A DNA stretch of 64,000 nt, from contig OX639991.1 in NCBI GenBank assembly GCA_951828585.1, positions 2,140,576 through 2,204,575 on the forward strand, read 5' to 3'. Origin of the DNA: Longimicrobiales bacterium (lineage in GTDB: Bacteria; Gemmatimonadota; Gemmatimonadetes; Longimicrobiales; Gaopeijiaceae). Both the position numbers and the translations under genes were made by a program. Positions within the stretch are counted from its first letter, which is position 1; every line of letters begins with the position of its first letter. This document shows positions 1-64,000 of this stretch, piece after piece. The notes under the pieces are model-generated. The model saw only the letters and a program-made list of their open reading frames with translations. It was not told where the DNA came from and ran no database searches.

Positions 1-436
1 GTCCGATCCTGCCCGCGCGCCGGTCCCGGATGAAGCGGTCCCAGTCCCTTTGAGACAGGGTGGCCGGATCGCGGTTGCGTCCGAAGAACCGGAGGAACAT
101 CCGCATGGCGGCCCGGTCGTGCCCCCGCGAATGCCAGCCCTTGGTGGGCGTCACCTCGTCGCCGTAGATGTCAAAAAGCCCTCCCAGCGTCAGCGGCTCG
201 GGTTCGGCTTCCGCCTTGCCGTTCAGGTCCGGGTCGGCGAACCCGGCCGCGAACTCGTCCGCTTGCTTCTTCGCTCTCACCCATTCCCGGTGTCCCAGCG
301 ACCGGGTGAGCCTTCGACCGTTTTCTCGCCACTCCAACTGGTACAGGCCGGTCTTCGAGTCGGGGAACACCCTCACCCGGTTCCGGCCCCACTCGCCGGC
401 GCCGTACGAGCGCCGACTTCGTTTCGTGCGTGCCAT
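1..436 (-). CDS. Tyrosine-type site-specific integrase, N-terminal part (cut by window edge)
   Basis: Only the first 145 codons are visible; the gene runs off the left edge, so the catalytic R-H-R-Y domain cannot be checked. The start ATG at 436 follows an AGAGGA Shine-Dalgarno-like sequence. Residues 1-85 are basic and contain YQLEWRENGRRLTRSLG, the pattern of an arm-binding AP2-like integrase N-terminus. Residues about 90-145 (GGLFDIYGDEV, then AAMRMFLRFFG and LSQRDWDRFIRDRR) look like the SAM-like core-binding domain of phage-type recombinases. The relaxase and MobC-like genes 2-4 kb away support an integrated mobilizable element. The family call is from sequence pattern only. Confidence 0.78.
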   Translation of the reverse strand, partial: MARTKRSRRSYGAGEWGRNRVRVFPDSKTGLYQLEWRENGRRLTRSLGHREWVRAKKQADEFAAGFADPDLNGKAEAEPEPLTLGGLFDIYGDEVTPTKGWHSRGHDRAAMRMFLRFFGRNRDPATLSQRDWDRFIRDRRAGRIG

Positions 437-437
437 C

Positions 438-784
438 TTTCGATTCCTCTCGTGATGGACTGCACGATCTGCACACCCGTAAGCTCGCGGAGAGAAAGCA
501 TCTTCGCCAGACCGAGGCGCTCGGGGCGAGGGCGCTCGGGGCGCGTGGGACGCCCCACTCGCGCGAGCAATTTCTGGCGCTCAAAACGGATTCGGCAGAT
601 TTTCGGTTTGTGCTCCGTCGGCTCGATTCGATTGAGCCCGGGCCTCGTCGCTGCAACTATTCGCTTCTTATTTGGTTTCGCTGTAGTTGCGGTTCCTGCC
701 ACCGCGCACTCATCCTGGTAGGTGCCAGCGGGTCGGAGAAGACCGGCCCGACATCCATCGAACCGAAAGGAAGGTTCGCCTGAG
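438..784. other. Intergenic region upstream of the integrase, with an inverted repeat
   Basis: I recognise no gene here. The stretch contains a 7-bp inverted repeat, GCAACTA at 653-659 and TAGTTGC at 684-690, in a locally AT-rich patch. It probably carries the integrase promoter (leftward) and a Shine-Dalgarno-like AAAGGAAGG for the gene that starts at 785. Open frames on both strands lack recognisable domains. Confidence 0.35.
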
Positions 785-1111
785 ATGACCAGACGTTTCG
801 CTTTTTTCCTGGGTCTAGCACTTGGCATCGCGGCTGCGACTCTGGGATTCCTTCTCAGGGAAGCCCTTACTGCAAAGACCTACACAGTCCAGTCCATCTC
901 GAGTCATTACTCGTACGACTCCGCCAATTCGCAGACGGAGCTGGTCGTCTACCGAAAGGGCGAAACCGGTCACGTCATGGAGGTCAACTGTGCATTTCCC
1001 CCCAGCTTCCGACTCCCTAATGAGACTGGATGGAGAGTTAGGGTCACGCGCACAGTCAGTGAGGAATTCCTGATGAGTGGGACCTTCTACGTTTGCTCCC
1101 GTGCTCCTTGA
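785..1111 (+). CDS. Small membrane-anchored hypothetical protein
   Basis: This 108-residue protein has a basic start (MTRR) followed by a hydrophobic segment at residues 4-26 that could be a signal anchor, then a soluble region of about 80 residues rich in Ser and Thr with two cysteines (VNCAF and FYVCS). The ATG at 785 is preceded by AAAGGAAGG about 10 bases upstream, which is why I chose it over the upstream in-frame ATG. I recognise no family. Its location inside the integrase-relaxase region suggests cargo of the mobile element (inference). Confidence 0.55.
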   Translation: MTRRFAFFLGLALGIAAATLGFLLREALTAKTYTVQSISSHYSYDSANSQTELVVYRKGETGHVMEVNCAFPPSFRLPNETGWRVRVTRTVSEEFLMSGTFYVCSRAP

Positions 1112-1674
1112 GGCCAAAGCTCCCACGGCGTGGTTTCGTGCACATGCAGGTCCGTGCGGTGATGGAATGGGTCGTCGCCATGGACGAGCGGGGGAGGGCG
1201 CGCCATTCTAATCTGGCTAAGCAGCCTACTCGTGATGTACGGCGGGGCTGGCGAGGGAACTCCACCCCCTCGAACCCGGCAGAACCGCGCTCCGGCGGAG
1301 TTCGCGGGCAAAGGGCGGCGCCCTCCCTGCCTGGCCGCGCATCCCGATGGGTGAGCGGCGCTTGGTCATGGTCGCCGTCCGCGTAACCGGCAGCCGGGTG
1401 CGCCGACCGGTGGGCCAAGGCCGTGGCCGCCGCCCATGCCCCTGTCCGCGCTGATACGCCGGGCGATGGTGCGCTCGCAGATGTGGACCGCGCCGTTGGC
1501 CTGACGGCTCCGGGCATCGTGGGGTAAGTGGCTGTCAGACTGCGCCGCCAGTGCTACAGCAGCGCAAGGGAGAGTTGACCCGGTGTCAGAACGGACTAGT
1601 TTCCAAGTCCCCTGAACCCCGACCCTCGATAAGAGGCTATCGGGCGTGGGGGATTGTCGGGTCTACCGGTTGGG

Positions 1675-1694
1675 CGAGCGGTTTCGCTCGTTTT
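1675..1694 (+). terminator. Possible intrinsic terminator hairpin
   Basis: CGAGCG and CGCTCG form a perfect 6-bp stem with a GTTT loop, followed directly by TTTT. The T-run is short and no intact gene ends just upstream, so function is uncertain. Confidence 0.25.
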
Positions 1695-1748
1695 CGTGGA
1701 GGGTCCAATTCTCTGTGAGTCCTAGCGTGGCTAGGATCATCCGGTAGC

Positions 1749-1802
1749 CCGATTCTCCCATTTCGGTGGTTTCAGCGACCGGGTGAGCCTTCTGCCGTTT
1801 CT
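1749..1802 (-). pseudogene. Fragment of a second integrase gene
   Basis: Read leftward, this piece encodes RNGRRLTRSL followed by KPPKWENR, matching the ENGRRLTRSLG segment of the integrase at the left edge. At the DNA level 20 bases are identical (296-315 and 1773-1792), and similarity continues for about ten more bases. No open frame continues on either side, so it is at most a remnant of a related integrase or a partial duplication. Confidence 0.4.
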
Positions 1803-1955
1803 CGCGTCTCTGCCGACTGTTGGACGATCCGGGGTTATGACACTGGACGAGGCGCTGGACCTCCGGCCCGACCACCGGTTGGACGCTGGCGACGAAGGCG
1901 CCGCCGGCGGAGGCCGGTTCGCCTTTGGGACGGCTCTGGAAGCCGTTGGACATCG

Positions 1956-1989
1956 CCGTTTCGGCGGTTGTTGACACCGCCCGAAACGG
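1956..1989. other. Candidate origin of transfer (inverted repeat)
   Basis: CCGTTTCGGCGG (1956-1967) is followed after nine bases by CCGCCCGAAACGG (1977-1989), an almost perfect inverted repeat with one extra C. It lies about 390 bases upstream of the MobC-like gene and the relaxase. Many mobilizable elements carry oriT, with an inverted repeat next to the nic site, just upstream of the mob genes. The assignment is inference from position and structure; no known nic sequence was recognised. Confidence 0.4.
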
Positions 1990-2044
1990 TCCCCTGACTG
2001 TACGTCATGGCGATTCCGGCGATCCAGGGATTCCGTGCGTCGGA

Positions 2045-2214
2045 CTCCCGCGCCGGGGGGGCGATCATGGCCTCCGGGGCAGCCGCCGTCGCTGCCGCGG
2101 AGTGGCGCGAAACCGTCTGCCCGGTAGGTGCGTAGGCATCATTCCGGCGGTTCCGCAGGACCTCGATCCGCTCCCGCGCGGAGGGCGCGATCATGGCCAC
2201 CGGGGCAACCGCCG
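2045..2214. repeat. Pair of imperfect 44-bp direct repeats upstream of mob genes
   Basis: The units at 2045-2088 and 2171-2214 share a core GCGATCATGGCC followed by CCGGGGCA and CCGCCG, differing at only a few positions and lying 126 bases apart. They sit between the candidate oriT hairpin and the MobC-like gene, so they could be binding sites for relaxosome proteins. This is inference; they could also be remnants of a duplicated coding piece. Confidence 0.5.
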
Positions 2215-2381
2215 GAGCTGCCCCGGTGGGTGGGCGGCTGGTCGCCGCCCGCTGGCCCGCGTTTTTCTTGCGGGTTTCCGTGGAGCCAGATTTGTTTTCG
2301 CTTTACGAAAACCTCTGGCCGGGGGATGCCCCCGGACCCCCGCAACGACATTCCGCGCGCCACCAAAGGAGGCCGCCCGAC

Positions 2382-2726
2382 ATGGCCCGTCCCCAGAAGC
2401 CCGAGGCCGAGCGCAGGACCCGCACGATCGGCGTGCGCGTCTCGACCGCGGAGGCCGCGGAGATCGCCGAGCGGGCCGCGGCGGCCCGCATGACGAAGGG
2501 CGGCTACATGCGCCGCAGGGCGCTGGAGCAGCCGGTCCGCGAGGCGGCCGTTCTCCGTCTCGGCGCCCGGGAGCGGGTCGAACTCCACCGGATCGGCGTC
2601 AATCTAAATCAGATCGCCCGTGCCCTGAACTCCGGGGCTGCTGCGCCGCCGGGGACTCTGGAGGCGGTCGAGCGGGTGGGCGAGCTTGCGGCCGATCTCC
2701 TGAGCGGCGAGGCGCCGGGCCGATGA
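2382..2726 (+). CDS. MobC-like plasmid mobilization relaxosome protein
   Basis: This 114-residue basic protein begins with an Arc-type ribbon-helix-helix pattern (RTRTIGVRVSTAEAAEIAER) and continues into the conserved MobC stretch RIGVNLNQIARALNSG at about residues 68-83. MobC-family proteins bind oriT and help the relaxase open the strands. The ATG at 2382 is preceded by a near-perfect AAAGGAGG about 10 bases upstream, which rules out the upstream in-frame ATG. Its TGA overlaps the ATG of the relaxase gene by four bases, so the two are translationally coupled. Confidence 0.82.
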   Translation: MARPQKPEAERRTRTIGVRVSTAEAAEIAERAAAARMTKGGYMRRRALEQPVREAAVLRLGARERVELHRIGVNLNQIARALNSGAAAPPGTLEAVERVGELAADLLSGEAPGR

Positions 2727-3922
2727 TCCCAAAGATCAACGGACTGGGACGCTCGTTCGCCGGGGTCGCGGCGTACTGTCTGCACGACGCTCCGACGCCG
2801 GACGACCGGAGTCCTGAGACATCGGAGCGGGTCGCGTGGACCGATACCCGGAACCTTGCGACGATCCGGGCGGAGCGGGCCGCGCGGCTGATGGCCGCGA
2901 CCGCGAAGGCGGCCCCCGACCTGAAGCGGCTGGCGGGTGGGGCGCCAGGGGGGCGGAAGCTGGCGAAGCCGGTCCTGCACTACTCGCTCAGCTGGGCGCG
3001 GGACGAGACGCCGGACAGGCAAGAGATGAGCCGCGCGGTGGACGGGAGCCTGGAGGCGCTGGGGCTGGAGGGCCACGAGGCGCTGATCGTCGCGCACGAC
3101 GACACCCGGCACCCCCACGTCCATGTGGTCGCCAACAGGGTCGATCCGGAGACCGGGAAGGCGGCGAAGCTGGGCAACAGCAAGCTCCGGCTGTCGCGCT
3201 GGGCCGAGGGCTACGAGCGGGAACAGGGCCGGATCCGGGTCGAGAGGCGGGTCAACAACGAGCGGCGGCGAGCGGGCCAGGAGGTGGTTCGAACCCCGTG
3301 GGAGCGGCCGCGCCACTGGGCGCGCGTCCGCCGCGAGAGGATGGTGCCCGGGCGGGCGCGGCGGGCGAGGGGGCCGGTCGACGAAGGGTGGGTCGACATG
3401 GAGGCATGGCGGCGTGCCGAGGCGCAGGCTTGGGAGAAGGTCGAGGATCGGCGCATGCTGGAGTTCTCGCGGCTGGAGAGCCGGGCGCGGCAGGAATGGG
3501 CCGAGCTGCTCAAGCGGCAGGAGGACATGCGCCAGAGGCTCGACCGGGAGAGCCGCTCGCTGCTCGGGCGGCTCCGGATCTGGCGGATCGACCGCTCGTT
3601 GCGGGAACTGGCCGGGGCGGTCCGGGGCCGGGAGGACCTTGTCGAGGGCTGGCGTGAGGATCTCGACCGGTACAACAAGGGCGAGCGAGCCGCGCTGGGC
3701 AAGGAACACGCCGACAGCGCTCGGCAGATCGAGAGGAAGGTGCGCGAGGTGTACCGAAAGGGGCTGCAAGACGCGGAACGGCACGCACGGATCACTGTCC
3801 AGGACCTCGTCAAGCGGGCGGCGAGAGAGATGAAGGAGCGCGGCCCCAGCATAACCCGCGTTCCCCCACGGCTGCCCCGGCCACGAGGCCCCGAGCGTGG
3901 CGGTGGAGGGTTCGAGCGATGA
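2723..3922 (+). CDS. Relaxase/mobilization nuclease (MobA-VirD2 type)
   Basis: This 399-residue protein starts MIPKINGLGRSFAGVAAYCLHD, with a candidate catalytic tyrosine at residue 18. At about residues 120-140 it has the metal-binding HDDTRHPHVHVVANRV pattern (the HxxxHPHxHxVxN signature of relaxase motif III). The C-terminal 200 residues are highly charged and likely helical or coiled coil. Relaxases nick oriT and carry the strand into the recipient through a type IV secretion channel. No secretion or coupling-protein genes are visible, so the element would be mobilizable rather than self-transmissible, as far as this window shows. Confidence 0.85.
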   Translation: MIPKINGLGRSFAGVAAYCLHDAPTPDDRSPETSERVAWTDTRNLATIRAERAARLMAATAKAAPDLKRLAGGAPGGRKLAKPVLHYSLSWARDETPDRQEMSRAVDGSLEALGLEGHEALIVAHDDTRHPHVHVVANRVDPETGKAAKLGNSKLRLSRWAEGYEREQGRIRVERRVNNERRRAGQEVVRTPWERPRHWARVRRERMVPGRARRARGPVDEGWVDMEAWRRAEAQAWEKVEDRRMLEFSRLESRARQEWAELLKRQEDMRQRLDRESRSLLGRLRIWRIDRSLRELAGAVRGREDLVEGWREDLDRYNKGERAALGKEHADSARQIERKVREVYRKGLQDAERHARITVQDLVKRAAREMKERGPSITRVPPRLPRPRGPERGGGGFER

Positions 3923-4114
3923 CCCGTGATGTCGGCATCCCATGTGACACCGGAACACGCTCGAACCGATCTACCGCCCCCCCGGTCACCGGCAACATCC
4001 CGCTACACTTCTCCCTAGGCGACGCGTCCCGATGGGTAAACCGCCCTGTGACGGCTCTTGGTCACCGCGCGCGCTGCGTGTGCTGGAGTCGATGGAGCGT
4101 GGTCAGCCGGGCAG

Positions 4115-4576
4115 CTAAGCGCGGGTTAGGGTTCCGAATAGGCTAAGGTTACCGCAGGAAGGGGACGAGGCGGACTCCTGTAGCCGCGCCGTACCACCGG
4201 AAAACGTGAGCGTGGCACTGGTCGTTGTCCATGTTCCGCATTGTGGATCGCTCGTGGTCCCGGAGAATCCACCCGCCGTTGCCGTGAAGAACCCAGTTTC
4301 GTTCACCGTGCCAGTGATTGCCGGAAGCTGGGTAGTTTCACCCAGGAACGTTATCGAGCCGGTGATCGTAAGCTCAGCGCCAGACTGAGCGACGACCATG
4401 CTCATCGAGCCGTCCAAGCTCCCTCCGCCGGACAGCGACAGCGTCACGGTTCCTGAATAGGTGCCCGCCACGTCGGGAAACGAGGGTCCGGTTAGGTCGC
4501 CGCACGCTACGGCCAACAGGATCAGCCAAGCGGGAGCGGTTCTACGTGTGACGTTCCTTACGATTCTGGATTCCAC
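4115..4576 (-). CDS. Predicted lipoprotein, beta-rich, unknown function
   Basis: This 153-residue protein has a short basic N-terminus, a hydrophobic segment and the lipobox LAVAC (cysteine at about residue 26), so it should be lipidated. The mature part is low in charge, rich in Ser, Thr and Gly, with alternating beta-strand patterns (YSGTVTLSLSGGGS, ELTITGSITFLG) and one cysteine pair near the C-terminus (PQCGTW, SPSCGN). The start is GTG with no clear Shine-Dalgarno sequence. I recognise no characterised family; the pattern recalls small lipocalin- or Ig-like secreted domains. Confidence 0.65.
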   Translation of the reverse strand: MESRIVRNVTRRTAPAWLILLAVACGDLTGPSFPDVAGTYSGTVTLSLSGGGSLDGSMSMVVAQSGAELTITGSITFLGETTQLPAITGTVNETGFFTATAGGFSGTTSDPQCGTWTTTSATLTFSGGTARLQESASSPSCGNLSLFGTLTRA

Positions 4577-5094
4577 GGTTCGATGTCCTTGTCCAATCCA
4601 ATGGTTCAGGGGAGACGGTGCTGCTCAGTCAACGGGCCTCAATCAAGATAACAGCTTTCGGTCAAGCCACGGTGAGCGTTCTTTCGTGCGGATCGTGGCG
4701 GGGTCTGGTAGGCAGCGTGATCCGGAACGCACTCATCGTCCAGGAATGGCGGTACGGACGGCAACGGCCATGTGAGCGTCGTGCTGACCAAGGGACCGGA
4801 GGAACTCGGGCCGGTGCTGCGTACTGAGGTGGTGGCGGAGACTCGGGTTTTCGCTGTACGAGGGGAAGCGTGAGCGGGCGGAGGCGGGAGCCGGAGAGTT
4901 GCGGCGGGCGGCGGTGCTGGTTGCGGCGTGAAGCAGGATCGTGGACGTGGTGGTGGGAGGCGTCGAGGAGCGACCCGAGCAACCCGGTTCGGCGAACCGT
5001 TGCGGTGGCATACCACGCTATACGGTCGCTAGATTCAGCGCGGCACTCGTGAAGTGAACGAATTTGCCACCCCGACACCTCAGGAGGGAAGTGA
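4577..5094. other. Intergenic region with a coding-like remnant
   Basis: No intact gene is supported. From 4772 a short frame reads VSVVLTKGPEELGPVLRT and ends with TGA at 4871; a neighbouring frame continues as RERAEAGAGELRRAAVLVAA. The two pieces would join after a frameshift, which suggests the end of a decayed gene of unknown family. Nothing else is recognised here. Confidence 0.3.
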
Positions 5095-5247
5095 ATGGCA
5101 CTGCCCCGGTCTCAGAACCGTGCGCGCCCGTCTACTTCAGACGGCGGACGGCGCGACTCGAAGGTCGCGTCGCGACGCACCGTCGGGAACCGCGTGGAGG
5201 TGGCCAAGGGACGCCATGATCGGGCAGAGATCGGGTGGTGGCGATGA
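5095..5247 (+). CDS. Small basic ORF, translationally coupled to the next gene
   Basis: A 50-codon frame begins at ATG 5095, preceded by a strong AGGAGGGAAG Shine-Dalgarno sequence, and ends with a TGA that overlaps the ATG at 5244 by four bases. The peptide is very rich in Arg and Ser (MALPRSQNRARPSTS) and has no recognised domain. It may be a genuine small protein or a leader peptide that couples translation to the secreted protein downstream. The ribosome-binding site and ATGA overlap are seen in the sequence; the function is unknown. Confidence 0.4.
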   Translation: MALPRSQNRARPSTSDGGRRDSKVASRRTVGNRVEVAKGRHDRAEIGWWR

Positions 5248-5831
5248 CCATGAACATGCGTGCATGGGGAAGGCTACGCTGGTTCCGTCCGGTCGCCTCC
5301 GTTGCAGGTCTAGTCCTGGTCGTTGTTCTCCCCGCCCCTCTTTCTGGCCAGTTTGGAGAGGAGCATGCCTTCAAGTGGTTTACCGGTTGCGCCCCAATCA
5401 GAATCACCGGACAGCATCACGACACCCGGCTCCTGAGGGACGCCCAAGTATCCGGGGACATCACCTCTGATCTCCCGGCGGACGTAAAGCACATCCTCCG
5501 AAGCAAGCTCGACGAGCACGCGCTCGCAACTGAAGATGTCTTTGCGTGGGGCCTCTCTGGCGACCTCGAAGAAGGTACAGTCCTCCCCCGCATGGAGGTA
5601 TCCGTCCTGACGCAGCCCAGCGGTCGAAGGGACATATCGATGTCGTTTCAGAAATGGCTCAGGGACCCTATTTCGGATAAGGAACACTACGCCACCACGT
5701 GGCGGGTGGATGTCGGAGATCGTCCCAGCCGGGAAAACGAACTGGCCAACATCGAGGCCTTCATTGGCTTCTTCCTCGACGAGTACCTCGAGGTGAACGC
5801 CGAGGCCTGCAACGACAAACCGAGGCGGTGA
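5244..5831 (+). CDS. Secreted hypothetical protein
   Basis: This 195-residue protein has a classical signal peptide: MTMNMRAWGRLR, a hydrophobic core VASVAGLVLVVVLPAPLSG and likely cleavage before QFGEEH. The mature domain of about 160 residues has two cysteines (FTGCAPIRI near the start, EACND at the end) that could form one disulfide. I chose ATG 5244 because it overlaps the stop of the small upstream ORF; a GTG at 5235 is an alternative. No known family was recognised. Confidence 0.6.
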   Translation: MTMNMRAWGRLRWFRPVASVAGLVLVVVLPAPLSGQFGEEHAFKWFTGCAPIRITGQHHDTRLLRDAQVSGDITSDLPADVKHILRSKLDEHALATEDVFAWGLSGDLEEGTVLPRMEVSVLTQPSGRRDISMSFQKWLRDPISDKEHYATTWRVDVGDRPSRENELANIEAFIGFFLDEYLEVNAEACNDKPRR

Positions 5832-6090
5832 CCGTGGCCAGCGCGATTCGCGGAGCCGTGAACCGTTCTAAGCGGCTTGCTCCTCTGTGCCTCGACCCGG
5901 ACCCGCAGGGTGACATCCGAAGCGCGGGCGCACCCTTGGAAGCGCGGGAGCCGGTAGTACCCTGGCGGTCGGGGGGGCAATTCCGGTCTCAGGACGATGG
6001 TGCTGTTCTGTTGATCGACTTGTGACCGGAGAGAGGAAGCGTGCAGGGGTCCTGTGCGAGCCGATCATGGTCGGTGCCGAGGCGTAGCCC

Positions 6091-7179
6091 ATGGTCGACG
6101 AGATGAGCCGCAGGTCATGCAACGAGAGTCCGACGAAACACTTCGTCCACAAGCTGATCGATTGGGAGCGGGTCAACGAGCGGCTTGGGCGCTATCCGGC
6201 AATTCGAGAAGCGTTCTCGATGGAGGTACTCCGCGCGGCTGAGGAGAGCCGGCCGTACTACTGCCACTACATGGCGTGGCGGCTGGGGACTTGGAGCGTG
6301 GAGAGTGAGGGATGCCTTGCCAATCTAGACAATCTGCTCGCCAATGCTGCGGAACTCCCGAACTGGGAGAACGAGGATTCGGTGCTCAAGAACGGGGAGT
6401 ACGCCACCTATTGGTCGCTCCTCTGGCAGTTGCAGCTGGCTGCGAAGCTACGGGCGGTCGGGCGGAACGTGACGTGGGCCGGACCGGATGGCGGGCCTGA
6501 TCTCTCCGTCGACGTGGACGGGGAACGATGGCATGTGGAGTGCCATGTTCCTCGGAAGTCGTATTTCCTGTTGCAGTTTCTCCAGGAGTGTCTCTCGAAG
6601 ATCCTTGGCCTGAGCGTTCAGGAAGACTATCCGCTTTTCGCGCGGATGCCCTTGCCCGAGCCCAGCCGGTTCTTGGACGACAAGCTCAAACCGTACTGCG
6701 ATGCATCTCGCCGCGAGGCAGCGAGTGCGAAGTGCGTTACTATCGTGTACGAGGACCAGTGCTCGGTCGAGGTGGCCGAGGAGGAGTGGGACACGAACGA
6801 GTCAGACGACACGGTTGACGGAAGGAGGCGTCCGCTGGGGCGGTGGGGCGCTCCGGAACAGCACGTCACCGCGATGCTCAAGGGAGCGGTTTCCAGCAAG
6901 GGGGAGAGCAACAGCCTCGGCGACCATCATCCGAATGTTCTCGCGGTGAATCTGCTGCTGACCAACGCCGAAGCCGCCGAGTACCATGATAGCGACGGCA
7001 AAATGATCGCTGGATGTGCGCCCGAGCTCCCGACCGCTCTTGACGTGTTGGCAGTTGCCAATTGCGGCATTGACGCGAGCGTACCCAACCTCAGGATTGC
7101 CGCGTGTGGCTCGCCGAATTGGTGTCGTGAGGGACGATGGCTGGAGGCGGAGCCTGACGACGGGCTTGAGACACGGTGA
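6091..7179 (+). CDS. Hypothetical protein with possible PD-(D/E)xK nuclease-like core
   Basis: This 362-residue soluble protein has no signal peptide. Around residues 125-150 the sequence WAGPDGGPDLSVDVDGERWHVECHVPRK matches the spacing of a restriction-endonuclease-like fold (PD, then a strand ending in E-x-K), although the final lysine position is occupied by His (ECH) and a Lys follows four residues later. The preceding helix (LLWQLQLAAKLRAVGRN) also fits that fold. The rest is unrecognised. It stands alone between the mobile-element region and the conserved core. The nuclease-like assignment is inference from one motif. Confidence 0.5.
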   Translation: MVDEMSRRSCNESPTKHFVHKLIDWERVNERLGRYPAIREAFSMEVLRAAEESRPYYCHYMAWRLGTWSVESEGCLANLDNLLANAAELPNWENEDSVLKNGEYATYWSLLWQLQLAAKLRAVGRNVTWAGPDGGPDLSVDVDGERWHVECHVPRKSYFLLQFLQECLSKILGLSVQEDYPLFARMPLPEPSRFLDDKLKPYCDASRREAASAKCVTIVYEDQCSVEVAEEEWDTNESDDTVDGRRRPLGRWGAPEQHVTAMLKGAVSSKGESNSLGDHHPNVLAVNLLLTNAEAAEYHDSDGKMIAGCAPELPTALDVLAVANCGIDASVPNLRIAACGSPNWCREGRWLEAEPDDGLETR

Positions 7180-7326
7180 CGATGCCCGGGATTCCCGCCA
7201 ATCGCTTCAGTGTTTCCGGCTATCCTGACACGATGGATTCGCGTCTGGTCAATTGGCAAGAATGGCAGATCGTGCAGTCCGGGTTGAACTTACGTGTTTT
7301 CTTGCCGTGATTTTCGCCACCTGCAA

Positions 7327-7382
7327 CTTGCCAGCCCGGCGCCTCACAGCTCTCGGTGCTCGCGCGGCCTTGTCCACGGACT
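7327..7382 (-). repeat. Dispersed 56-bp intergenic repeat, copy 1
   Basis: This unit is identical over 56 bases to 7501-7556, and about 46 of 50 bases match an inverted copy at the right end of the window (63932-63983). It contains the palindrome-like GGCGCC near one end. The two copies here lie 118 bases apart in the gene-less 7180-7629 interval, with the palindrome GAATAGC-CCT-GCTATTC (7470-7486) between them. It resembles REP-type dispersed elements; I do not recognise a named family. Confidence 0.7.
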
Positions 7383-7469
7383 GCTGTCAGCCCGCGGACA
7401 AGATCCCCGCGGCATTCGAGCTGTGATGCATCCGGGCCGGAGCGCTTCGCTCTGCGTTGCTCCTCGGGC

Positions 7470-7486
7470 GAATAGCCCTGCTATTC
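7470..7486. repeat. Palindrome within the repeat element
   Basis: GAATAGC and GCTATTC form a perfect 7-bp inverted repeat around a 3-base loop, between the two 56-bp repeat copies. It may be the hairpin core of the dispersed element. Confidence 0.5.
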
Positions 7487-7500
7487 TCCTCTCGTCGCGC

Positions 7501-7556
7501 CTTGCCAGCCCGGCGCCTCACAGCTCTCGGTGCTCGCGCGGCCTTGTCCACGGACT
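7501..7556 (-). repeat. Dispersed 56-bp intergenic repeat, copy 2
   Basis: A second exact copy of the 7327-7382 unit in the same orientation, ending 73 bases before the lgt start codon. The interval 7180-7629 holds no gene; besides the repeats and the palindrome it presumably carries the lgt promoter. Confidence 0.7.
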
Positions 7557-7629
7557 TCCGTGGCAGCCGGATCCGCCCCACGATTCATCCCCCGTCCACA
7601 CAACATCCAGCTGACAAGGCCAGGTCGCC

Positions 7630-8481
7630 GTGTACCCGAATCTCTTTCACCTTCCCGACTGGTTCCCGTTCCTGGGCGGTGCCCCCATCACCTCCTTCGG
7701 CGTCATGATGCTGGCGGCGTTCCTGGCAGGAGGCTACGTCCTCAAGACCGAGATGGTGCGGCAGGGTCGCACGGCCGACCAGGCGTGGGACCTGCTCTTC
7801 TGGGCGGTGATCGGTGGCATCGTGGGCGCGCGGCTCTACTACGTGCTGCTCAACTACGACCGCCTGGCCGCCGATCCGCTGGGCATGATCTTCTCGCGCG
7901 GAGGGATGGTGTGGTACGGGGGCTTCCTCCTTGCCGCCGCGCTGGTCTTCCGGCGAATCCACAAGGTCGGCCTCCCCTTTGGGAAGACGGTCGACGCGGC
8001 CGCGCCGGGGTTGGCGATCGCCTACGCGTTGGGACGCCTCGGCTGCTTCCTCGTGGGTGACGACTACGGCCGCCCCACGAGCTCGTGGGTGGGGATCGCG
8101 TTTCCGGAAGGAAAGCCCGCCAGTACCGCCACCAACCTGAGCCAACAGTTCGGCGTCGAGATCGACCCGGCCATGATCGAGCAGTACGGCGAGGTCCTCC
8201 CGGTGCATCCGACGCAGCTGTACGAGACGGGAATCTCCACCCTCATCTTCGTGGTGTTGTGGTCGCTGCGCCGTCACGGCCGCCGTCCCGGTTGGCTGCT
8301 CGCGCTGTGGCTCGTCCTGGCCAGCGCGGAGCGGTTCTTCGTGGAGATCTTCCGGGCGAAGGACGACCGCTTCTTCGGCCTGCTCACCCTGGCACAGGTG
8401 ATCTCCGTGATCCTGGCCGGAGTCGGCATTGCGTGGATGCTGAAGCTGCGCGGGGCTGCCAAAGGCGCTTCGGCTGCGTGA
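7630..8481 (+). CDS. lgt: Prolipoprotein diacylglyceryl transferase
   Basis: Lgt transfers a diacylglyceryl group from phosphatidylglycerol to the lipobox cysteine of prolipoproteins in the inner membrane. The 283-residue protein has about seven hydrophobic segments, GGIVGARLYYVLLN, the RGGMVWYGG loop and the signature region GRLGCFLVGDDYG at about residues 136-148. The conserved VHPTQLYE motif is followed by a C-terminal RFFVEIFRAKDDR. The start is GTG at 7630. The next gene begins inside its stop codon (GTGA overlap). The many predicted lipoproteins in this window are its likely substrates. Confidence 0.96.
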   Translation: MYPNLFHLPDWFPFLGGAPITSFGVMMLAAFLAGGYVLKTEMVRQGRTADQAWDLLFWAVIGGIVGARLYYVLLNYDRLAADPLGMIFSRGGMVWYGGFLLAAALVFRRIHKVGLPFGKTVDAAAPGLAIAYALGRLGCFLVGDDYGRPTSSWVGIAFPEGKPASTATNLSQQFGVEIDPAMIEQYGEVLPVHPTQLYETGISTLIFVVLWSLRRHGRRPGWLLALWLVLASAERFFVEIFRAKDDRFFGLLTLAQVISVILAGVGIAWMLKLRGAAKGASAA

Positions 8482-9305
8482 TCATCTTCCATGCGTCGGA
8501 CATCCACTTCGGGAAGCCGCACTTGCCGGAACTCTCGGAGGCACTTGTGCGCTTCGTGCACGAAATGGCCCCCGATGCGGCCGTGATCTCGGGAGACCTG
8601 ACGCAGCGGGCCAGGGCGGGTGAGTTCCGGGCCGCGCGCGCCTTCCTGCACGCGCTGTCGCCGAGCCCCGTGATCACCACCGCTGGGAACCACGATGTCC
8701 CCCTGTACCGTATCTGGGAGAGGGTGTTCGCGCCGTATCGGAACTACAGGTCCATCATCGGACCGGATTCGGACACGGTTCTGAACATCGACGGGGGACC
8801 GGGGGTGCCGGGCGGCGCCCGCTTCGTGGCACTCGACTCATCCTCGCCGCTGCGGGCCATCGTGAACGGCCGTGTCACCGCGCGGCAGCTGGAGTTCGCG
8901 GACAGATCCTTTGCCGCGGCCCCCGCCGGGGCGCTTCGCGTGCTGGTGGTGCATCACAATCTGGTCGACCCGGGCGATGGGCCCAAGGCTCCGCCGCTCC
9001 GGGGGGCGGACCGCATTGTGGACCGGTTGCCGCGCTGGGGCGCCGACCTGGTTCTGTCGGGGCACATTCACCGGGCGTACCTGGGTGTTGGCGGGGAGGG
9101 GGCACGGGCGGACGGGGGCGTGCCAGTGATTCTGGCGGGAACCGCTTCGTCGAACCGGGGACGGGGAAGGGAGCGCGGGCGGAACTCCTTCAACCTGATC
9201 CGGGTTGAAGGATCGGGGATCGAAGCCACGGTGTATCTTTATTCCCGGGACGCCGGGGGCTTTCAGCCGGCGGAGAGCCGCCGATACCCCGGCGCGTTCC
9301 GGTAG
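8478..9305 (+). CDS. Calcineurin-like metallophosphoesterase
   Basis: This 275-residue cytosolic protein carries the complete metallophosphoesterase motif set in order: DIH (residues 7-9), GDLTQ (about 37), GNHD (about 72), VVHHN (about 157) and GHIHR (about 195), which bind the di-metal centre. The order and size resemble CpdA-type 3',5'-cyclic nucleotide phosphodiesterases or UDP-diacylglucosamine-type hydrolases; I cannot choose between them. The GTG start at 8478 overlaps the lgt stop by four bases, so it is probably co-expressed with lgt. Confidence 0.88.
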   Translation: MIIFHASDIHFGKPHLPELSEALVRFVHEMAPDAAVISGDLTQRARAGEFRAARAFLHALSPSPVITTAGNHDVPLYRIWERVFAPYRNYRSIIGPDSDTVLNIDGGPGVPGGARFVALDSSSPLRAIVNGRVTARQLEFADRSFAAAPAGALRVLVVHHNLVDPGDGPKAPPLRGADRIVDRLPRWGADLVLSGHIHRAYLGVGGEGARADGGVPVILAGTASSNRGRGRERGRNSFNLIRVEGSGIEATVYLYSRDAGGFQPAESRRYPGAFR

Positions 9306-9347
9306 CAGTTCCACGAACGGATCGGAAGTCAGGGGGTTTTCAAGGCG

Positions 9348-11639
9348 GTGCAGACGGTCCAGATCGTTGACGGGAGCACAGTGGCGACGGTGGTGGCCGT
9401 TGTCCTGATGGCGTCCCCCTGTGCCGTCTCCATCCCCCTTCCGCTCGCCGCCCAGTCCGCCCGCGAAGAAATCGCTTCGGTCGACTTCGTGGGCAACGAG
9501 GCCTTTTCCGATACCGAGCTCCGGCGGGCGGTCCTCACCAGAGCGTCGAGCTGCCCGTTCATCCTGGCCGTCACCACCTGCGCGCTGGGAATCGAGTGGG
9601 GGCGCGACCGCTCGTACTTCAGCCCACGCACTCTCGGGCACGACGTGGAGGGGCTGACCACTTTGTACCGCGCGCACGGCTTTCGCGCCATCGACGTCCA
9701 GCCCGAGGTGGAGCTGCGCGGCGACAGCAGCGTGGCAATAACCTTCAGAATCGAAGAAGGCACGCCCTTCCGGGTGGGCTCGATCGAATTCGAGGGTGAC
9801 TCGCTGCCCGCGGAGCTGGACCTGGAGGGTACGTTTCCGATCGGGGTTGGCGACCCCTTGAGCTTTCTGCTCCTGCGGGAGACCACGGACAGCCTGACAC
9901 TCCGGCTCAGGAACCAGGGATACGCGTCGGCCGAGGTATTCCAACGCTTCTTCAGGGCGGCGGAGAGCGACAGCGCCTCGGTGACCTACCGCGTGGTACT
10001 CGGGCCCCTCACCACCTTCGGACCCGTCCGCGTGACGGGCAACGAGCTGCTCGACAGCAGCCTGATCCTAAACCGTCTCCCCTTCCGCGAGGGGGAACTC
10101 TTTCGCGAGAGCCGTATTCGGGATGCGCAGCGGAGCCTGCACGAGCTGGACATCGTGGCGCGCGCGGTGGTGGGGCGGGACACCTCCCGCATCGAATCGG
10201 ACTCGGTCATGCCGATCATCGTGGAGGTGGTGGAAGGGGACGCGCACCGGGTGCGCATGGAAGGAGGTGGCAACAGCGCCGAGTGCTTCAACTTCGAGGG
10301 GCGGTGGACGAGCCGGAATTTCTTCGGTGGCGGGCGTACCGTTAGGGCGCGGGCGCGCGTGTCGAACCTGCTGGCGTCGTCGCTGCAAGCGACCGTTCTG
10401 TGCGCCCAGGCGGGAGAGGGTGACTACGGCCGCATCAACTGGCTGGCCGGGATCGACTTCAACCAGCCCTCGCTCCTTTCGCCCCGGGTGAACCTGGTGG
10501 TCGGAATCTTCGCGGAGCGCCAGTCACTCAAGAACATCTTCGTCCGCAGAGGGTTCGGCATGGATGTCGGTCTGAGCCGTACTCTGGGCGCCAATTCCTT
10601 CATGAACGTCAGGTTCCGCCCCCAGCTGAACCAGCTCGACGCCGCCGAGGTTACGCTCTGTGCGACGTTCCTGGCGTGCTCGCCCGAGGACATCGAGGTG
10701 CTCTCCGGCTCCAGGTGGCTGTCCCCGGTGGCCCTGTCCGTGAACCGGGACGCAACCGACGATATCTTCAACCCGACAGGCGGGTTCAGGACCCTTGTAG
10801 ACCTTGAATGGGCGGACACGTTCATGGGCTCGGACTACTCGTACCTTCGAGCCTTCGCGGACGCGAGCCTGTACCGGGGGATCGATCCCGGCACGGTGCT
10901 CGCGATGCGCGTCCGTGCCGGCAACATCAGCCCGGGCGGCTTCGTAGGCACGCTGTCCGACATGGAAGGAGAACTCACCGAGATCGTGCCCTCGGAAAAA
11001 CGCTTCTACGGTGGTGGTGCGAACAGTCTTCGGGGCTTCGCACAGAGCTCCCTGGGTCCACGGAGTCTCTCGATTCCCGTCGAGGAACTCCTGCGCCGGC
11101 AAGGCCGGTCCGAAGATCCCGCCTGCGATCCGCTGGCGATTCGAGATCTTACCTGCGACGGCGACCCGCTCGCCGGTTCCGATCTCTATCAACTGAGACC
11201 GATCGGTGGCCTGGCGACCTTCGAGGCAAGCGCCGAACTTCGCTTCCGGCTCAGCGACGGCCTGCTGGGCGGGGTCGCGTTCGTCGATGTCGGCCAGGTA
11301 TGGCGGCGATCGATGGATCTCGGAGACCTGGAGTTCAGTCCGGGTGCCGGCCTTCGCTTCAACACGCTCTTCGGGCCCATCCGCCTGGATGTGGCGTACT
11401 CCTTCCGGGACCGGGAAGCCCTGCAGGTCGTCACCTCCCAGATCCGTCCCTTCGACCCCGCGCGGGACGACGAATCGGACCGGATCAACATCGCCTCCGG
11501 GGACGACCCGGCCGAATACATCGACTGGGTCGTATCCGAGAACCTCGCCCTGCTGGGCCCCAGGGTCCTTTTCGGCGACGAGCCGGGCTTTTCGCTGCGG
11601 CGCTTCCAGATTCACTTCTCCATCGGGCAGGCATTCTGA
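9348..11639 (+). CDS. Omp85-family outer membrane assembly protein (TamA/BamA-like)
   Basis: This 763-residue protein has a signal peptide (VVAVVLMASPCAVSIPLPLAAQ) and a series of POTRA-like repeats over about residues 40-310, for example VDFVGNEAFSDTELRRAV and VRVTGNELLDSSLI. A C-terminal beta-barrel follows with the Omp85 signature FYGGGANSLRGF at about residue 555. It should insert proteins into the outer membrane. The gene for a TamB homologue begins three bases after its stop, so by context it is the TamA partner rather than the essential BamA, although sequence alone does not separate the two. The start is GTG at 9348. Three cysteines in the first POTRA-like repeat are unusual. Confidence 0.88.
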   Translation: MQTVQIVDGSTVATVVAVVLMASPCAVSIPLPLAAQSAREEIASVDFVGNEAFSDTELRRAVLTRASSCPFILAVTTCALGIEWGRDRSYFSPRTLGHDVEGLTTLYRAHGFRAIDVQPEVELRGDSSVAITFRIEEGTPFRVGSIEFEGDSLPAELDLEGTFPIGVGDPLSFLLLRETTDSLTLRLRNQGYASAEVFQRFFRAAESDSASVTYRVVLGPLTTFGPVRVTGNELLDSSLILNRLPFREGELFRESRIRDAQRSLHELDIVARAVVGRDTSRIESDSVMPIIVEVVEGDAHRVRMEGGGNSAECFNFEGRWTSRNFFGGGRTVRARARVSNLLASSLQATVLCAQAGEGDYGRINWLAGIDFNQPSLLSPRVNLVVGIFAERQSLKNIFVRRGFGMDVGLSRTLGANSFMNVRFRPQLNQLDAAEVTLCATFLACSPEDIEVLSGSRWLSPVALSVNRDATDDIFNPTGGFRTLVDLEWADTFMGSDYSYLRAFADASLYRGIDPGTVLAMRVRAGNISPGGFVGTLSDMEGELTEIVPSEKRFYGGGANSLRGFAQSSLGPRSLSIPVEELLRRQGRSEDPACDPLAIRDLTCDGDPLAGSDLYQLRPIGGLATFEASAELRFRLSDGLLGGVAFVDVGQVWRRSMDLGDLEFSPGAGLRFNTLFGPIRLDVAYSFRDREALQVVTSQIRPFDPARDDESDRINIASGDDPAEYIDWVVSENLALLGPRVLFGDEPGFSLRRFQIHFSIGQAF

Positions 11640-11642
11640 GCG

Positions 11643-14600
11643 ATGAGCGGCACCGAGGCACACGACGCGACCCCGGGTCAGTCCCGCAAGCAACGCCGCC
11701 CGTTGGCGATCATCCTGTTGCGGGGCCTCATCGTCGCGGTGAGCGCGTTCGTGGCGCTGGGGGTCGCGGCGGCCGCGGTCATCAGCCACACCGGCGCGGG
11801 TCGCGGTCTCGCCCTCGATTGGGCTCTCGAACGGGTGCGCCCGGCGCTCAACGGCACGCTCACCATCGGCGGCGTGGGTCCGAGTGGTCTCCTGGCCGGC
11901 GCCACCCTGTACGAAGTCGAGTTCAGCGACGGCATGGGCCGTCGCGTCCTGGTTGCCGATTCGATCCGGGCGCGCTACTCGATTGCGGAGCTGTTCGGAG
12001 GACCGCCCGCGATCGCCGACCTGCACATCTGGTCGCCCGTGGTGCACATTGAACCGGAACCGGGTGAGCCGGTCAGGCTTTCCGAGCTCCTGGCCGAGGT
12101 CGAGACGGAAACGAACGCGGCCGCCGAGGCCGGGTCGCCCCTCTTCCGCATCCGCGGGGCGACGATACATGAGGGCGTCGTGGTCATGCGCGACAGCAGC
12201 GGTGCCGAGGAACGGGTTGAAGGGATCGAAGCGGATTTATCCCGGGTCGATATCCGGCCGGACGAGGATCGGGATCTGGTGGCCGAAGTGGACGAAGTCG
12301 CGCTGTCCTATCCGCTCGGGTACGGCCGACTGGAGCTGTCCGGCCTGCGGGGCGAGCTCGAAGTCGGCCCGAACGCCATCGTGGTGCGGGCGGAGCGATT
12401 CCGGTTGCCGGGGTCGGAGGCCAGCGGCAGCATGCGTGTCGACCTGCGGGACGATGACCGGCCGACGGTCTTCGATCTGGACATTTCGCGGGCCGCGCTG
12501 GAAGACCTGAGCTGGCTCGATGAACGGCTCGATCACGGCGTGGCCAGCGGGGCCGTGCGCATTCTGATCGCTGGAGGCGATGTACATGTCGACGTGCCTG
12601 ATGCGCGGGCCCGGCTGAACGGCGGCGATTTTGCCTTCTCGGGCGGCCTGTCCGCAACCGGATCGATGCGCTTCCGCTCCCTGCGCGTCGTGCCCGACAT
12701 GTTGTCCACGGCGGAGTTGGAGTCGTGGCTTCCGGACGCGCTCCCCGTGACGGGACTCCTGTCGGGAGATGTCGTCTTCGACGGCGAGCCGGGGCGCCTG
12801 GGGGTAGCGGGAAGCCTGGCCCTGCTCGATGCGGCCACCGGGGACACGTTGGCCGGCGCGACCGGGAGCGGCACGGTGCTGGACGGCGGCACCCTGGAAG
12901 AGACCGCGATCGAGTTCGCCTCGCTGGAGTACGAGTTGCTGGCCCGCTTTCTCCCCTGGGTGTGGTGGGAGGGGCGGGGAAGCCTCGACCTGGCGGTGGA
13001 CGGGGATCTAGCGACCGGGATGGAGCTGCGGATCGCGGCGGATCGGTCCCTGGACGGCGGGTCACGAAGCAACATCGTGCTGGACGGTGTCCTGTACGGA
13101 GACACAACGATTGCGGTGGTCGACCTGGACGCGACGATGAGCCCTCTCGATCTGGCCATCATTCGCGAACTCCGTCCCGACTTCCCGTTGACGGGTCCGG
13201 TCGGCGGCTCGGTGTCGCTGACCGGCCCTCTGGAGCGGCTGGGGATCGTCGCCGAACTGGAAACGACAGCTGGCCCGCTGTCGGCGGAGGGGTACTTCAA
13301 TGCACGGGACCCGGCGGCCGGGTACCAGGTCCAGGTCTCGGCCGAGGATTTCCGGCTCTCGGAGTGGTTCGGCGAGCTGCCCGATTCGACGGTGGTATCC
13401 GCGACGGCGAGGCTGGCCGGGCAGGGACTGGATCTCGACTCTCTGCGCGGATCGCTGGTTGCGGACGTGGGCCGGTCCACGATCGGCGGCCTGCGCGTGG
13501 ACACGGCGGGCGTGAACCTGTGGGTGGACGAAGCCGGGCTCATGCACGTGGAGACGCTCTATGCGGAGGCGGGCGGGGTGGTGGTGCGGGCACGGGGCGG
13601 GAGCATCGGAGTTACGCCCGGCGTCCTCGGCGAAGGGGTGGCGCTGGCGGTTTCGTCCTCCTCGATCAGGCCGCTGCGTCCCCTCTTCATGGGCGAGAAC
13701 GTGATCGCCTGGGACGAACTGTCGTCGATCGAGCAGGATGTGATGATCGAGTTCGACGGCGTGGATCCCGACACCTTCCCGACCGCGAACGAGATTCGCT
13801 TCGACGGCGCCATGGACGGCGATGTCCGGCTGCGAGGCTGGCTTGCCGACCTCGAGGCGGAAGCGGCCGTTGCGCTCGGCGGGTTCGAATACGGCCCCAA
13901 CTCCGCTGCTGCCGTGGAGTTGGACCTCACCGCCGGGGGCCTGAGCCTTCTCGGAGCGGATACGAGCCGGGGGCCGCCGGTTCCGATTGTCCTGGAAGGT
14001 GTGGTCACCGCCGACTCGATCGTCGTCGAGGGCCGCGAATTCCGTTTCGGTCGGATGGACGGTCGTTTCGCCCTGGGAGAGGGTGGCAGCCTTCACACGC
14101 TGTTGAGACGTGCGGAGGGAGAGTCCTACGAGGCGCAGGGGGTGGTACGTCTGGACGAAGATGGGGGGCGTGTCGACCTGGACCGGCTCACCCTGGTCTT
14201 CCCCGAGAGGCGCTGGGGTCTTCAGGGCCCCGCCAGCCTGGAGTGGAACCCGGATTCCGTGGTCGTCAACGATTTCGGCCTGATCCGCCCCGGGACCGCG
14301 GGGTTGCGGCTGTTCGCCGACGGGCGTCTGGTGCGCGGTGAAGGCGAGTCGGACTTCGAGCTTGTGGCGACCGACCTCGACCTTGGCGTGGTGTCGAGGG
14401 TTTTGCAGCTCGACGAGCCGCTGGCGGGAGTGGCGTCGGTCGGCCTGCTCGCGTCCGGGACGGCGGAAGAGCCTGTGTGGGATGGCTCGGTGAGGCTGGG
14501 CAACGCCGTTTACCGGACCCTCGGCTTCGACAGCGTAAAGGCCACGGGCAGCTACGCCGCCGGCGCCCTGGCCAGTCAGGTCGAGTCCTGGTCCGCGGGC

Positions 14601-16111
14601 CACCGCTCGCTGCGCATCGACGGCAGGTTGCCCATGGACCTTCGGCTGGGGGCGGTGGAGGATCGGATGCCCGACGAGCAGCGCCGCATCGAAATCGTGG
14701 CGGATGCCTTCCCCGCTGCCACGATCCTGCCCGCACTGACCGGTCTCGAGGAGGTGGACGGCACCATTTCCGGCACCGTAACGATTGCCGGAACCCGTTC
14801 GAGTCCACAACCGGACGGCAGTCTGCGCCTGGAGAAGGCCAGCGGCTTCCTCGAAGCCCTGGGGGTGCGGCTGACATCGGTGGACGCCGACGCCCGCCTG
14901 AGCCCCGACGGGACCATCGTCGTGGCGGGCACCGGGGCTTCGGGGGATGGGACGGTTCGAGTAAGCGGGACCGTCGACGCCAGCCAACCCGACGACTTTC
15001 TCCTGGACTTGGCCTTCTGGCCGCGGGAGTTTCAGATCATCGACCGTCGAGACATGGAAGTCGCCGTTTCCGGTGACTCGATCACGCTGGGCGGATCCTT
15101 CAACTACCCTCTCGTTCAGGGTCGGCTGGAGGTCAACGATGGTACCGTCTTCCTCGAGGAATTCCAGCGTACGTCCCAGGCGATCGACTTCTACGATCCG
15201 GTGCTGTTCACTGCCGCGACCCGAGCGATCGGTGCCACGGGACAGGAGGGCGGCGATGTCACGGTGAGACTCCGGAACCCGTTCCTGCAGAACCTGCGCG
15301 TCCTGGTCGACCTTCATGTGGGTCCGGGCAACTGGCTCAGATCCCGCGATATGAATGTGGAGACCACCGGTGACCTGTCGGCCACCTTCGACCGCCAGGG
15401 CAACCAGCTCATCCTGCACGGCGGAATCGACGTCGTTCGCGGCACTTACAGCCTGGGTCCGCGAACGCTCCGCATGACCGACGGGACCTTCCAGTTCGTG
15501 GGCACGCCAGGGTTCAACCCCGGCATCGCGCTGACCGCCGAGAACCGCATGCACACCCGCGAAGGGGAGCCGCTGGTGATCACGGCCGACATCTCGGGAA
15601 CGCTCCTGTCGCCCCGGCTCTCGCTGTCGAGCGACGCGGACGCCATCTCGGACGCCGACCTTCCCAGCTACATCCTCTTCGGCCGCCCCGCCTCGGCGCT
15701 GATCGGCGAGGGTGGCGCGGCCTCGTTCGGAGCGGGCAGGGACCTGCTTCTGGGACAGGTGATCAACCAGTTTGGCTACCTGCTCGCGCTCGAGCTGGAC
15801 GTCGACCACCTGTCGGTGTCGCAGGCGGAGCAGAGCCAGGCCAACGCGGCCTTCGGGGCCTCGTCGCTTCAGGTGGAAGTGGGCTGGTACATTGGCGAGA
15901 ATGTCTTCCTGACAGGGGTCTACCAGCGAGCCTTCTGCGCCGACCCGACGTTGCCGGTGGGCAGCGGCGGGATGCGGGTCGAGGTGGGGTTGCCGCGGGA
16001 CGCGAAGCTGGAGGGATTCCTGGAGGGCAGATGCACGAGGGAGCGGTACCGGGGACTGGGCGAACTCTCCCTCAAGCTGTCTCGCATATGGGGATTCTCG
16101 CTGTTCCGCGA

Positions 16112-16124
<13 letters not shown>
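11643..16124 (+). CDS. tamB: TamB-like translocation and assembly module protein
   Basis: This 1493-residue protein has one N-terminal membrane anchor (residues about 20-50, [19 protein letters not shown]), followed by a very long run of beta-strand repeats typical of AsmA/TamB bridge proteins and a C-terminal DUF490 domain (about residues 1130-1493) with [19 protein letters not shown] near the end. TamB spans the periplasm and works with TamA in outer-membrane protein insertion or lipid transport. The gene starts three bases after the Omp85 gene and its stop overlaps the uvrA start region. Confidence 0.9.
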
Positions 16125-19018
<2,894 letters not shown>

Positions 19019-19019
19019 G

Positions 19020-19490
19020 TCCGGCGGTGCTGCCCAGCGCCGCCGGCAGCGCCTGGTTCCAGTCCCGCAGAATCCACGGATCCGCCCGGTCTGCCGGATC
19101 CGTCACGATCGCGAGCGACCGCTGGTCGTTCCCGTCCACCGTCACCTCCCCCTCGGGCCCCGTCAGCGTGATCCGTTCCAGTGAATCCTCCCAGTCCCCC
19201 TCGATGGGAACGGCGAAGAAGAAGTACTTGTTGCCGTACTGGTCCTCGCCGGGCGTGAAGGACAACGAAAACTCCGCTGCACCACCGCGCCCGAACCCCT
19301 CGATCCGTTACGCGCCCGCCTCTGCCGGCAGCTTCGGCGTGGTCTGCATCGAGTGGACCGGCTCGATCCGCAACTCGCCGTTCAGGACCCCGCCCCACAG
19401 CACCAGCATCTCGCCCTCCGGTCCGTCGGTGAACGCGTCACCGTTCGTCGAGTCCTCGGCCGCCGAAACCGCGTCCACCTGAACCATCCG
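19020..19490 (-). pseudogene. C-terminal remnant of a secreted protein, with in-frame stop
   Basis: Read leftward, one frame encodes VDAVSAAEDSTNGDAF, then LWGGVLNGELRIEPVHSM, then a TAA at 19308-19310. It continues in the same frame as RIEGFGRGGAAEFSLSF, GEDQYGNKYFFFAVPIEG and a tail ending near RDWNQALPAALG. Reading through the TAA gives one smooth beta-rich domain, so the stop is a nonsense mutation. The 5' part of the gene is missing and the 3' end abuts the uvrA stop. The original family was not identified; it looks like the C-terminal domain of a secreted peptidase-like protein. Confidence 0.6.
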
Positions 19491-19580
19491 CCCAAGACAC
19501 CCGTACTGCCTTGGACCACAGGGCCGGTCCATGTTACGTTCCGGCCCACACCTTGGTCGACAAACGGTAAGGAGAAGGAA

Positions 19581-19979
19581 ATGGTCACACGAGACGACCT
19601 GGAAAGCTATCTGATCCGCATGGATGCGGAATTCGAGGAGGTGGACGACGGCATGTTCCTCGTCCGCCCCGAAAACGGCGGCGCGATCGTGGTCCACCAC
19701 TCGGACCCGGTGCTGGTGGTCCGCATGAAGGTGATGGACCTGCCGTCGAACTCCGACGGCCTCGGCGATCTCTACGAGACGCTGCTGAGGCTCAACGTTA
19801 CGGACGTGATCCACGGAGCGTACGGGCTCGAGGAGCAGGAGTTGATCATCAGCGACACCCTCCAGCTCGGCACCCTTGACTTCGGGGAGCTGCGGGCGTC
19901 GCTCGACAGCGTTCAGATGGCGGCATCATCCCATCTGGCGCGGATCAAGGCGCTGGCCGGCATCGAAGGGGGCGAATAG
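19581..19979 (+). CDS. YbjN-like small protein (putative chaperone fold)
   Basis: This 132-residue acidic cytosolic protein starts at ATG 19581 behind TAAGGAGAAGG. Its pattern (an N-terminal helix MVTRDDLESYLIRMD, strands around MFLVRPENGGAIVVHHSDPV, then LYETLLRLN and a long C-terminal helix) fits the YbjN/CesT-like fold seen in type III secretion chaperones and in stand-alone regulators. It is two bases upstream of the pspA homologue, so a role in membrane-stress handling is plausible by context only. Confidence 0.6.
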   Translation: MVTRDDLESYLIRMDAEFEEVDDGMFLVRPENGGAIVVHHSDPVLVVRMKVMDLPSNSDGLGDLYETLLRLNVTDVIHGAYGLEEQELIISDTLQLGTLDFGELRASLDSVQMAASSHLARIKALAGIEGGE

Positions 19980-19981
19980 AA

Positions 19982-20842
19982 ATGGGGATCTTCACCAAGT
20001 TCTCGACGCTGATCAAGTCCAACATCAACGATCTCATCAACCGGGCGGAGAACCCGGAAAAGATGTTGAACCAGATCATTCTGGACATGCGGGACCAGCT
20101 CGCGAAGGCCAAGCGGGAAGTGGCGGCCGCGATCGCCGACGAGCGCAAGCTGAGGGGACAGCTGGACGACGAAGTCAAGCAGTCGCGGGAGTGGGAGAAG
20201 CGCGCCATGCTGGCCGTCCGGCAGGGCAGGGACGACCTGGCCAAGCAGGCCTTGGTGCGCCAGCAGGAGCACGCGGAGCGCGCGTCGGCGCTGGACCAGA
20301 CCTGGCGCGCCCAGTCGGCCGAGACCGAGAAGCTCAAGGGCTCACTCCGCCAGCTCAACGACAAGATCGAAGAGGCCAAGCGGAAGCGGAACCTGCTCAT
20401 CGCCAAGCAGAAGCGGGCACAGGCGCAGCGCCGCATCCACGAGACCATGTCGGGGCTGTCGGACACCTCCGCCTTCGAGGCCTTCAATCGCATGGCCGAC
20501 AAGATCGAGGAGGATGAGCGCCGCAGCCTGGCCCACGCCGAGGTCACCGAGGCACTTTCCGGCGACACCCTCGAGACCGAGTTCATGCGCCTGGAATCCG
20601 GGTCCGAAGACGCGGGCGTCGACGACCGGCTGACCGCGCTCAAGGCCGAAATGGGGCTGCTCCCCGCCGGATCGCCCGAGGCTCCGAAACAGCTCGAGTC
20701 CGGTGAGGACGACGATGAAGCGGATGGCGGGAGTGACGGCACCGACGCGGCGCCGGCCGAAGAGGCCCCGATCCGCGAAGCCGAGCTCCTGGAGGAGTTC
20801 GAGAAGCTCGAGGGCGGAGGAGGGACAAGAGCCCGTACGTGA
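19982..20842 (+). CDS. pspA: PspA/IM30 family membrane-stress protein
   Basis: This 286-residue protein opens with the amphipathic helix MGIFTKFSTLIKSNINDLIN, followed by NPEKMLNQIILDMRDQLAKAK, the conserved PspA/Vipp1 beginning. Residues 25-215 are a long coiled coil. PspA forms ESCRT-III-like oligomers that stabilise damaged inner membrane. The last 65 residues are an acidic low-complexity tail (GEDDDEADGGSDGT) that is longer than usual for the family. The start is two bases after the YbjN-like gene, and the stop overlaps the GTG of the aminotransferase. Confidence 0.92.
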   Translation: MGIFTKFSTLIKSNINDLINRAENPEKMLNQIILDMRDQLAKAKREVAAAIADERKLRGQLDDEVKQSREWEKRAMLAVRQGRDDLAKQALVRQQEHAERASALDQTWRAQSAETEKLKGSLRQLNDKIEEAKRKRNLLIAKQKRAQAQRRIHETMSGLSDTSAFEAFNRMADKIEEDERRSLAHAEVTEALSGDTLETEFMRLESGSEDAGVDDRLTALKAEMGLLPAGSPEAPKQLESGEDDDEADGGSDGTDAAPAEEAPIREAELLEEFEKLEGGGGTRART

Positions 20843-21684
20843 GCGTCGTCTACCTGAACGGCGGCTATCTGCCCGCTGACGAAGCGAAAATCTCGGTCAA
20901 CGACCGGGGATTCCTCTTCGGCGACGGCGTCTACGAGGTGACTCCGGCGTACCACGGTCGCCTCTTCCGCTGGGCGCAGCATCGGACGCGCATGCGGAAG
21001 GGGTTGGCCGCGCTCGGGATCGACTACGACGCAGCCGCGCTGGAAGCGGTGAAACAGGGACTGCTGGTCAGGAACGGCTTGGAAGATGTCCCCGTGGCGT
21101 ACATCTACGTGCAGGTGACCCGGGGTATCGCGCCCCGGACCCACGCCTTCCCCAACCCCCCCGCACCCCCCTCCGTGTACGGCTTCGCCAACCAGTACAT
21201 CCGCCCCGCGCGCGAGGTGTGGGAGCGCGGCTACCGGGCGATCACCGTCCCCGACCAGCGCTGGGCCCTGGCCGAGATCAAGGCCATCGCGCTGCTGCCC
21301 AACTGTCTCGCGCAACAGGCCGCGGTGGAGGCGGGGGTGAGCGACGCGATCTTCGTGCGCGACGGGATGGCGCTGGAGGGCTCGCACAACAACCTGTTCG
21401 CGGTCTTCGACGGGGTGGTCACGACGGCGCCCCGGACGAACTACATCCTGCATGGGGTTACGCGCGATCTCATGCTCGAGCTGGCCGGGGAGCTGGGTCT
21501 GCCCGTCGAGGAGCGGGCGATTCCGCTGGCCGAGCTTTACCGCGCCGACGAGGTGTTCTTCACGGGGACCACGACCGAGGTGCGGCCCTCGGTGGAGGTG
21601 GACGGGAAGGTGATCGGGGATGGAAGGGTGGGGGGGGTGGCGCGGGGGCTGTATGATGCGTTTTTGAGGGTGACGGGGAGCTGA
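20839..21684 (+). CDS. dat: D-amino-acid aminotransferase (class IV, PLP-dependent)
   Basis: This 281-residue protein has the fold-type IV aminotransferase hallmarks: NDRGFLFGDGVYEV near residue 27, the PLP-lysine region EIKAIALLPNCLAQQAA at about residue 147, EGSHNNLFAVFDG, and the C-terminal GTTTEVRPSVEVDGK. Among class IV enzymes these patterns fit D-alanine aminotransferase better than the branched-chain enzyme or aminodeoxychorismate lyase. It would make D-glutamate or D-alanine for peptidoglycan. The GTG start at 20839 overlaps the pspA stop. Confidence 0.88.
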   Translation: MSVVYLNGGYLPADEAKISVNDRGFLFGDGVYEVTPAYHGRLFRWAQHRTRMRKGLAALGIDYDAAALEAVKQGLLVRNGLEDVPVAYIYVQVTRGIAPRTHAFPNPPAPPSVYGFANQYIRPAREVWERGYRAITVPDQRWALAEIKAIALLPNCLAQQAAVEAGVSDAIFVRDGMALEGSHNNLFAVFDGVVTTAPRTNYILHGVTRDLMLELAGELGLPVEERAIPLAELYRADEVFFTGTTTEVRPSVEVDGKVIGDGRVGGVARGLYDAFLRVTGS

Positions 21685-21730
21685 GGAGGGCTCGTGGGTC
21701 TCCGACGCCTCGACTGCTGGGCAGGTTAGA

Positions 21731-24427
21731 TTGATCGACATGATCAGTGGACTGTCGCGGCTGCCTGTGGGAGCGGTGTTCCACCGGTGCGCGCTCCAGG
21801 TGAACCCGTTTGAGTACGCCCGCAAGTTCCGAGGAATCAAGTCTCCGGGGGACGCCGGGTCCCACGCGCGTCAGGTGGTTGCGAAGGCGTCGGAACTCGA
21901 CATCTCCGTACTTGCGATCACGAATCACAACGACTTCCAGGGGGTCGGCCCCTTCCGCCAAGCGGCCGAGGGTCACGAGATCACGATCTTCCCCGGATTC
22001 GAGGTGTCCTCCTCCGAGGGAATCCACGTCCTGTGCGTCTATGCACCCGAGACGGAAGAGGACCACTTGGCGCGGTTCCTGGGCGAGCTGGGGATCCGGG
22101 AACCGGGGTCGTCCTCCACATTGTCGGACAAGACCTTCGTTGACGTCCTGGCGACAGTCCGGGATCAGGGAGGAATCGCCATCGCGGCCCATGTAACGAG
22201 CGATAACGGTCTAATGGAGGTCCTCAGCGGGCAGGCGCGGATCAAGGCCTGGCGCAGCCCGGATCTGCTCGCCGTTCAGATTCCGAAAACGGTAGACGAG
22301 CTCCATCGGTCGGTCCGGACCATCGTTCGGAACGAGAATCCCCAGTACAGACGCTCGGGAACTGCTGGTGAAGGCCTGGCTGTGGCCCCGGTCAACGCCA
22401 AGGATGTCGTAGGACCCGAGGACCTTGGGGATCGTGGCGCTACCTGCCTGATCAAGATGTCTCGAATTGGTATCGAGGGTCTGAGGCAGGCGTTCCTGGA
22501 TCCGGGCTCGCGCATCGAGCTGAATCCCGAAAACGCCGATGTGGAGCCGGGAAACCATGCCGAAATGCTGGGAATGGCCTGGGAAGGGGGGTTTCTCGAC
22601 GGAACGAAGATGCGCCTGAATCCCAATCTCAACGTGCTGATCGGGGGAAGAGGCGCCGGGAAGTCCACGGTGATCGAGAGCCTCCGCTACGTATTGGGAC
22701 TGAATCCCATCGGCGAGGATGCATCGAATACCCACCAGGGGATCGTGCACAACGTGCTCCAGAGTGGGACCAGGATATCGCTTCTGGTGCGGACCCATGA
22801 ACCGGCAAGGCAAGACTACCTGATCGAACGTACGGTTCCGAACCCGCCGATCGTCCGGGATCGGGACGGCGCCATGTCGAACCGGCTTCCGCAGGACATT
22901 CTCCCACGCGTCGAGATCTACGGTCAGCACGAGATCGCCCAACTAACCCGGAGTGCCGTACAACGCACTCGCCTCCTGGACCGTTTTGTCGAGCAGGACG
23001 CGTCATTGGTGAGAAGGAAAGCCGAGATTCGGCGAGGCCTGGAAAGAACCCGAGGGTCGATCTTGGAGGTGCGACGCGAACTGGTTGACCTGGAAGAGCG
23101 GTTGGCGGCACTTCCGGGGCTGGAAGAGACGCTCGAGCAGTACCGCAACGCCGGACTGGAAGAACGACTGCGCGAACGCAGTCTCCTGGTTCGTGAACAG
23201 CAGGTTCTCGACTCGATCACGGACCGACTGGAACCACTTCGTGAGGCCCTGGAGAATCTCCGGCAGGAACTGCCTTTGGACTTGGCTTTCCTGTCCCCGG
23301 GAGCACTCGGTGGCCTTCCCGGTAAGGACATTCTGGCACTTGGGAATCAGGTCTTGGAGATACTGAACACCGACCTGCTGGAGTTGGTTGGTGGGTTCAA
23401 GGGTGCTTTGGACAGGGCAGATCAGAGTATCGCGGAGATGAGGATCCAGTGGGAAGAGCGTCGCCGCAAGGTTCAGGAGGCGTACGAGGCCCTTCTCCGT
23501 GAACTCAAGCGATCTGCAGTACATGGGCAAGAGTTCATTAATCTCCAGAGCATGATTGAGCGCCTTCGCCCACTTCGCGGGGAGGAGTCTTTGGCTAGAC
23601 GAGCAGAAGCGGAAGCAACCGGGCGGCGTCGAACGCTGCTGAAGGAATGGGAAGAACTGAAGGCTGAGGAGTTTCGTTTGTTTCGCCGGGCTGCCAAAGC
23701 GGTGTCCGAGCGACTCGAAGGTCGAATCCAGGTCAAAGTTGTAGCTGCGGGTGATCGGAAGCAACTCGTCGATTTGCTCCGCGAAGAGATCGGCGGCAAC
23801 CTTGCGAAGACCATCGAAGTCCTCGAATCCACGCCAGACCTTTCCCTTCTGGATCTGGCGGATGCCTGCCGCGAGGGACCCGATGCGATTCTGGCAAAGT
23901 ACGAGACCACCCCGAAGCAGGCGGACCTGTTGGCGAATGCCTCATCGGAAACCCTGATGCACGTCGAAGAACTCGACCTGCTCCATACCACCGAGATCCA
24001 GCTGAATCTTGCTCCGGAGGGCAGAACGCCATCGTGGCGTGAACTGGAAGACCTCTCGACTGGCCAAAAGGCGACTGCAGTGTTGCTCCTTCTTCTCCTC
24101 GAGTCCGATGCCCCGCTGATCGTAGACCAACCCGAGGACGACCTGGACAATCGCTTCATTACTGAAGGGATCGTTCCCCGGATGCGCGCGGAAAAGCGAG
24201 GCCGACAGTTCATTTTTTCGACTCACAATGCCAATATCCCCGTTCTTGGGGACGCTGAGCTGATCCTGGGCCTCACTCCGGTCGGCGAGGCCGAAGAGGG
24301 AAGAGCCGCGATTAGCAGGCAACACATGGGTTCAATCGACGACGAAGAGGTGCGAAAGCTCATCGAGGACCTGCTCGAAGGCGGGAAGGACGCTTTCGAG
24401 ACGAGGCGGCACAAGTACGGGTCTTAG
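21731..24427 (+). CDS. PHP-domain SMC-like ATPase (TrlF-like)
   Basis: This 898-residue protein combines an N-terminal PHP phosphoesterase-like domain (about residues 15-250) with an SMC/RecN-type ATPase. PHP motifs include AITNHNDFQGV, FPGFEVSSSEGIHVL and AIAAHV. The usual first HxH pair appears only as FHRCALQ. The ATPase has Walker A GGRGAGKST at about 305, a split coiled-coil region (about 420-720), the signature LSTGQKATAV and Walker B PLIVDQPEDDLD at about 795, and a C-terminal STHNANIPV switch. TrlF-type proteins are linked to tRNA-targeting or phage-defence loci; the role here is inferred. The region is less GC-rich than its neighbours, suggesting transfer. Confidence 0.8.
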   Translation: MIDMISGLSRLPVGAVFHRCALQVNPFEYARKFRGIKSPGDAGSHARQVVAKASELDISVLAITNHNDFQGVGPFRQAAEGHEITIFPGFEVSSSEGIHVLCVYAPETEEDHLARFLGELGIREPGSSSTLSDKTFVDVLATVRDQGGIAIAAHVTSDNGLMEVLSGQARIKAWRSPDLLAVQIPKTVDELHRSVRTIVRNENPQYRRSGTAGEGLAVAPVNAKDVVGPEDLGDRGATCLIKMSRIGIEGLRQAFLDPGSRIELNPENADVEPGNHAEMLGMAWEGGFLDGTKMRLNPNLNVLIGGRGAGKSTVIESLRYVLGLNPIGEDASNTHQGIVHNVLQSGTRISLLVRTHEPARQDYLIERTVPNPPIVRDRDGAMSNRLPQDILPRVEIYGQHEIAQLTRSAVQRTRLLDRFVEQDASLVRRKAEIRRGLERTRGSILEVRRELVDLEERLAALPGLEETLEQYRNAGLEERLRERSLLVREQQVLDSITDRLEPLREALENLRQELPLDLAFLSPGALGGLPGKDILALGNQVLEILNTDLLELVGGFKGALDRADQSIAEMRIQWEERRRKVQEAYEALLRELKRSAVHGQEFINLQSMIERLRPLRGEESLARRAEAEATGRRRTLLKEWEELKAEEFRLFRRAAKAVSERLEGRIQVKVVAAGDRKQLVDLLREEIGGNLAKTIEVLESTPDLSLLDLADACREGPDAILAKYETTPKQADLLANASSETLMHVEELDLLHTTEIQLNLAPEGRTPSWRELEDLSTGQKATAVLLLLLLESDAPLIVDQPEDDLDNRFITEGIVPRMRAEKRGRQFIFSTHNANIPVLGDAELILGLTPVGEAEEGRAAISRQHMGSIDDEEVRKLIEDLLEGGKDAFETRRHKYGS

Positions 24428-24440
24428 GGGTGCCGCGCAG

Positions 24441-25664
24441 ATGACCAGAGCCGAACTGATCGAGTTGATCCGGAACGACGAGACGTCGGGGGTCGAATTC
24501 AAACGGGACGATATCTCGGCGACCAAATTGGCTTCCGAGATGGTCGCTCTGCTCAATCTGAGAGGCGGCCATATTCTTCTGGGCGTTGAGGAGGACCAGA
24601 CCGTGAGCGGCCTGACGCGCGACCCGAGGAAGGCCGAGGAATGGGTTATGGAAGTCGCGCGCGTCCATATCCAGCCGGCAACCATACCCTATTGGGAGAC
24701 CGTGCGATGGGATGCCGACACGATTGTGGGCATCGTGTCGCTTTCCGAGGATGCACCGGACAAGCCCTACAAGGTCAAGAAGGGTTCGGCGTGGGTCACC
24801 AAGGTTAGAGTCGGGACCACTACGCGCGATGCGACCCGCGAGGAGGAAGCACGTCTCTATCAACAGTCGGGGCGCATTGAGTATGGCCTGAAACCGGTTC
24901 AGGGCGCGGAAGCCACGATTCTCGACCATCGGCGGCTAGAGGACTATTTCAAACGCGTGTTGGGGTGGAAGCCATTCGGCGATCCAGAGTCCGAGGAATG
25001 GAGAACGCAGCTCGTCAATCTGGATCTGGCGGTCAGGAGACACCAGCGCACCGCGCCCACCGTGAACGGAGTGCTGCTCTTTGGCAGCAACCCGAAGCGG
25101 TTCGTCCCACAATCCGGCATTCGGGCCATCTGCTACACCGGAGAAGAGCCCGACTACGCGACCCGTGCGGACGAGGACTTGAGGGGGCCACTCGCACCCC
25201 TTCTCGACCGTGGTGGAGGAGCCTTGTTGGAGCCAGGCCTTGTGGACCAGGCCTGGGATTTCGTGCGGCGGAACACGGCACCCGCGGCGCGTATGGAAGG
25301 GCTTCGCCGCGCGGACCGCTGGGAGTATCCGAAGAGCGTGATACGGGAGGTGGTGACCAACGCCCTCGTCCACCGCGACTACAGCATCGTCGGCACCGAC
25401 ATTTCGCTGACCATCTATTCGAATCGACTGGAAGTCACCAGCCCCGGGCGGCTGCCCAATACGGTAACGCCGGAGGGCATGAGGTCGGGAATGCGCTACG
25501 CTCGCAACCAGACCCTGGTCAACGTCATGCGGGACTACGGATATGTTGACGCACGGGGAATGGGGGTGCGAATCAAGATCATTCCGGGGATGCGGGAACA
25601 CAACGGAACGGAACCGGATCTGATTGAGGACGACTACCGTTTCACGGTTCGACTTTGGAAGTAG
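24441..25664 (+). CDS. AlbA_2/Schlafen-like domain protein with GHKL-type ATP-binding C-terminus
   Basis: This 407-residue protein begins with an AlbA_2 (Schlafen-like) domain: ETSGVEFKRDD at about residue 15, ALLNLRGGHILLGVEED, and a helical stretch to about residue 150. The C-terminal part carries EVVTNALVHRDYS and DISLTIYSNRLEVTSPG, the pattern of the HATPase_c_4 domain that often follows AlbA_2 in COG2865 proteins, usually called transcriptional regulators. It begins 13 bases after the PHP-ATPase gene, so the two form an operon. The pair may be a defence module in which the AlbA_2 protein acts on nucleic acid (inference). Confidence 0.82.
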   Translation: MTRAELIELIRNDETSGVEFKRDDISATKLASEMVALLNLRGGHILLGVEEDQTVSGLTRDPRKAEEWVMEVARVHIQPATIPYWETVRWDADTIVGIVSLSEDAPDKPYKVKKGSAWVTKVRVGTTTRDATREEEARLYQQSGRIEYGLKPVQGAEATILDHRRLEDYFKRVLGWKPFGDPESEEWRTQLVNLDLAVRRHQRTAPTVNGVLLFGSNPKRFVPQSGIRAICYTGEEPDYATRADEDLRGPLAPLLDRGGGALLEPGLVDQAWDFVRRNTAPAARMEGLRRADRWEYPKSVIREVVTNALVHRDYSIVGTDISLTIYSNRLEVTSPGRLPNTVTPEGMRSGMRYARNQTLVNVMRDYGYVDARGMGVRIKIIPGMREHNGTEPDLIEDDYRFTVRLWK

Positions 25665-25681
25665 GGGATTACTTCACCCCC

Positions 25682-27052
25682 TCACCGGTACAGCAGATAC
25701 CCCTCGCGCCGTGCCAGGTAGTCCCCCAGCCCCGCCCCCCACCCCTCCTTCAACTCCCCATACGACGCCCCTTCATCCAGCGCCGCCCGCAGCTCATCCG
25801 TCCCGGCGAGCCGGTCGAAGTGCCCCTCCCGCCAACTCCACCGATCCCCCGACATGGCCCTGATCTCGACCAGCAGCGCCAACGCCGCCAGCGTCGGGTC
25901 GTAGTCCGCGCCTTCGGCCACCAGCCGCACACCGCCGACCTCCTCCCTCCCGAACTTCCCGTCCCCGGGCTCCCGCGGGGTAAACCGCACCGGCAAGAAC
26001 CGCACATCCGACACCCCGAGCGCCGCCAGCCGCGCCGCCAACTCCTCCCCATCCAGCCACGGCGCCCCCACCTGCTGGAACGCAATCTCCGTCCCCCGTC
26101 CCACCGAGATCGGCGTCCCTTCGAAGAGGCAGGTGCCGGGGTAGTGCAGCGCGCTCTCTACCGACGGCATGTTCGGCGACGGCGCGATCCACGGGATTCC
26201 GGTGTCCTCGTACGGCATGGTCCGCTCCCAGCCGTCGGCGACCGCGACGCTCAGTTCCACCTCCACGCCGAACTCGCCCACCGCCATGCGCGCGAACTCG
26301 CCGGCCGTGAGACCGTGCCGCATCGGCATCGGGTAGAGGCCGACGAAGCTCGCGAAATCCGGGTCGAGCACGTTGCCCTGCACAGGATCGCCGCCGATCG
26401 GGTTGGGGCGGTCGAGGACCACGAAGGGGATGCCGTGCTCGCCGGCGGCCTCCATGGAGAGCGCCATGGTGGACAGGTAGGTGTAGTAGCGCGTGCCGAT
26501 GTCCTGGATGTCGAAGAGGAGGACCTCGATGCCGTCGAGCATCTCGGTTGTCGGCGCGCGGGTCGATCCGTAGAGGGAGTGGATCGGCAGCCCGGTGCGC
26601 TCGTCCACGCCGCCCTCGACGCGGACTCCCGCCTCGGCGCGGCCGCGGATGCCATGCTCGGGGGAGAAGAGGGCGACGAGATCGACATCGGGGTGGTTGG
26701 CCAGCAGGTCGATCGAGGGGGTGCCGTTGCGGTCCCGGCCGGTGTGGTTGGTGATGAGGGCGACGGGGCGGCCGCGGACGAGGGAGAGGGAATCGGTGAG
26801 GAGGACTTCGATGCCGGGGCGGACGGTGGGGGTGGGGGACCGCGACGGGGTGGGCTCGACATCGGCGTGGAAGGCGGGCCGGCCCTCGCCGACTTCGCTG
26901 CTGGTGGCGCGCAGTGCGGGTGCTCCATCGGCGTCGCCGCCGGGTGAGCAGGCGGCGGCGAGGACAAGCAGGCCGGCGAGGGAGAGTGGCGCGGCTGGCG
27001 CACCGCACGGACGGCCGGGAGCGCGGGAGCGGGAGTGTGGGGGTGGAGTCAC
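25682..27052 (-). CDS. namZ: NamZ-like exo-beta-N-acetylmuramidase lipoprotein (DUF1343, GH171)
   Basis: This 456-residue protein has a signal peptide with lipobox LAAAC, a Pro/Thr-rich linker and a DUF1343 domain from about residue 75: RPVALITNHTGRDRNG, LFSPEHGIRG, VLLFDIQDIGTRYYTYL, VLDRPNPIGG and the C-terminal PSVESALHYPGTCLFEGT. DUF1343 proteins of the NamZ type remove MurNAc from the non-reducing end of peptidoglycan chains. The GH3 enzymes about 8 kb downstream would act on the same material. It is convergent with, and only 17 bases from, the AlbA_2 gene. Confidence 0.88.
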   Translation of the reverse strand: MTPPPHSRSRAPGRPCGAPAAPLSLAGLLVLAAACSPGGDADGAPALRATSSEVGEGRPAFHADVEPTPSRSPTPTVRPGIEVLLTDSLSLVRGRPVALITNHTGRDRNGTPSIDLLANHPDVDLVALFSPEHGIRGRAEAGVRVEGGVDERTGLPIHSLYGSTRAPTTEMLDGIEVLLFDIQDIGTRYYTYLSTMALSMEAAGEHGIPFVVLDRPNPIGGDPVQGNVLDPDFASFVGLYPMPMRHGLTAGEFARMAVGEFGVEVELSVAVADGWERTMPYEDTGIPWIAPSPNMPSVESALHYPGTCLFEGTPISVGRGTEIAFQQVGAPWLDGEELAARLAALGVSDVRFLPVRFTPREPGDGKFGREEVGGVRLVAEGADYDPTLAALALLVEIRAMSGDRWSWREGHFDRLAGTDELRAALDEGASYGELKEGWGAGLGDYLARREGYLLYR

Positions 27053-27204
27053 TGGGTTGCTTCATGTGGAGCGGGAGGGGGGAGGAAGACCAAGCCTCCT
27101 GGATCCCCGAACCTCGGTGCACACCTGGTTCGACAAGACTTCCTCAAGGTAGCGCCGGATCGGGTGGGTCCACAGGTCCGGGCATTCGCTGTAACGGCGC
27201 TGAG

Positions 27205-27361
27205 GTGCCCTTGAGCAGCTCTTATTGGGACTCGCTCCTGAGTGGCCACCGGGAAATCTGATTGACGGTCGTGACCATTCACACCATAGTGGTTTCCACA
27301 TAGCCGTGGCGTCCCGCGTTACGGCGGGGTTACTCACTCTCAGGACGAGAGGAAACCTGAC
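27205..27361 (+). promoter_or_regulatory. Repeated leader element, copy A
   Basis: About 150 bases directly upstream of ATG 27362 recur almost unchanged at 33229-33402 and in diverged form at 29485-29754. The 3' part starts with GGTTTCC (27291-27297) and ends with GGAAACC (27351-27357), a perfect 7-bp inverted repeat enclosing about 53 bases with a CCCGC/GCGGG hairpin. GGAAACC lies just before the ATG and overlaps the AGAGGA Shine-Dalgarno-like sequence, so pairing would hide the ribosome-binding site. This looks like a structured 5' leader. I recognise no known riboswitch. Confidence 0.6.
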
Positions 27362-28456
27362 ATGCGATGTCGCCGCCTCAGCCGCCGCCGTGGCCGGGGA
27401 TGGAACTCGGCGAGCCCCTTCGCGTTCTTGGCCTTGACGTCCTTGGCGTGGCCGCCGCTCACCCCCCCCATCGCCGCCCAGGAGCCCGATTCGGTGGAGG
27501 TGACCGTTGCGGTGCGCGATGCCGGGACCACCGAGGCCTTGGCCGGGGTGGTGATCGAGCTGTCGGGCCTGCGGGAGCGGCATGTCACGGGCGATGACGG
27601 GACGGTGACCTTCGACGTGCCGGCCGGGCGGTACCGGCTCACCGTTCGGAAGAGCGGCTACGCAACCATCGAAAGAACCATCGAAGACGACCTTCCGGTT
27701 GCGCGGGCGATCAGGACCATCGTCATGATGCGCAGGCCGGTCGAACATGAACTGAGCGCTCCCGCGTCGCTGTTGGTGCAGGTAACGGAATTCGGATCGG
27801 AGCGCCCGATCGAGGCGGCGGAGGTTTCGCTTGTCAACGGGTCCGCGCGGCAGCTCACCAACGCGCGGGGGATGGCCAGGTTCGGTGATCTGCGGCGGTC
27901 GCCGGTGGAGGTCTCGGTCCGGGGAATCGGCTACGCCACGCGCACGGAGCCGGTCCTCCTGGAGGCGGGGCGCACGACACTGGCGAAGGTCGCGATGACG
28001 GTGGAGGCCGTGGCCCTGGCACCCCTGGAGGTGGTGGCTCGCTCACGGTTCCTGGAAAAGAAGGGAGTGTACTGGCGGATCGATCACGACAGGGTGACGC
28101 ATCTGTTCGACTCGGACGATCTCATCGAACGCATGCGCGAGCGCGGCTCGCCGCTCCTGAGTCATGCGTTTACGAGGTTGCCCGGCCTCTATGTGGGGTA
28201 TTATGGGGGCGCGCCGTTCTTTTTGGGGAGCAGAAGGTGTGAAATCCCGTGGTACTGGGACGGGATCATGTTTGGGTCCCCGGAAGGGGGTTTCGACGAG
28301 ATTACGCCGGAGGCCGTTTTACTGGTCGAGGTCTACACGGGCCCGCGCACGCCCAGGCGCTTCCAGCGCTGGCCGGGGGATCTCAACGATTGCGGTGCCA
28401 TCCTCTTCTGGTCCAAGAACCGTGGCAATCGGACCGGGAAGGGCGGGGAGGGGTAG
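27362..28456 (+). CDS. Secreted protein with two carboxypeptidase-regulatory-like domains, copy A (in frame)
   Basis: This 364-residue protein has an arginine-rich start (MRCRRLSRRRGRG), a hydrophobic segment and likely cleavage after IAAQ. Two CarboxypepD_reg-type beta-sandwich domains follow (residues about 45-120, VTVAVRDAGTTEALAGVVIE, and 130-215, LLVQVTEFGSERPIEAAEV), then a region of about 150 residues that resembles a TonB-receptor plug start (LEVVARSRFLEKKG, GAILFWSKN). A run of eight C (27462-27469) lies in the signal-peptide codons and keeps this copy in frame. Copies at 31566 and 33403 are close paralogues. A role in surface binding or receptor assembly is inferred. Confidence 0.75.
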   Translation: MRCRRLSRRRGRGWNSASPFAFLALTSLAWPPLTPPIAAQEPDSVEVTVAVRDAGTTEALAGVVIELSGLRERHVTGDDGTVTFDVPAGRYRLTVRKSGYATIERTIEDDLPVARAIRTIVMMRRPVEHELSAPASLLVQVTEFGSERPIEAAEVSLVNGSARQLTNARGMARFGDLRRSPVEVSVRGIGYATRTEPVLLEAGRTTLAKVAMTVEAVALAPLEVVARSRFLEKKGVYWRIDHDRVTHLFDSDDLIERMRERGSPLLSHAFTRLPGLYVGYYGGAPFFLGSRRCEIPWYWDGIMFGSPEGGFDEITPEAVLLVEVYTGPRTPRRFQRWPGDLNDCGAILFWSKNRGNRTGKGGEG

Positions 28457-28551
28457 GAGCACCTGCCTGTCACGACCGTCCAACGGACCGCCGGATCAAC
28501 GTTCCACGAGGACCGCGGCCGAGATCGCCACCGAGGTCGCTTGGCTCCCGC

Positions 28552-28597
28552 TTGGTTCGGGTACCTCACGATGTTATGCTGTGTAACCGTAACACAG
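28552..28597 (+). promoter_or_regulatory. vapBC promoter with operator palindrome
   Basis: TTGGTT (28552-28557) and TATGCT (28575-28580) are spaced by 17 bases like a sigma-70 promoter. CTGTGT (28579-28584) and ACACAG (28592-28597) form an inverted repeat overlapping the end of the -10. This is the expected layout for autorepression by the downstream ribbon-helix-helix antitoxin. Confidence 0.5.
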
Positions 28598-28616
28598 AAA
28601 CTGCGAGACTGCATCA

Positions 28617-28946
28617 ATGCGAAACATCACCGTAGCCGTTGACGAGGAAACCCATCGCCTCGCCCGTATCCGCGCGGCGGAGCTGGACACGTCGGTGTCG
28701 GCGCTGGTACGTGAGTTTCTGCGGCGTATCGCACCCCGCGACGGGCAACGCGAGCGACCGGATCCTCAACCCCTCGAGTCCGCGCTAGAGCGCAGACGCA
28801 GGCTGTTCGACGAGGTCTTCGCCGACTTCGACGCGCGCGGCATTGGGCTGCGCATGGCAGACAACCTGCCGCGAGCGGAGCTCCACGACCGTTCGGCGAT
28901 CCGGTCCGAAGAGGATCCGGCCGGTCGCGCCGACATCGGCGGCTGA
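28617..28946 (+). CDS. vapB: VapB-type ribbon-helix-helix antitoxin
   Basis: The 109-residue protein starts MRNITVAVDEETHRLARIRAAELDTSVSALVREFLRRI, a typical Arc/CopG ribbon-helix-helix DNA-binding domain, then a charged C-terminal tail of about 60 residues that would bind the toxin. It is eight bases upstream of a PIN-domain gene. It should neutralise that toxin and repress the promoter at 28552-28597. No copy of this gene remains in the second, deleted vapC locus at 32.7 kb. Confidence 0.82.
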   Translation: MRNITVAVDEETHRLARIRAAELDTSVSALVREFLRRIAPRDGQRERPDPQPLESALERRRRLFDEVFADFDARGIGLRMADNLPRAELHDRSAIRSEEDPAGRADIGG

Positions 28947-28954
28947 TCGGCCAG

Positions 28955-29368
28955 GTGCGCTTCGTCGACACGAATGTGCTGCTCTACGCGGCGAGCATTC
29001 TCCCCGAAGAAGAGGCCAAGCGTCGTCGCGCGCGGGAACTCCTGGCGGAGCCGAATCTCGCCGTCTCGGTGCAGGTTCTGCAGGAGTTCTACCACCAGGC
29101 GACCCGCGCCACCCGACCCGGTCGACTCTCCGACGATGACGCCGCGCGCTTCCTCGATCCGGTGTGGGAGATGCGGGTGCAGGCCGTAACGCTCACCGTG
29201 TTCCGGGATGCCGTTGCGATTCGCCGCCGCTTCGGTCTTTCGTATTGGGATGCGGCAATCCTCGCCGCCGCCCGGACGCTCGGCTGCGACGCCGTCTACT
29301 CCGAGGACATTAGCGCGGAGCAGGACTACGGAGGGATTCGAGTCGTCAACCCCTTTGAATTGAATTGA
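28955..29368 (+). CDS. vapC: VapC-type PIN-domain ribonuclease toxin
   Basis: This 137-residue PIN-domain protein contains the acidic active-site residues in MRFVDTNVLLYA (Asp5), the glutamate of VLQEFYHQA, LSYWDAAILAAA (Asp near 104) and AVYSEDISAEQDYGGI (Asp near 121). VapC toxins cut tRNA or rRNA when freed from VapB. The start is GTG at 28955. A second, 5'-truncated copy at 32752-33098 is over 90% identical in DNA by eye. Confidence 0.88.
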   Translation: MRFVDTNVLLYAASILPEEEAKRRRARELLAEPNLAVSVQVLQEFYHQATRATRPGRLSDDDAARFLDPVWEMRVQAVTLTVFRDAVAIRRRFGLSYWDAAILAAARTLGCDAVYSEDISAEQDYGGIRVVNPFELN

Positions 29369-29484
29369 GTTGAGCACTCACTTGCCCCATAAGGCTGCCG
29401 ACCTGAAGCGGAATGCATTGGAGCCGTGAAGAAGCCGGCCACGTCCCGGAACGACAACCTGCCGGCCTCGGTTCCGTCGCGGGG

Positions 29485-29754
29485 GTGCCCTTGAGAGCGC
29501 TCTGTTGGGACTCGCTCCTGAGGGGCCACCGGGAAAACCGGGTGGGGAACAGGATGCCCAGTGTTTGCCGTACATGCAGTTAGGCCAAGCGAAAAGCTGC
29601 GCCGGTCCGGGGTTGCCAGGCGACTTCATCCATACGTCTCTTGACAGAAACTCCTTGCCGGTCGTGACCATGAGGACCATGATGGTTTCCACATAGCCGT
29701 GGCACCCCGTGTCACGGCGTGGTTACCCACCCTCAAGACGAGAGGAAACCTGAG
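29485..29754 (+). promoter_or_regulatory. Repeated leader element, copy B (diverged)
   Basis: The first part (29485-29520) and the 3' part (29684-29754) match leaders A and C, with about 100 unrelated bases between. GGTTTCC (29684-29690) and GGAAACC (29744-29750) are conserved, while the enclosed bases differ at several positions (for example CCCCGTG and CACGGCG). The palindrome AGAGCGCTCT lies near 29492-29501. It stands directly before ATG 29755. The gap from vapC (29369) holds no other gene. Confidence 0.55.
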
Positions 29755-30392
29755 ATGCGATTCCCCCCCCGAGACTGAACAAGCTGGCGACCGTGATCGG
29801 TGGCACTGCCATGCTGGCCTTGATCGTCGCGCTCCCCCTGTTGGCCGTGGCAGGGGCCTCTGAGCGGACGACCGTTGAGTCCGCCGCCGGCACCTTTCAT
29901 CTCGCGGATGCGTCGCAGGCCGTCGGTCTGGACGATGCCTCACGTCCCGCTCCGGCTGCGGCGGAGGCAGAAGACTGGGCGATGTCGCTGGATCTAAGCT
30001 CGTTGCAGTGGCCCTGTCATGACTGCCGCGAGTGCGAAACACCCGAAGGCTATTGGGGTCATGAGCTCATCGATCGGGATTGGCCATTGCATCCGCGACT
30101 CGGGTGGCACTTGAACGATTGCTGGCCCAACGTATGTCAACTCCATCCATGGTGTCCGCCGGACGCAATGGCCGAGGGACCAAACCAGGAAAACCAGGAC
30201 GCGTGGGAAACGGTTGAGGCCATAAGGAATGCCACGCCTGCGGAACTGAAGGCGCTTGTGGCCAAGTACCCGGAAGCGTTACGGATCAATGGTGACCGAC
30301 AAGCTCTGCAGATCATCGGATGCGCGGGAGAGTCCGTCGTTGCCAGTTACGGTGTCACGTCCGTTCCATCGTTGCGGTCGTTGCTCCAATAG
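29755..30392 (+). CDS. Secreted cysteine-rich protein, out of frame at a C8 tract
   Basis: From ATG 29755 the sequence reads MRFPPRD and stops, because of a run of eight C (29763-29770). One extra C would give MRFPPPRLNKLATVIGGTAM and a full signal peptide ending VAGA, followed by about 180 residues. The mature part has a cysteine cluster (WPCHDCREC, NDCWPNVCQLHPWCPP) that suggests disulfides or metal binding. Without the extra C, a GTG at 29793 is the only internal start in frame. No family recognised. The out-of-frame state is either phase-OFF, recent decay or a homopolymer sequencing error. Confidence 0.5.
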
Positions 30393-30444
30393 CGTGCTTT
30401 GCCCCGACGCGGGCCGTTCGCTGCTTGACGGGAGTCGTGTTGCA

Positions 30445-31569
30445 ATGACTGTTGCGCCCCCCACCCTGTACGGTGCCTTGGTCGCCGTTGTATTGGTTGC
30501 CTTGGCCGCAGCGACCGGGTCGGTGGCGCAGGAGCCGTCGCCCGCGACGATGGTCGTCGAGCCCTGCACCGGACCCTGCGATCTGACATTCGTTCTTGAA
30601 CGCGAGTACGGCGAGGATGTGGGCCCGGGGATGCTTGAGGACAGCGGAGCCAGGGGGTGGTTGGACAAGTCCGGGCGCATGTATATCCTCGGAAATCTCG
30701 GTACGAGTGTTCAGGTCTTCGGACCGGACGGGGCGTTCCTGATGCGTGCGGGCCGCCGGGGTTCAGGTCCCGGCGAACTGGAGGATGGTGGCTCACTCGT
30801 CATCACCGAGGATGGAGTGTTCTCGGTTCTGGACCGCACCCGGCAGGTGATCCTGACCTTCGACACGACTGGGGCTCTCCGGAGCGAATCCCGGATTCGC
30901 GGATGGGCTGCCCGGGGACTGGAGACGGTCCACGCGGGAGGAGTTCTGGCGGTGCATCACGCGGACATCCGCACGCCCGCTCTGGTCGGATACCCGCTCC
31001 ATCTGGTGAATCTCGAAAGCGGCGAGGTTGTGGAATCGTTCGGGTCGATGACGGGCGAATACGACTCACGGTCCGGGTTACACCACACCATCGCGGGCGG
31101 ACCTGGACGGTCGGTGTGGATGGCGGAAAGGTACGCGTACAGGATTGAGCTGTGGGAACCCGGTCGACTCCTAAGGTCGCTCCGGCGGGACACGAAGTGG
31201 TTCCCCGAAGTGCCGGTGGCTGAACTTTCCCGTGGATGGGAGGAGAAGCCAAGCACAATGATCAACAGCATTGCGGCCGGTGATTCCCTGCTCTGGTTGA
31301 CCATCCTCACGGCCGACGAACGTTGGCGCGAAGGCAGGGAACACCGCTATGACACGACGCTGGAGGTCATCGACTTCCGCCGCGGTCGGCTCGTCGGCAG
31401 CGAGCGCCTGGGCGACATACATCGCCTGGTTGAGGCGGGACTTTTGGGTCGGCTGGTCGTCACGCCGGAACGTGCCGTGCGATATCGGACCACACGCGTA
31501 CTGCTTGGAGGGGAGGTGTCGGGGCCGGAGGCCGCCGCGGCGGGAGGCCCGACCTCCTTGGGAAGGTGA
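30445..31569 (+). CDS. Secreted 6-bladed beta-propeller protein
   Basis: This 374-residue protein has a signal peptide (LVALAAATGSVAQ) and repeated NHL/6-bladed-propeller motifs: GRMYILGNLGTSVQVFGPDG, RRGSGPGELEDGGS, and later GRSVWMAERYAYRIELWEP. It starts at ATG 30445, 52 bases after the cysteine-rich gene, and its stop overlaps the GTG of the next carboxypeptidase-regulatory gene (GTGA). A truncated relative lies at 45396-45868. Such propellers in this phylum are usually extracellular and of unknown ligand. Confidence 0.75.
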   Translation: MTVAPPTLYGALVAVVLVALAAATGSVAQEPSPATMVVEPCTGPCDLTFVLEREYGEDVGPGMLEDSGARGWLDKSGRMYILGNLGTSVQVFGPDGAFLMRAGRRGSGPGELEDGGSLVITEDGVFSVLDRTRQVILTFDTTGALRSESRIRGWAARGLETVHAGGVLAVHHADIRTPALVGYPLHLVNLESGEVVESFGSMTGEYDSRSGLHHTIAGGPGRSVWMAERYAYRIELWEPGRLLRSLRRDTKWFPEVPVAELSRGWEEKPSTMINSIAAGDSLLWLTILTADERWREGREHRYDTTLEVIDFRRGRLVGSERLGDIHRLVEAGLLGRLVVTPERAVRYRTTRVLLGGEVSGPEAAAAGGPTSLGR

Positions 31570-32663
31570 GTCGCCGCTTCGACCACCTCGGCCGCCGCCG
31601 TGGCCGGGGATGGAACTCGGCGGGCCCCTTCGCTCTCCTGGCCCTGACGTACCTGGCGTGGCCGCCGCTCACCCCCACCGTCGCGGCCCAGGAGCCCGAT
31701 TCGGTGGCGGTGACCGTGACGGTGCGCGATGCCGGGACCACCGAGGCCTTGGCCGGGGTGGTGATCGAGCTGTCGGGCCTGCGGGAGCGGCATGTCACGG
31801 GCGATGACGGGACGGCGACTTTCGATGTGCCGGCCGGGCGGTACCGGCTCACCGTTCGGAAGAGCGGCTACGCAACCATCGAAAGAACCATCGAAGACGA
31901 CCTTCCGGTTGCGCGGGCGATCAGGACCATCGTCATGATGCGCAGGCCGGCCGAATCCAACCTGGATGCTCCCGCGTCGCTGTTGGTGCAGGTAACGGAA
32001 TTCGGATCGGAGCGCCCGATCGCGGCAGCGGAGGTTTCGCTTGTCGGCGGGTCCGCGCGGCAGCTCACCAACGCGCGGGGGATGGCCAGGTTCGGTGATC
32101 TGCGCCGGTCGCCGGTGGAGGTCGCGGTCCAGAGGATCGGCTACGCCACGCGCACGGAGCCGGTCCTCCTGGAGGCGGGGCGCACGACACTGGCGAAGGT
32201 CGCGATGACGGTGGAGGCCGTGGCCCTGGCACCCCTGGAGGTGGTGGCTCGCTCACGGTTCCTGGAAAAGAAGGGAGTGTACTGGCGGATCGATCACGAC
32301 AGGGTGACGCATCTGTTCGACTCGGACGATCTTGTCGAACGCATGCGCGAGCGCGACTCCCCGCTATTGGGCCATGCGTTCACGAGGTTGCCCGGCCTTT
32401 ACGTGTGGTACTTCGGGGGGCCTATGTTCGTGGGGCGCGGAATGTGTGAAATCCCGGTGTACTGGGACGGAATCATGCATGGGAACCCGTATGGGCATTT
32501 CGACGACATTCCGCCGGAGGCCGTTGAACTGGTCGAGGTCTACACGGGCCCCCGCACGCCGAAGCGCTTCCAGCGCTGGCCGGGGGATCTCAACGATTGC
32601 GGCGCGATCCTCTTCTGGTCCAAGAATCGTGCCAATCGGACCAGGAAGGGCGGGGAGGGGTAG
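31566..32663 (+). CDS. Secreted carboxypeptidase-regulatory-like protein, copy A' (no long C tract)
   Basis: A 365-residue paralogue of the 27362 gene, near-identical over the two beta-sandwich domains and most divergent at the N-terminus and in the last third (for example LYVWYFGGPMF). The C run in the signal peptide is interrupted here (five C only), so this copy cannot shift frame easily. The GTG start at 31566 overlaps the stop of the propeller gene. This placement differs from copies A and C, which sit directly behind a leader. Confidence 0.75.
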   Translation: MSRRFDHLGRRRGRGWNSAGPFALLALTYLAWPPLTPTVAAQEPDSVAVTVTVRDAGTTEALAGVVIELSGLRERHVTGDDGTATFDVPAGRYRLTVRKSGYATIERTIEDDLPVARAIRTIVMMRRPAESNLDAPASLLVQVTEFGSERPIAAAEVSLVGGSARQLTNARGMARFGDLRRSPVEVAVQRIGYATRTEPVLLEAGRTTLAKVAMTVEAVALAPLEVVARSRFLEKKGVYWRIDHDRVTHLFDSDDLVERMRERDSPLLGHAFTRLPGLYVWYFGGPMFVGRGMCEIPVYWDGIMHGNPYGHFDDIPPEAVELVEVYTGPRTPKRFQRWPGDLNDCGAILFWSKNRANRTRKGGEG

Positions 32664-32751
32664 GAGCACTGGGGTAGGAGCACTTGCCTGTCACGACCGT
32701 CCAACGGACTGTCGGTCGACGTTCCACGAGAACCGCGGCCGAGATCGCCAC

Positions 32752-33098
32752 CGGGTCGCGCGCGGGAACTCCTGGCGGAGCCGGATCTCGCCGTCTCGGT
32801 GCAGGTTCTGCAGGAGTTCTACCACCAGGCGACCCGCGCCACCCGACCCGGTCGACTCTCCGACGATGACGCCGTGCTCTTCCTCGATCCGGTGTTGGAG
32901 ATGCGGGTGCAGGCCGTAACGCTCACCGTGTTCCGGGATGCCGTTGCGATTCGCCGCCGCTTCGGTCTTTCGTATTGGGATGCGGCAATCCTCGCCGCCG
33001 CCCGGACGCTCGGCTGCGACGCCGTCTACTCCGAGGACATGAGCGCGGAGCAGGACTACGGAGGGATTCGAGTCGTCAACCCCTTTGAATTGAATTGA
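32752..33098 (+). pseudogene. 5'-truncated vapC copy
   Basis: This stretch encodes the C-terminal 110 or so residues of the vapC at 28955 (SVQVLQEFYHQATRATRP to the end NPFELN) with few changes. The vapB gene and the first 26 codons of vapC have been deleted; the junction joins GAGATCGCCACCG, upstream of vapB, to the GTCGCGCGCGGGAAC of vapC. The active-site start (FVDTN) is lost, so it should be inactive. Confidence 0.75.
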
Positions 33099-33228
33099 GT
33101 AATATTGCATCATGTGCAGCGTGGAGGAGGTCCGTGGGACCGTCCGGCTTGCCGCGCCGGGGGTGAGGCGTGAGTCCATCGCCGCAACCGCGCCGCCGCC
33201 AGCTGTCGGCCTCGATTCCGTCGCGGGG

Positions 33229-33402
33229 GTGCTCTTGAGAGCGCTCTGTTGGGACTCGCTCCTGGTTGGGACTCGCTCCTGAGTGGCCACTGGGAAATCT
33301 GATTGACGGTCGTGACCATTCACACCATAGTGGTTTCCACATAGCCGTGGCGTCCCGCGTTACGGCGGGGTTACTCACTCTCAGGACGAGAGGAAACCTG
33401 AC
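33229..33402 (+). promoter_or_regulatory. Repeated leader element, copy C
   Basis: Nearly identical to leader A from about 33282 to 33402, including GGTTTCC (33332-33338) and GGAAACC (33392-33398). It contains a 17-bp tandem duplication of GTTGGGACTCGCTCCTG (33248-33264 and 33265-33281) absent from the other copies. The palindrome AGAGCGCTCT is kept at its 5' end. The interval 33099-33228 upstream holds no recognisable gene. Confidence 0.6.
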
Positions 33403-34580
33403 ATGCGATGTCGCCGCCTCAGCCGCCGCCGTGGCCGGGGATGGAACTCGGCGAGCCCCTTCGCGTTCTTGGCCTTGACGTCCTTGGCGTGGCCGCCGCT
33501 CACCCCCCCATCGCCGCCCAGGAGCCCGATTCGGTGGAGGTGACCGTTGCGGTGCGCGATGCCGGGACCACCGAGGCCTTGGCCGGGGTGGTGATCGAGC
33601 TGTCGGGCCTGCGGGAGCGGCATGTCACGGGCGATGACGGGACGGCGACCTTCGACGTGCCGGCCGGGCGGTACCGGCTCACCGTTCGGAAGAGCGGCTA
33701 CGCAACCATCGAAAGAACCATCGAAGACGACCTTCCGGTTGCGCGGGCGATCAGGACCATCGTCATGATGCGCAGGCCGGCCGAATCCGACCTGGATGCT
33801 CCCGCGTCGCTGTTGGTGCAGGTAACGGAATTCGCATCGGGGCACCCAATCGAGGCGGCGGAAGTCTCGCTCGTCGGCGAGTCCGAGCGGCTACTCACCA
33901 ATACGCGGGGGATGGCTTGGTTCCGTGATGTACGCCGTTCTCTGGTGGAGGTCGCGGTCCAGAGGATCGGCTACGCCACGCGCACGGAGCCGGTCCTCCT
34001 GGAGGCGGAGCGGACGACATTGGCCAAGGTCGCGATGACGGTGGAGGCCGTGCCCCTGGCACCCCTGGAGGTGGAGGTTCGCTCACGCTTCCTGGAAAAG
34101 CAGGGAGTGTACTGGCGGATTGATCATGACCGGGTGATGCATGTGTTCGACACCGACGATCTTATCGAACGCATGCGCGGCTCCCCACTCCTGGCCCATG
34201 CGTTCACGAGGCTGCCCGGCCTTTTTGTGTGGTACGCAAGAGGAGCGCCGTACTTCCTAGGGCGCAGAAGGTGTGAGATCCCGGTGTACTGGGACGGAAT
34301 TAGGGGTCCTAACCCGTATGGGCATTTCGACGACATTCCGCCGGAGGCCGTTGCATTCGTCGAGGTCTACACGGGCGTCCGCACGCCCGCGCGTTTCCAG
34401 CGCTGGCCGGGGGATATCAATGATTGCGGGGCGATCGTCTTCTGGTCCAAGCGGCGCGCCGGTCGGGGTCCGAGGAACCGCGAGAGGGGTAGGCGGTTGA
34501 GCCTAGCAGATGGAGTTTCTATCCCACGTCAGAGCACTGGGAGCCGAGGGAGAAATCCCCCGCCATTCGAGCGGCGATGA
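33403..34580 (+). CDS. Secreted carboxypeptidase-regulatory-like protein, copy C (out of frame at C7)
   Basis: This third paralogue keeps the two beta-sandwich domains and the plug-like tail, but the C run in its signal-peptide codons has seven C (33503-33509), one fewer than copy A. From ATG 33403 translation therefore ends after about 46 codons. The long frame (from 33408) lacks a signal peptide. Adding one C restores the copy A structure. The C-terminus is about 30 residues longer than in copies A and A' because the stop is shifted. Divergence is highest in residues 140-300, including changes such as FVWYARGAPYFLG. Confidence 0.6.
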
Positions 34581-34939
34581 ATCCAGAGCATTGCCTGACG
34601 GGATCCGATGCTGCCTTAGCTTAGATCAGCTCAGCCCAACTTAACGCGGAGGAGAGAGATCGAGGTTTACCGCCAGATTCAGAGGGAGATTCTGCAGAAG
34701 CGGCGGGCGAAGACCAGCGAATACGTTCGCCGAGTGATGAAACGCATGGACCGACCGGGACGTCCAATGGTCGTGGGGGACCTTCGCCCCAATGATTCGT
34801 CGCCCCAACCGGCCACGGCCCGAATAGACGACTGACACGTTTCTCGCAGCCCTCCAATACTGTCGGCGCCGGTACAGTACCACGGGGCCGGCCGTTTCGC
34901 GCTATCTTGTTCCATGGACGCGTTCAACCGACATGGCCG
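34581..34939. other. Intergenic region with an ORF lacking a normal start
   Basis: An open frame of 57 codons (34662-34835) encodes YRQIQREILQKRRAK, then VRRVMKRMDRPGRPM and ends RIDD. A GGAGGAGAG sequence stands just upstream but no ATG, GTG or TTG follows it. The peptide looks coding-like; it may use an unusual start, begin at the internal GTG-ATG, or be a gene remnant. I see nothing else. Confidence 0.3.
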
Positions 34940-36934
34940 GTGCTGACTGACCCTTTGAACCCGCGGTCCGCCCGCCGCCGCCCCCGGCACCCCTCCTCCC
35001 CGCGCCGCCGCCCCTCGCCCCCGCGTCCCCTTTTCGCGCGTCCTCGCTCTCTGGTCTCCCTCGCGTTCCTCACCCTCCTGCTCTCCTCCTGCTCCCCCTT
35101 CGGACGCACTTCCCCCTCCGGCACCCCACCCCGCCCACCCCCACCCACCCCAGACACCACACAGACACCACAAAACGCATACTCCGCCATCCCACCAGCA
35201 CCCACCGCCCACCCACCGGCCCCCACCGACCCCCTCTACGACGCCCGCACCTGGGCCGGACGCACCCTCGACGACCTCACCCTGGAGGAGAAGGCCGGCC
35301 AGCTCATGATGCCCTTCCTCCTGGGCGACTTCGCCCCGGAGGGCTCCTCGGCCGGCGAGCGGGCGCGGAGAATGGTCGAGGAACACCAGGTCGGGGGCAT
35401 CATCATCTCTGTAGGGTCGCCTACGGAGGTGGCCGCGAAGCTGAACTGGCTGCAATCGCTGTCGAAGCTGCCGCTGCTGGTGAGCGCCGACCTGGAGGCG
35501 GGGGCGGGCTTCCGTTTCGACGGCGTGGTGCACGCGCCGACCAACATCTGGCTCGGCGGAGCGACGCGGTTCCCGGCGCTGATGGCGCTCGGCGCGTCCG
35601 GCGATCCCGGGCTGGCGTACGAGATGGGGAGGGTCACCGCGCTGGAGGCGCGCGCGATCGGAGTCCACGTCCCCTTCGCGCCGGTGCTGGACGTGAACAA
35701 CAACCCCGAGAACCCGGTCATCAACGTGCGGTCCCTGGGCGAAGATCCGGAGCAGGTTGCCCTCCTCGGCACGGCCTTCGTGCGGGGCCTGCAGGATCAC
35801 GGCGCGATCGCCACCGCCAAGCACTTCCCCGGCCACGGCGACACGGGCGTCGATTCGCACATCGCGCTGCCGGTCATCCGCGTGAGCCGCGAACGCATGG
35901 ATTCGGTGGAGCTGCTGCCGTTCCGCCGCGCGGTCGACGCGGGGCTGGGCGCGATCATGACCGCGCACATCACCGTGCCGGAGATGACCGGCGCGAGTAC
36001 GCCCGCCACCCTGGCGCCCGCCGTGCTGACGGATCTGCTCCGCGACGACATGGGGTTCGGCGGCCTGGTCTTCACCGACGCGATGGACATGGCCGCGGTC
36101 GATCGCCTCTACGAGCGCGGCGAGGCGGCGGTGCGGGCACTCGAGGCGGGCGCGGACGTGATCCTCATGCCGCCCGACCTGGAGGCGGCCCGTGAAGGGA
36201 TCGTCGAGGCGGTGCGGTCCGGCCGGCTGAGCGAGGAGCGGGTCGACCGTTCGGTGCTGCGCATTCTGCGCGCCAAGGAGAAGCTGGGGCTGGAACGCGA
36301 GCGGACCGTGGACCTGGACCGGATGCGTGAAGTGGTGGGTGTGCCTCCGCACCTGGCCGTCGCGCGGGAGGTGGCCAACCGTTCCGTGACGCTGCTCAAG
36401 GACGAGCGCGAACTGATCCCCCTCCTGGGGACTCCGACCGCGAACGTGTACTCGATCACCTACCGGCGGCCGAACGACCTGCGCGCCGGCCGGGCCTTCA
36501 ACGCTGGGCTGCGGCGGACGTACCGGCGGCTCCGTACCGCGTACGTGGAACCGGGGACGACGGAGCAGGAGTACAACACCATCCTCGGTCGCGCCCGCGG
36601 CATGAACCTGACCGTCGTGTCGCTGCATGTGGGCGTGCGCACCGCGTCGGGGTCGGTCGCGCTGCCCGAGGAGGCCGTCGAATTCGTGAAGAAGCTGGCG
36701 CGCTTGCCCCGCCCAATGATCGTGGTGGCCTTCGGCAATCCGTACCTGCTGTCGGAGTTTCCGGAGGTGGGGACCTATCTGACGGCGTGGTCGGGGATTC
36801 CCATCGCGGAGCGGGCTGCGGCTGACGCGATTCTGGGACGGATCGCGGTGACGGGCCGCGCGCCCACCCGTATCGCGGGCTTCGAGATCGGGGACGGGCT
36901 GAGAATCGAGGCGAAGGGGGATAACGGGAGGTGA
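34940..36934 (+). CDS. GH3 beta-N-acetylhexosaminidase-like lipoprotein (NagZ-like)
   Basis: This 664-residue protein has a long Arg/Pro-rich N-terminus, lipobox LLSSC, a Pro-rich linker and a GH3 domain. Visible motifs are DDLTLEEKAGQLMMPF, the NagZ-type His/Asp dyad TAKHFPGHGDTGVDSH and the nucleophile segment VFTDAMDMAAV. The region after about residue 450 is a GH3 C-terminal-like domain (RSVTLLKDERELIPLL). It should remove GlcNAc from peptidoglycan fragments. I chose GTG 34940; upstream TTG 34907 is possible. The downstream gene overlaps its stop (GTGA). Confidence 0.85.
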   Translation: MLTDPLNPRSARRRPRHPSSPRRRPSPPRPLFARPRSLVSLAFLTLLLSSCSPFGRTSPSGTPPRPPPPTPDTTQTPQNAYSAIPPAPTAHPPAPTDPLYDARTWAGRTLDDLTLEEKAGQLMMPFLLGDFAPEGSSAGERARRMVEEHQVGGIIISVGSPTEVAAKLNWLQSLSKLPLLVSADLEAGAGFRFDGVVHAPTNIWLGGATRFPALMALGASGDPGLAYEMGRVTALEARAIGVHVPFAPVLDVNNNPENPVINVRSLGEDPEQVALLGTAFVRGLQDHGAIATAKHFPGHGDTGVDSHIALPVIRVSRERMDSVELLPFRRAVDAGLGAIMTAHITVPEMTGASTPATLAPAVLTDLLRDDMGFGGLVFTDAMDMAAVDRLYERGEAAVRALEAGADVILMPPDLEAAREGIVEAVRSGRLSEERVDRSVLRILRAKEKLGLERERTVDLDRMREVVGVPPHLAVAREVANRSVTLLKDERELIPLLGTPTANVYSITYRRPNDLRAGRAFNAGLRRTYRRLRTAYVEPGTTEQEYNTILGRARGMNLTVVSLHVGVRTASGSVALPEEAVEFVKKLARLPRPMIVVAFGNPYLLSEFPEVGTYLTAWSGIPIAERAAADAILGRIAVTGRAPTRIAGFEIGDGLRIEAKGDNGR

Positions 36935-39900
36935 GACGGGCTTTTCGTCGGCGGGCGGCCATGATCCTGCTCCCGCTGATCGCCCTCGGTACCTGCACCC
37001 GCGCGTCCGCACCGGCCGCCGGCTTCGGCCCGGCCCCAAACCCCCCCGCCGCCACCCTCGACGACGACGCCCGCCGCTGGGTCGACCGGACCCTCGCAAC
37101 CCTGACGTTACGTCAGGCTGTCGCCCAGCTCGTCATCCCCTGGATCCCCGGCGGCTACGCCTCCGAGAGCGACCCCGACTTCCAGGAGCTCCTCGGCTGG
37201 GTCGGCGAGGGCCTCGGCGGCGTTTCCATCTCCATCGGCGTGCCCGACGCCTACGTAGCCAAGCTCAACCGGCTCCAGTCCCGTGCCGAGATTCCCCTCC
37301 TCGTCACCTCGGACTTCGAGAACGGCGGGCCGGGCATGCGGATCAACCACAGCTACGCGATCCCGTCGCTCCTGGCGCAGGGCGGGGGAACGAGCTTCCC
37401 GCCGACGATGGCCTTCGGGGCCGCGGGCGACGAAGACCTCGCCTTCGAATACGGCCGCATCACCGCCGTCGAGGCCCGCGCGGTCGGCGTGCACTGGCTC
37501 TTCGCGCCGGTCCTCGACGTGAACAGCAACCCCGAAAACCCGGTCATCAACACCCGCTCCCTGGGTGAGGACCCCGAGGCGGTGGCGCGACTGGGGGCCG
37601 CCTTCATCCGGGGCGCGCGGGCCGGCGGCGCGCTCACGACCGCCAAGCACTTCCCCGGCCACGGCGACACCCGCACGGACTCGCACATCGAGCTGCCGGT
37701 CATCGGGGCGGACCGGGAGCGCCTGGACCGGGTGGAACTCGTCCCCTTCCGTGCGGCGGTCGAGGCGGGTGTGGACGCGGTGATGACCGCGCACGTGGCG
37801 GTGCCGGGCGTGCTCGGCGACGACCGCCCCGCGACGATGTCGCCCGAGCTCATGACCGACCTGCTGCGCGGCGAGATGGGTTTCGACGGCATCCTCTTCA
37901 CCGATGCGCTCCGCATGGGGGCGATCACGGATGGCTACGGGGCGGGCGAGGCCGCGGTGCTCGCGCTCGAGGCCGGGTCGGACGTGCTGCTCGCGCCCGA
38001 CGGGATCGGGGTGACGATCGAGGCGGTGGCCGGGGCGGTGGAGTCGGGTCGGGTCGCGCGGGAGCGGATTGATCGCTCGGTGCGGCGGCTGCTGGAAGCG
38101 AAGGCGCGGCTGGGGCTGCATCGCGGGGCGCGGGTGGATCCGGAGGTGGTGGCCACCCGCGTGGGGACGGCTGAGCACCGGGCGGTGGCCGAGCGGGCGG
38201 CCGCGGCGTCGCTCACGCTGGTGCGCGATCGCGACGGGGTGCTGCCGCTGCCGCCGGGGTCCAACGTGCTGAGCGTTACGTATGCGCGACCGGGTGCGCT
38301 GCTGGCAGGGCGCACCTTCGACGCCACGCTTCGGCCCTCGGTCGCGCGGATGTCCGCCGCGCGGGTCGGGCCGGACACGCCGTGGGCGGTCTACGATTCG
38401 CTCCTGCACGCCGCGCGCGAAGTGGACGCCGTGGTGGTGGGGGCGTACGTGCCGCCGCGGTCGGGGGTGGGGTCGGTGGGGGTTCCCGCCGCGTTCCGCG
38501 CTTTCGTCGAAAGGGTGGCCGGCCTCGGCGGTCCGCGCGTCGCGATCGTCTCGTTCGGCAGTCCCTACCTGCTGGCCGCGTTCCCGGATGCGGGCACGTA
38601 CATGGTGGCGTGGGGCGGCTGGGAGGTGTCGCAGCGCGCGGCCGCGAGAGCGATGGCGGGGGCCGCGCCGATTTCCGGCCGTCTGCCGATTGCGATCCCG
38701 CCGCTGCACGGTGTGGGGGAGGGGCTGGACCGGGGTGTCGCGGAGAGGGTGGGAGGGCAGCAGACCGGTGAGCCGCGTCCGGATCCGCTGCGCGAGGCGG
38801 GGTTTGTGCCGGGGGTGGAGGAGGGGCGCATCGATGCGGGGACTTCTTCTGGCGATCACGCGACCGGCGGGCCTGGGCGGTGGCGGGGCGGGGTGGCCTA
38901 CCCCGACTGCGCGGACCGGCCTGACGGCGCCCAAACCCTCACCGACTTCGCCGACACCTTCTGCCGCCGGGGCCGCGCCGCCATCTCCCCACGCGAAGTC
39001 GACCCCGCCCGCGTCGCCATGAACGCCGACTCCCTCGCCGCCCTGGACGACTTCATCCTCGCCGCCCTGGCCGATTCGGCCGCCTCGGGCGCGGCCCTGG
39101 CCGTCGTGCGACGCGGCCAGCTCGTCCGCCTGCGCGGCTACGGCCGCCTCGACTGGGACCCGGAGGCGCCCCCCGTCACCCCATCCTCGATCTTCGACCT
39201 GGCCTCGCTCACCAAGGTGGTCGGCACGACCTCGGCCGTCGTCATCCTGGCCCAGCGTGGCCTGATATCCCTCGACGACCTGGTCATCGACCACCTCGAC
39301 TGGTGGGACGATGGCGACCCGGCCAAGTCCCGCGTCACCATCCGCCAACTCCTCGTCCACCGTGCCGGACTGCCGCCCTTCCGCCGCTTCTTCCTCGAGA
39401 TGGAGGGCCGCGACGCGTACGAGAACGCCATCGGCGCCCTCCCCCTCGACCACCCCCCCGGCGAGCGCACCGTCTACTCCGACATCGGCCTCATGACCGC
39501 GGCATTTATCGTCGAAGCCGTCACGGAAATGGCGCTGGACGACTTCCTGCGCGCCGAAGTCTGGCGCCCCCTCGGCATGACCGACACCGGCTTCGCCCCC
39601 GATCCCACGCTCTGGGACCGCGTCGCCACCACCGAACTCGACGAGGACTACCGCGGCTTCCACGTCCACGGCGCCGCGCACGACGAGAACGCCTACGCGA
39701 TCGGCGGCGTCGCGGGTCACGCCGGCCTCTTCAGCTCGGCCCGCGACCTCGCCGTCTTCGCCCAGACGATGCTCGACCGCGGCGTCGCGGCCCCCTGCCG
39801 GGCCGACGCGGCCTCCGGGCTGCCCTGCCACCGCCCCCGCTTCGCGCCCGTCTCGATCTTCGCGCAGGGATGGGTCGACCGGATCACCCGCAGACAGTCC

Positions 39901-40188
39901 CCCGAGTCCTCGCGCGGCCTCGGCTGGGACACCCCGTCGGAACGCTCCTCTTCCGGCGACTACTTCTCGGCGCGCTCGTTCGGCCATACCGGCTACACCG
40001 GCACCTCGCTCTGGATCGACCCCACGCAGCAGCTGGCGGTCGTCCTGCTCACCAACCGGGTGAACCCCACGCGCAACAACGGCAAGCACATCCCCCTGCG
40101 CCGGGGGGTGCACGATCGGGTGGCGCGTGCGATCATGGACACGCCGCCTTCGTTGCGGCCTGCGCCTCCCGACCCCGGGCAACCATGA
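36931..40188 (+). CDS. GH3 glycosidase fused to a serine hydrolase (NagZ-AmiE-like fusion)
   Basis: This 1085-residue protein has a signal peptide, a GH3 domain (about 40-600; TAKHFPGHGDTRTDSH near 238 and LFTDALRMGAI), a low-complexity linker (600-680) and a class C beta-lactamase-like serine hydrolase domain (690-1080). The latter has SLTK near 759 (SxxK nucleophile), YSD near 849 and HTG near 1018. In Bacillus, separate NagZ and AmiE proteins (GH3 and serine hydrolase) act one after the other on MurNAc-peptides; here they are one chain. The GTG start overlaps the upstream stop, and its own stop overlaps the symporter ATG. Confidence 0.88.
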   Translation: MRRAFRRRAAMILLPLIALGTCTRASAPAAGFGPAPNPPAATLDDDARRWVDRTLATLTLRQAVAQLVIPWIPGGYASESDPDFQELLGWVGEGLGGVSISIGVPDAYVAKLNRLQSRAEIPLLVTSDFENGGPGMRINHSYAIPSLLAQGGGTSFPPTMAFGAAGDEDLAFEYGRITAVEARAVGVHWLFAPVLDVNSNPENPVINTRSLGEDPEAVARLGAAFIRGARAGGALTTAKHFPGHGDTRTDSHIELPVIGADRERLDRVELVPFRAAVEAGVDAVMTAHVAVPGVLGDDRPATMSPELMTDLLRGEMGFDGILFTDALRMGAITDGYGAGEAAVLALEAGSDVLLAPDGIGVTIEAVAGAVESGRVARERIDRSVRRLLEAKARLGLHRGARVDPEVVATRVGTAEHRAVAERAAAASLTLVRDRDGVLPLPPGSNVLSVTYARPGALLAGRTFDATLRPSVARMSAARVGPDTPWAVYDSLLHAAREVDAVVVGAYVPPRSGVGSVGVPAAFRAFVERVAGLGGPRVAIVSFGSPYLLAAFPDAGTYMVAWGGWEVSQRAAARAMAGAAPISGRLPIAIPPLHGVGEGLDRGVAERVGGQQTGEPRPDPLREAGFVPGVEEGRIDAGTSSGDHATGGPGRWRGGVAYPDCADRPDGAQTLTDFADTFCRRGRAAISPREVDPARVAMNADSLAALDDFILAALADSAASGAALAVVRRGQLVRLRGYGRLDWDPEAPPVTPSSIFDLASLTKVVGTTSAVVILAQRGLISLDDLVIDHLDWWDDGDPAKSRVTIRQLLVHRAGLPPFRRFFLEMEGRDAYENAIGALPLDHPPGERTVYSDIGLMTAAFIVEAVTEMALDDFLRAEVWRPLGMTDTGFAPDPTLWDRVATTELDEDYRGFHVHGAAHDENAYAIGGVAGHAGLFSSARDLAVFAQTMLDRGVAAPCRADAASGLPCHRPRFAPVSIFAQGWVDRITRRQSPESSRGLGWDTPSERSSSGDYFSARSFGHTGYTGTSLWIDPTQQLAVVLLTNRVNPTRNNGKHIPLRRGVHDRVARAIMDTPPSLRPAPPDPGQP

Positions 40189-41669
40189 ACTTCGGCGGCC
40201 TTGACCTCGCAGTCCTCGTCCTCTACATGGCCGGCGTCACCCTCTGGGGTGCGTGGCTGGGCCGCAAGAACCGGGGCGGAACCGACTACTTCCTGGGCAG
40301 CCGCAACCTCCCCTGGTGGGCGGTCATGCTCTCGGTGGTGGCGACCGAGACCAGCACGCTGACCTTCCTGTCGATCCCGGGCGTCGCCTACCTGGGCACG
40401 CTCGCGTTCCTGCAGCTGGCACTCGGCTACCTCGTGGGGCGGGCAGTCGTTGGCTGGATCCTGCTGCCGGCCTACTACCGCGGCGAACTTTCGACCGCCT
40501 ACGCCCTCCTCGAGACGCGCTTCGGCGGCGCGGCGCGGCGGTCCGCTTCGGGCGTCTTCATGGTCACGCGCCTCCTGGCCGACTCGGTGCGGCTCTTCGC
40601 CACCGCGATTCCGCTCGCGATCATCACGGGCTGGTCGTATCCGGTCTCGATCCTGGTGATCGGCGCGGCGACCCTCGTCTACACCTACTTCGGCGGCATC
40701 AAGGCGGTGGTGTGGGTGGACGCGCTCCAGATGACGCTCTACGTGGCGGGTGGGCTGATCGCGCTGCTGCTGCTGCACGGCGCGGTCGATGGTGGCTGGT
40801 CCGCGATCCTGGCCAGCGCGGGTTCGGCCGGGAAGCTCCAGGTGCTCGACTTCAGCACGTCGCCCGCCGTGGCCTACACCTTCTGGGCGGGCCTGATCGG
40901 CGGCGGATTCCTGTCGATGGCCTCGCACGGGACCGACCAGTTGATCGTGCAGCGGCTGCTGACGTGCCGCGACGTGGTCCAGAGCCGCCGTGCGCTGATC
41001 GGGAGCGGGTTTGCGGTCATCGTGCAGTTCGCGCTCTTCCTCTTCGTGGGGCTCGGGCTGTGGGTCTTCTTCGAGGGACGCGATTTTGCCAGCTCGGACG
41101 AGATCTTCTCGCGGTTCATCATTGAGGAGATGCCGGCGGGGCTGCGCGGGCTGCTGATTGCGGGGGTGTTCGCGGCCGCGATGTCGTCGCTGTCGTCGTC
41201 GATCAACTCGCTGGCGTCGGCGAGCGCGTATGACTTCTGGGGGCCGCTCTGGCGGCGTCGCCGGTCGGGTGGCGAGGGTGCGGAGGTGGGCGGCGATCCG
41301 GTTGCGGCCATCGTCGCCGAAGCCGACCGCGACATCATGATCGCGGGCAAGGTCTTCACGCTGGTGTGGGCCGGTCTGCTGGTTCTTGGTGCGATCGTCT
41401 TCATTCCGCTGTCGGAGGGTACAGCGGCGGTCGAGGTGGCGCTGTCGGCGGCCTCGATGGCGTACGGGGGGCTGCTCGGCGCCTTCGCCCTGGGCGTGCT
41501 CACCCGGCGCGTAAGCCAGACAGGCGCGATCGTCGGGATGATCGTCGGGGTGGTGACGGTGGTGGCGATCTGGGCGACGGCCCGGAGTGCGGTGGCGTGG
41601 CCGTGGTTCGTGTTCATCGGGCTGGTGGTGACCGTGCTCGTCGGGCTTGCGTTTCGGACGCGGCGTTGA
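40185..41669 (+). CDS. Sodium:solute symporter (SSS family)
   Basis: This 494-residue protein has about 13 hydrophobic segments and the SSS pattern GGTDYFLGSRNLPWWAVMLSVVATETSTLTFLSIPG in the first third, then YFGGIKAVVWVD and HGTDQLIVQRLL. It should import a small solute with Na+. Position between a GH3-serine hydrolase and a sugar kinase suggests amino sugars such as GlcNAc or MurNAc (inference). The ATG at 40185 overlaps the upstream stop (ATGA) and the stop overlaps the kinase TTG. Confidence 0.9.
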   Translation: MNFGGLDLAVLVLYMAGVTLWGAWLGRKNRGGTDYFLGSRNLPWWAVMLSVVATETSTLTFLSIPGVAYLGTLAFLQLALGYLVGRAVVGWILLPAYYRGELSTAYALLETRFGGAARRSASGVFMVTRLLADSVRLFATAIPLAIITGWSYPVSILVIGAATLVYTYFGGIKAVVWVDALQMTLYVAGGLIALLLLHGAVDGGWSAILASAGSAGKLQVLDFSTSPAVAYTFWAGLIGGGFLSMASHGTDQLIVQRLLTCRDVVQSRRALIGSGFAVIVQFALFLFVGLGLWVFFEGRDFASSDEIFSRFIIEEMPAGLRGLLIAGVFAAAMSSLSSSINSLASASAYDFWGPLWRRRRSGGEGAEVGGDPVAAIVAEADRDIMIAGKVFTLVWAGLLVLGAIVFIPLSEGTAAVEVALSAASMAYGGLLGAFALGVLTRRVSQTGAIVGMIVGVVTVVAIWATARSAVAWPWFVFIGLVVTVLVGLAFRTRR

Positions 41670-42637
41670 GGACCGCCGGCGAGACTGGGGAGGTGGCCGG
41701 GGGATCGCGTTTACTGGGCAGCGACGCGGGGGCAGGGTTCTACATCGGGTTGGATGGTGGGGGGACGCGCTCGCGGGCGCTGGTGGGCGATGGGGAGGGG
41801 CGGGAGCTGGGTGCGGCCGACGGGGGGCCGGGGCTGATCGACCCCGCCGCTCCGGGTGAGGCGGCGGGTGTGGTGGCGGCGGTTGCACGTGAGGTGGCAC
41901 GGCAGGCCAGGGTACAGCTTCCGGTACGCGCACTGTGGGCCGGGCTGGCGGGGGCGGGGAACGAGCGGGGCCGCGCGGCCGTGGAGGAGGAGCTGCGGGG
42001 TGCCGGGGTGGCCCGGCGGGTCGTCGTTGGCTCCGATGTGGAAGCCGCGCACACGGACGCCTTCCGCGACGGGCCCGGTGTGCTCATGGTGGCGGGCACG
42101 GGTTCGGTCGTCCGTGCGGTGGACCCGCGGGGCGAGGTGGTGACGGTGGGGGGTTGGGGGGCGCTGCTGGGGGACGAGGGGGGAGGCTACGGAATCGGTC
42201 TGGACGGGATTCGCGCGGTGCTGCGATCGGAGGACGGGCGGGAGCCGCCGACGGATCTCACCGACGCGCTGCTCTCCGAGACGGGTGCTGCGGGTGCGCG
42301 GGAGCTGGCCGACTGGGCGGTGGGCGCCAGCAAGGGTGAAATCGCGGCGCTGTCCGTGGCCGTCGCCAGGGTGTCCAAGACGGGCGATGTGGTGGCGGCG
42401 CGGGTGATTCACCGTGCGCTGTACGCGGTTCGCGAGCTTCTGGAGGCCGTGTTGGAGCGGACGGGGGGGTGGGAGGGGCGGCCGCCGGTGGCCTTCGTGG
42501 GGGGGTTGATTCGCGTGGGGGGCGTGGTGCGTGAGGTGGTGGCGGAGGTGGCGGGGGAGGTGGGGTACGAGGTGCGGCTTGAAGAGGTGGTGCCGGAGCG
42601 TGGGGCGCTGAGGAGGGCGGTGGGGTTGGGGGGGTAG
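41666..42637 (+). CDS. BadF/BadG-type sugar kinase (probable N-acetylglucosamine or MurNAc kinase)
   Basis: This 323-residue protein has the ASKHA ATPase motifs: phosphate-1 YIGLDGGGTRSRALVGD at about residue 23, VGSDVEAAHTDAF, phosphate-2 VAGTGSVVRAV and the adenosine region PVAFVGGLIR. It matches the BadF/BadG/BcrA/BcrD ATPase family, which includes GlcNAc and MurNAc kinases. It ends the four-gene operon and would phosphorylate imported amino sugar. I start it at TTG 41666 (TTGA overlap with the symporter); GTG 41693 is an alternative. Confidence 0.82.
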   Translation: MRTAGETGEVAGGSRLLGSDAGAGFYIGLDGGGTRSRALVGDGEGRELGAADGGPGLIDPAAPGEAAGVVAAVAREVARQARVQLPVRALWAGLAGAGNERGRAAVEEELRGAGVARRVVVGSDVEAAHTDAFRDGPGVLMVAGTGSVVRAVDPRGEVVTVGGWGALLGDEGGGYGIGLDGIRAVLRSEDGREPPTDLTDALLSETGAAGARELADWAVGASKGEIAALSVAVARVSKTGDVVAARVIHRALYAVRELLEAVLERTGGWEGRPPVAFVGGLIRVGGVVREVVAEVAGEVGYEVRLEEVVPERGALRRAVGLGG

Positions 42638-42650
42638 TCCCGACTGCCCT

Positions 42651-43886
42651 TCAGCGCACCGCCGCGGGAAGCCTGCGCACCACCACGCTCGCGACATCGA
42701 ATTCGTCGAGTTCGATGAAGGCGGCCATGCCGTCGGGGCCGAAGGCGTCGGGCAGCGCGGTGGCCTCGGTGGCGAAGGTGCCGACGTGTGGCAGGTCACG
42801 CAGGTCGTCCAGATCGATCGACCCGTTCTTCCTCGGCTTTCCCGCTTCCTCGCCCCGTCGCTGGACCCAGATTCGTCCCTCCCAGGTCGTGGAGATCGCC
42901 AGCAGGATGGAAACTTCGGGATAGAACACCCGCTTCGGCAGTTCGTAGGTGGATCTCTCACCGGTCCTCTCGTTCACGATCGACCCCCTGTTGCTTACGA
43001 GCCCGTTGTACGCTTCCTCCATCTCACGCGTGACCGGCCTGGGCCGAAGGGGCCGCCGGATGACGCGGGCCACCCCGCCGGGATCCGGAGGCGTAGTCTG
43101 CAGTGCGTACGTGGACGAGTCGGAGTGGACGACGCTCCCGTCCGGAAGGACACCCGCCGGGAACGGTGGCTCATAGGTGGGAGCCTGGGGTTCGCCAGGC
43201 GGGAGGCCCGGCCGGTCCGGGACTTCGCCGCGAGGCGCCTGCCACCCCTGGACAACGGTGTCGTTCCGCACCTCTTCGCCGCCGAGATCCACGCGCCACA
43301 GGGGACGGGAGGTCGGTGGGGCGGGAGGAGCCCCGGCTGCGGAACTGCTGACGCTGAAGGATGCGCCTTCCTCCTTCTTCATGAAGACACCCCCCCCACG
43401 CGGGTCGGGAAACAGATCGTGGTACCCGATTTTGCCCCGCATCCGCACCATGCGCCGAAACTCCCCGTTCGTGTCAAGAAGCTGGTAGGCGCGGTGTCCC
43501 AGGTCTTCGACTACGATGGTTCCGTCCCGCAAGACCGCTATTTCATTCGGCCTGTTGAATTCGCCCGGCCCTTCGCCCATGGAACCGAACTCGCGCACGA
43601 AGTTGCCGGACGCGTCGAACACCACGACGCGCGTGTCCATCCCGTAGTACAGGCCATCGACGACGTACAGATTTCCGTTGGCATCGAAGGCGACGGACGA
43701 CGCGTTCGCGAACATTTCCCATTACTCGCCTTCGCGCACCCCGACCCGGAAGATCTCCTCGAAGTCCGCGTCGAGTGGTTGGTCGCGGTCGGGAAGGTCG
43801 ACGACTTCCTGGGCCGGGAGGTCAATTGCAGCGGGAAGGATGGCGAGCAGCGAAAGGATGGTGACGATGACGCGTTGGCGGACCAT
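42651..43886 (-). pseudogene. 6-bladed beta-propeller secreted protein, interrupted by in-frame TAA
   Basis: Read leftward from ATG 43886, which has an AGGAGA Shine-Dalgarno sequence, the frame encodes a signal peptide (VIVTILSLLAILPAAIDLPAQ), then DADFEEIFRVGVREGE and a TAA at 43722-43724. The same frame continues as WEMFANASSVAFDANGNLY and on to residue 411. The second part has propeller repeats (NGNLYVVDGLYYGMDTRVVVF, GSMGEGPGEFNRP). The TAA is best explained as a GAA or similar codon mutated, so the gene is disrupted by one nonsense change. Translation could restart at ATG 43715, but the product would lack a signal. Confidence 0.7.
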
Positions 43887-44114
43887 GCGTGGTTTCTCCT
43901 GTGCGGTCGAACTCGGAAGGCGACGTGGTCAATTTGACTTTGACATAGTTGGACACGTTGGGTGGCGAGGGGGTTGTCAGGCGACGCCGGGTACAGGGCA
44001 TCGGTATCCGGGTTGCCCGGACACGCCGACCGCGACAGACTCCATCCCCTGCCGTGGAAGTCACCAACGACCAGCCACGGTTCTGAAACTCGGGGAAAGA
44101 GAGGGAGGAGATCG

Positions 44115-45389
44115 ATGTCCAACCGCTCCGTCGCGTTGCCCATTGCCGGCCTGTCGCTGTTCACCATCACCTGCCAACCCGGAGACGCCCCGGCGCCCGA
44201 CGCCTTCTCGGTCACCGACAGCGCCGGCATCGAAATCGTCGAGAGCGCCGCGTCCGCCTGGGGCGAAGACGGCTGGACCGTTGCCGACTCTCCGAGCGTC
44301 GTCATCGGCCGGCGGGAGGGAGACGAGCGCTACCTCTTCGGCGAAATCACCGGCGCCGTGGTGCTCCGGGACGGCCGCATCGCGGTTCTCGATGCGCAGG
44401 CCGCCCTGGTCCGCGTCTATTCCTCCGAGGGCGAGCATATCGAGGACTGGGGCGGACAGGGGGAGGGCCCCGGGGAGTTCAGCTACCCTGGGAGTATCTT
44501 CCCCTACCGGGGAGACTCGATCCTAGTGAGCGAGTTCGTCGCGAGCAGCTTCACCGTCCTCGACGACCAGGGACGGTTCGGGAGACGCATGACCCCGGAG
44601 ATCCAGCAGTCCTTCTACACCGAATGGCGCAGGCGCATGGAGGAGGGGGACCGCTCCGTGACGCCCGCCGAGAGTTGCTGCAGGCTCTGGGGACCGCTCT
44701 CGACCGGCGCCTTCCTCCTCTCCCATCCCGAGATGATCCCGCAAACGGGGACCGGGGCGAAGAGAGCCACGGTCACGGCGGCCATCAACCCGGCTTCCGA
44801 CGGCGCGGCCGAGAACGTCGGCGACTTCGGAGGAGGAACCTACCAGCTCGGACTGCGGGACCGGCCCACGAGATTCCATTTCCAACCCAGGTTCACCATG
44901 GCCCCGGGACCCGACGGGTATTTCGCCACGGAGGGCGATGCGTACTCGATCAACGAGTACGGCACGGACGGCCGACTGGGAAGGATCATCCGGCTCGCCC
45001 GCGAACCCCGTCCCGTCACCGAGGAAATCAAGGCGGCCTACGAAGAACGGACTCGTGAGATGATCATGGCGCCCGGCGCCCCGATCGAAGGTGGATCCCC
45101 CGAGGAAGTCCTGGAAATGATGCTCGCCGGTCCCTACCCCTCCCACCTCCCCACATTCGCTCGACTTTGCGTGGACCCGGAAGGCAACCTCTGGGCTCGC
45201 CACTATCCGTATGGCACGGAGGACGATACGAACGAGTACTTCGTCTTCGCCGCCGACGGCCGCCACCTCGGCGTCGTCGAGTTGCCCGCGAGTCTGTGGG
45301 TGTTCCAGATCGGGGCCGACTTCGTTCTGGGCAGGGTGACCGGCGATCTGGATGTGAACTACGTGCACCTGTACCGGATCGAGAAATGA
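44115..45389 (+). CDS. 6-bladed beta-propeller lipoprotein
   Basis: This 424-residue protein has a signal sequence ending in a lipobox-like TITC (cysteine about residue 20) and propeller signatures GQGEGPGEFSYPGS and FVFAADGRHLGVVELP. The mature domain starts VTDSAGIEIVESAA, a common beginning in this family. The start ATG 44115 follows GGGAGGAG. It is divergent from the interrupted propeller gene; the 228-base gap between them, which has an AT-rich patch around 43925-43950, probably holds both promoters. It is followed six bases later by a truncated relative. Confidence 0.72.
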   Translation: MSNRSVALPIAGLSLFTITCQPGDAPAPDAFSVTDSAGIEIVESAASAWGEDGWTVADSPSVVIGRREGDERYLFGEITGAVVLRDGRIAVLDAQAALVRVYSSEGEHIEDWGGQGEGPGEFSYPGSIFPYRGDSILVSEFVASSFTVLDDQGRFGRRMTPEIQQSFYTEWRRRMEEGDRSVTPAESCCRLWGPLSTGAFLLSHPEMIPQTGTGAKRATVTAAINPASDGAAENVGDFGGGTYQLGLRDRPTRFHFQPRFTMAPGPDGYFATEGDAYSINEYGTDGRLGRIIRLAREPRPVTEEIKAAYEERTREMIMAPGAPIEGGSPEEVLEMMLAGPYPSHLPTFARLCVDPEGNLWARHYPYGTEDDTNEYFVFAADGRHLGVVELPASLWVFQIGADFVLGRVTGDLDVNYVHLYRIEK

Positions 45390-45395
45390 GGTGAC

Positions 45396-45868
45396 ATGAA
45401 GGCTTTCGCCAAGGCGTCCGCGCCGACCCTCCTGCTGGCGGCTGGAGCGCACCACCTCGCCTCGGCACCGGACCCACCGGAGGCCGGCGTCGTCTCGCTG
45501 GACCCATACGAGGAACGCTGCGGCCTGACGCTGGTCCCCGTGATCGAGTTCAGGGAGGACGAGGGCCCCGGCATGATCGAAGGCGCCGCCGAGGCCCGAG
45601 TCGACGGTTCCGGCCGCTTGTACCTCGCCATGCTGGGGGGCGACCATGTCCTCGTGTTCGACTCGGACGGGACCTTTCTGCGCCGTGTGGGACGCCGGGG
45701 TGAAGGCCCCGGAGAGTTGCTGGACATCCGTGCCTTCGCGGTCCTGGACGACGGTGTCTTCGCGGTTCTGCGCCCGGGCTGGTGGGCGAGATCGTGATCA
45801 CACCGGAAGCGTCGGTCCGGTTCCGGGTGTTGCGGGTTGTGCTGGAGGCTGCGGGTAGCCGGCGGTAG
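45396..45868 (+). pseudogene. Truncated 6-bladed propeller protein with internal deletion
   Basis: The first 120 or so codons encode a signal peptide and the start of a propeller (GLTLVPVIEFREDEGPGMIE, GRRGEGPGELLDIRAFAV), very like residues 40-130 of the protein at 30445. The frame then stops at 45797. A different frame resumes as GEIVITPEASVRFRVLRVVL, matching that protein's C-terminus, and ends at TAG 45866. About 220 central codons are missing, so this is a decayed gene. Confidence 0.65.
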
Positions 45869-45882
45869 CGCGGCACCGCCGG

Positions 45883-46953
45883 TCAAACAAACCGGTCGAA
45901 GAACACCTTCCCCGCCAGCTTCTGGAACAATCCCCGCGTCAGCAGCCCCGCTTCCAGCGCCCGCGCGACCGGCAGGCGGTCGTAGCTCCAGCGGGCGACG
46001 CGTTTCCATGATTGCTTCGGATAGGCCCGGCGAACGACGTCCCCGGGGTGAGGCCCGCCCGCCGCATCCAGATGGTCCGCGATAGCGTCGCCGGCGACTC
46101 TGCCGAAGCGATATGCTTTGTGGATGCCACCCGCGGTCAGCGGGGACACCATGCCCGCCGCATCCCCGATGAGCATGACACGGTCCCCGTGGAAGTTGCG
46201 CAGTAGCCCGCCGATGGGAATGACCCCGCCGCGTCTGCCCAGCACGCGTCTGCCGGACAACCCGAACAGAACGTCGATCCGGTCGACGAACTTCTGCACG
46301 TCCGCTTTGCTGCTGCGATGGACGGCCAACCCGACCTGGGTGATGCCGACCCCGGGAACCACCCAGCCGATATAGCCCGGCGCGCACTCCGGGTCGATGA
46401 AGCAGTGCAGAGTGTCGCCGACGCTGTCCATGGCCTCGTATTCCCACTCGAGTCCCTTCAGCAACCTGACATTGCGGTCGAGGCCGAAGCTCTCGGCGAC
46501 CCTGGACCGCGCTCCGTCGGCCCCGACCAGGAATCGGCACGATACGCCGGCGCCGTCCAGATCCAGGCGAGTCCCGTTTCGCGTTGCGCCCGCATACTTC
46601 TCCCCGAACCGGATCTCGGCGCCCGCGGCGCAGGTCTCGTCGACCAGGTGGCGCAGAAGGGCCGCCGTGTCGGTCGCCAGGAAGAAGTAGTCGTCGCGCT
46701 TCAGTTCGACGAATTGATGGCTCGAAGTGTGGATTCGAACCCGGCTGACCTTGCGGACGAGCTCGTCCGGAGCCGCCCATTCCTCCCACGCCTCCTTCAC
46801 GAGGATGCCGGTCGTGTGGATGCGCTCTCCCGGCTCGCGCTTCCGGTCCAGGACCAGTACGGAGAGTCCTCGTTCCGCCGCCCGGCGGGCGCAGGCCAGG
46901 CCGGCGAAACCGGCGCCGATCACTGCGATGTCGTAGCTGCGGGCTTCGATCAC
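45883..46953 (-). CDS. FAD-dependent oxidoreductase, geranylgeranyl-reductase family
   Basis: This 356-residue protein has the dinucleotide-binding motif IAVIGAGFAGLACARRAAERG at the N-terminus, a mid-protein VGADGARSRVAESFGL, and the FAD-contacting GDAAGMVSPLTAGGIHKAYRFGR. This set fits the geranylgeranyl reductase or digeranylgeranylglycerophospholipid reductase group of the p-hydroxybenzoate hydroxylase superfamily. I start it at GTG 46953, which overlaps the stop of a small remnant ORF; ATG 47022 is an alternative. It stands alone between propeller pseudogenes and a Fic gene. Confidence 0.82.
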   Translation of the reverse strand: MIEARSYDIAVIGAGFAGLACARRAAERGLSVLVLDRKREPGERIHTTGILVKEAWEEWAAPDELVRKVSRVRIHTSSHQFVELKRDDYFFLATDTAALLRHLVDETCAAGAEIRFGEKYAGATRNGTRLDLDGAGVSCRFLVGADGARSRVAESFGLDRNVRLLKGLEWEYEAMDSVGDTLHCFIDPECAPGYIGWVVPGVGITQVGLAVHRSSKADVQKFVDRIDVLFGLSGRRVLGRRGGVIPIGGLLRNFHGDRVMLIGDAAGMVSPLTAGGIHKAYRFGRVAGDAIADHLDAAGGPHPGDVVRRAYPKQSWKRVARWSYDRLPVARALEAGLLTRGLFQKLAGKVFFDRFV

Positions 46954-47042
46954 GAGGGGTTCAGGCGTTCCAGGGCGTCGCGTGCCTGCCGATTCCCCGC
47001 CGTGGCAGCGCGTTCGTACCATTGCCCGCGTCCCGCTCGCAT
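46950..47042 (-). pseudogene. Short ORF or C-terminal remnant of a Sel1/TPR-repeat protein
   Basis: A 30-codon frame (ATG 47042 to TGA 46950) encodes GRGQWYERAATAGNRQARDA and ends LERLNPS. The WYERAATAGN pattern is that of Sel1-like repeats. Upstream, the same frame stays open for about 20 more codons (VLGAHNLGNAP) without a start. Its TGA overlaps the GTG start of the oxidoreductase gene, suggesting that it was once the end of a larger gene coupled to the oxidoreductase. Confidence 0.35.
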
Positions 47043-47248
47043 AGGGGCGTTGCCCAGGTTGTGGGCTCCAAGGACATGTCTCCGTTCATTTTTCCGATTT
47101 TGTCACCAAGTTACAATAACGATTGCGGCGAATTGCCAAGAACAAAATAGCGCGAGGAGGGAGTGGCTGAGCGCAAGAGGCCTCACGCCCCCGGTCGTTG
47201 GATTCGGCCTGCGGTTCGCGGGGCGCGAGCTGCGTTATTATGTTTTCA

Positions 47249-47280
47249 TAGCAAAACCAGAATAGTGTCGTTTGCTATTC
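47249..47280. promoter_or_regulatory. Inverted repeats upstream of the Fic gene
   Basis: TAGCAAA (47249-47255) pairs with TTTGCTA (47271-47277), and nested GAATAG (47260-47265) pairs with CTATTC (47275-47280). They lie in an AT-rich stretch about 35-60 bases before the Fic start codon and could be a repressor site. No regulator is assigned. Confidence 0.35.
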
Positions 47281-47312
47281 GTTTTCCCGAGACAAGGAAA
47301 CCGGGTCGCGCC

Positions 47313-48500
47313 ATGCACAGAGGACAGACAGGAAGATACGAGGTCAACGTGACCGGCGGTGAACGGGTGCGGGCGTTCCTGCCAATGCCACTACCCCCCA
47401 GCCCCCCACTCGCACTGGATGGCCCTCTCCGTTCGACCCTGGAGGAGGCCGCCCTCAGCCTGGGTCGCCTCGACGGCATGTCGACCCTGCTGCCGGACCC
47501 CACGCTCTTCACGTACCTCTACACTCGCAAGGAGGCGGTGCTCTCGTCCTGGATCGAGGGTACTCGGTCCTCTCTGTCCGACCTCCTTCTGTTCGAACTC
47601 GAAGAGACCCCCGGAGTCCCCCTCGACGACGTGATCGAGACCTCGAACTACGTAGCGGCGCTGGAACACGGACGTCGCAGGCTCGACGGGGGTTTTCCGC
47701 TGTCGAACCGGCTCATCCGGGAAATCCACGGAGTGCTGCTGTCACGGGGACGCGGGAGCAGCAAGGATCCGGGACATTTCCGGCGGTCGCAGAACTGGAT
47801 CGGTGGCACCAGACCGGGGAACGCCGCCTTCGTTCCTCCCCCGCACACCGCCGTGCGCGACTGTATGGGACATCTGGAACGTTTTCTCCATGCCAGAGAG
47901 GACGATCTGCCTACGCTCGTCCGAATCGCCTTGGCGCACGTACAGTTCGAGTCGATCCATCCCTTCCTGGACGGGAACGGCCGGGTGGGGCGTCTGCTCG
48001 TGACCCTTCTGCTACTGGACGCCGGCGTGCTGGCGGAACCCCTCCTCTACCTCAGTCTCTACCTCAAGCAACACAAGAGCACCTACTACGCACTCCTCAA
48101 CGAGGTACGAGAGACGGGGGACTGGGAGGCGTGGCTGCAGTTCTTTCTGGATGGGGTTCGGGTCACGGCCGAGGGGGCGGTGAGCACGTCCAGGCGGCTC
48201 CTCGATCTGTTCGCGAATCACCGGGGCGTGGTCGAACGGGCCGGACGCCGCGCCGGTTCTGCGCTTCGGGTCTACGCGGCACTCCGGGCAAGACCGATTC
48301 TGTCCATCACCGCAGCCGCCGAGCGTGCGGGCCTTTCCTTCTCGGCTGCGTCCTCCGCCATGCACCTGCTGGTCGACCGGGGGGTTGTCCGGGAGATCAC
48401 AGGGAAACGGCGCGGGCGGCTGTTTGTCTACGACGAATACCTGGGGATTCTGAACGAGGGTACGCAGGCGGGGGAGGGTGACCCGGTCCACTCGGGGTAG
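47313..48500 (+). CDS. Fic-domain AMP-transferase with N-terminal inhibitory motif
   Basis: This 395-residue protein has a Fic_N domain, the inhibitory motif SSWIEGT at about residues 77-83 ((S/T)xxxE(G/N)), the catalytic HPFLDGNGRVGRLL at about 215 and a C-terminal winged-helix-like part (ARPILSITAAAERAGLSFSA). Fic enzymes attach AMP to a hydroxyl group of a target protein; the inhibitory glutamate in the same chain marks it as a self-inhibited class II type. I chose ATG 47313 over 47163 because homology-like sequence begins at about residue 15. The neighbours give no hint of its target. Confidence 0.87.
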   Translation: MHRGQTGRYEVNVTGGERVRAFLPMPLPPSPPLALDGPLRSTLEEAALSLGRLDGMSTLLPDPTLFTYLYTRKEAVLSSWIEGTRSSLSDLLLFELEETPGVPLDDVIETSNYVAALEHGRRRLDGGFPLSNRLIREIHGVLLSRGRGSSKDPGHFRRSQNWIGGTRPGNAAFVPPPHTAVRDCMGHLERFLHAREDDLPTLVRIALAHVQFESIHPFLDGNGRVGRLLVTLLLLDAGVLAEPLLYLSLYLKQHKSTYYALLNEVRETGDWEAWLQFFLDGVRVTAEGAVSTSRRLLDLFANHRGVVERAGRRAGSALRVYAALRARPILSITAAAERAGLSFSAASSAMHLLVDRGVVREITGKRRGRLFVYDEYLGILNEGTQAGEGDPVHSG

Positions 48501-48543
48501 CGCCAGACCCCCTGAGTGCCGTGGTGATCCTTCTTACGGACTC

Positions 48544-49731
48544 CTACCTCCGAACCAACCTCCGCCCCACGATGTAGGGCACGTCCAGCTCGTCCTTCCA
48601 GATTCCCCGAACATGCGTGTCCGTAGCGTCGTGGACACGCAGCGATTCCGGCACGAGCACACGCCGTGGGTTTCCGGCCAGGTCGCCTCTCCCGATCACG
48701 TGGAACACCTTCAGCGTATCCGACCTCTCGAAGCTCCCGAGCCACACTTCGCCCGAGGCGGTGAGCGCGAAGCCGGTCGCCGCGGGGAAATACTCCGGCC
48801 GGTAGAGGGCGTCGTCCCATGCCTCGCGGAGCTCGCTCGCCGAAATCCCGAAGGGCGCCGCGGTCGTCACGAACCGGTCCCTTGCCTCCGCGATCATGTC
48901 GGGGGTGATTTCCAGCGGTTCGAATTGAAGGCGACGGAACCAGAGGGTATCGCCGTTCGCGTCCAACTCGATCAGCTCTACAACGCCAGGGCCGCCAGTC
49001 CGCCGCATCACCACCGCTCTCTCCGGCTCGGTCCGCCACTGGTCCGGGTCCGCAAACGGCTGGGGCCCCCGGATGTAGCTGTCGAACGCCTCGGCCCTGA
49101 CGGCGATCCCGCTGTTGCGCCGGTTCAGCCGGAAGATCGGTTCCGGAGGGGGCCACGGTGCATTTTCAGAGCGCCGTCCGCGCAGGAGCGGAGACTGTTC
49201 GACCCGTGACTCCTCCGTTGTTCCCGGTCGGACACCCGTCCGGCGCCTGAGGGGCACGGCGAAGTAGCTGCCGTCGCCGGCGATGGCCTCGGTGGCCAGC
49301 GGGTGGCCGTCGTAGGTCACCGATGTGGGCGGTCCCGGCACGGTTTCCACCAGGGTGCCGTCCGCCGTGAAGTACGTGAAACGCGATCCGTGGGACTCGC
49401 GGACGGAGAAGCTGCCGTCCTCCGCAATGTATACTTCTGCCGGGACCATGAACTCGCCCGGACCCGCTCCCACGCGCCCGACCGCCAGGACGAGGGTGCC
49501 CTCGGGGGTCCAGGCACTGGCCTGCGCGTCTCGCAGATCGATCGCGAAGATCCGGTTTCGCTCGGGATCGACCCTGATCGACGGCACTTCCGACAGCAGC
49601 GCGCCCTGCTCCGCACTCCCGGTGAACTTGTACTCCGCTTCGGTGACCCATGTCTCCAGGTCCGGGCGCGGCCGACCGGGTTCGTCGCCGCCACAAGCGA
49701 CAAGCAGGACTGACAGGACCGCCTTTTTCAC
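48544..49731 (-). CDS. 6-bladed beta-propeller lipoprotein
   Basis: This 395-residue protein has a very short signal peptide with lipobox LLVAC (cysteine at residue 13), followed by propeller motifs VPSIRVDPERNRIFAIDLRD, GRVGAGPGEFMVPAEVYI and GEVWLGSFERSDTLKVFHVI. The frame is intact, unlike two other propeller genes nearby. The start is GTG at 49731, nine bases after the RNA-ligase stop. It is convergent with the Fic gene. Confidence 0.75.
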   Translation of the reverse strand: MKKAVLSVLLVACGGDEPGRPRPDLETWVTEAEYKFTGSAEQGALLSEVPSIRVDPERNRIFAIDLRDAQASAWTPEGTLVLAVGRVGAGPGEFMVPAEVYIAEDGSFSVRESHGSRFTYFTADGTLVETVPGPPTSVTYDGHPLATEAIAGDGSYFAVPLRRRTGVRPGTTEESRVEQSPLLRGRRSENAPWPPPEPIFRLNRRNSGIAVRAEAFDSYIRGPQPFADPDQWRTEPERAVVMRRTGGPGVVELIELDANGDTLWFRRLQFEPLEITPDMIAEARDRFVTTAAPFGISASELREAWDDALYRPEYFPAATGFALTASGEVWLGSFERSDTLKVFHVIGRGDLAGNPRRVLVPESLRVHDATDTHVRGIWKDELDVPYIVGRRLVRR

Positions 49732-49740
49732 GTCGCGAAT

Positions 49741-50400
49741 TCAGTCGCGCCGCAACGCACAGGGTCGCCAGTTTCGCGTCCAATGCCGATCGGTTTGGAC
49801 GTGATCCCGGCGCACGCTCTTGCAGACGTTGCGTGCGAACTCGGCTGAGGAAAACCTCTCGGCTATGCGCACTACGATGCCCTCGCGCTCACCGCCGAGC
49901 GCCGATTGCTTCGCGTGCTCAGCGTGAATGGACACTCGCATCTCGGCGATGGAGGCGAACACACCTTGAAAGATGACGGGGACGACGGGGATGCTCCGTT
50001 GAGTGGCGAACTGTTCCAGGGCTGCCATGGATCGAAAGTTCCCCTTCGAGTCCCGCAGGGCGAACGCGTAGAACGTCTCGTTCTCCCTGACTGCCTCGTA
50101 GTGGATGCTGTGTACGCCGTAGATGTCCTCTCCGTAGAGGTGGATGTCCGGCTCGGTGACCTTCCACGCGTGATGCTTCTTGACCATCGCCATCCACTTG
50201 TTGGTCGTCTCGGCGCCGACGGAACGTCCGTAGACCTTCCCTCGGTGGATCAGGATGTTGCTTCCATCGAGCTTCTCGGTCACAACGACCGGGCGTCCGA
50301 CGAAGCGTTCGGGATCCGGGTGGACCGTGTCGCCGCGGCCGATGGTTGGTGAGTACGGCCAGTAGGGGGTGCGGGGGTATTTCAGCCTACCGGGAAGCAC
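49741..50400 (-). CDS. RNA ligase (nucleotidyltransferase superfamily)
   Basis: This 219-residue protein has the ligase motifs in order: motif I TEKLDGSNILIHRG with catalytic Lys at about residue 43, motif III-like LYGEDIYGVHSIHYE, motif IV EREGIVVRIAE and a C-terminal motif V-like CKSVRRDHVQTDRHW. This fits the small bacterial RNA ligase group (Rnl2/RNA_ligase fold) rather than DNA ligase. It would join or repair RNA ends. The start is GTG 50400. No partner kinase or phosphatase is visible in the window. Confidence 0.84.
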   Translation of the reverse strand: MLPGRLKYPRTPYWPYSPTIGRGDTVHPDPERFVGRPVVVTEKLDGSNILIHRGKVYGRSVGAETTNKWMAMVKKHHAWKVTEPDIHLYGEDIYGVHSIHYEAVRENETFYAFALRDSKGNFRSMAALEQFATQRSIPVVPVIFQGVFASIAEMRVSIHAEHAKQSALGGEREGIVVRIAERFSSAEFARNVCKSVRRDHVQTDRHWTRNWRPCALRRD

Positions 50401-50482
50401 GGTCGCTCCTGGGCGTCAGGGACAAAGCGTCAAGGGCAATCTAGCCGAACAAAGCGATGCGGGGGAACGCCGCCCTCTCCTC

Positions 50483-51172
50483 TCACCCAAGATCCTCCCC
50501 AGCCAGCCCGAGCTGCTCCAGCACCTCCGGCGGCGGCCCGTCAAAACTCGGCAGCGGCACATTGCCCATGTACCCCAGATCCCGCATCCCCTCTTGGGTC
50601 GTCCAGAACCCGGTCGAGACCCAGTCGCGGAACCCGTCGAAGAAGCGCGCCTGCGGCTTGAGCGCGTCAGGGGTGTCCGGCTCGAAGCAGATCTCGTCGC
50701 AGATTTCCTGCTGTTGGGCGGTGGTCAGGGCGGGGAAGTCGGTTGCGCCGAAACGTTCCCGCGCCGTGCGGTTGAGCCAGGCCAGCCCGCCGCGCAGCCG
50801 GGTCAGGTGCTCCTTGTGGGCGGGGGCGGAGACGAATTCGTTGATGTAGTCGGGCACCCCCACTGCGCTGGCCGCGGGGGACCGCTCGTCGGCCGGGATG
50901 ATCACGTCGGCGAGGGCTGCGACCTGGCGCATCTCCTCGTCGGTGAGGACCATCTCCCAGGGGACGACGGGCGCCAGCATGTCGGGATCGGTCAGGGTGC
51001 CGGCCGCGCGGGGGTTGGCGGGGGGGAGGGGGTCGAAGCCGGAGAGGGTCTCGTGGGCGGACTCGGTGGAGCGGGCCAACTCGTCCGGGGTGCACGAGGC
51101 GGCCGCGCCCAGGGCCGCCGAGCCCGCGATCACCTTGAGCGCGCCGCGGCGGGTAATGGTGTTGTCACTCAT
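50483..51172 (-). CDS. Gluconate 2-dehydrogenase subunit 3-like protein (Tat-exported)
   Basis: This 229-residue protein starts with a twin-arginine signal (TITRRGALKVIAG) and a possible lipobox AAASC. The mature part has VLTDEEMRQVAALADVIIPADE, typical of the subunit 3 family that accompanies GMC dehydrogenases, then DYINEFVS and a C-terminal FFDGFRDWVSTGFWTTQEG. The ATG at 51172 overlaps the stop of the GMC gene (ATGA), so the two form an operon and probably one periplasmic complex. Confidence 0.88.
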   Translation of the reverse strand: MSDNTITRRGALKVIAGSAALGAAASCTPDELARSTESAHETLSGFDPLPPANPRAAGTLTDPDMLAPVVPWEMVLTDEEMRQVAALADVIIPADERSPAASAVGVPDYINEFVSAPAHKEHLTRLRGGLAWLNRTARERFGATDFPALTTAQQQEICDEICFEPDTPDALKPQARFFDGFRDWVSTGFWTTQEGMRDLGYMGNVPLPSFDGPPPEVLEQLGLAGEDLG

Positions 51173-52950
51173 CCGATGCTCCTCTGCCCGAGCTGCTCCA
51201 CGATGTAGTCGCTCGCCCGCCACGCGATTGCCATGATCGACAGCGTGGGGTTCTTGTCCGCGTTCGACACGAAGGGCGCGCCGTCGGTCACGAACAGATT
51301 CGGTACGTCCCACGACTGGCAGTACTGGTTCAGCACCGAACTCCGCCGGTCGTCGCCCATGATCGCGCCGCCCACCTCGTGGATGATCTGGCCGCCCTTC
51401 GAGATCGCCCTGGCCCCGTCGGTCTGCACGGTGCTAAGCAGCGTCCCGCCCATCTCGTCCACGATCTCGGCGAAGGTGCGCTGCATGTGCAGGGCCTGGT
51501 TGAGTTCGTGGTCGGCCCATTTCCAGTGGAACTTGAGCACGGGAATACCGTAGCGGTCGACGTTGTCGGGGTCGATCTCGCAGTAGCAGTCCTCGTTGGG
51601 GATCATCTCGCCGCGGCCGTCGAAACCCATGAAGCTGCCGTAGTAGCGGCGGCAGTCATCCTTGAAGCGCTGGCCGTAACTGCCCTGCGTGAGCGGTTCC
51701 AGCCCGGAGAAGGCGCCGAATCCGGGCGCGCTGCGGCGTCCGCCGCCGAACTCGATGTGGTAGCCGCGGGGGAAGTCGAGTTGGCCCCTGAGCTGCTCGC
51801 CGTAGAGCCACCACGGCATATACATGTGCATGGCCGACGCGCCGTCCTCGTTGTGCGGGGGAAGGGATTGCAACGCGGGGATCTGGGAGTAGACGCCCGC
51901 GCCGACGGTGTCCATGACGTACTTGCCCACGAGGCCGGAGGAGTTGGCCAGGCCGTCGGGGAACTGGTTGCTGGTGGAGTTGAGCAGGATGCGGGCGGAT
52001 TCGCAGGCGCTCGCGGCGAGCACGACCACGCGCGCTGCGGCGAATTCGTCAAGCAGCGTGGCCTTGTCGATGTAGTGGACGCCGGTGGCGCGCCCCTGCG
52101 AGTCGACGGTGACTTCTCGCACCATGGCTCCGGTGCGGACTTCCAGGTTGCCGGTGGCGAGGGCGGGGGGGATGAGGACGGTGGTCGACTGGAAGTTGGC
52201 GCGGATCGAGCAGCCGCGCCCACAGGGAGTTGCCCAGTAGCAGGCGGCGCGGCCGCGCATCGAGTCGGCGGTGACGCGCCGGGCCAGGTCGTTGTTCGGG
52301 AAGATCTCGCCGGGCAGGCGGTCCGGGTCCTGGGTCTGTGTCATGATGGCCAGGTGCGCGGGGACTACGGGGATCCCCATGCGGCGGCACGCCTTCCGGG
52401 TCAGCAGCTCATAGGCCCGGGGCTTCGGAGGAGGCTGCAGCACCCCGGGGGACGAGTTCGGCGTGTTTTCCAGTCCCTCATTGGAGCCGTAGACCCCGAT
52501 CAGCGACTCGGTCCTGTCATAGTAGGGTGCCACGTCCTCGTACGACATCGGCCAGTCGAACCCGAGCCCGTCACGGGAGCGCGGCTTGAAGTCATACTCG
52601 CCCATGCGGAGCGAAATCCGCCCCCAGTGGTTGGTGCGGCCCCCGAGCATGCGGGAGCGCCACCACATGAACTCCGACCCATCGGCCACCGAGTACGGCT
52701 CGCCGGGCACCTGCCAGCCGCCGTCCACGGTGGCGTCGTAGAAGCCGAAGGGCTTTTCGGGGGTGCCGGCCCCGCGCAGCGGCGCGTCTTTCGGCAGCTG
52801 GAACATGGGTGTCTCGCGGAGCGGGTCGTAGTCCCGTCCCGCTTCCAGCATGAGGACGCGGAGCCCGGAGGTCGCCAGGATGAAGGCGGCGATCCCGCCC
52901 CCGGCCCCCGAGCCGACGACGATGGCGTCGTAGGTGGGGGTCTGGCTCAT
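51169..52950 (-). CDS. GMC-family oxidoreductase (large subunit)
   Basis: This 593-residue flavoprotein starts with the FAD-binding AIVVGSGAGGGIAAFILATSG, has RGRAACYWATPCGRGCS in the middle and ends with IHEVGGAIMGDDRRSSVLNQ and NADKNPTLSIMAIAWR, matching GMC oxidoreductases of the gluconate/sorbitol dehydrogenase type. It lacks its own signal peptide and would be exported bound to the Tat-targeted small subunit (inference from this family). The substrate is probably a sugar or alcohol and is not determined. Confidence 0.9.
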   Translation of the reverse strand: MSQTPTYDAIVVGSGAGGGIAAFILATSGLRVLMLEAGRDYDPLRETPMFQLPKDAPLRGAGTPEKPFGFYDATVDGGWQVPGEPYSVADGSEFMWWRSRMLGGRTNHWGRISLRMGEYDFKPRSRDGLGFDWPMSYEDVAPYYDRTESLIGVYGSNEGLENTPNSSPGVLQPPPKPRAYELLTRKACRRMGIPVVPAHLAIMTQTQDPDRLPGEIFPNNDLARRVTADSMRGRAACYWATPCGRGCSIRANFQSTTVLIPPALATGNLEVRTGAMVREVTVDSQGRATGVHYIDKATLLDEFAAARVVVLAASACESARILLNSTSNQFPDGLANSSGLVGKYVMDTVGAGVYSQIPALQSLPPHNEDGASAMHMYMPWWLYGEQLRGQLDFPRGYHIEFGGGRRSAPGFGAFSGLEPLTQGSYGQRFKDDCRRYYGSFMGFDGRGEMIPNEDCYCEIDPDNVDRYGIPVLKFHWKWADHELNQALHMQRTFAEIVDEMGGTLLSTVQTDGARAISKGGQIIHEVGGAIMGDDRRSSVLNQYCQSWDVPNLFVTDGAPFVSNADKNPTLSIMAIAWRASDYIVEQLGQRSIG

Positions 52951-52978
52951 CCGTGGGCTCCTTGCCGCCCGGCCCCGA

Positions 52979-53869
52979 TCAGCCGTCGTCGGGTGGCTCC
53001 GGTGCGATCCGGTCGGCTCTGAAGTTCGCGATCTCGAAGATGTAGGGACTCGCCGGCGAGAACGCGAGGAAATTGCTCTCCCCTTCCGCCAACTCCACGG
53101 AGGCGATCTCGTTGCCGTCCGCGTCCAGGGCCTGAACGGAGCGGTCCGGTGTTTCCGGCATCTGGGCATCCTGCGGCGCGAAGCCGCTCGCGCGCAACCC
53201 CGACAGTTCCTGGAGCAGGTCGCGGACCGTGACGCCTTCGACCTCCTCGCCGCCCATCGTCCAGACCGAGTCCTGGCGTTCGTACACGGTGGTCGCCCCG
53301 TCCCTCGTCACGCGGATGCTCATCGCGGCCGCCGTGTCGGCACGCACCATCACCTTGTTGCGCCAGTCGAAGAGCGATCGGGTCGCGGCGGAGCGCAGGT
53401 CCCCCTCCACCAGGCTCACTTCGTCGGCCTCGGGGAGGCGCGCATAGAAGGTGCGGTAGCGGTTCCCGCTGTTGCCGAGAAGCACCGTCGCCGCGCCGTC
53501 GATGGTCATGGTCCAGGCACTCTCGGCGGTCACCCCCATGCGTTCATGGTTGGCCGGGTTGGTGGCCGCCACCGACCTGACCTCGACCTCGTCCACGGCG
53601 CGCAGGAAGCGGGCGATCGCGGCCGAGTCGGCGTCGAAGCCGTTCACGGTCCAAGCGCCCCCCTCCTTCTCCAGGTGGATGGCTTCGTCCGGACCGGCCA
53701 GCTCGGCCCGGGTTAGCCATTCGCCGTCCAGCTCGGCCAGCACCGCCGCCAGGCCGGAATCGGCCGTCGGGCTGTCCCCGCCACCGTCCCTCAGCACCGT
53801 CACCAGCAGGTAGAGCACCGTCACCGCCCCCAGGAAGTAGAGCGATGCGCGCAGCGTCTTGTCACTCAT
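52979..53869 (-). CDS. DUF4340 periplasmic-facing membrane protein
   Basis: This 296-residue protein has one N-terminal membrane helix (LYFLGAVTVLYLLVTVL) and a large extracytoplasmic domain of tandem beta-rich repeats with the DUF4340 pattern (WTMTIDGAATVLLGNSGNRYRTFYARL). DUF4340 proteins commonly follow GldFG-type transporter genes, as here. The ATG overlaps the fused GldFG gene by eight bases. Confidence 0.83.
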   Translation of the reverse strand: MSDKTLRASLYFLGAVTVLYLLVTVLRDGGGDSPTADSGLAAVLAELDGEWLTRAELAGPDEAIHLEKEGGAWTVNGFDADSAAIARFLRAVDEVEVRSVAATNPANHERMGVTAESAWTMTIDGAATVLLGNSGNRYRTFYARLPEADEVSLVEGDLRSAATRSLFDWRNKVMVRADTAAAMSIRVTRDGATTVYERQDSVWTMGGEEVEGVTVRDLLQELSGLRASGFAPQDAQMPETPDRSVQALDADGNEIASVELAEGESNFLAFSPASPYIFEIANFRADRIAPEPPDDG

Positions 53870-56174
53870 CGTCGATCTCCTTGTCGTCGGCTTCGTCTCC
53901 CGTTTCGCCGTCGCGCCAGCGGCGTTCGGCGCGCTTGGCCCGCCCCGTCACGCGCGCGAAGCCCAGCAGGATGAAGAGCGCCGGCACGCCGATAAGCGAC
54001 GTCCACTTGAGCGCTCCCTTGGTGCTGTCCGACTCGAAGACCAGCGCGGGGGGCATTCGGTCCTTGGAGCGAATGCTGATCAGGGCCTCGTCCTGGGTCA
54101 GCCAGTCCACGGCGTTGGCCGCGAAGGCCAGGTTCTGGGCGTTCTGCTGGACGAAGCCGTCCTCCAGGAAGTCGCCGTCGCCGACCACGATGAAGCGTCC
54201 GCCGGGCCGCCCCGCTTCGGCCTCCGCGCCACCGTCGTCCCCCTCGCCGACCTCCGCCAGCGACGGGTCCACCGCGACCGCGTAGGTGTGGACCCCCGGC
54301 GCCCCCTGGCCTGCCGCGAGCTCCATCCCGGGCTGAACGGGGGAGCCGGCCGGGCTCACGCCGCCGCTCTCGGTGGTGGTCCAGAGCGGCGTGACCGTGG
54401 CGTCGTCCTCCTGCCAGGTCAGGGGGGACGCCCACGCGAAGTGGATGTTGTTCAGGTCGCGGTTGGTGGCGTGGTCTTCGCCGCGAACGGAGATCGGCCA
54501 CAGCGCGTAGGCTCGGACCACTCTGAAGATCCCCTGTTGCATCTGCACACGCCCCGGCGACGCCGCATCGGACATGAGTTCGCCGGTCGACTTGACCCCG
54601 CGTCGGGCGAGCATGTCCTCCAGCCCGCTCGTGACGGGCATGGCCATCGGCGACTGCGGGTTGAAGGCGTGTCGCTCGATCAGCAGGAACGCCGCGCCTC
54701 CGGCGTTCAGGTAGCCGTCGATCGCGTCGGCCACCTCCGGCGAGACCGGCATCTCGGGCGACGCCACGACCAGCACGTCGATGGAGTCGATGTCGAGGGT
54801 GGCGGTCGAGTCGGTCTCCATGTTGACGGAGGTGACATCGTATCGGTCGGCCACGGACTCTCGAAACGCCCGGTAGTGGAAAGGCTCCTTGGCTCCGAAG
54901 CCCGTCATGAAGGCCAGCCGGGGCCGCTCCTCCGTCGTCATGCTGGCGATCGCCGACACCAGGCGGAACTCCAGGTCGTCGGCGCGGTCGATGACCGGAA
55001 GGATCTCCTGCTCGTCGGCGTAGGTGAGCGCCAGCCCGAAGTACCCGCGCTTGACCTGGAACTCGTCGTCGCCGATCACGTTGAACTCGATCGGCATGAT
55101 CCCCATCGACGACGCTTCCTCGGAGTCCTCGCCCTCGTTGTCCGGGTTGATCTCGCGGACCGAGAGCATCCCGTTCGAGGCCCCTTCCAGATCGGCCACC
55201 ACGTCCCGCACGTCCCGCTCGATGACCTGGATTTCCTGCGGCAGGTCGTCGCTCAGGAAGAGGGTCAGGTTCACGATGTCGTCCAGGTTGCCCAGGATCT
55301 CCCGGCTGCCGTCCGAAAGGGTGAATAGACGGTCGCCGGTCAGGTCGAGCCGTCCCCGCACGTGGCCGCCCAGCAGGTTGAGCACCAGCACGCCCACCGC
55401 AATCACCGCGGTCCCGATGCGGAGTCGGCGGAAGGCTTCGCCCTTGTGGCTGAGCCGCTCCCGCCCGAGGGCGACGCCTGCGAGCAGCAGGAAAAGGCCA
55501 AAGGTGGAGGCGAAGTAGAGCAGGTCCCTCAGGTCGATGACGCCGCGGGCCACATTCTCGAAGTGGCTGATCACCGACAGCTGCAGCAGCCAGCCGCCGA
55601 TCAGCCGCGGCATCTCGATCTGCACGACCGGGGATCCGATGAGCACGAGCAGGAAGCAGGTGAAGGCCCCCAGGATGAAGGCGGTGATCTGGTTGCGGGT
55701 GATCGCGGAGGCCCAGATCCCGATCGCGATCATCTGCGCGGCCAGCAGCGCCGCGCCGACGTACTGGGCGAAGATGATCCCCGCGTCGGCGTCGGACACC
55801 AAGAGGATCCCGAGCGCCATGGGCAGGGTGCCGACGAAGGTGATCAGCACGAAGACCCAGCTGCCCAGGAACTTGCCGAGGACGACCTCGGTCTCGCCCA
55901 GCGGCTGCGCGATGAGCCACTCAAGCGTGCGGCTGCGTCGCTCTTCCGCCACGGTCCTCATCGCCACGGCGGGGATGAACACGACCAGCAGCCACGGCAG
56001 CAGGTTGAAGAAGGGCCGTAGCGTCGCCCGCTGCATGGCGTAGAGCGATCGGAAGGACAGGTACAGGCCGAGGCCCAGGAAGGCGACGGCCAGCACGTAG
56101 GCGGTGGGCTGGTCGAAGAAGCTGCGCAGCTCCCGGCGTGCGATGAGAAGGACCTGTTTCATCATGCTCTTCAT
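53862..56174 (-). CDS. Fused GldF-GldG ABC transporter membrane protein
   Basis: The 770-residue protein has an ABC-2 permease half (residues about 1-250, six hydrophobic segments, with EERRSRTLEWLIAQPLGETEVVLGKFLGSW) fused to a GldG-type region: a membrane segment near 260, RLDLTGDRLFTLSDGSREIL, a large periplasmic domain with PRLAFMTGFGAKEPF, and a C-terminal membrane helix near 735. In Bacteroidetes the GldF and GldG parts are separate. Substrate unknown. The ATG overlaps the stop of the ATPase gene. Confidence 0.88.
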   Translation of the reverse strand: MKSMMKQVLLIARRELRSFFDQPTAYVLAVAFLGLGLYLSFRSLYAMQRATLRPFFNLLPWLLVVFIPAVAMRTVAEERRSRTLEWLIAQPLGETEVVLGKFLGSWVFVLITFVGTLPMALGILLVSDADAGIIFAQYVGAALLAAQMIAIGIWASAITRNQITAFILGAFTCFLLVLIGSPVVQIEMPRLIGGWLLQLSVISHFENVARGVIDLRDLLYFASTFGLFLLLAGVALGRERLSHKGEAFRRLRIGTAVIAVGVLVLNLLGGHVRGRLDLTGDRLFTLSDGSREILGNLDDIVNLTLFLSDDLPQEIQVIERDVRDVVADLEGASNGMLSVREINPDNEGEDSEEASSMGIMPIEFNVIGDDEFQVKRGYFGLALTYADEQEILPVIDRADDLEFRLVSAIASMTTEERPRLAFMTGFGAKEPFHYRAFRESVADRYDVTSVNMETDSTATLDIDSIDVLVVASPEMPVSPEVADAIDGYLNAGGAAFLLIERHAFNPQSPMAMPVTSGLEDMLARRGVKSTGELMSDAASPGRVQMQQGIFRVVRAYALWPISVRGEDHATNRDLNNIHFAWASPLTWQEDDATVTPLWTTTESGGVSPAGSPVQPGMELAAGQGAPGVHTYAVAVDPSLAEVGEGDDGGAEAEAGRPGGRFIVVGDGDFLEDGFVQQNAQNLAFAANAVDWLTQDEALISIRSKDRMPPALVFESDSTKGALKWTSLIGVPALFILLGFARVTGRAKRAERRWRDGETGDEADDKEIDDE

Positions 56175-57163
56175 GACTCGTCCTCCTCCTGGTGCGATGA
56201 CTCGTCCTGCTCCGTTGGCGATGACTCGTCCCCCTCCTGCTGCGGCTCCATGGTCAGCTCGTGGAAGAGCTGCTCAAGGGAGGCCCGCTCGCGGGTCAGC
56301 TCCCACAGGACCCAGCCGTGCTCGGTGGCCAGCCGGAAGATCTCGGGCCGGAGCTCATGGTCGCCGGTCGCTTCCAGGTGGACGCGAAGGCGGCCGTCGA
56401 CGGGCTCCGACGAGTGGTCGTCCACCCCGGGAAGTCCGTGCAGGGTCTCTGCCACGTCCTGCCCCTCCGCCTCGACCGTGTAGCGCGTCACGCCGCGCCC
56501 CGCGGCCATGAGCTGGGCGACGGTGCCGTCCGCGGCGATCGCCCCGTTGGAGATGATCAGCAGCCGGTCGCAGGTGGCTTCGACCTCCTGCATGACGTGG
56601 GTGCTCAGGATGACTGTTCTCTCGGTGCCGAGGGCGTTGACCAGCTTGCGGATCTCGACGCGCTGGTTGGGGTCGAGCCCCTCGGTGGGTTCGTCCAGCA
56701 CGAGAATCTCGGGTTCGTGCAGGATGGCCCCGGCCATCCCGGTGCGCTGCCGGTAGCCCTTCGAGATCTCACTGATGGGCCGGAAGAAGACGGCGTCGAG
56801 ACCCGTTTCCTCCACGGCCCGCCCGATACCGTTGCGGGCGCTGGCGTCGTCCAGCCCCCGCAGCCGGGCCACGTACTCCAGGAACTCGCAGACGAGCATG
56901 TCGTCGTAGAGCGGGTTCGCTTCGGGCAGGTAGCCCACGCGCGCCTTGGCGGCGGTCAGATCGTCGCCGATGGGCGAACCATCGAACCGGATCTCACCCT
57001 CGTCGGGCTGCAGCGTCCCCGTCAGCATCCGCATCGTGGTGGTCTTTCCCGCGCCGTTGGGCCCGAGGAAGCCGACGACCTCCCCGCGGTCCACCTCGAA
57101 AGTCGCCTGGTCGACCGCCACGATGGGGCCGTAGCGTTTGGTTACCCCTTCCACCGAGATCAT
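56171..57163 (-). CDS. ABC transporter ATP-binding protein (GldA-like)
   Basis: This 330-residue protein has Walker A GPNGAGKTTTM at about residues 37-47, the signature ISKGYRQRTGMA, and Walker B ILVLDEPTEGLDP. It energises the fused GldFG membrane protein encoded next. The C-terminus is an acidic Gln/Glu/Ser tail. I chose ATG 57163, preceded by AGGAGG, over an upstream ATG at 57238. Confidence 0.92.
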   Translation of the reverse strand: MISVEGVTKRYGPIVAVDQATFEVDRGEVVGFLGPNGAGKTTTMRMLTGTLQPDEGEIRFDGSPIGDDLTAAKARVGYLPEANPLYDDMLVCEFLEYVARLRGLDDASARNGIGRAVEETGLDAVFFRPISEISKGYRQRTGMAGAILHEPEILVLDEPTEGLDPNQRVEIRKLVNALGTERTVILSTHVMQEVEATCDRLLIISNGAIAADGTVAQLMAAGRGVTRYTVEAEGQDVAETLHGLPGVDDHSSEPVDGRLRVHLEATGDHELRPEIFRLATEHGWVLWELTRERASLEQLFHELTMEPQQEGDESSPTEQDESSHQEEDES

Positions 57164-57656
57164 CCGTGTCCATCCTCCTGTGTTGCAACGAAAGAAAACC
57201 GCGCCGGCCCGGCCGGCCCCTGACAATCCCCCCGGCATGCGAGCGGCGACGCTCGGGCGGATTGTTCCACGGGCTGCCTTCCAGCTGACGCCGTGGATTC
57301 CGTGTATCGGCCCGTCGGCTGCCCGAATGGAGGCGCCGCTCTGGGCCGCATGCGTGAGTGGAACCTCCTGCCGGTTTGTTCCCGTCAGCGCGCTGGCGGT
57401 TGCCGCATGAAGAGTCTAGACCGATTCCCGATGGCTGTCCAGAGGCCCAAACGGGGGTGGCGACCGCCATTTTCCGCACTCTCTGGTGGGTGCGCAGGCA
57501 CGATCCTGTTCCCATCACGTGACTGCGCGGAAGCGAGTGACGTAGTATGATGTCAGGAGACCGGGACCGGGTGCGCCGGACCGGGGCAGGGAGGGCAACA
57601 ATCCGGAGCGGGCGGCAGGCCCCTCCAACACCACATTCTCAAGGGAGGAAGAACGG
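57164..57656. other. Divergent intergenic region between transporter operon and TonB receptor
   Basis: About 490 bases hold no recognised gene. A TATGAT hexamer at 57546-57551 could be the -10 of the receptor promoter, but no clear -35 is spaced correctly. A good AAGGGAGGAAG Shine-Dalgarno sequence is just before ATG 57657. Nothing else is recognised. Confidence 0.35.
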
Positions 57657-60404
57657 ATGAAACTACTTCGTCTAACACCAATCCTGCTGGCTTTTGCGCT
57701 GCCGCTCGGCGCCCAGCAGACGGGGACCGTGACGGGGACCGTAACCGCCGAGGGCGCCGGCGTGGTGGGCGCTCGGGTGGTCCTTTCCCACACGGAGACC
57801 GGAGCCGAGTACGGGGGCCTCACCGCGGCCGGTGGACGCTACACCGTCGCGGGTGTGCCCGCCGGAACCTACAACCTCGCGATCAACATGATTGGCTTCA
57901 GCGTGGACGACGAGGAAGTCAGCGTGATGCCCGGCGAGACCGCAACCCACGATGTCGCCATGACGCCTTCGGCCCTGTCGCTCGGCAGTTTGGAGGTGCT
58001 GGCCGACCGTGCTGAATCCCGGAAGACGCCGGTGGCCTTCACTGACGTGTCGAAAGCCCGGATCCAGACCCAGCTCGGGTCGCGGGACCTGCCGCTGGTG
58101 CTGAACGTCACGCCGTCGGTGTACTCGACCGTTCAGGGCGGGGGCGCCGGCGACGCGCGCGTCAACGTCCGCGGCTTCAGCCAGCGGAACACCGCGGTCA
58201 TGATCAACGGCGTGCCCGTCAACGACATGGAGAACGGCTGGGTGTACTGGTCCAACTGGGACGGACTGGGCGACGCCGCCACCAGCATCCAGCTGCAGCG
58301 CGGGCTGAGCGCCATCAACCTGGCCACGCCGTCCATCGGCGGCACGCTGAACGTGATCACCGACCCGAGCAGACGCAGTCCCGGCTACAACCTCAAGCAG
58401 GAGTTCGGCAACGGGAACTTCCTGAAGACGACGATGACCGCCTCGACCGGCCCGGTGGGCGACTTCGCCCTGACCGCCTCGGTGGCCCGCAAGACCGGCG
58501 ACGGGATCATTGACGGCACCTGGACGGACGCCTGGTCCTTCTACCTGGCCTCGCAGTACCGGCTGGGCGACCGGAACCGGGTCGAGTTCTACGCCCTCGG
58601 TGCCCCGCAGCGGCACGGCCAGAACCTGTACAAGCTGAACATTGCCACCCTGAACCGGGAATTCGCGGCCTCGCTGGACGACTATGACCCTGCCGCGCTG
58701 GATCGCTTCGCGAACGTGGCGGGCAGGCTCTGGAATCCCAACCTGGGTGGCGTCGATCCGAGCTACGACGGACGGCAATTCACGAGCACCGGGCCCGGCA
58801 GCGGCTTCTTCGGCCGCCACAGCCGCAACTTCCTCAACGAGCGGGAGAACTACTTCCACAAGCCTCAGGTGAACCTCAACTGGTACTCCAACCTGGGGAA
58901 CGGGCTCACCGCGAACACGGTGGCCTACTACTCCGGCGGTAACGGGGGCGGTACGGGGACGTTCGGTTCGCTGCGCTGGGACTACACCTACAACCAGCGC
59001 TTCGCGGATTGGGACGCCACTATCGAACAGAACCGCGTCAGCAGCACTGGATCGTTCGGAATCCTGCGCAACTCGGTCAACAACCAGGACACGTGGGGCT
59101 TCATCACGAGGCTTCACAAGGAATTCGCGGGCGATCTGAACACAGAGTTCGGAATCGACTGGCGGACCGCGACCATCGAACATTACCGCGAGGTGCGAGA
59201 CCTCCTGGGAGGCGACTACTTCAACGGATGCTTCCGGGGGAACTGCCACTCCGACTTCTGGACGGAGACGGACGCCGACCGCCGGCTTGGCGACAAGATC
59301 AGCTACTACAACGAGAACGACGTCAACTGGATCGGCGTGCACCTCCAGGCCGAGAAGTCGTCTCCCGCCGGCTCCTTCTACGGGATGACGGGATGGTCGC
59401 GGAACACCTACGACTTCACGGACTTCTTCACCAAGGGGTCGGGCGGTGGACCCCTGGAGCTGAGTAGCGGGGGACTGACCGGCTACCAGGTGAAGGGTGG
59501 CGCGGTCCGCAACGTCAATCCCGAGTGGTCCGTCTACGGAAACGCCGGCATAGTGTCGAAGGTTCCGATTTTCGATGGTGTGATCGATGACGTCACCGGC
59601 GAGAAGTACGCGGACGCCAAGAATGAGGCCTTTACCTCTCTGGAGGTCGGCGCACGCTATCGCTCGCTGAACCGCAAGCTGTCACTGGACGTGAACCTTT
59701 ACTTCACCCAGTGGAACGACCGGACTCGCCGCCAGTTCATCCGCGACTACGTTGACGATCAGGACGGTCTGGTCACTCTTCGGGGCGTCGATGCGCGGCA
59801 CATGGGCATCGAGGTGGAGGGGGCCTTCCAGCCCGCCGAGTTCATGCGCTTTGACGGCGCACTGTCTTTCGGTGAATGGAAACACACGAATGACCCGATG
59901 GGCGACTTCAGGCGAGCCGACCGGGAGGGGGAGGTTCAGCCCGTCACGTTCTACCTCAATGGGCTGTACGTCGGTGACGCGCCCCAGTTCCAGGCCTCTT
60001 ACGCGCTCTCGTTCTTCCCGGCGGGTGGCCTGTACATGCAGATGGTCGGTAAGACGTTCGGCAAGCACTACGCCAATTGGACGCCATACGACCGCATCCT
60101 CCAAACCAATGCCGGTATCCAGTCATGGAGTCCGCCGGGGTACACGATTTTCGACCTGCATGCCTCCTACCGCCTGCCCGGCGAGATGGCGGCAGGCCTT
60201 GGCGGGAACGTGCGCCTCTTCATCCATGGATTCAACATCTTCGATGCGGTCTACGTCCAGGACGCCGTCGACAACTCGCAGTACAATGCGTATTGGGACA
60301 GTACCGAACGTGATCGCGGCAGCCTGAGCCACAAGGCCGACGACGCCGAGGTCTACCTGGGCTATCCGCGGAACTTCAACTTCGGGTTCCAGATCTACCA
60401 CTGA
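57657..60404 (+). CDS. TonB-dependent outer-membrane receptor with carboxypeptidase-regulatory domain
   Basis: This 915-residue protein has a signal peptide (LTPILLAFALPLGAQ), an N-terminal CarboxypepD_reg domain (about 22-110; GTVTAEGAGVVGARVVL), a plug (residues 120-260; ARIQTQLGSRDLPLVLNVTP, DARVNVRGFSQRNTAVMING) and a large beta-barrel to the end, with the terminal FNFGFQIYH pattern. It should bring an unknown solute, siderophore or oligosaccharide across the outer membrane with TonB. A strong terminator-like hairpin (60448-60483) follows. The substrate cannot be inferred. Confidence 0.92.
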   Translation: MKLLRLTPILLAFALPLGAQQTGTVTGTVTAEGAGVVGARVVLSHTETGAEYGGLTAAGGRYTVAGVPAGTYNLAINMIGFSVDDEEVSVMPGETATHDVAMTPSALSLGSLEVLADRAESRKTPVAFTDVSKARIQTQLGSRDLPLVLNVTPSVYSTVQGGGAGDARVNVRGFSQRNTAVMINGVPVNDMENGWVYWSNWDGLGDAATSIQLQRGLSAINLATPSIGGTLNVITDPSRRSPGYNLKQEFGNGNFLKTTMTASTGPVGDFALTASVARKTGDGIIDGTWTDAWSFYLASQYRLGDRNRVEFYALGAPQRHGQNLYKLNIATLNREFAASLDDYDPAALDRFANVAGRLWNPNLGGVDPSYDGRQFTSTGPGSGFFGRHSRNFLNERENYFHKPQVNLNWYSNLGNGLTANTVAYYSGGNGGGTGTFGSLRWDYTYNQRFADWDATIEQNRVSSTGSFGILRNSVNNQDTWGFITRLHKEFAGDLNTEFGIDWRTATIEHYREVRDLLGGDYFNGCFRGNCHSDFWTETDADRRLGDKISYYNENDVNWIGVHLQAEKSSPAGSFYGMTGWSRNTYDFTDFFTKGSGGGPLELSSGGLTGYQVKGGAVRNVNPEWSVYGNAGIVSKVPIFDGVIDDVTGEKYADAKNEAFTSLEVGARYRSLNRKLSLDVNLYFTQWNDRTRRQFIRDYVDDQDGLVTLRGVDARHMGIEVEGAFQPAEFMRFDGALSFGEWKHTNDPMGDFRRADREGEVQPVTFYLNGLYVGDAPQFQASYALSFFPAGGLYMQMVGKTFGKHYANWTPYDRILQTNAGIQSWSPPGYTIFDLHASYRLPGEMAAGLGGNVRLFIHGFNIFDAVYVQDAVDNSQYNAYWDSTERDRGSLSHKADDAEVYLGYPRNFNFGFQIYH

Positions 60405-60447
60405 TCGGGTGACCGGGTCAGCCTTGCGCTGGCCGGGCGGGCCAAGC

Positions 60448-60483
60448 GGGCCCCCGCGCCGAGTTGGTCGGGCGTGGGGGCCC
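60448..60483 (+). terminator. Strong hairpin after the TonB receptor
   Basis: GGGCCCCCGCGCC (60448-60460) and GGCGTGGGGGCCC (60471-60483) form a 13-bp stem with one G-T pair and a 10-base loop. No T-run follows, so it may be a rho-type or retarding hairpin. Confidence 0.5.
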
Positions 60484-60531
60484 CCGTCTCGCACTACCTT
60501 ACTGACCCACACCATTGGGGGGACCGGGACG

Positions 60532-60792
60532 ATGTTCTTCTACGCATTGGCATGCTGGACGGCGATGACCCTGGCTTCGCTGCCATGGATCGCGCGGAAG
60601 CTGCCTGAATCGCAGCGCTCCGGCGTCATCGTCTTCTGCCTGATCGAGCTGGTGATCTGTTTCGTGGGCCTGATCGTGCTCTGGAGGACCGGATGGGGCG
60701 GGGCGGTGCCGGATGTCACCGTCGCGTGGGTCTTCGCGTTGCTGGTGGCGGGGGCGGGTGCCGTGTTCGCCGTGCTGCGCAACATGGACTGA
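60532..60792 (+). CDS. Small inner-membrane hypothetical protein
   Basis: This 86-residue protein consists of three hydrophobic segments (residues 3-22, 29-50 and 60-82) joined by short charged loops, with no recognised domain. ATG 60532 follows GGGGGGACCGGGA, a plausible Shine-Dalgarno sequence. It stands alone between the receptor and a decayed hydrolase gene. Function unknown. Confidence 0.5.
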   Translation: MFFYALACWTAMTLASLPWIARKLPESQRSGVIVFCLIELVICFVGLIVLWRTGWGGAVPDVTVAWVFALLVAGAGAVFAVLRNMD

Positions 60793-60813
60793 CCGGCGAA
60801 CGGGTAGTTCGTC

Positions 60814-61199
60814 CTACAACCTTGCCACCAGCAGTTCGTGGAGCGCCGCCGGATTCTCCGTGTTGAGCCAGTGCCCGCCCTCCGCTTCGTGCAGGAAGAC
60901 CCGGCCAGTGCGCCGCCCCGCCGCGCGAATGCGTTCCACGGCCTCGACGCCCAGCACGCTAGACGCCGACGCCTTCACGAAGTGGATCGTCACCCCGTCA
61001 GGGGGCTCCTCGACCACGCACGCATCCACGCGCGCGTTGGTCGACCAGCGTGACGCCCCAGTCCGGGACGCGCTTGCACGAGGCGGCGCGCGACGGTGCG
61101 CCAGTTCCGCTCCGCGCCGTAGATGCCGTGCAGGAGCAGCATGTTGCGCGACGGCGCGGCCCTGGGGGCCGTGAGGTTGTCGAGGTGGAGCGGTGACAT
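60814..61199 (-). pseudogene. Alpha/beta hydrolase remnant with frameshift and internal deletion
   Basis: From ATG 61199 the frame encodes MSPLHLDNLTAPRAAPSRNM, then LLLHGIYGAERNWRTVA, the start of an alpha/beta hydrolase. After about 45 codons the natural continuation (DWGVTLVDQR) is in another frame, and then the C-terminal part (VVEEPPDGVTIHFVKA, EGGHWLNTENPAALHELL with the catalytic His) follows in yet another frame to TAG 60814. The middle, including the GxSxG nucleophile elbow, is missing. Confidence 0.65.
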
Positions 61200-61312
61200 C
61201 CCGTATCTTATCGTCAAGGGTCGTCGGCGAAGGCCGGCCGACAACCGCCCATCCACCAACCCAAGGGTGCACGGGACAGGGTCAATATGTCATGAGAAGT
61301 TTACATTAAGTC

Positions 61313-63622
61313 ATGTGTAGTATACGTCGCAACCATCGTTCCGCGAGTTACTGGACCGCCTTCCTCTTCGCGGCTTCCCTCCCCTTCGCGGCCACTCTCC
61401 AAGCCCAGAACCCCGACACGTCCACCTCCCCCATCACCATCCCCCGCCTTACCGGCCCCATCACGCTGGACGGCGTCGTGGACGAAGCCGCCTGGGACGC
61501 GATCGCCCCCTTCCCCATGACCATGTACGCCCCCACCTTCGGCGGCCCACTCACCGAGGCCACCGAGGTCAGGGTCGCCCACGACGACCGCTACCTGTAC
61601 GTGTCCGGCCGCATGTACGACTCCGAACCGGACCGGATCCGCACCGGTACCTTCTACCGCGACACCTACAGCGGCGACGACATCCTGGCCGTGGTCATCG
61701 ACAGCTACAACGACCATGAAACCGCGGTGTGGTTCGTCACCAACCCGGAAGGCGTCCGGCAGGACCGCACTGTGTCGAACGACGCCCAGTTCACCAGCGG
61801 GATGCCCATGAACCCGGACTGGAACTCCCACTGGGACGTGGCCGCCACGAAGGACGACCGGGGCTGGTTCGCCGAATTCCGGATCCCGTTCTCGACCCTC
61901 GGCTTCCAGGCGGTCGACGGCGAGGTCACCATGGGGCTGATCACCTATCGGATGATCCCCCGCAAGAACGAGCGCCAGACCTACCCGGCCATGGACCCCA
62001 GCTCGGGGCGGCTCGGCTTCGCGCGGCCGTCGCGGGCCCAGCGGGTGGTGCTCAGGGATGTGCGCCAGGCCACGCCCCTGTACATCACGCCCTACGCCCT
62101 GGGCGGATTCCGGCAGACCCCGGAGTTGGTGCGCTCCGCCGGCCCGACACGGTATGAGTGGCGGGGCGAGCGGGACCTCACCACCGAAGCCGGGCTCGAC
62201 ATCAAGTACTCGCCGATCTCCAACCTTGCGTTGGACCTGACCGTGAATACCGACTTCGCGCAGGTCGAGGCCGACGAGCAGCAGATCAACCTGACCCGCT
62301 TTTCGCTCTTCTTCCCCGAGAAGCGCCAGTTCTTCCAGGAACGGGCGTCGACCTTCGACTTCAACACCGGCGGCTTCTCCAACCGCCTCTTCCACAGCCG
62401 CCGCATCGGGCTGAACGGGGGCGAACCGGTGCGCATCTACGGGGGCGTGCGCGCCGTCGGCAGGCTGGCCGGCACCGACTTCGGCTTCCTGAGCATGCGG
62501 ACCGCGGCCCGGGAAAGCCTTCCGTCGGAGACCATGAGTGTGTTTCGCCTGAGGCAGCAGGTCTTCAACCCGTACTCCTCGGTGGGTGCCATGGTGACCA
62601 CCCGGCTGGGGTCCTATACCTATGACCGGGACTCTCCCGCTGGCGCGAACGCCGCGTACGGGCTGGACGCGGTGCTGCGGCTGGTCGGCGACGAGTATCT
62701 CGTGCTGCAGTGGGCGCAAACCTTCGACGAATGGCAGCAGCGGTTTGCCGGGGAGGAGCCGGGGCGGGAGTCCGGGCTGCTGCGGGTCCGGCTGGAGCGG
62801 AGGCGCGACGACGGGCTCTTCTACTACGGCGAGACGATCCGGGTGGGGGCGCACTACCGGCCCGGACTCGGTTTCCAGTCGCGCAGGAACTTCAACTACG
62901 GGGCCGGGCAGTTGGGCTACCGGCAGTACCGGGACGCCGACTCGCCCCTTCGTTCCAGAGCCGTGAGCGTGGAAACGTATCACTACCACCGCAAGGATGA
63001 CGGAACGGCGGAATCGCGCGAGATCCGGCCCGAGATCGAGTTCGACTTCAAGGGGGGATCGAATGTCACGATCGGGACGCTGTCGAGCTTCGAGAGCGTG
63101 CGGTCCGGATTTCGCGTCACGAACCTGCTCGTTCCGCCCGGCGAATACTGGTTCCACGAAGCCAACCTCATGCTACGGCTTCCCCGCAGCGCCGCCTTCC
63201 GGGGCGATTTCAACGGGTCGGCGGGGACCTTCTACGGCGGCAGCCGCCTCAGCCTTTCCCTGGCCCCCACCTGGACCGTCTCCAGGTACCTGGAAGTGGA
63301 GGCCGGCTACGAGGTCAATCGGATCCGGCTCCCTACCCGGGTCGCGCCCCGGTCGGTGAGCACCACCACCCGGCTGGCTCTCCTGAAGGTCAATACGGCG
63401 CTCAACCCGCGCGTTTCGATGAGCACCTTCGCCCAGTACAACAACGCCATCGACCAGACCAGCGTGAACGTGCGGTTCCGGTACCACTTCCGCGAAGGCA
63501 CCGATCTGTGGATCGTGTACAACGAGGGGCTGCACAGCGACCGCGGTGTCGGGGAGTCGCGACCGCCGCTGTCGACCGGGCGGACGGTGATGGTGAAGTA
63601 CTCGCACGCGTTTGTGAGGTGA
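61313..63622 (+). CDS. DUF5916 outer-membrane-type protein with CBM9-like N-terminus
   Basis: This 769-residue protein has a signal peptide (LFAASLPFAATLQAQ), a carbohydrate-binding family 9-like domain (about 40-220; TLDGVVDEAAWDAIAPF, GDDILAVVIDSYNDHETAVWF), and a long beta-barrel-like domain (260-769) with the DUF5916 stretch FFPEKRQFFQERASTFDF and a terminal YSHAFVR. DUF5916 proteins are usually outer-membrane proteins of unknown function, often near hydrolase or transport genes. Confidence 0.85.
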   Translation: MCSIRRNHRSASYWTAFLFAASLPFAATLQAQNPDTSTSPITIPRLTGPITLDGVVDEAAWDAIAPFPMTMYAPTFGGPLTEATEVRVAHDDRYLYVSGRMYDSEPDRIRTGTFYRDTYSGDDILAVVIDSYNDHETAVWFVTNPEGVRQDRTVSNDAQFTSGMPMNPDWNSHWDVAATKDDRGWFAEFRIPFSTLGFQAVDGEVTMGLITYRMIPRKNERQTYPAMDPSSGRLGFARPSRAQRVVLRDVRQATPLYITPYALGGFRQTPELVRSAGPTRYEWRGERDLTTEAGLDIKYSPISNLALDLTVNTDFAQVEADEQQINLTRFSLFFPEKRQFFQERASTFDFNTGGFSNRLFHSRRIGLNGGEPVRIYGGVRAVGRLAGTDFGFLSMRTAARESLPSETMSVFRLRQQVFNPYSSVGAMVTTRLGSYTYDRDSPAGANAAYGLDAVLRLVGDEYLVLQWAQTFDEWQQRFAGEEPGRESGLLRVRLERRRDDGLFYYGETIRVGAHYRPGLGFQSRRNFNYGAGQLGYRQYRDADSPLRSRAVSVETYHYHRKDDGTAESREIRPEIEFDFKGGSNVTIGTLSSFESVRSGFRVTNLLVPPGEYWFHEANLMLRLPRSAAFRGDFNGSAGTFYGGSRLSLSLAPTWTVSRYLEVEAGYEVNRIRLPTRVAPRSVSTTTRLALLKVNTALNPRVSMSTFAQYNNAIDQTSVNVRFRYHFREGTDLWIVYNEGLHSDRGVGESRPPLSTGRTVMVKYSHAFVR

Positions 63623-63706
63623 TGGGTGGGCGGGGACCGCCGGCCCGACGCGCGCCGCACTACCGATCGGGACAATTCGGGCTTGCGGGGGTGCACGGCC
63701 GCGCTA

Positions 63707-63724
63707 TTTTCCTGATCGGGAAAA
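63707..63724. promoter_or_regulatory. Operator-like inverted repeat upstream of HipB-like gene
   Basis: TTTTCC (63707-63712) and GGAAAA (63719-63724) form a perfect inverted repeat around a 6-base spacer, six bases before the start codon. This is a typical place for autorepression by a small helix-turn-helix antitoxin. Confidence 0.45.
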
Positions 63725-63730
63725 CGAACC

Positions 63731-63970
63731 ATGACGACCGAGGAGCTGGGAAGGATTATTCGCGCCGCTCGGCGCGAGCAGGGCCTGCGCCAGGACCAGT
63801 TGGCGGGGGCCGCTGGGGTCGGCGTGCGCTTTCTCTCCGAGCTGGAGCGGGGGAAGGAGACGGCCCGGGTGGGCAAGGCGCTCGCGGTGCTCGACGCGCT
63901 GGGGTACAGGGTGCGGATCGACCCGCCCGGCAGTCCGTGGACAAGCCCGCCCGAGCACCGGGAGCGGTGA
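63731..63970 (+). CDS. HipB-like helix-turn-helix regulator, probable antitoxin
   Basis: This 79-residue protein has a Cro/C1-type helix-turn-helix in residues 5-60 (LGRIIRAARREQGLRQDQLA and GVGVRFLSELERGKE), followed by KALAVLDALGYRVRI. This is the HipB/y4mF pattern, usually paired with a HipA kinase encoded downstream. The window ends 30 bases later, so HipA cannot be seen. The last 12 codons lie within a copy of the dispersed repeat, so the gene end may have been replaced. Confidence 0.7.
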   Translation: MTTEELGRIIRAARREQGLRQDQLAGAAGVGVRFLSELERGKETARVGKALAVLDALGYRVRIDPPGSPWTSPPEHRER

Positions 63971-63983
63971 GGCGCCGGGCTGC
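63932..63983 (+). repeat. Dispersed repeat, inverted copy overlapping the HipB-like gene
   Basis: This segment is the reverse complement of the 7327-7382 unit, with about four mismatches over 50 bases and identical blocks such as AGTCCGTGGACAAG and GTGAGGCGCCGGGCTG. It supplies the last codons and the TGA of the HipB-like gene. This is the third copy in the window and shows that the element is dispersed. Confidence 0.65.
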
Positions 63984-64000
63984 AGGATGACGCGTTCGCT

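Follow-up and report, generated by a model that had tools for sequence, protein, structure and literature searches.

The trlF-trlG gene pair of a Longimicrobiales bacterium, a candidate switch for phage defence or growth arrest built from a Rad50-like ATPase and a Schlafen-type RNase

The gene pair analyzed here lies in a window of 64 kb (the whole stretch of DNA that was studied) and belongs to a widespread module, composed of a Rad50-like sensor ATPase (TrlF) and a Schlafen-type RNA-cutting enzyme (TrlG), that could work as a switch for phage defence or growth arrest. The preliminary description knew of no system with this pairing, but it does have a precedent: by gene order and domain content the pair is a Gemmatimonadota copy of the trlF-trlG core of the "temperature restricting locus" (TRL), an operon (trlR-trlF-trlG) described in Photorhabdus laumondii in 2020 (PMC7554251). 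The pair was thus already known as a locus, and what is added here is its distribution, the remodelled PHP site of TrlF, the match of the catalytic motif of TrlG, the company of defence loci and a series of natural trlF losses.

In the reading that we prefer (probability of about 0.55), TrlF would sense a disturbance linked to invasion, probably of DNA ends or of the nucleotide pool when a phage or a mobile element enters the cell, and would gate TrlG by restraining it. TrlG would be the effector, a putative metal-dependent RNase of the Schlafen family with a GHKL nucleotide-binding domain, which once released would cleave tRNA or rRNA and stop growth (by abortive infection or dormancy), and may in this way confer phage protection.

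The Locus and Its Insertion Site

The two open reading frames are separated by 13 bp (Table 1) and, as the preliminary description had stated, they are located between dat and namZ and are poorer in GC than their surroundings (58-62% versus 65-70%). The upstream flank is an Aminotran_4 (dat-like) gene and the downstream flank a NamZ gene on the opposite strand, both identified with Pfam. dat is present in all 23 genomes of the genus, and the pair is a chromosomal insertion, since the site is empty in another member (G018), where dat and namZ are only 58 bp apart; the source genome and G015 carry trlF-trlG at this site. The start of trlF was placed at TTG 21731, and ATG 21740, which is the start chosen in a relative 82% identical, is equally good. 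The neighbours of this copy are ordinary genes and do not form a defence island.

The order trlF-trlG and the domains of TrlG are shared with the Photorhabdus operon, and the NCBIfam family that recognizes TrlF (NF045780) bears the name of the Photorhabdus gene; the window pair differs in its insertion site, in its phylum and in the absence of trlR, since only 46 bp lie between the end of dat and trlF. Because this small regulator is missing upstream, the pair was assigned to the trlF-trlG core and not to the three-gene operon.

Two other groups of genes were observed downstream in the window. At 28617-29368, 3 kb from the pair, a PIN-domain gene comes after a small FitA-like gene of the ribbon-helix-helix type; the two are likely a toxin-antitoxin pair of the VapBC/FitAB type. 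Three near-alike tandem ORFs of about 365-390 aa (27362-28456, 31566-32663 and 33408-34580), with common stretches such as LEVVARSRFLEKKGVYWRIDHDRVTHLFDSDDL, look like a recent local gene amplification.

Table 1. Coordinates of the two genes and of the sites discussed in the text, in window positions
Feature	Position	Strand	Description	Basis
trlF	21731..24427	+	PHP and Rad50/SMC-type ABC ATPase with coiled coil; 898 aa	NF045780, model, PDB matches
TrlF Q23-V-N25	21797..21805	+	Replaces the HxH metal motif of canonical PHP sites	Q23 in 60/62 and N25 in 61/62 subfamily TrlFs
TrlF D225	22403..22405	+	Aligned with the Asp of PHP DxH	Invariant, 62/62
TrlF Walker A	22643..22669	+	GGRGAGKST (305-313)	G305, K311, S312 in 62/62
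TrlF Walker B/D-loop region	24116..24139	+	LIVDQPED (796-803)	D799, Q800, E802, D803 in 62/62
trlG	24441..25664	+	Schlafen AlbA_2, middle region and GHKL (HATPase_c_4); 407 aa	Pfam, model
TrlG catalytic motif	24480..24503	+	E14-TSGV-E19-F-K21 (Schlafen RNase ExxxxExK)	Residue conservation, SLFN13/SLFN14 alignment
TrlG HATPase_c_4 match	25392..25655	+	GHKL fold begins earlier, at about residue 217-265	

TrlF, an ATPase with a Remodelled PHP Site

TrlF belongs to the NCBIfam family of the same name (NF045780, 471.8 bits over residues 14-897, cut-off 350) and contains PHP, SMC_N and AAA_21/23 domains by Pfam, in agreement with the TrlF-like PHP plus SMC-type ATPase initially proposed. Its model (pLDDT 86.9) matches SMC/Rad50 heads with coiled coil in the PDB (Z of about 22), and the N-terminal PHP domain resembles Endonuclease Q (EndoQ, Z of about 19). 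The ATPase motifs are intact and invariant in the subfamily (Table 1).

The PHP site is altered: the HxH motif is replaced by QxN in 60 of the 62 TrlFs of the subfamily, and the DxH motif reads DxV in the window protein, its His not being conserved in the subfamily. The residues H66, E91, H99 and H154 are invariant in all 62 sequences, as is D225. Judging by this conservation, the site is remodelled and conserved rather than decayed. The designation 'dead PHP domain' was considered and is too strong, given those five invariant residues. HxH is retained in other TrlFs and in the two TrlF paralogues of the same genome (DLHxH/DFHxH), mostly along with SDAH-like motifs; TrlG partners are present there too.

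TrlF also shows detectable homology to Ppl, a single-gene anti-phage protein of E. coli that likewise combines a PHP domain with an ABC-type NTPase, works alone and responds to DNA 3' ends and nucleotide depletion (PMC12904381). The similarity (NF042955, 177 bits) is far below the NCBIfam equivalog cut-off for Ppl (1000 bits), and TrlF differs in having a partner, trlG, and in its PHP metal ligands, with QxN and DxV where Ppl has the catalytic HxH ... DxH. Its Rad50-type ATPase together with this relationship to Ppl suggests that TrlF may read DNA ends or the nucleotide state. A Ppl-like exonuclease action is doubtful because the metal site of the subfamily is conserved but altered.

TrlG, a Putative Schlafen-Type RNase

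TrlG contains an N-terminal SLFN_AlbA_2 domain (8.5e-11, residues 14-129) and a C-terminal HATPase_c_4 domain (3.2e-21, residues 318-405), so that the AlbA_2 plus GHKL-type architecture first assigned to it holds, and it has the domain order and the length (about 400 aa) of the TrlG of the TRL core. Its AlphaFold model (pLDDT 90.5) is matched over the full length by DIP2311 (3lmm). The C-terminal part resembles the ATPase domains of SpoIIAB, HK853 and BCKDK, and the N-terminal part resembles the tRNase domain of SAMD9 (Z 10.8) and the C-lobe of SLFN14 (Z 10.3 at 2.3 A), with Z of about 10 and rmsd of about 2.3-2.5 A against the catalytic C-lobes of SLFN14, SLFN13 and SLFN11.

The TrlG profile aligns with SLFN14 and SLFN13 at a complete ExxxxExK motif, in which E14 and K21 are present in 54 of 54 paired TrlGs and position 19 is occupied by E in 51 sequences and by D in the other 3; N307, H311, S334-P335-G336, G373 and G375 are invariant in the rest of the protein. 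The motif corresponds to E206/E211/K213 of human SLFN14, where E211A abolishes RNA cleavage (PMC12215978). With ExxxxExK on a predicted fold of the SLFN C-lobe, TrlG can be classed as Schlafen-type, and the link to Schlafen nucleases made earlier from the domain name extends to the active site. Residues 1-113 share this active site and fold with the Schlafen RNases and the SAMD9 tRNase domain; TrlG differs from them in having one C-lobe-like copy, a GHKL fusion and a bacterial operon partner.

In Photorhabdus, TrlG is also composed of AlbA_2 (14-128) and HATPase_c_4, trlF being the histidinol-phosphatase-like gene (PMC7554251). The TRL restricts growth above 34 C and its transcription is induced by heat (PMC7554251), and the suppressors of the heat arrest are changes in trlG (S16N, stops and IS insertions), none of them falling in the larger trlF (PMC7554251). 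S16 is placed inside ExxxxExK by its position in the motif and by plasmid TrlGs in which neighbouring residues carry the same numbers. Since the suppressors fall in trlG and never in the larger trlF, TrlG is the component that stops growth, and TrlF is not needed for the heat arrest; this growth-stopping role, together with the RNase motif, points to TrlG as the effector. PGAP labels such as 'AlbA family DNA-binding' or 'RNA-binding domain-containing' would instead suggest that the AlbA_2-GHKL protein binds nucleic acid and regulates transcription of the locus without being an enzyme, which we consider highly improbable given that the catalytic motif is conserved on a tRNase fold and that the mutations relieving the arrest map to trlG.

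Conservation of the Pair

GTDB genomes were scanned with a profile of this TrlF subfamily and the best 80 loci were kept. They belong to Pseudomonadota, Acidobacteriota, Chloroflexota, Planctomycetota, Spirochaetota, Nitrospirota, Gemmatimonadota and others, plus one ANME-1 archaeon. Looking for the two genes side by side in other genomes, as had been suggested, showed that they form a conserved unit: trlG follows trlF directly on the same strand in 63 of these 80 loci (median gap 9 bp), so the order, strand and 13-bp gap found here are typical of the family and of the TRL core. The remaining loci comprise 5 overlapping or frameshifted pairs, 5 at a contig edge and 7 truly without trlG, and the paired share is about 68/75 (about 90%) after allowing for contig ends and frameshifts. 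The distances between TrlFs and between TrlGs are correlated (r=0.82, n=48 pairs, the largest of 2000 permutations being 0.25), as would be the case if the two genes travelled as one, and the pairing is far beyond chance.

In a survey of the phylum, 19 of 22 TrlFs bearing a PHP domain were paired and none of the 6 PHP-less ones. The latter (L078-L083, in G211, G191, G396, G239, G036 and G011) are TrlF-like ATPases of about 640 aa that perhaps constitute a separate family. The genome of this bacterium also contains two more TrlF-TrlG-like pairs with canonical PHP HxH (L091, G000:C1:774512-777310, preceded by a small PIN-like ORF, and L092, G000:C1:239569-242247).

trlG is missing beside many plasmid TrlFs of the QxN type, and TrlF may therefore act alone. 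Lone TrlFs are carried by phages as well as plasmids, and Ppl itself needs no partner, so TrlF could be conceived as a stand-alone ssDNA exonuclease of the Ppl kind, TrlG being a mere accessory backup. This is quite unlikely for the subfamily, in which the replacement of HxH and of the last PHP His makes catalysis of the Ppl type doubtful and about nine in ten members of the genome scan have trlG beside them.

Natural Loss of trlF

The dat-namZ locus of three relatives has lost trlF and kept trlG (G003, L085; G019, L086; G007, L087). In G003 the end of trlF is still present, ahead of a trlG that is intact and under purifying selection (dN/dS of about 0.07-0.13). The deletion junction is the same in G019 and G007, and in both the nuclease domain is damaged: the TrlG of G019 carries E19A, a change equivalent to the one that inactivates human SLFN14, and R22G, in a gene otherwise constrained (dN/dS of about 0.1), and in that of G007 an in-frame deletion removes residues 25-146, most of AlbA_2. 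Thus, two of the three trlF-less trlGs are damaged in the nuclease and the third is intact, three cases that suggest that TrlG is a burden, or of no use, once TrlF is gone.

Because the intact trlG of G003 persists without trlF, TrlF cannot be an obligate antitoxin in that relative. That TrlG alone is tolerated in G003 would also suit a TrlF that activates instead of restraining, sensing the trigger and switching on a TrlG that is inert by itself, by a handover from ABC ATPase to nuclease such as that of PARIS. PARIS (the ABC ATPase AriA and the TOPRIM tRNase AriB) does resemble TRL in outline, as an ABC ATPase with a nuclease that would act on tRNA, and the TrlF ATPase is weakly similar to AriA, but TrlG is composed of AlbA_2 and GHKL instead of TOPRIM, and TrlF has a PHP domain and a longer coiled coil. 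We regard an activator as rather unlikely: if it were obligatory, the Photorhabdus screen, which struck trlG many times, should also have struck the larger trlF, and two trlF-less relatives have lost the nuclease. Restraint of TrlG by TrlF is the reading that we retain.

Company of Homologues

Outside the window, trlF-trlG is found in defence loci and on mobile elements. On a Vibrio parahaemolyticus plasmid it is flanked by pglX and pglZ of a BREX locus and on a Citrobacter plasmid by hsdS and hsdR of a type I restriction-modification (RM) system. E. coli has the pair or trlF next to BREX, next to type I RM with McrBC, and in a P4-like island; an ssrA island of strain CAVP776 contains a type III RM system, an intact trlF and, next to them, a trlG split into three ORFs (L229, 9655-10887). 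TrlF relatives without trlG are found in a P2-like Yersinia phage, in a Vibrio tailless-phage element (as two ORFs) and in Listeria phage contigs (L110, L111 and L112). No relative was found among IMG/VR viral contigs using the window TrlF as a single query, a weak test given that annotated phage records did contain distant ones.

The enrichment near defence genes that had been proposed as a check was found among the nearest neighbours of the 80 loci (137 ORFs), where the PADLOC families HmaB (9), DUF1156 methylase (7), type III methylase (6), HmaC (5), BrxH (4) and DrmD (3) recur, while no family exceeds 2 among 137 control ORFs taken at arbitrary places of the phylum, a comparison that counts families and not exact protein numbers, with a control from one phylum and crude ORF calling. 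No published defence test of trlF-trlG was found in the literature consulted, but an earlier description of the pair as a defence system may exist, given a preprint of 2025 that deals with the bacterial Schlafens and phage defence (cited in PMC12839542); a term search of the main text of the DefensePredictor, BREX-diversity and YprA papers showed no TrlF or no relevant pair.

The sole published phenotype of the TRL is the growth restriction above 34 C with its heat-induced transcription, which could mean that the locus controls growth under stress or at high temperature and has no role in defence. This seems unlikely for a module with a patchy distribution, mobile across phyla and sited in BREX and RM loci, plasmids and phage satellites.

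Implications

A further possibility, less well favoured than the general mechanism and put forward tentatively, is that the QxN PHP domain on the Rad50-like ATPase is a nuclease turned sensor that gates the Schlafen RNase in an immune system of two genes with a wide distribution; in Photorhabdus the temperature restriction would then be a heat-triggered misfiring of it. Single residues bear on the mechanism, namely E19 of TrlG and Q23/N25, H154 and K311 of TrlF, and the loss of trlF followed by knock-outs of the nuclease in sister species is a test, run by evolution, of the mutual dependence of TrlF and TrlG. The heat growth arrest of Photorhabdus, published but unexplained, is thereby linked to a mobile Schlafen RNase module of many phyla.

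Follow-up and report, generated by a model that had tools for sequence, protein, structure and literature searches.

Poly-C tracts at the starts of exported-protein genes in a Longimicrobiales bacterium: a probable chance run in two gene copies and a possibly inherited, slippage-prone run in a small cysteine-rich gene

In the 64,000-nt stretch of a Longimicrobiales genome analysed here (the window), three genes for exported proteins carry runs of seven or eight C near their starts. We see about an even chance that these tracts are of two kinds, both changed in length by slippage: a chance run in gene copies A and C, and in gene D an inherited poly-C belonging to a gene type that is probably phase-variable. 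The locus contains the following features.

27225 to 27361 (+): leader of copy A; 27225-27468 is 100% identical, ungapped, to 33266-33509
27362 to 28456 (+): copy A, exported protein with two CarboxypepD_reg domains, in frame (PF13620, 69 bits against a cut-off of 32.3)
28617 to 29368 (+): VapBC-like pair by profile scores, an RHH-like gene (28617-28946; 18.1 bits, below the cut-off of 27) and a PIN-domain gene (28955-29368; 58.3 bits, cut-off 23.6)
29755 to 30392 (+): gene D, small exported Cys protein, from frames and family comparison; no match in Pfam or NCBIfam
30445 to 31569 (+): 6-bladed beta-propeller gene 3' of D (PF17170, 23.1 bits, cut-off 22.9; E 2.9e-82 with a propeller profile built with this locus among others)
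31566 to 32663 (+): copy B, its start overlapping the end of the propeller gene; tract C5-A-C2
32755 to 33098 (+): second copy of the PIN gene, truncated (300 nt at 98% identity; PIN 33 bits)
33266 to 33402 (+): leader of copy C, from identity to the A leader
33403 to 34580 (+): copy C; the ATG 33403 frame has 46 codons and ATG 33408 opens the mature frame

Copies B (71.5 bits) and C (69.8 bits) also pass the PF13620 cut-off. The TonB-dependent receptor plug profile (PF07715) stayed below its cut-off in B (20.8 vs 23.9 bits) and was not listed for A and C at E 0.01. Structure models were weak, with a mean pLDDT of 62.3 for A and 48.8 for D. The promoter scan of the A leader gave one match, TTGACG-17-CATAGT at 27262-27290, with no run inside it.

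The tract of copy A is a C8 (27462-27469, +) that forms the last part of the signal peptide, and the gene has an uninterrupted frame that starts at ATG 27362 and reaches its stop at 28456. Copy C has a C7 (33503-33509, +); the frame of ATG 33403 closes, and the second ATG at 33408 opens a 390-codon frame that reaches the mature protein behind another N-terminus, so copy C may still be translated from there. Gene D has a C8 (29763-29770, +). Its ATG 29755 frame closes after 7 codons, and the frame coding for the signal-peptide-like and mature parts is open 3' of the run, with an in-frame GTG at 29793. Copy B, starting at GTG 31566, has an interrupted tract. Tract lengths, coordinates, frames and the interruption in copy B had all been given in the preliminary description and were confirmed by direct reading and by script; the second ATG of copy C and the GTG of D are additions to it. 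All three runs lie inside a reading frame or at most 200 nt before a start, and a long open frame follows each of them, as is looked for at a phase-variable locus. At 8, 7 and 8 bases they fall short of the poly-G/C cut-off of at least 9 that is used in the Neisseria phasome study (PMC5953494).

The case for an inherited run rests on the relatives of gene D. D groups with other small exported Cys proteins in a family without a name, in which a beta-propeller gene comes next in 25 of 35 loci; the contig search placed five loci in Gemmatimonadota MAGs. A paralogue in the same genome has a C21 at the same place, at the signal peptide and in frame, and the C10 of an orthologue in another species, itself a decayed gene, is out of frame. 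The sequence 3' of the tract is homologous among the three genes, as in each of the three comparisons 0 of 300 shuffles reached the score. No link was found between the leaders of D and the C21 gene, where 66 of 300 shuffles reached the score, and the link between these two genes therefore sits in the sequence 3' of the run. On this reading the first codons of the gene inherited a poly-C prone to slippage, which in D is short and out of frame. The preliminary description had proposed to compare tract lengths among related genomes. At the D site the homologous tracts measure C8, C21 and C10, but a run of at least 8 before the matched region is missing from 32 of the 35 loci and present in three. 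Among the members in this genome it was found in 2 of 10. As the C10 gene is decayed, its run may merely persist there.

The run in A and C has a different history. Over 27225-27740 (516 nt) the two copies differ only by two substitutions (27250, 27606) and the tract base, and judged by their sequences they carry one recent common 5' part. No run of 7 or more was found in any of 32 A homologues outside the window, searched over positions -160 to +30 relative to the domain match (20 stretches; one partial match was dropped and weaker matches were left out), and for these homologues the idea that the A family conserves the run was rejected. The contig search gave no match for A. The A/C run reads as a chance tract that slipped once. 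It could be a product of C-rich signal-peptide codons, with one base separating the interrupted run of B from the pure C8 of A, and it would have been copied between A and C before the slip. One slip in C would suffice to have the mature frame reached from the second ATG, without the usual signal peptide. Copy C is not an old pseudogene, given dN/dS values 3' of the tract of 0.52 (A-C), 0.46 (B-C) and 0.55 (A-B). The A/C tract would accordingly be mutable and not a dedicated switch. Phase variation, which the preliminary description had suggested for the locus as a whole, is partly supported: the C21 and C10 relatives with a run at the homologous site speak for it in D, and the absence of a run from the homologues examined speaks against it in A and C.

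Longer runs are found at other small exported Cys-rich genes of this genome, outside the window. Three of them have a poly-G between promoter-like hexamers: TTGCGA-GAATTC-G13-TACCTT at 68 nt, TTGCGA-GAATCC-G10-TACCCT at 75 nt and TTGACA-GAAC-G15-A-TAGACT at 80 nt before the ATG. The G13 and G10 modules are nearly identical and differ in run length. This arrangement occurred three times among 360 distinct G7+ runs examined, and its mirror image did not occur. In the C21, G15, G13 and G10 genes the run is at least 9 long and is placed either in the coding frame or no more than 200 nt 5' of the ATG. By a fixed rule, which was written after the tracts had been seen, starts of small exported Cys-rich ORFs were found at 3 of 12 runs of 11 or more compared to 16 of 617 runs of 6-7 (Fisher P 0.004), and at 4 of 45 runs of 9 or more (P 0.04). 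A sigma-70 scan, done on the G15 region only, found no promoter. The G13 gene seems by eye to be truncated next to its G10 relative.

Several candidates were rejected. The promoter-run Cys genes were not accepted as D homologues (2.4% probability in the profile comparison; hmmsearch E at best 0.008, reached by one of four). A C13 (locus L081), 292 nt before another small exported Cys-rich gene, was not counted, as it lies at the end of the preceding gene, and the P values calculated with it included (4 of 12) were set aside. Propellers alone were dropped as an enriched class because they are common, with 26 matches in a 400-kb sample of the same genome. By the rule, an ORF for a small exported Cys-rich protein precedes 3 of these 26, and only one of the three has a run of at least 7 close by (the G10); in the C9-C10 stretches this was 2 of 7 propellers, neither with a run. 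In the G13 case the script took another, earlier ORF as the partner, and the propeller match overlaps the Cys ORF.

We infer from these data that replication slippage changed the tract lengths and that on/off switching by slippage is possible in genes of the D type, i.e. those for a small exported Cys-rich protein, often with a beta-propeller gene next to it. Some members would be switched by poly-C in the first codons and others by poly-G between hexamers that may act as a promoter; that switching is live and brings any benefit is presumed. A wider reading, to which we give somewhat less than even chances, is that the genome runs a phase-variation programme on small exported Cys-rich proteins, several of them propeller-paired, through first-codon poly-C and promoter-spacer poly-G. 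D would be caught out of frame, and A and C, with a leader related to that of D (27255-27377 vs 29648-29770, 81% identity), would be in the course of being drawn in.

The strongest rival to the two-kinds reading, though itself rather unlikely, is that everything is chance and decay: homopolymers are common in a genome this rich in GC, C and D were frameshifted recently and are nearing loss, and the long runs are neutral. Runs of 7-8 are indeed frequent, with 13 G/C runs of 7, 6 of 8 and none longer in the window, and 89 of 7, 14 of 8 and 8 longer in the 400-kb sample. Across 309 predicted genes of this sample, 14 runs of at least 7 and 2 of at least 8 were located within the initial 120 nt, corresponding to 0.378 per kb vs 0.260 in gene bodies for 7+ runs, and 0.054 vs 0.057 for 8+ runs. 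With the A and C tracts counted as one because of their shared origin, there are two independent tracts among about seven genes, for which P is about 0.04 (7+) and about 0.0009 (8+), both calculated after the fact; the window tracts thus weakly exceed chance. In 23 genomes of the genus, poly-C just after the ATG showed no excess (25 matches vs 26 in the reversed control). C12 counts from relatives were set aside, as several such runs stand at contig starts. Long runs also occur elsewhere, for example 3' of the stop codon of a TatA-like gene and, by eye, at RuvX-like and NADP reductase-like starts in relatives. The missing runs in the A homologues and most D relatives and the decay of the C10 gene fit chance as well. 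Points against chance and decay are the run site common to the D, C21 and C10 genes, the different run lengths within otherwise near-identical G13 and G10 modules, and the frame that is maintained through a run as long as C21 at a signal peptide.

Dedicated phase variation of all three window genes is improbable. Two of the three are out of frame, the tracts lie in or before signal-peptide codons, A and C differ exactly at the tract, and similar genes of the same genome have longer coding or promoter-spacer runs. However, the tracts are short, the A/C run is unique among the homologues examined, and MutL, which is counted against phase variation, was found in this genome as well as in all 23 genomes checked.

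An assembly error in the homopolymers, with C and D truly in frame, had been named as an alternative in the preliminary description and is very unlikely. A and C do differ by one homopolymer base; however, frame was kept at 41 of 43 runs of 7-8 whose two flanks are clearly coding and on the same strand, in a test that left most runs, including the A, C and D tracts, unjudged. One exception is a gene boundary. In favour of an error, an intragenic C7 elsewhere (locus L059) also looks frame-broken. A stricter earlier test kept frame in 17 of 20. Unclear cases and strand changes made up 66 and 38 of 140 runs of length 7, 21 and 11 of 39 of length 8, 18 and 8 of 31 of length 9-10, and 10 and 2 of 12 of length 11 or more. 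Transcriptional slippage or frameshifting, giving two products from one DNA length, would suit the C8 runs and the start codons that give C and D a second open frame, but is hardly credible as the lengths differ between homologues at the DNA level.

Small exported proteins of the NVEALA type adjoin beta-propellers in Bacteroidota. Gene D resembles them as a small exported Cys protein beside a 6-bladed propeller gene, and differs in that 16 aligned members of its family gave no Pfam match to such a family; a literature search for NVEALA with beta-propeller found nothing. Most known cases of phase variation by slippage come from host-associated pathogens, and among the papers listed by a search for phase variation with Gemmatimonadota or sponge symbionts, none had a title devoted to it. 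Should the long runs prove variable in a population, this would be an uncultured lineage able to switch a set of exported Cys proteins. A and C, set beside D and its paralogue, also illustrate how background runs can be told from an inherited one.

Among known systems, the translational type of Neisseria pilC and nalP and of the Campylobacter jejuni poly-G loci is similar in that in the window, too, the frame of an exported protein depends on a poly-C located in or ahead of its signal-peptide codons; the pilC runs are likewise poly-C within the reading frame (PMC5953494). The window differs in phylum, in its runs of 7-8 that stay below the cut-off of 9 in that study, and in that one genome per species was compared here. 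Repeats between -35 and -10 give transcriptional phase variation of the porA and fetA type, according to a review (PMC4235727). The poly-G genes share the position between two promoter-like hexamers; they lie outside the window, and their promoters are predicted, with none found by the scan of the G15 region. The same review places G8 at the border between mutable and hypermutable. The closest match for A and C is the meningococcal siaD G7, which switches at a low rate and whose run of 7 is ascribed to genome context and not to selection in the phasome study (PMC5953494).

The genome of the window is a single contig of 4,472,315 bases, in which the window spans 2140576-2204575 with a GC content of 67%. 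Three C-runs had been reported near the starts of copies A and C and gene D, and direct re-reading with a frame check bore out both the runs and their frames. The 5' end of copy C (33403) is ATGCGATG. Copy C is not simply switched off, because a second ATG at 33408 opens a 390-codon frame that reaches the mature protein. In gene D (29755-30392) an in-frame GTG was found at 29793, 3' of its interruption.

No G/C run in the window exceeds 8 bases, and 19 have a length of 7 or 8. A 400-kb sample of the same genome had 89 runs of 7, 14 of 8 and 8 longer ones. It has 309 predicted genes, and 14 runs of 7 or more fall in their first 120 nt. Compared with gene bodies, the per-kb rate in these first 120 nt was somewhat higher for runs of 7 or more and equal for runs of 8 or more. 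The probability of two independent runs among about seven genes, computed after the fact, was ~0.04 (7 or more) or ~0.0009 (8 or more).

Copies A (27362), B (31566) and C have two CarboxypepD_reg domains each, and the plug-domain match scored below its cut-off. Over 27225-27740, copies A and C differ only at 27250, at 27606 and by one tract base, and they diverge far more beyond it, which points to a recent common 5' part, as judged from sequence. At the tract itself, the C5-A-C2 of copy B and the C8 of copy A are one base apart. The dN/dS values 3' of the run were 0.55 (A-B), 0.52 (A-C) and 0.46 (B-C). A VapBC-like pair at 28617-29368 and a second, truncated PIN gene copy at 32755-33098 mark a segmental duplication. 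Twenty stretches were fetched from this genome and its relatives; beyond the window they contain 32 homologues, 10 in this genome and 22 in relatives, with one partial match left out. In the region between -160 and +30 relative to the domain match, the longest run of these homologues is 6, so none reaches 7. Slippage, the mechanism of the preliminary description, was right in kind; a dedicated switch is improbable for copies A and C, and for gene D it is plausible. In our reading, the A/C tract arose by chance and underwent a single slippage.

The reliability of tract lengths was assessed by frame agreement at runs with both flanks clearly coding on one strand. Agreement was found for 34/36 runs of 7, 7/7 of 8 and 3/5 of 9-10, in a test that could judge a minority of runs and none of the 12 at length 11 or more. 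By eye, three of the four disagreements were gene ends and one resembled a real break (stretch L059, position 18268), where the frame apparently breaks at a C7 within an acyltransferase-like gene. A stricter test gave 16/19, 1/1 and 1/2 for lengths 7, 8 and 9 or more. In fragmented relatives (contigs 9 and 18 of genome G002, among others) some long poly-C/G runs stand at contig starts, either as breaks at runs or as read artefacts.

Gene D had no Pfam or NCBIfam match. Of the 23 genus genomes (that of the window and 22 others), 13 contained matches to a profile of 16 D relatives, 36 in total with 10 of them in the window's genome, and the family is also present in named Gemmatimonadota MAGs, e.g. 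RHO3_bin_73. MutL is present in all 23 genomes. A propeller motif lies downstream in 25 of 35 non-redundant re-found loci, within 430 nt in 24 of these; one of the 10 loci lacking it offered just 45 nt for inspection. The partner of gene D is at 30445-31569. One paralogue carries a long run:

3812802-3813485 of the window's genome (stretch L081, 7403-8086), minus strand: D paralogue with C21 from the fourth codon, in frame, ahead of the signal peptide.

This gene is flanked by two near-identical propeller ORFs (L081, 6353-7393 and 8865-9809). In the D orthologue of another species (genome G030) the corresponding position carries C10; this gene is out of frame and has lost part of its length, and its sequence was also found in RHO3_bin_73. 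Downstream of the run, the three genes are homologous in sequence (0/300 shuffles reached the score in each comparison). The leader is common to the C21 and C10 genes; between gene D and the C21 gene, sequence comparison detected no shared leader. Between -330 and +60 relative to the match, the other 32 D-family loci had no run of 8 or more; this region may miss the true start where the match begins late in the profile. Phase variation of gene D by slippage is a plausible candidate reading.

Runs of 11 or more number 12 genome-wide, C21 among them. By eye, C21 and the long run of stretch L072 are in frame. Other long runs were as follows:

1840095 of the window's genome (L076, 2486-2591): G15 flanked by a TTG hexamer (5') and a TANNNT hexamer (3'), 80 nt upstream of the ATG of a small exported Cys-rich gene.
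1944423 of the window's genome (L077, 2412-2505): G13, same arrangement, 68 nt before the ATG of such a gene.
L061, 3624-3721, from the random sample: G10, same arrangement, 75 nt before the ATG of such a gene.
L080, 2515: run of 14, lipoprotein-like gene, open frames unlike on two sides (by eye).
L075, 2476: run of 14, propeller-like gene, open frames unlike on two sides (by eye).
L073, 2545: run of 12, another gene, open frames unlike on two sides (by eye).

The hexamers around the G15, G13 and G10 runs appear promoter-like in sequence. Their arrangement occurred at 3 of 360 distinct G-runs of 7 or more in the sequence examined, and its mirror image at none. Apart from run length, the modules of G13 and G10 are nearly the same in sequence. 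A propeller match lies 3' of the G15 gene and of the G10 gene; in the G13 case it overlaps the gene itself. These Cys-rich genes resemble gene D in kind, homology with it being unsupported. By rule, small exported Cys-rich ORFs started at 3/12 runs of 11 or more, 1/33 of 9-10, 3/43 of 8 (two of which look spurious), 2/156 of 7 and 14/461 of 6. By eye, the longest run, C22 (L078, 2499-2520), directly follows the stop codon of a TatA-like gene. In two relatives (L095 and L100), RuvX-like and NADP-reductase-like starts have C10 and C13 in frame after the ATG (by eye), so that such runs extend beyond exported proteins. Outside the window, phase variation at the longer runs is more plausible than at gene D, with live switching as a candidate only.

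For Neisseria, the passages of PMC5953494 concerned set the cut-off for phase-variable poly-G/C runs at 9, remark on a G7 run and give the pilC run as poly-C. The mutability classes of runs were taken from section 6 of PMC4235727, and phase variation through a promoter spacer is described in part of the same source.
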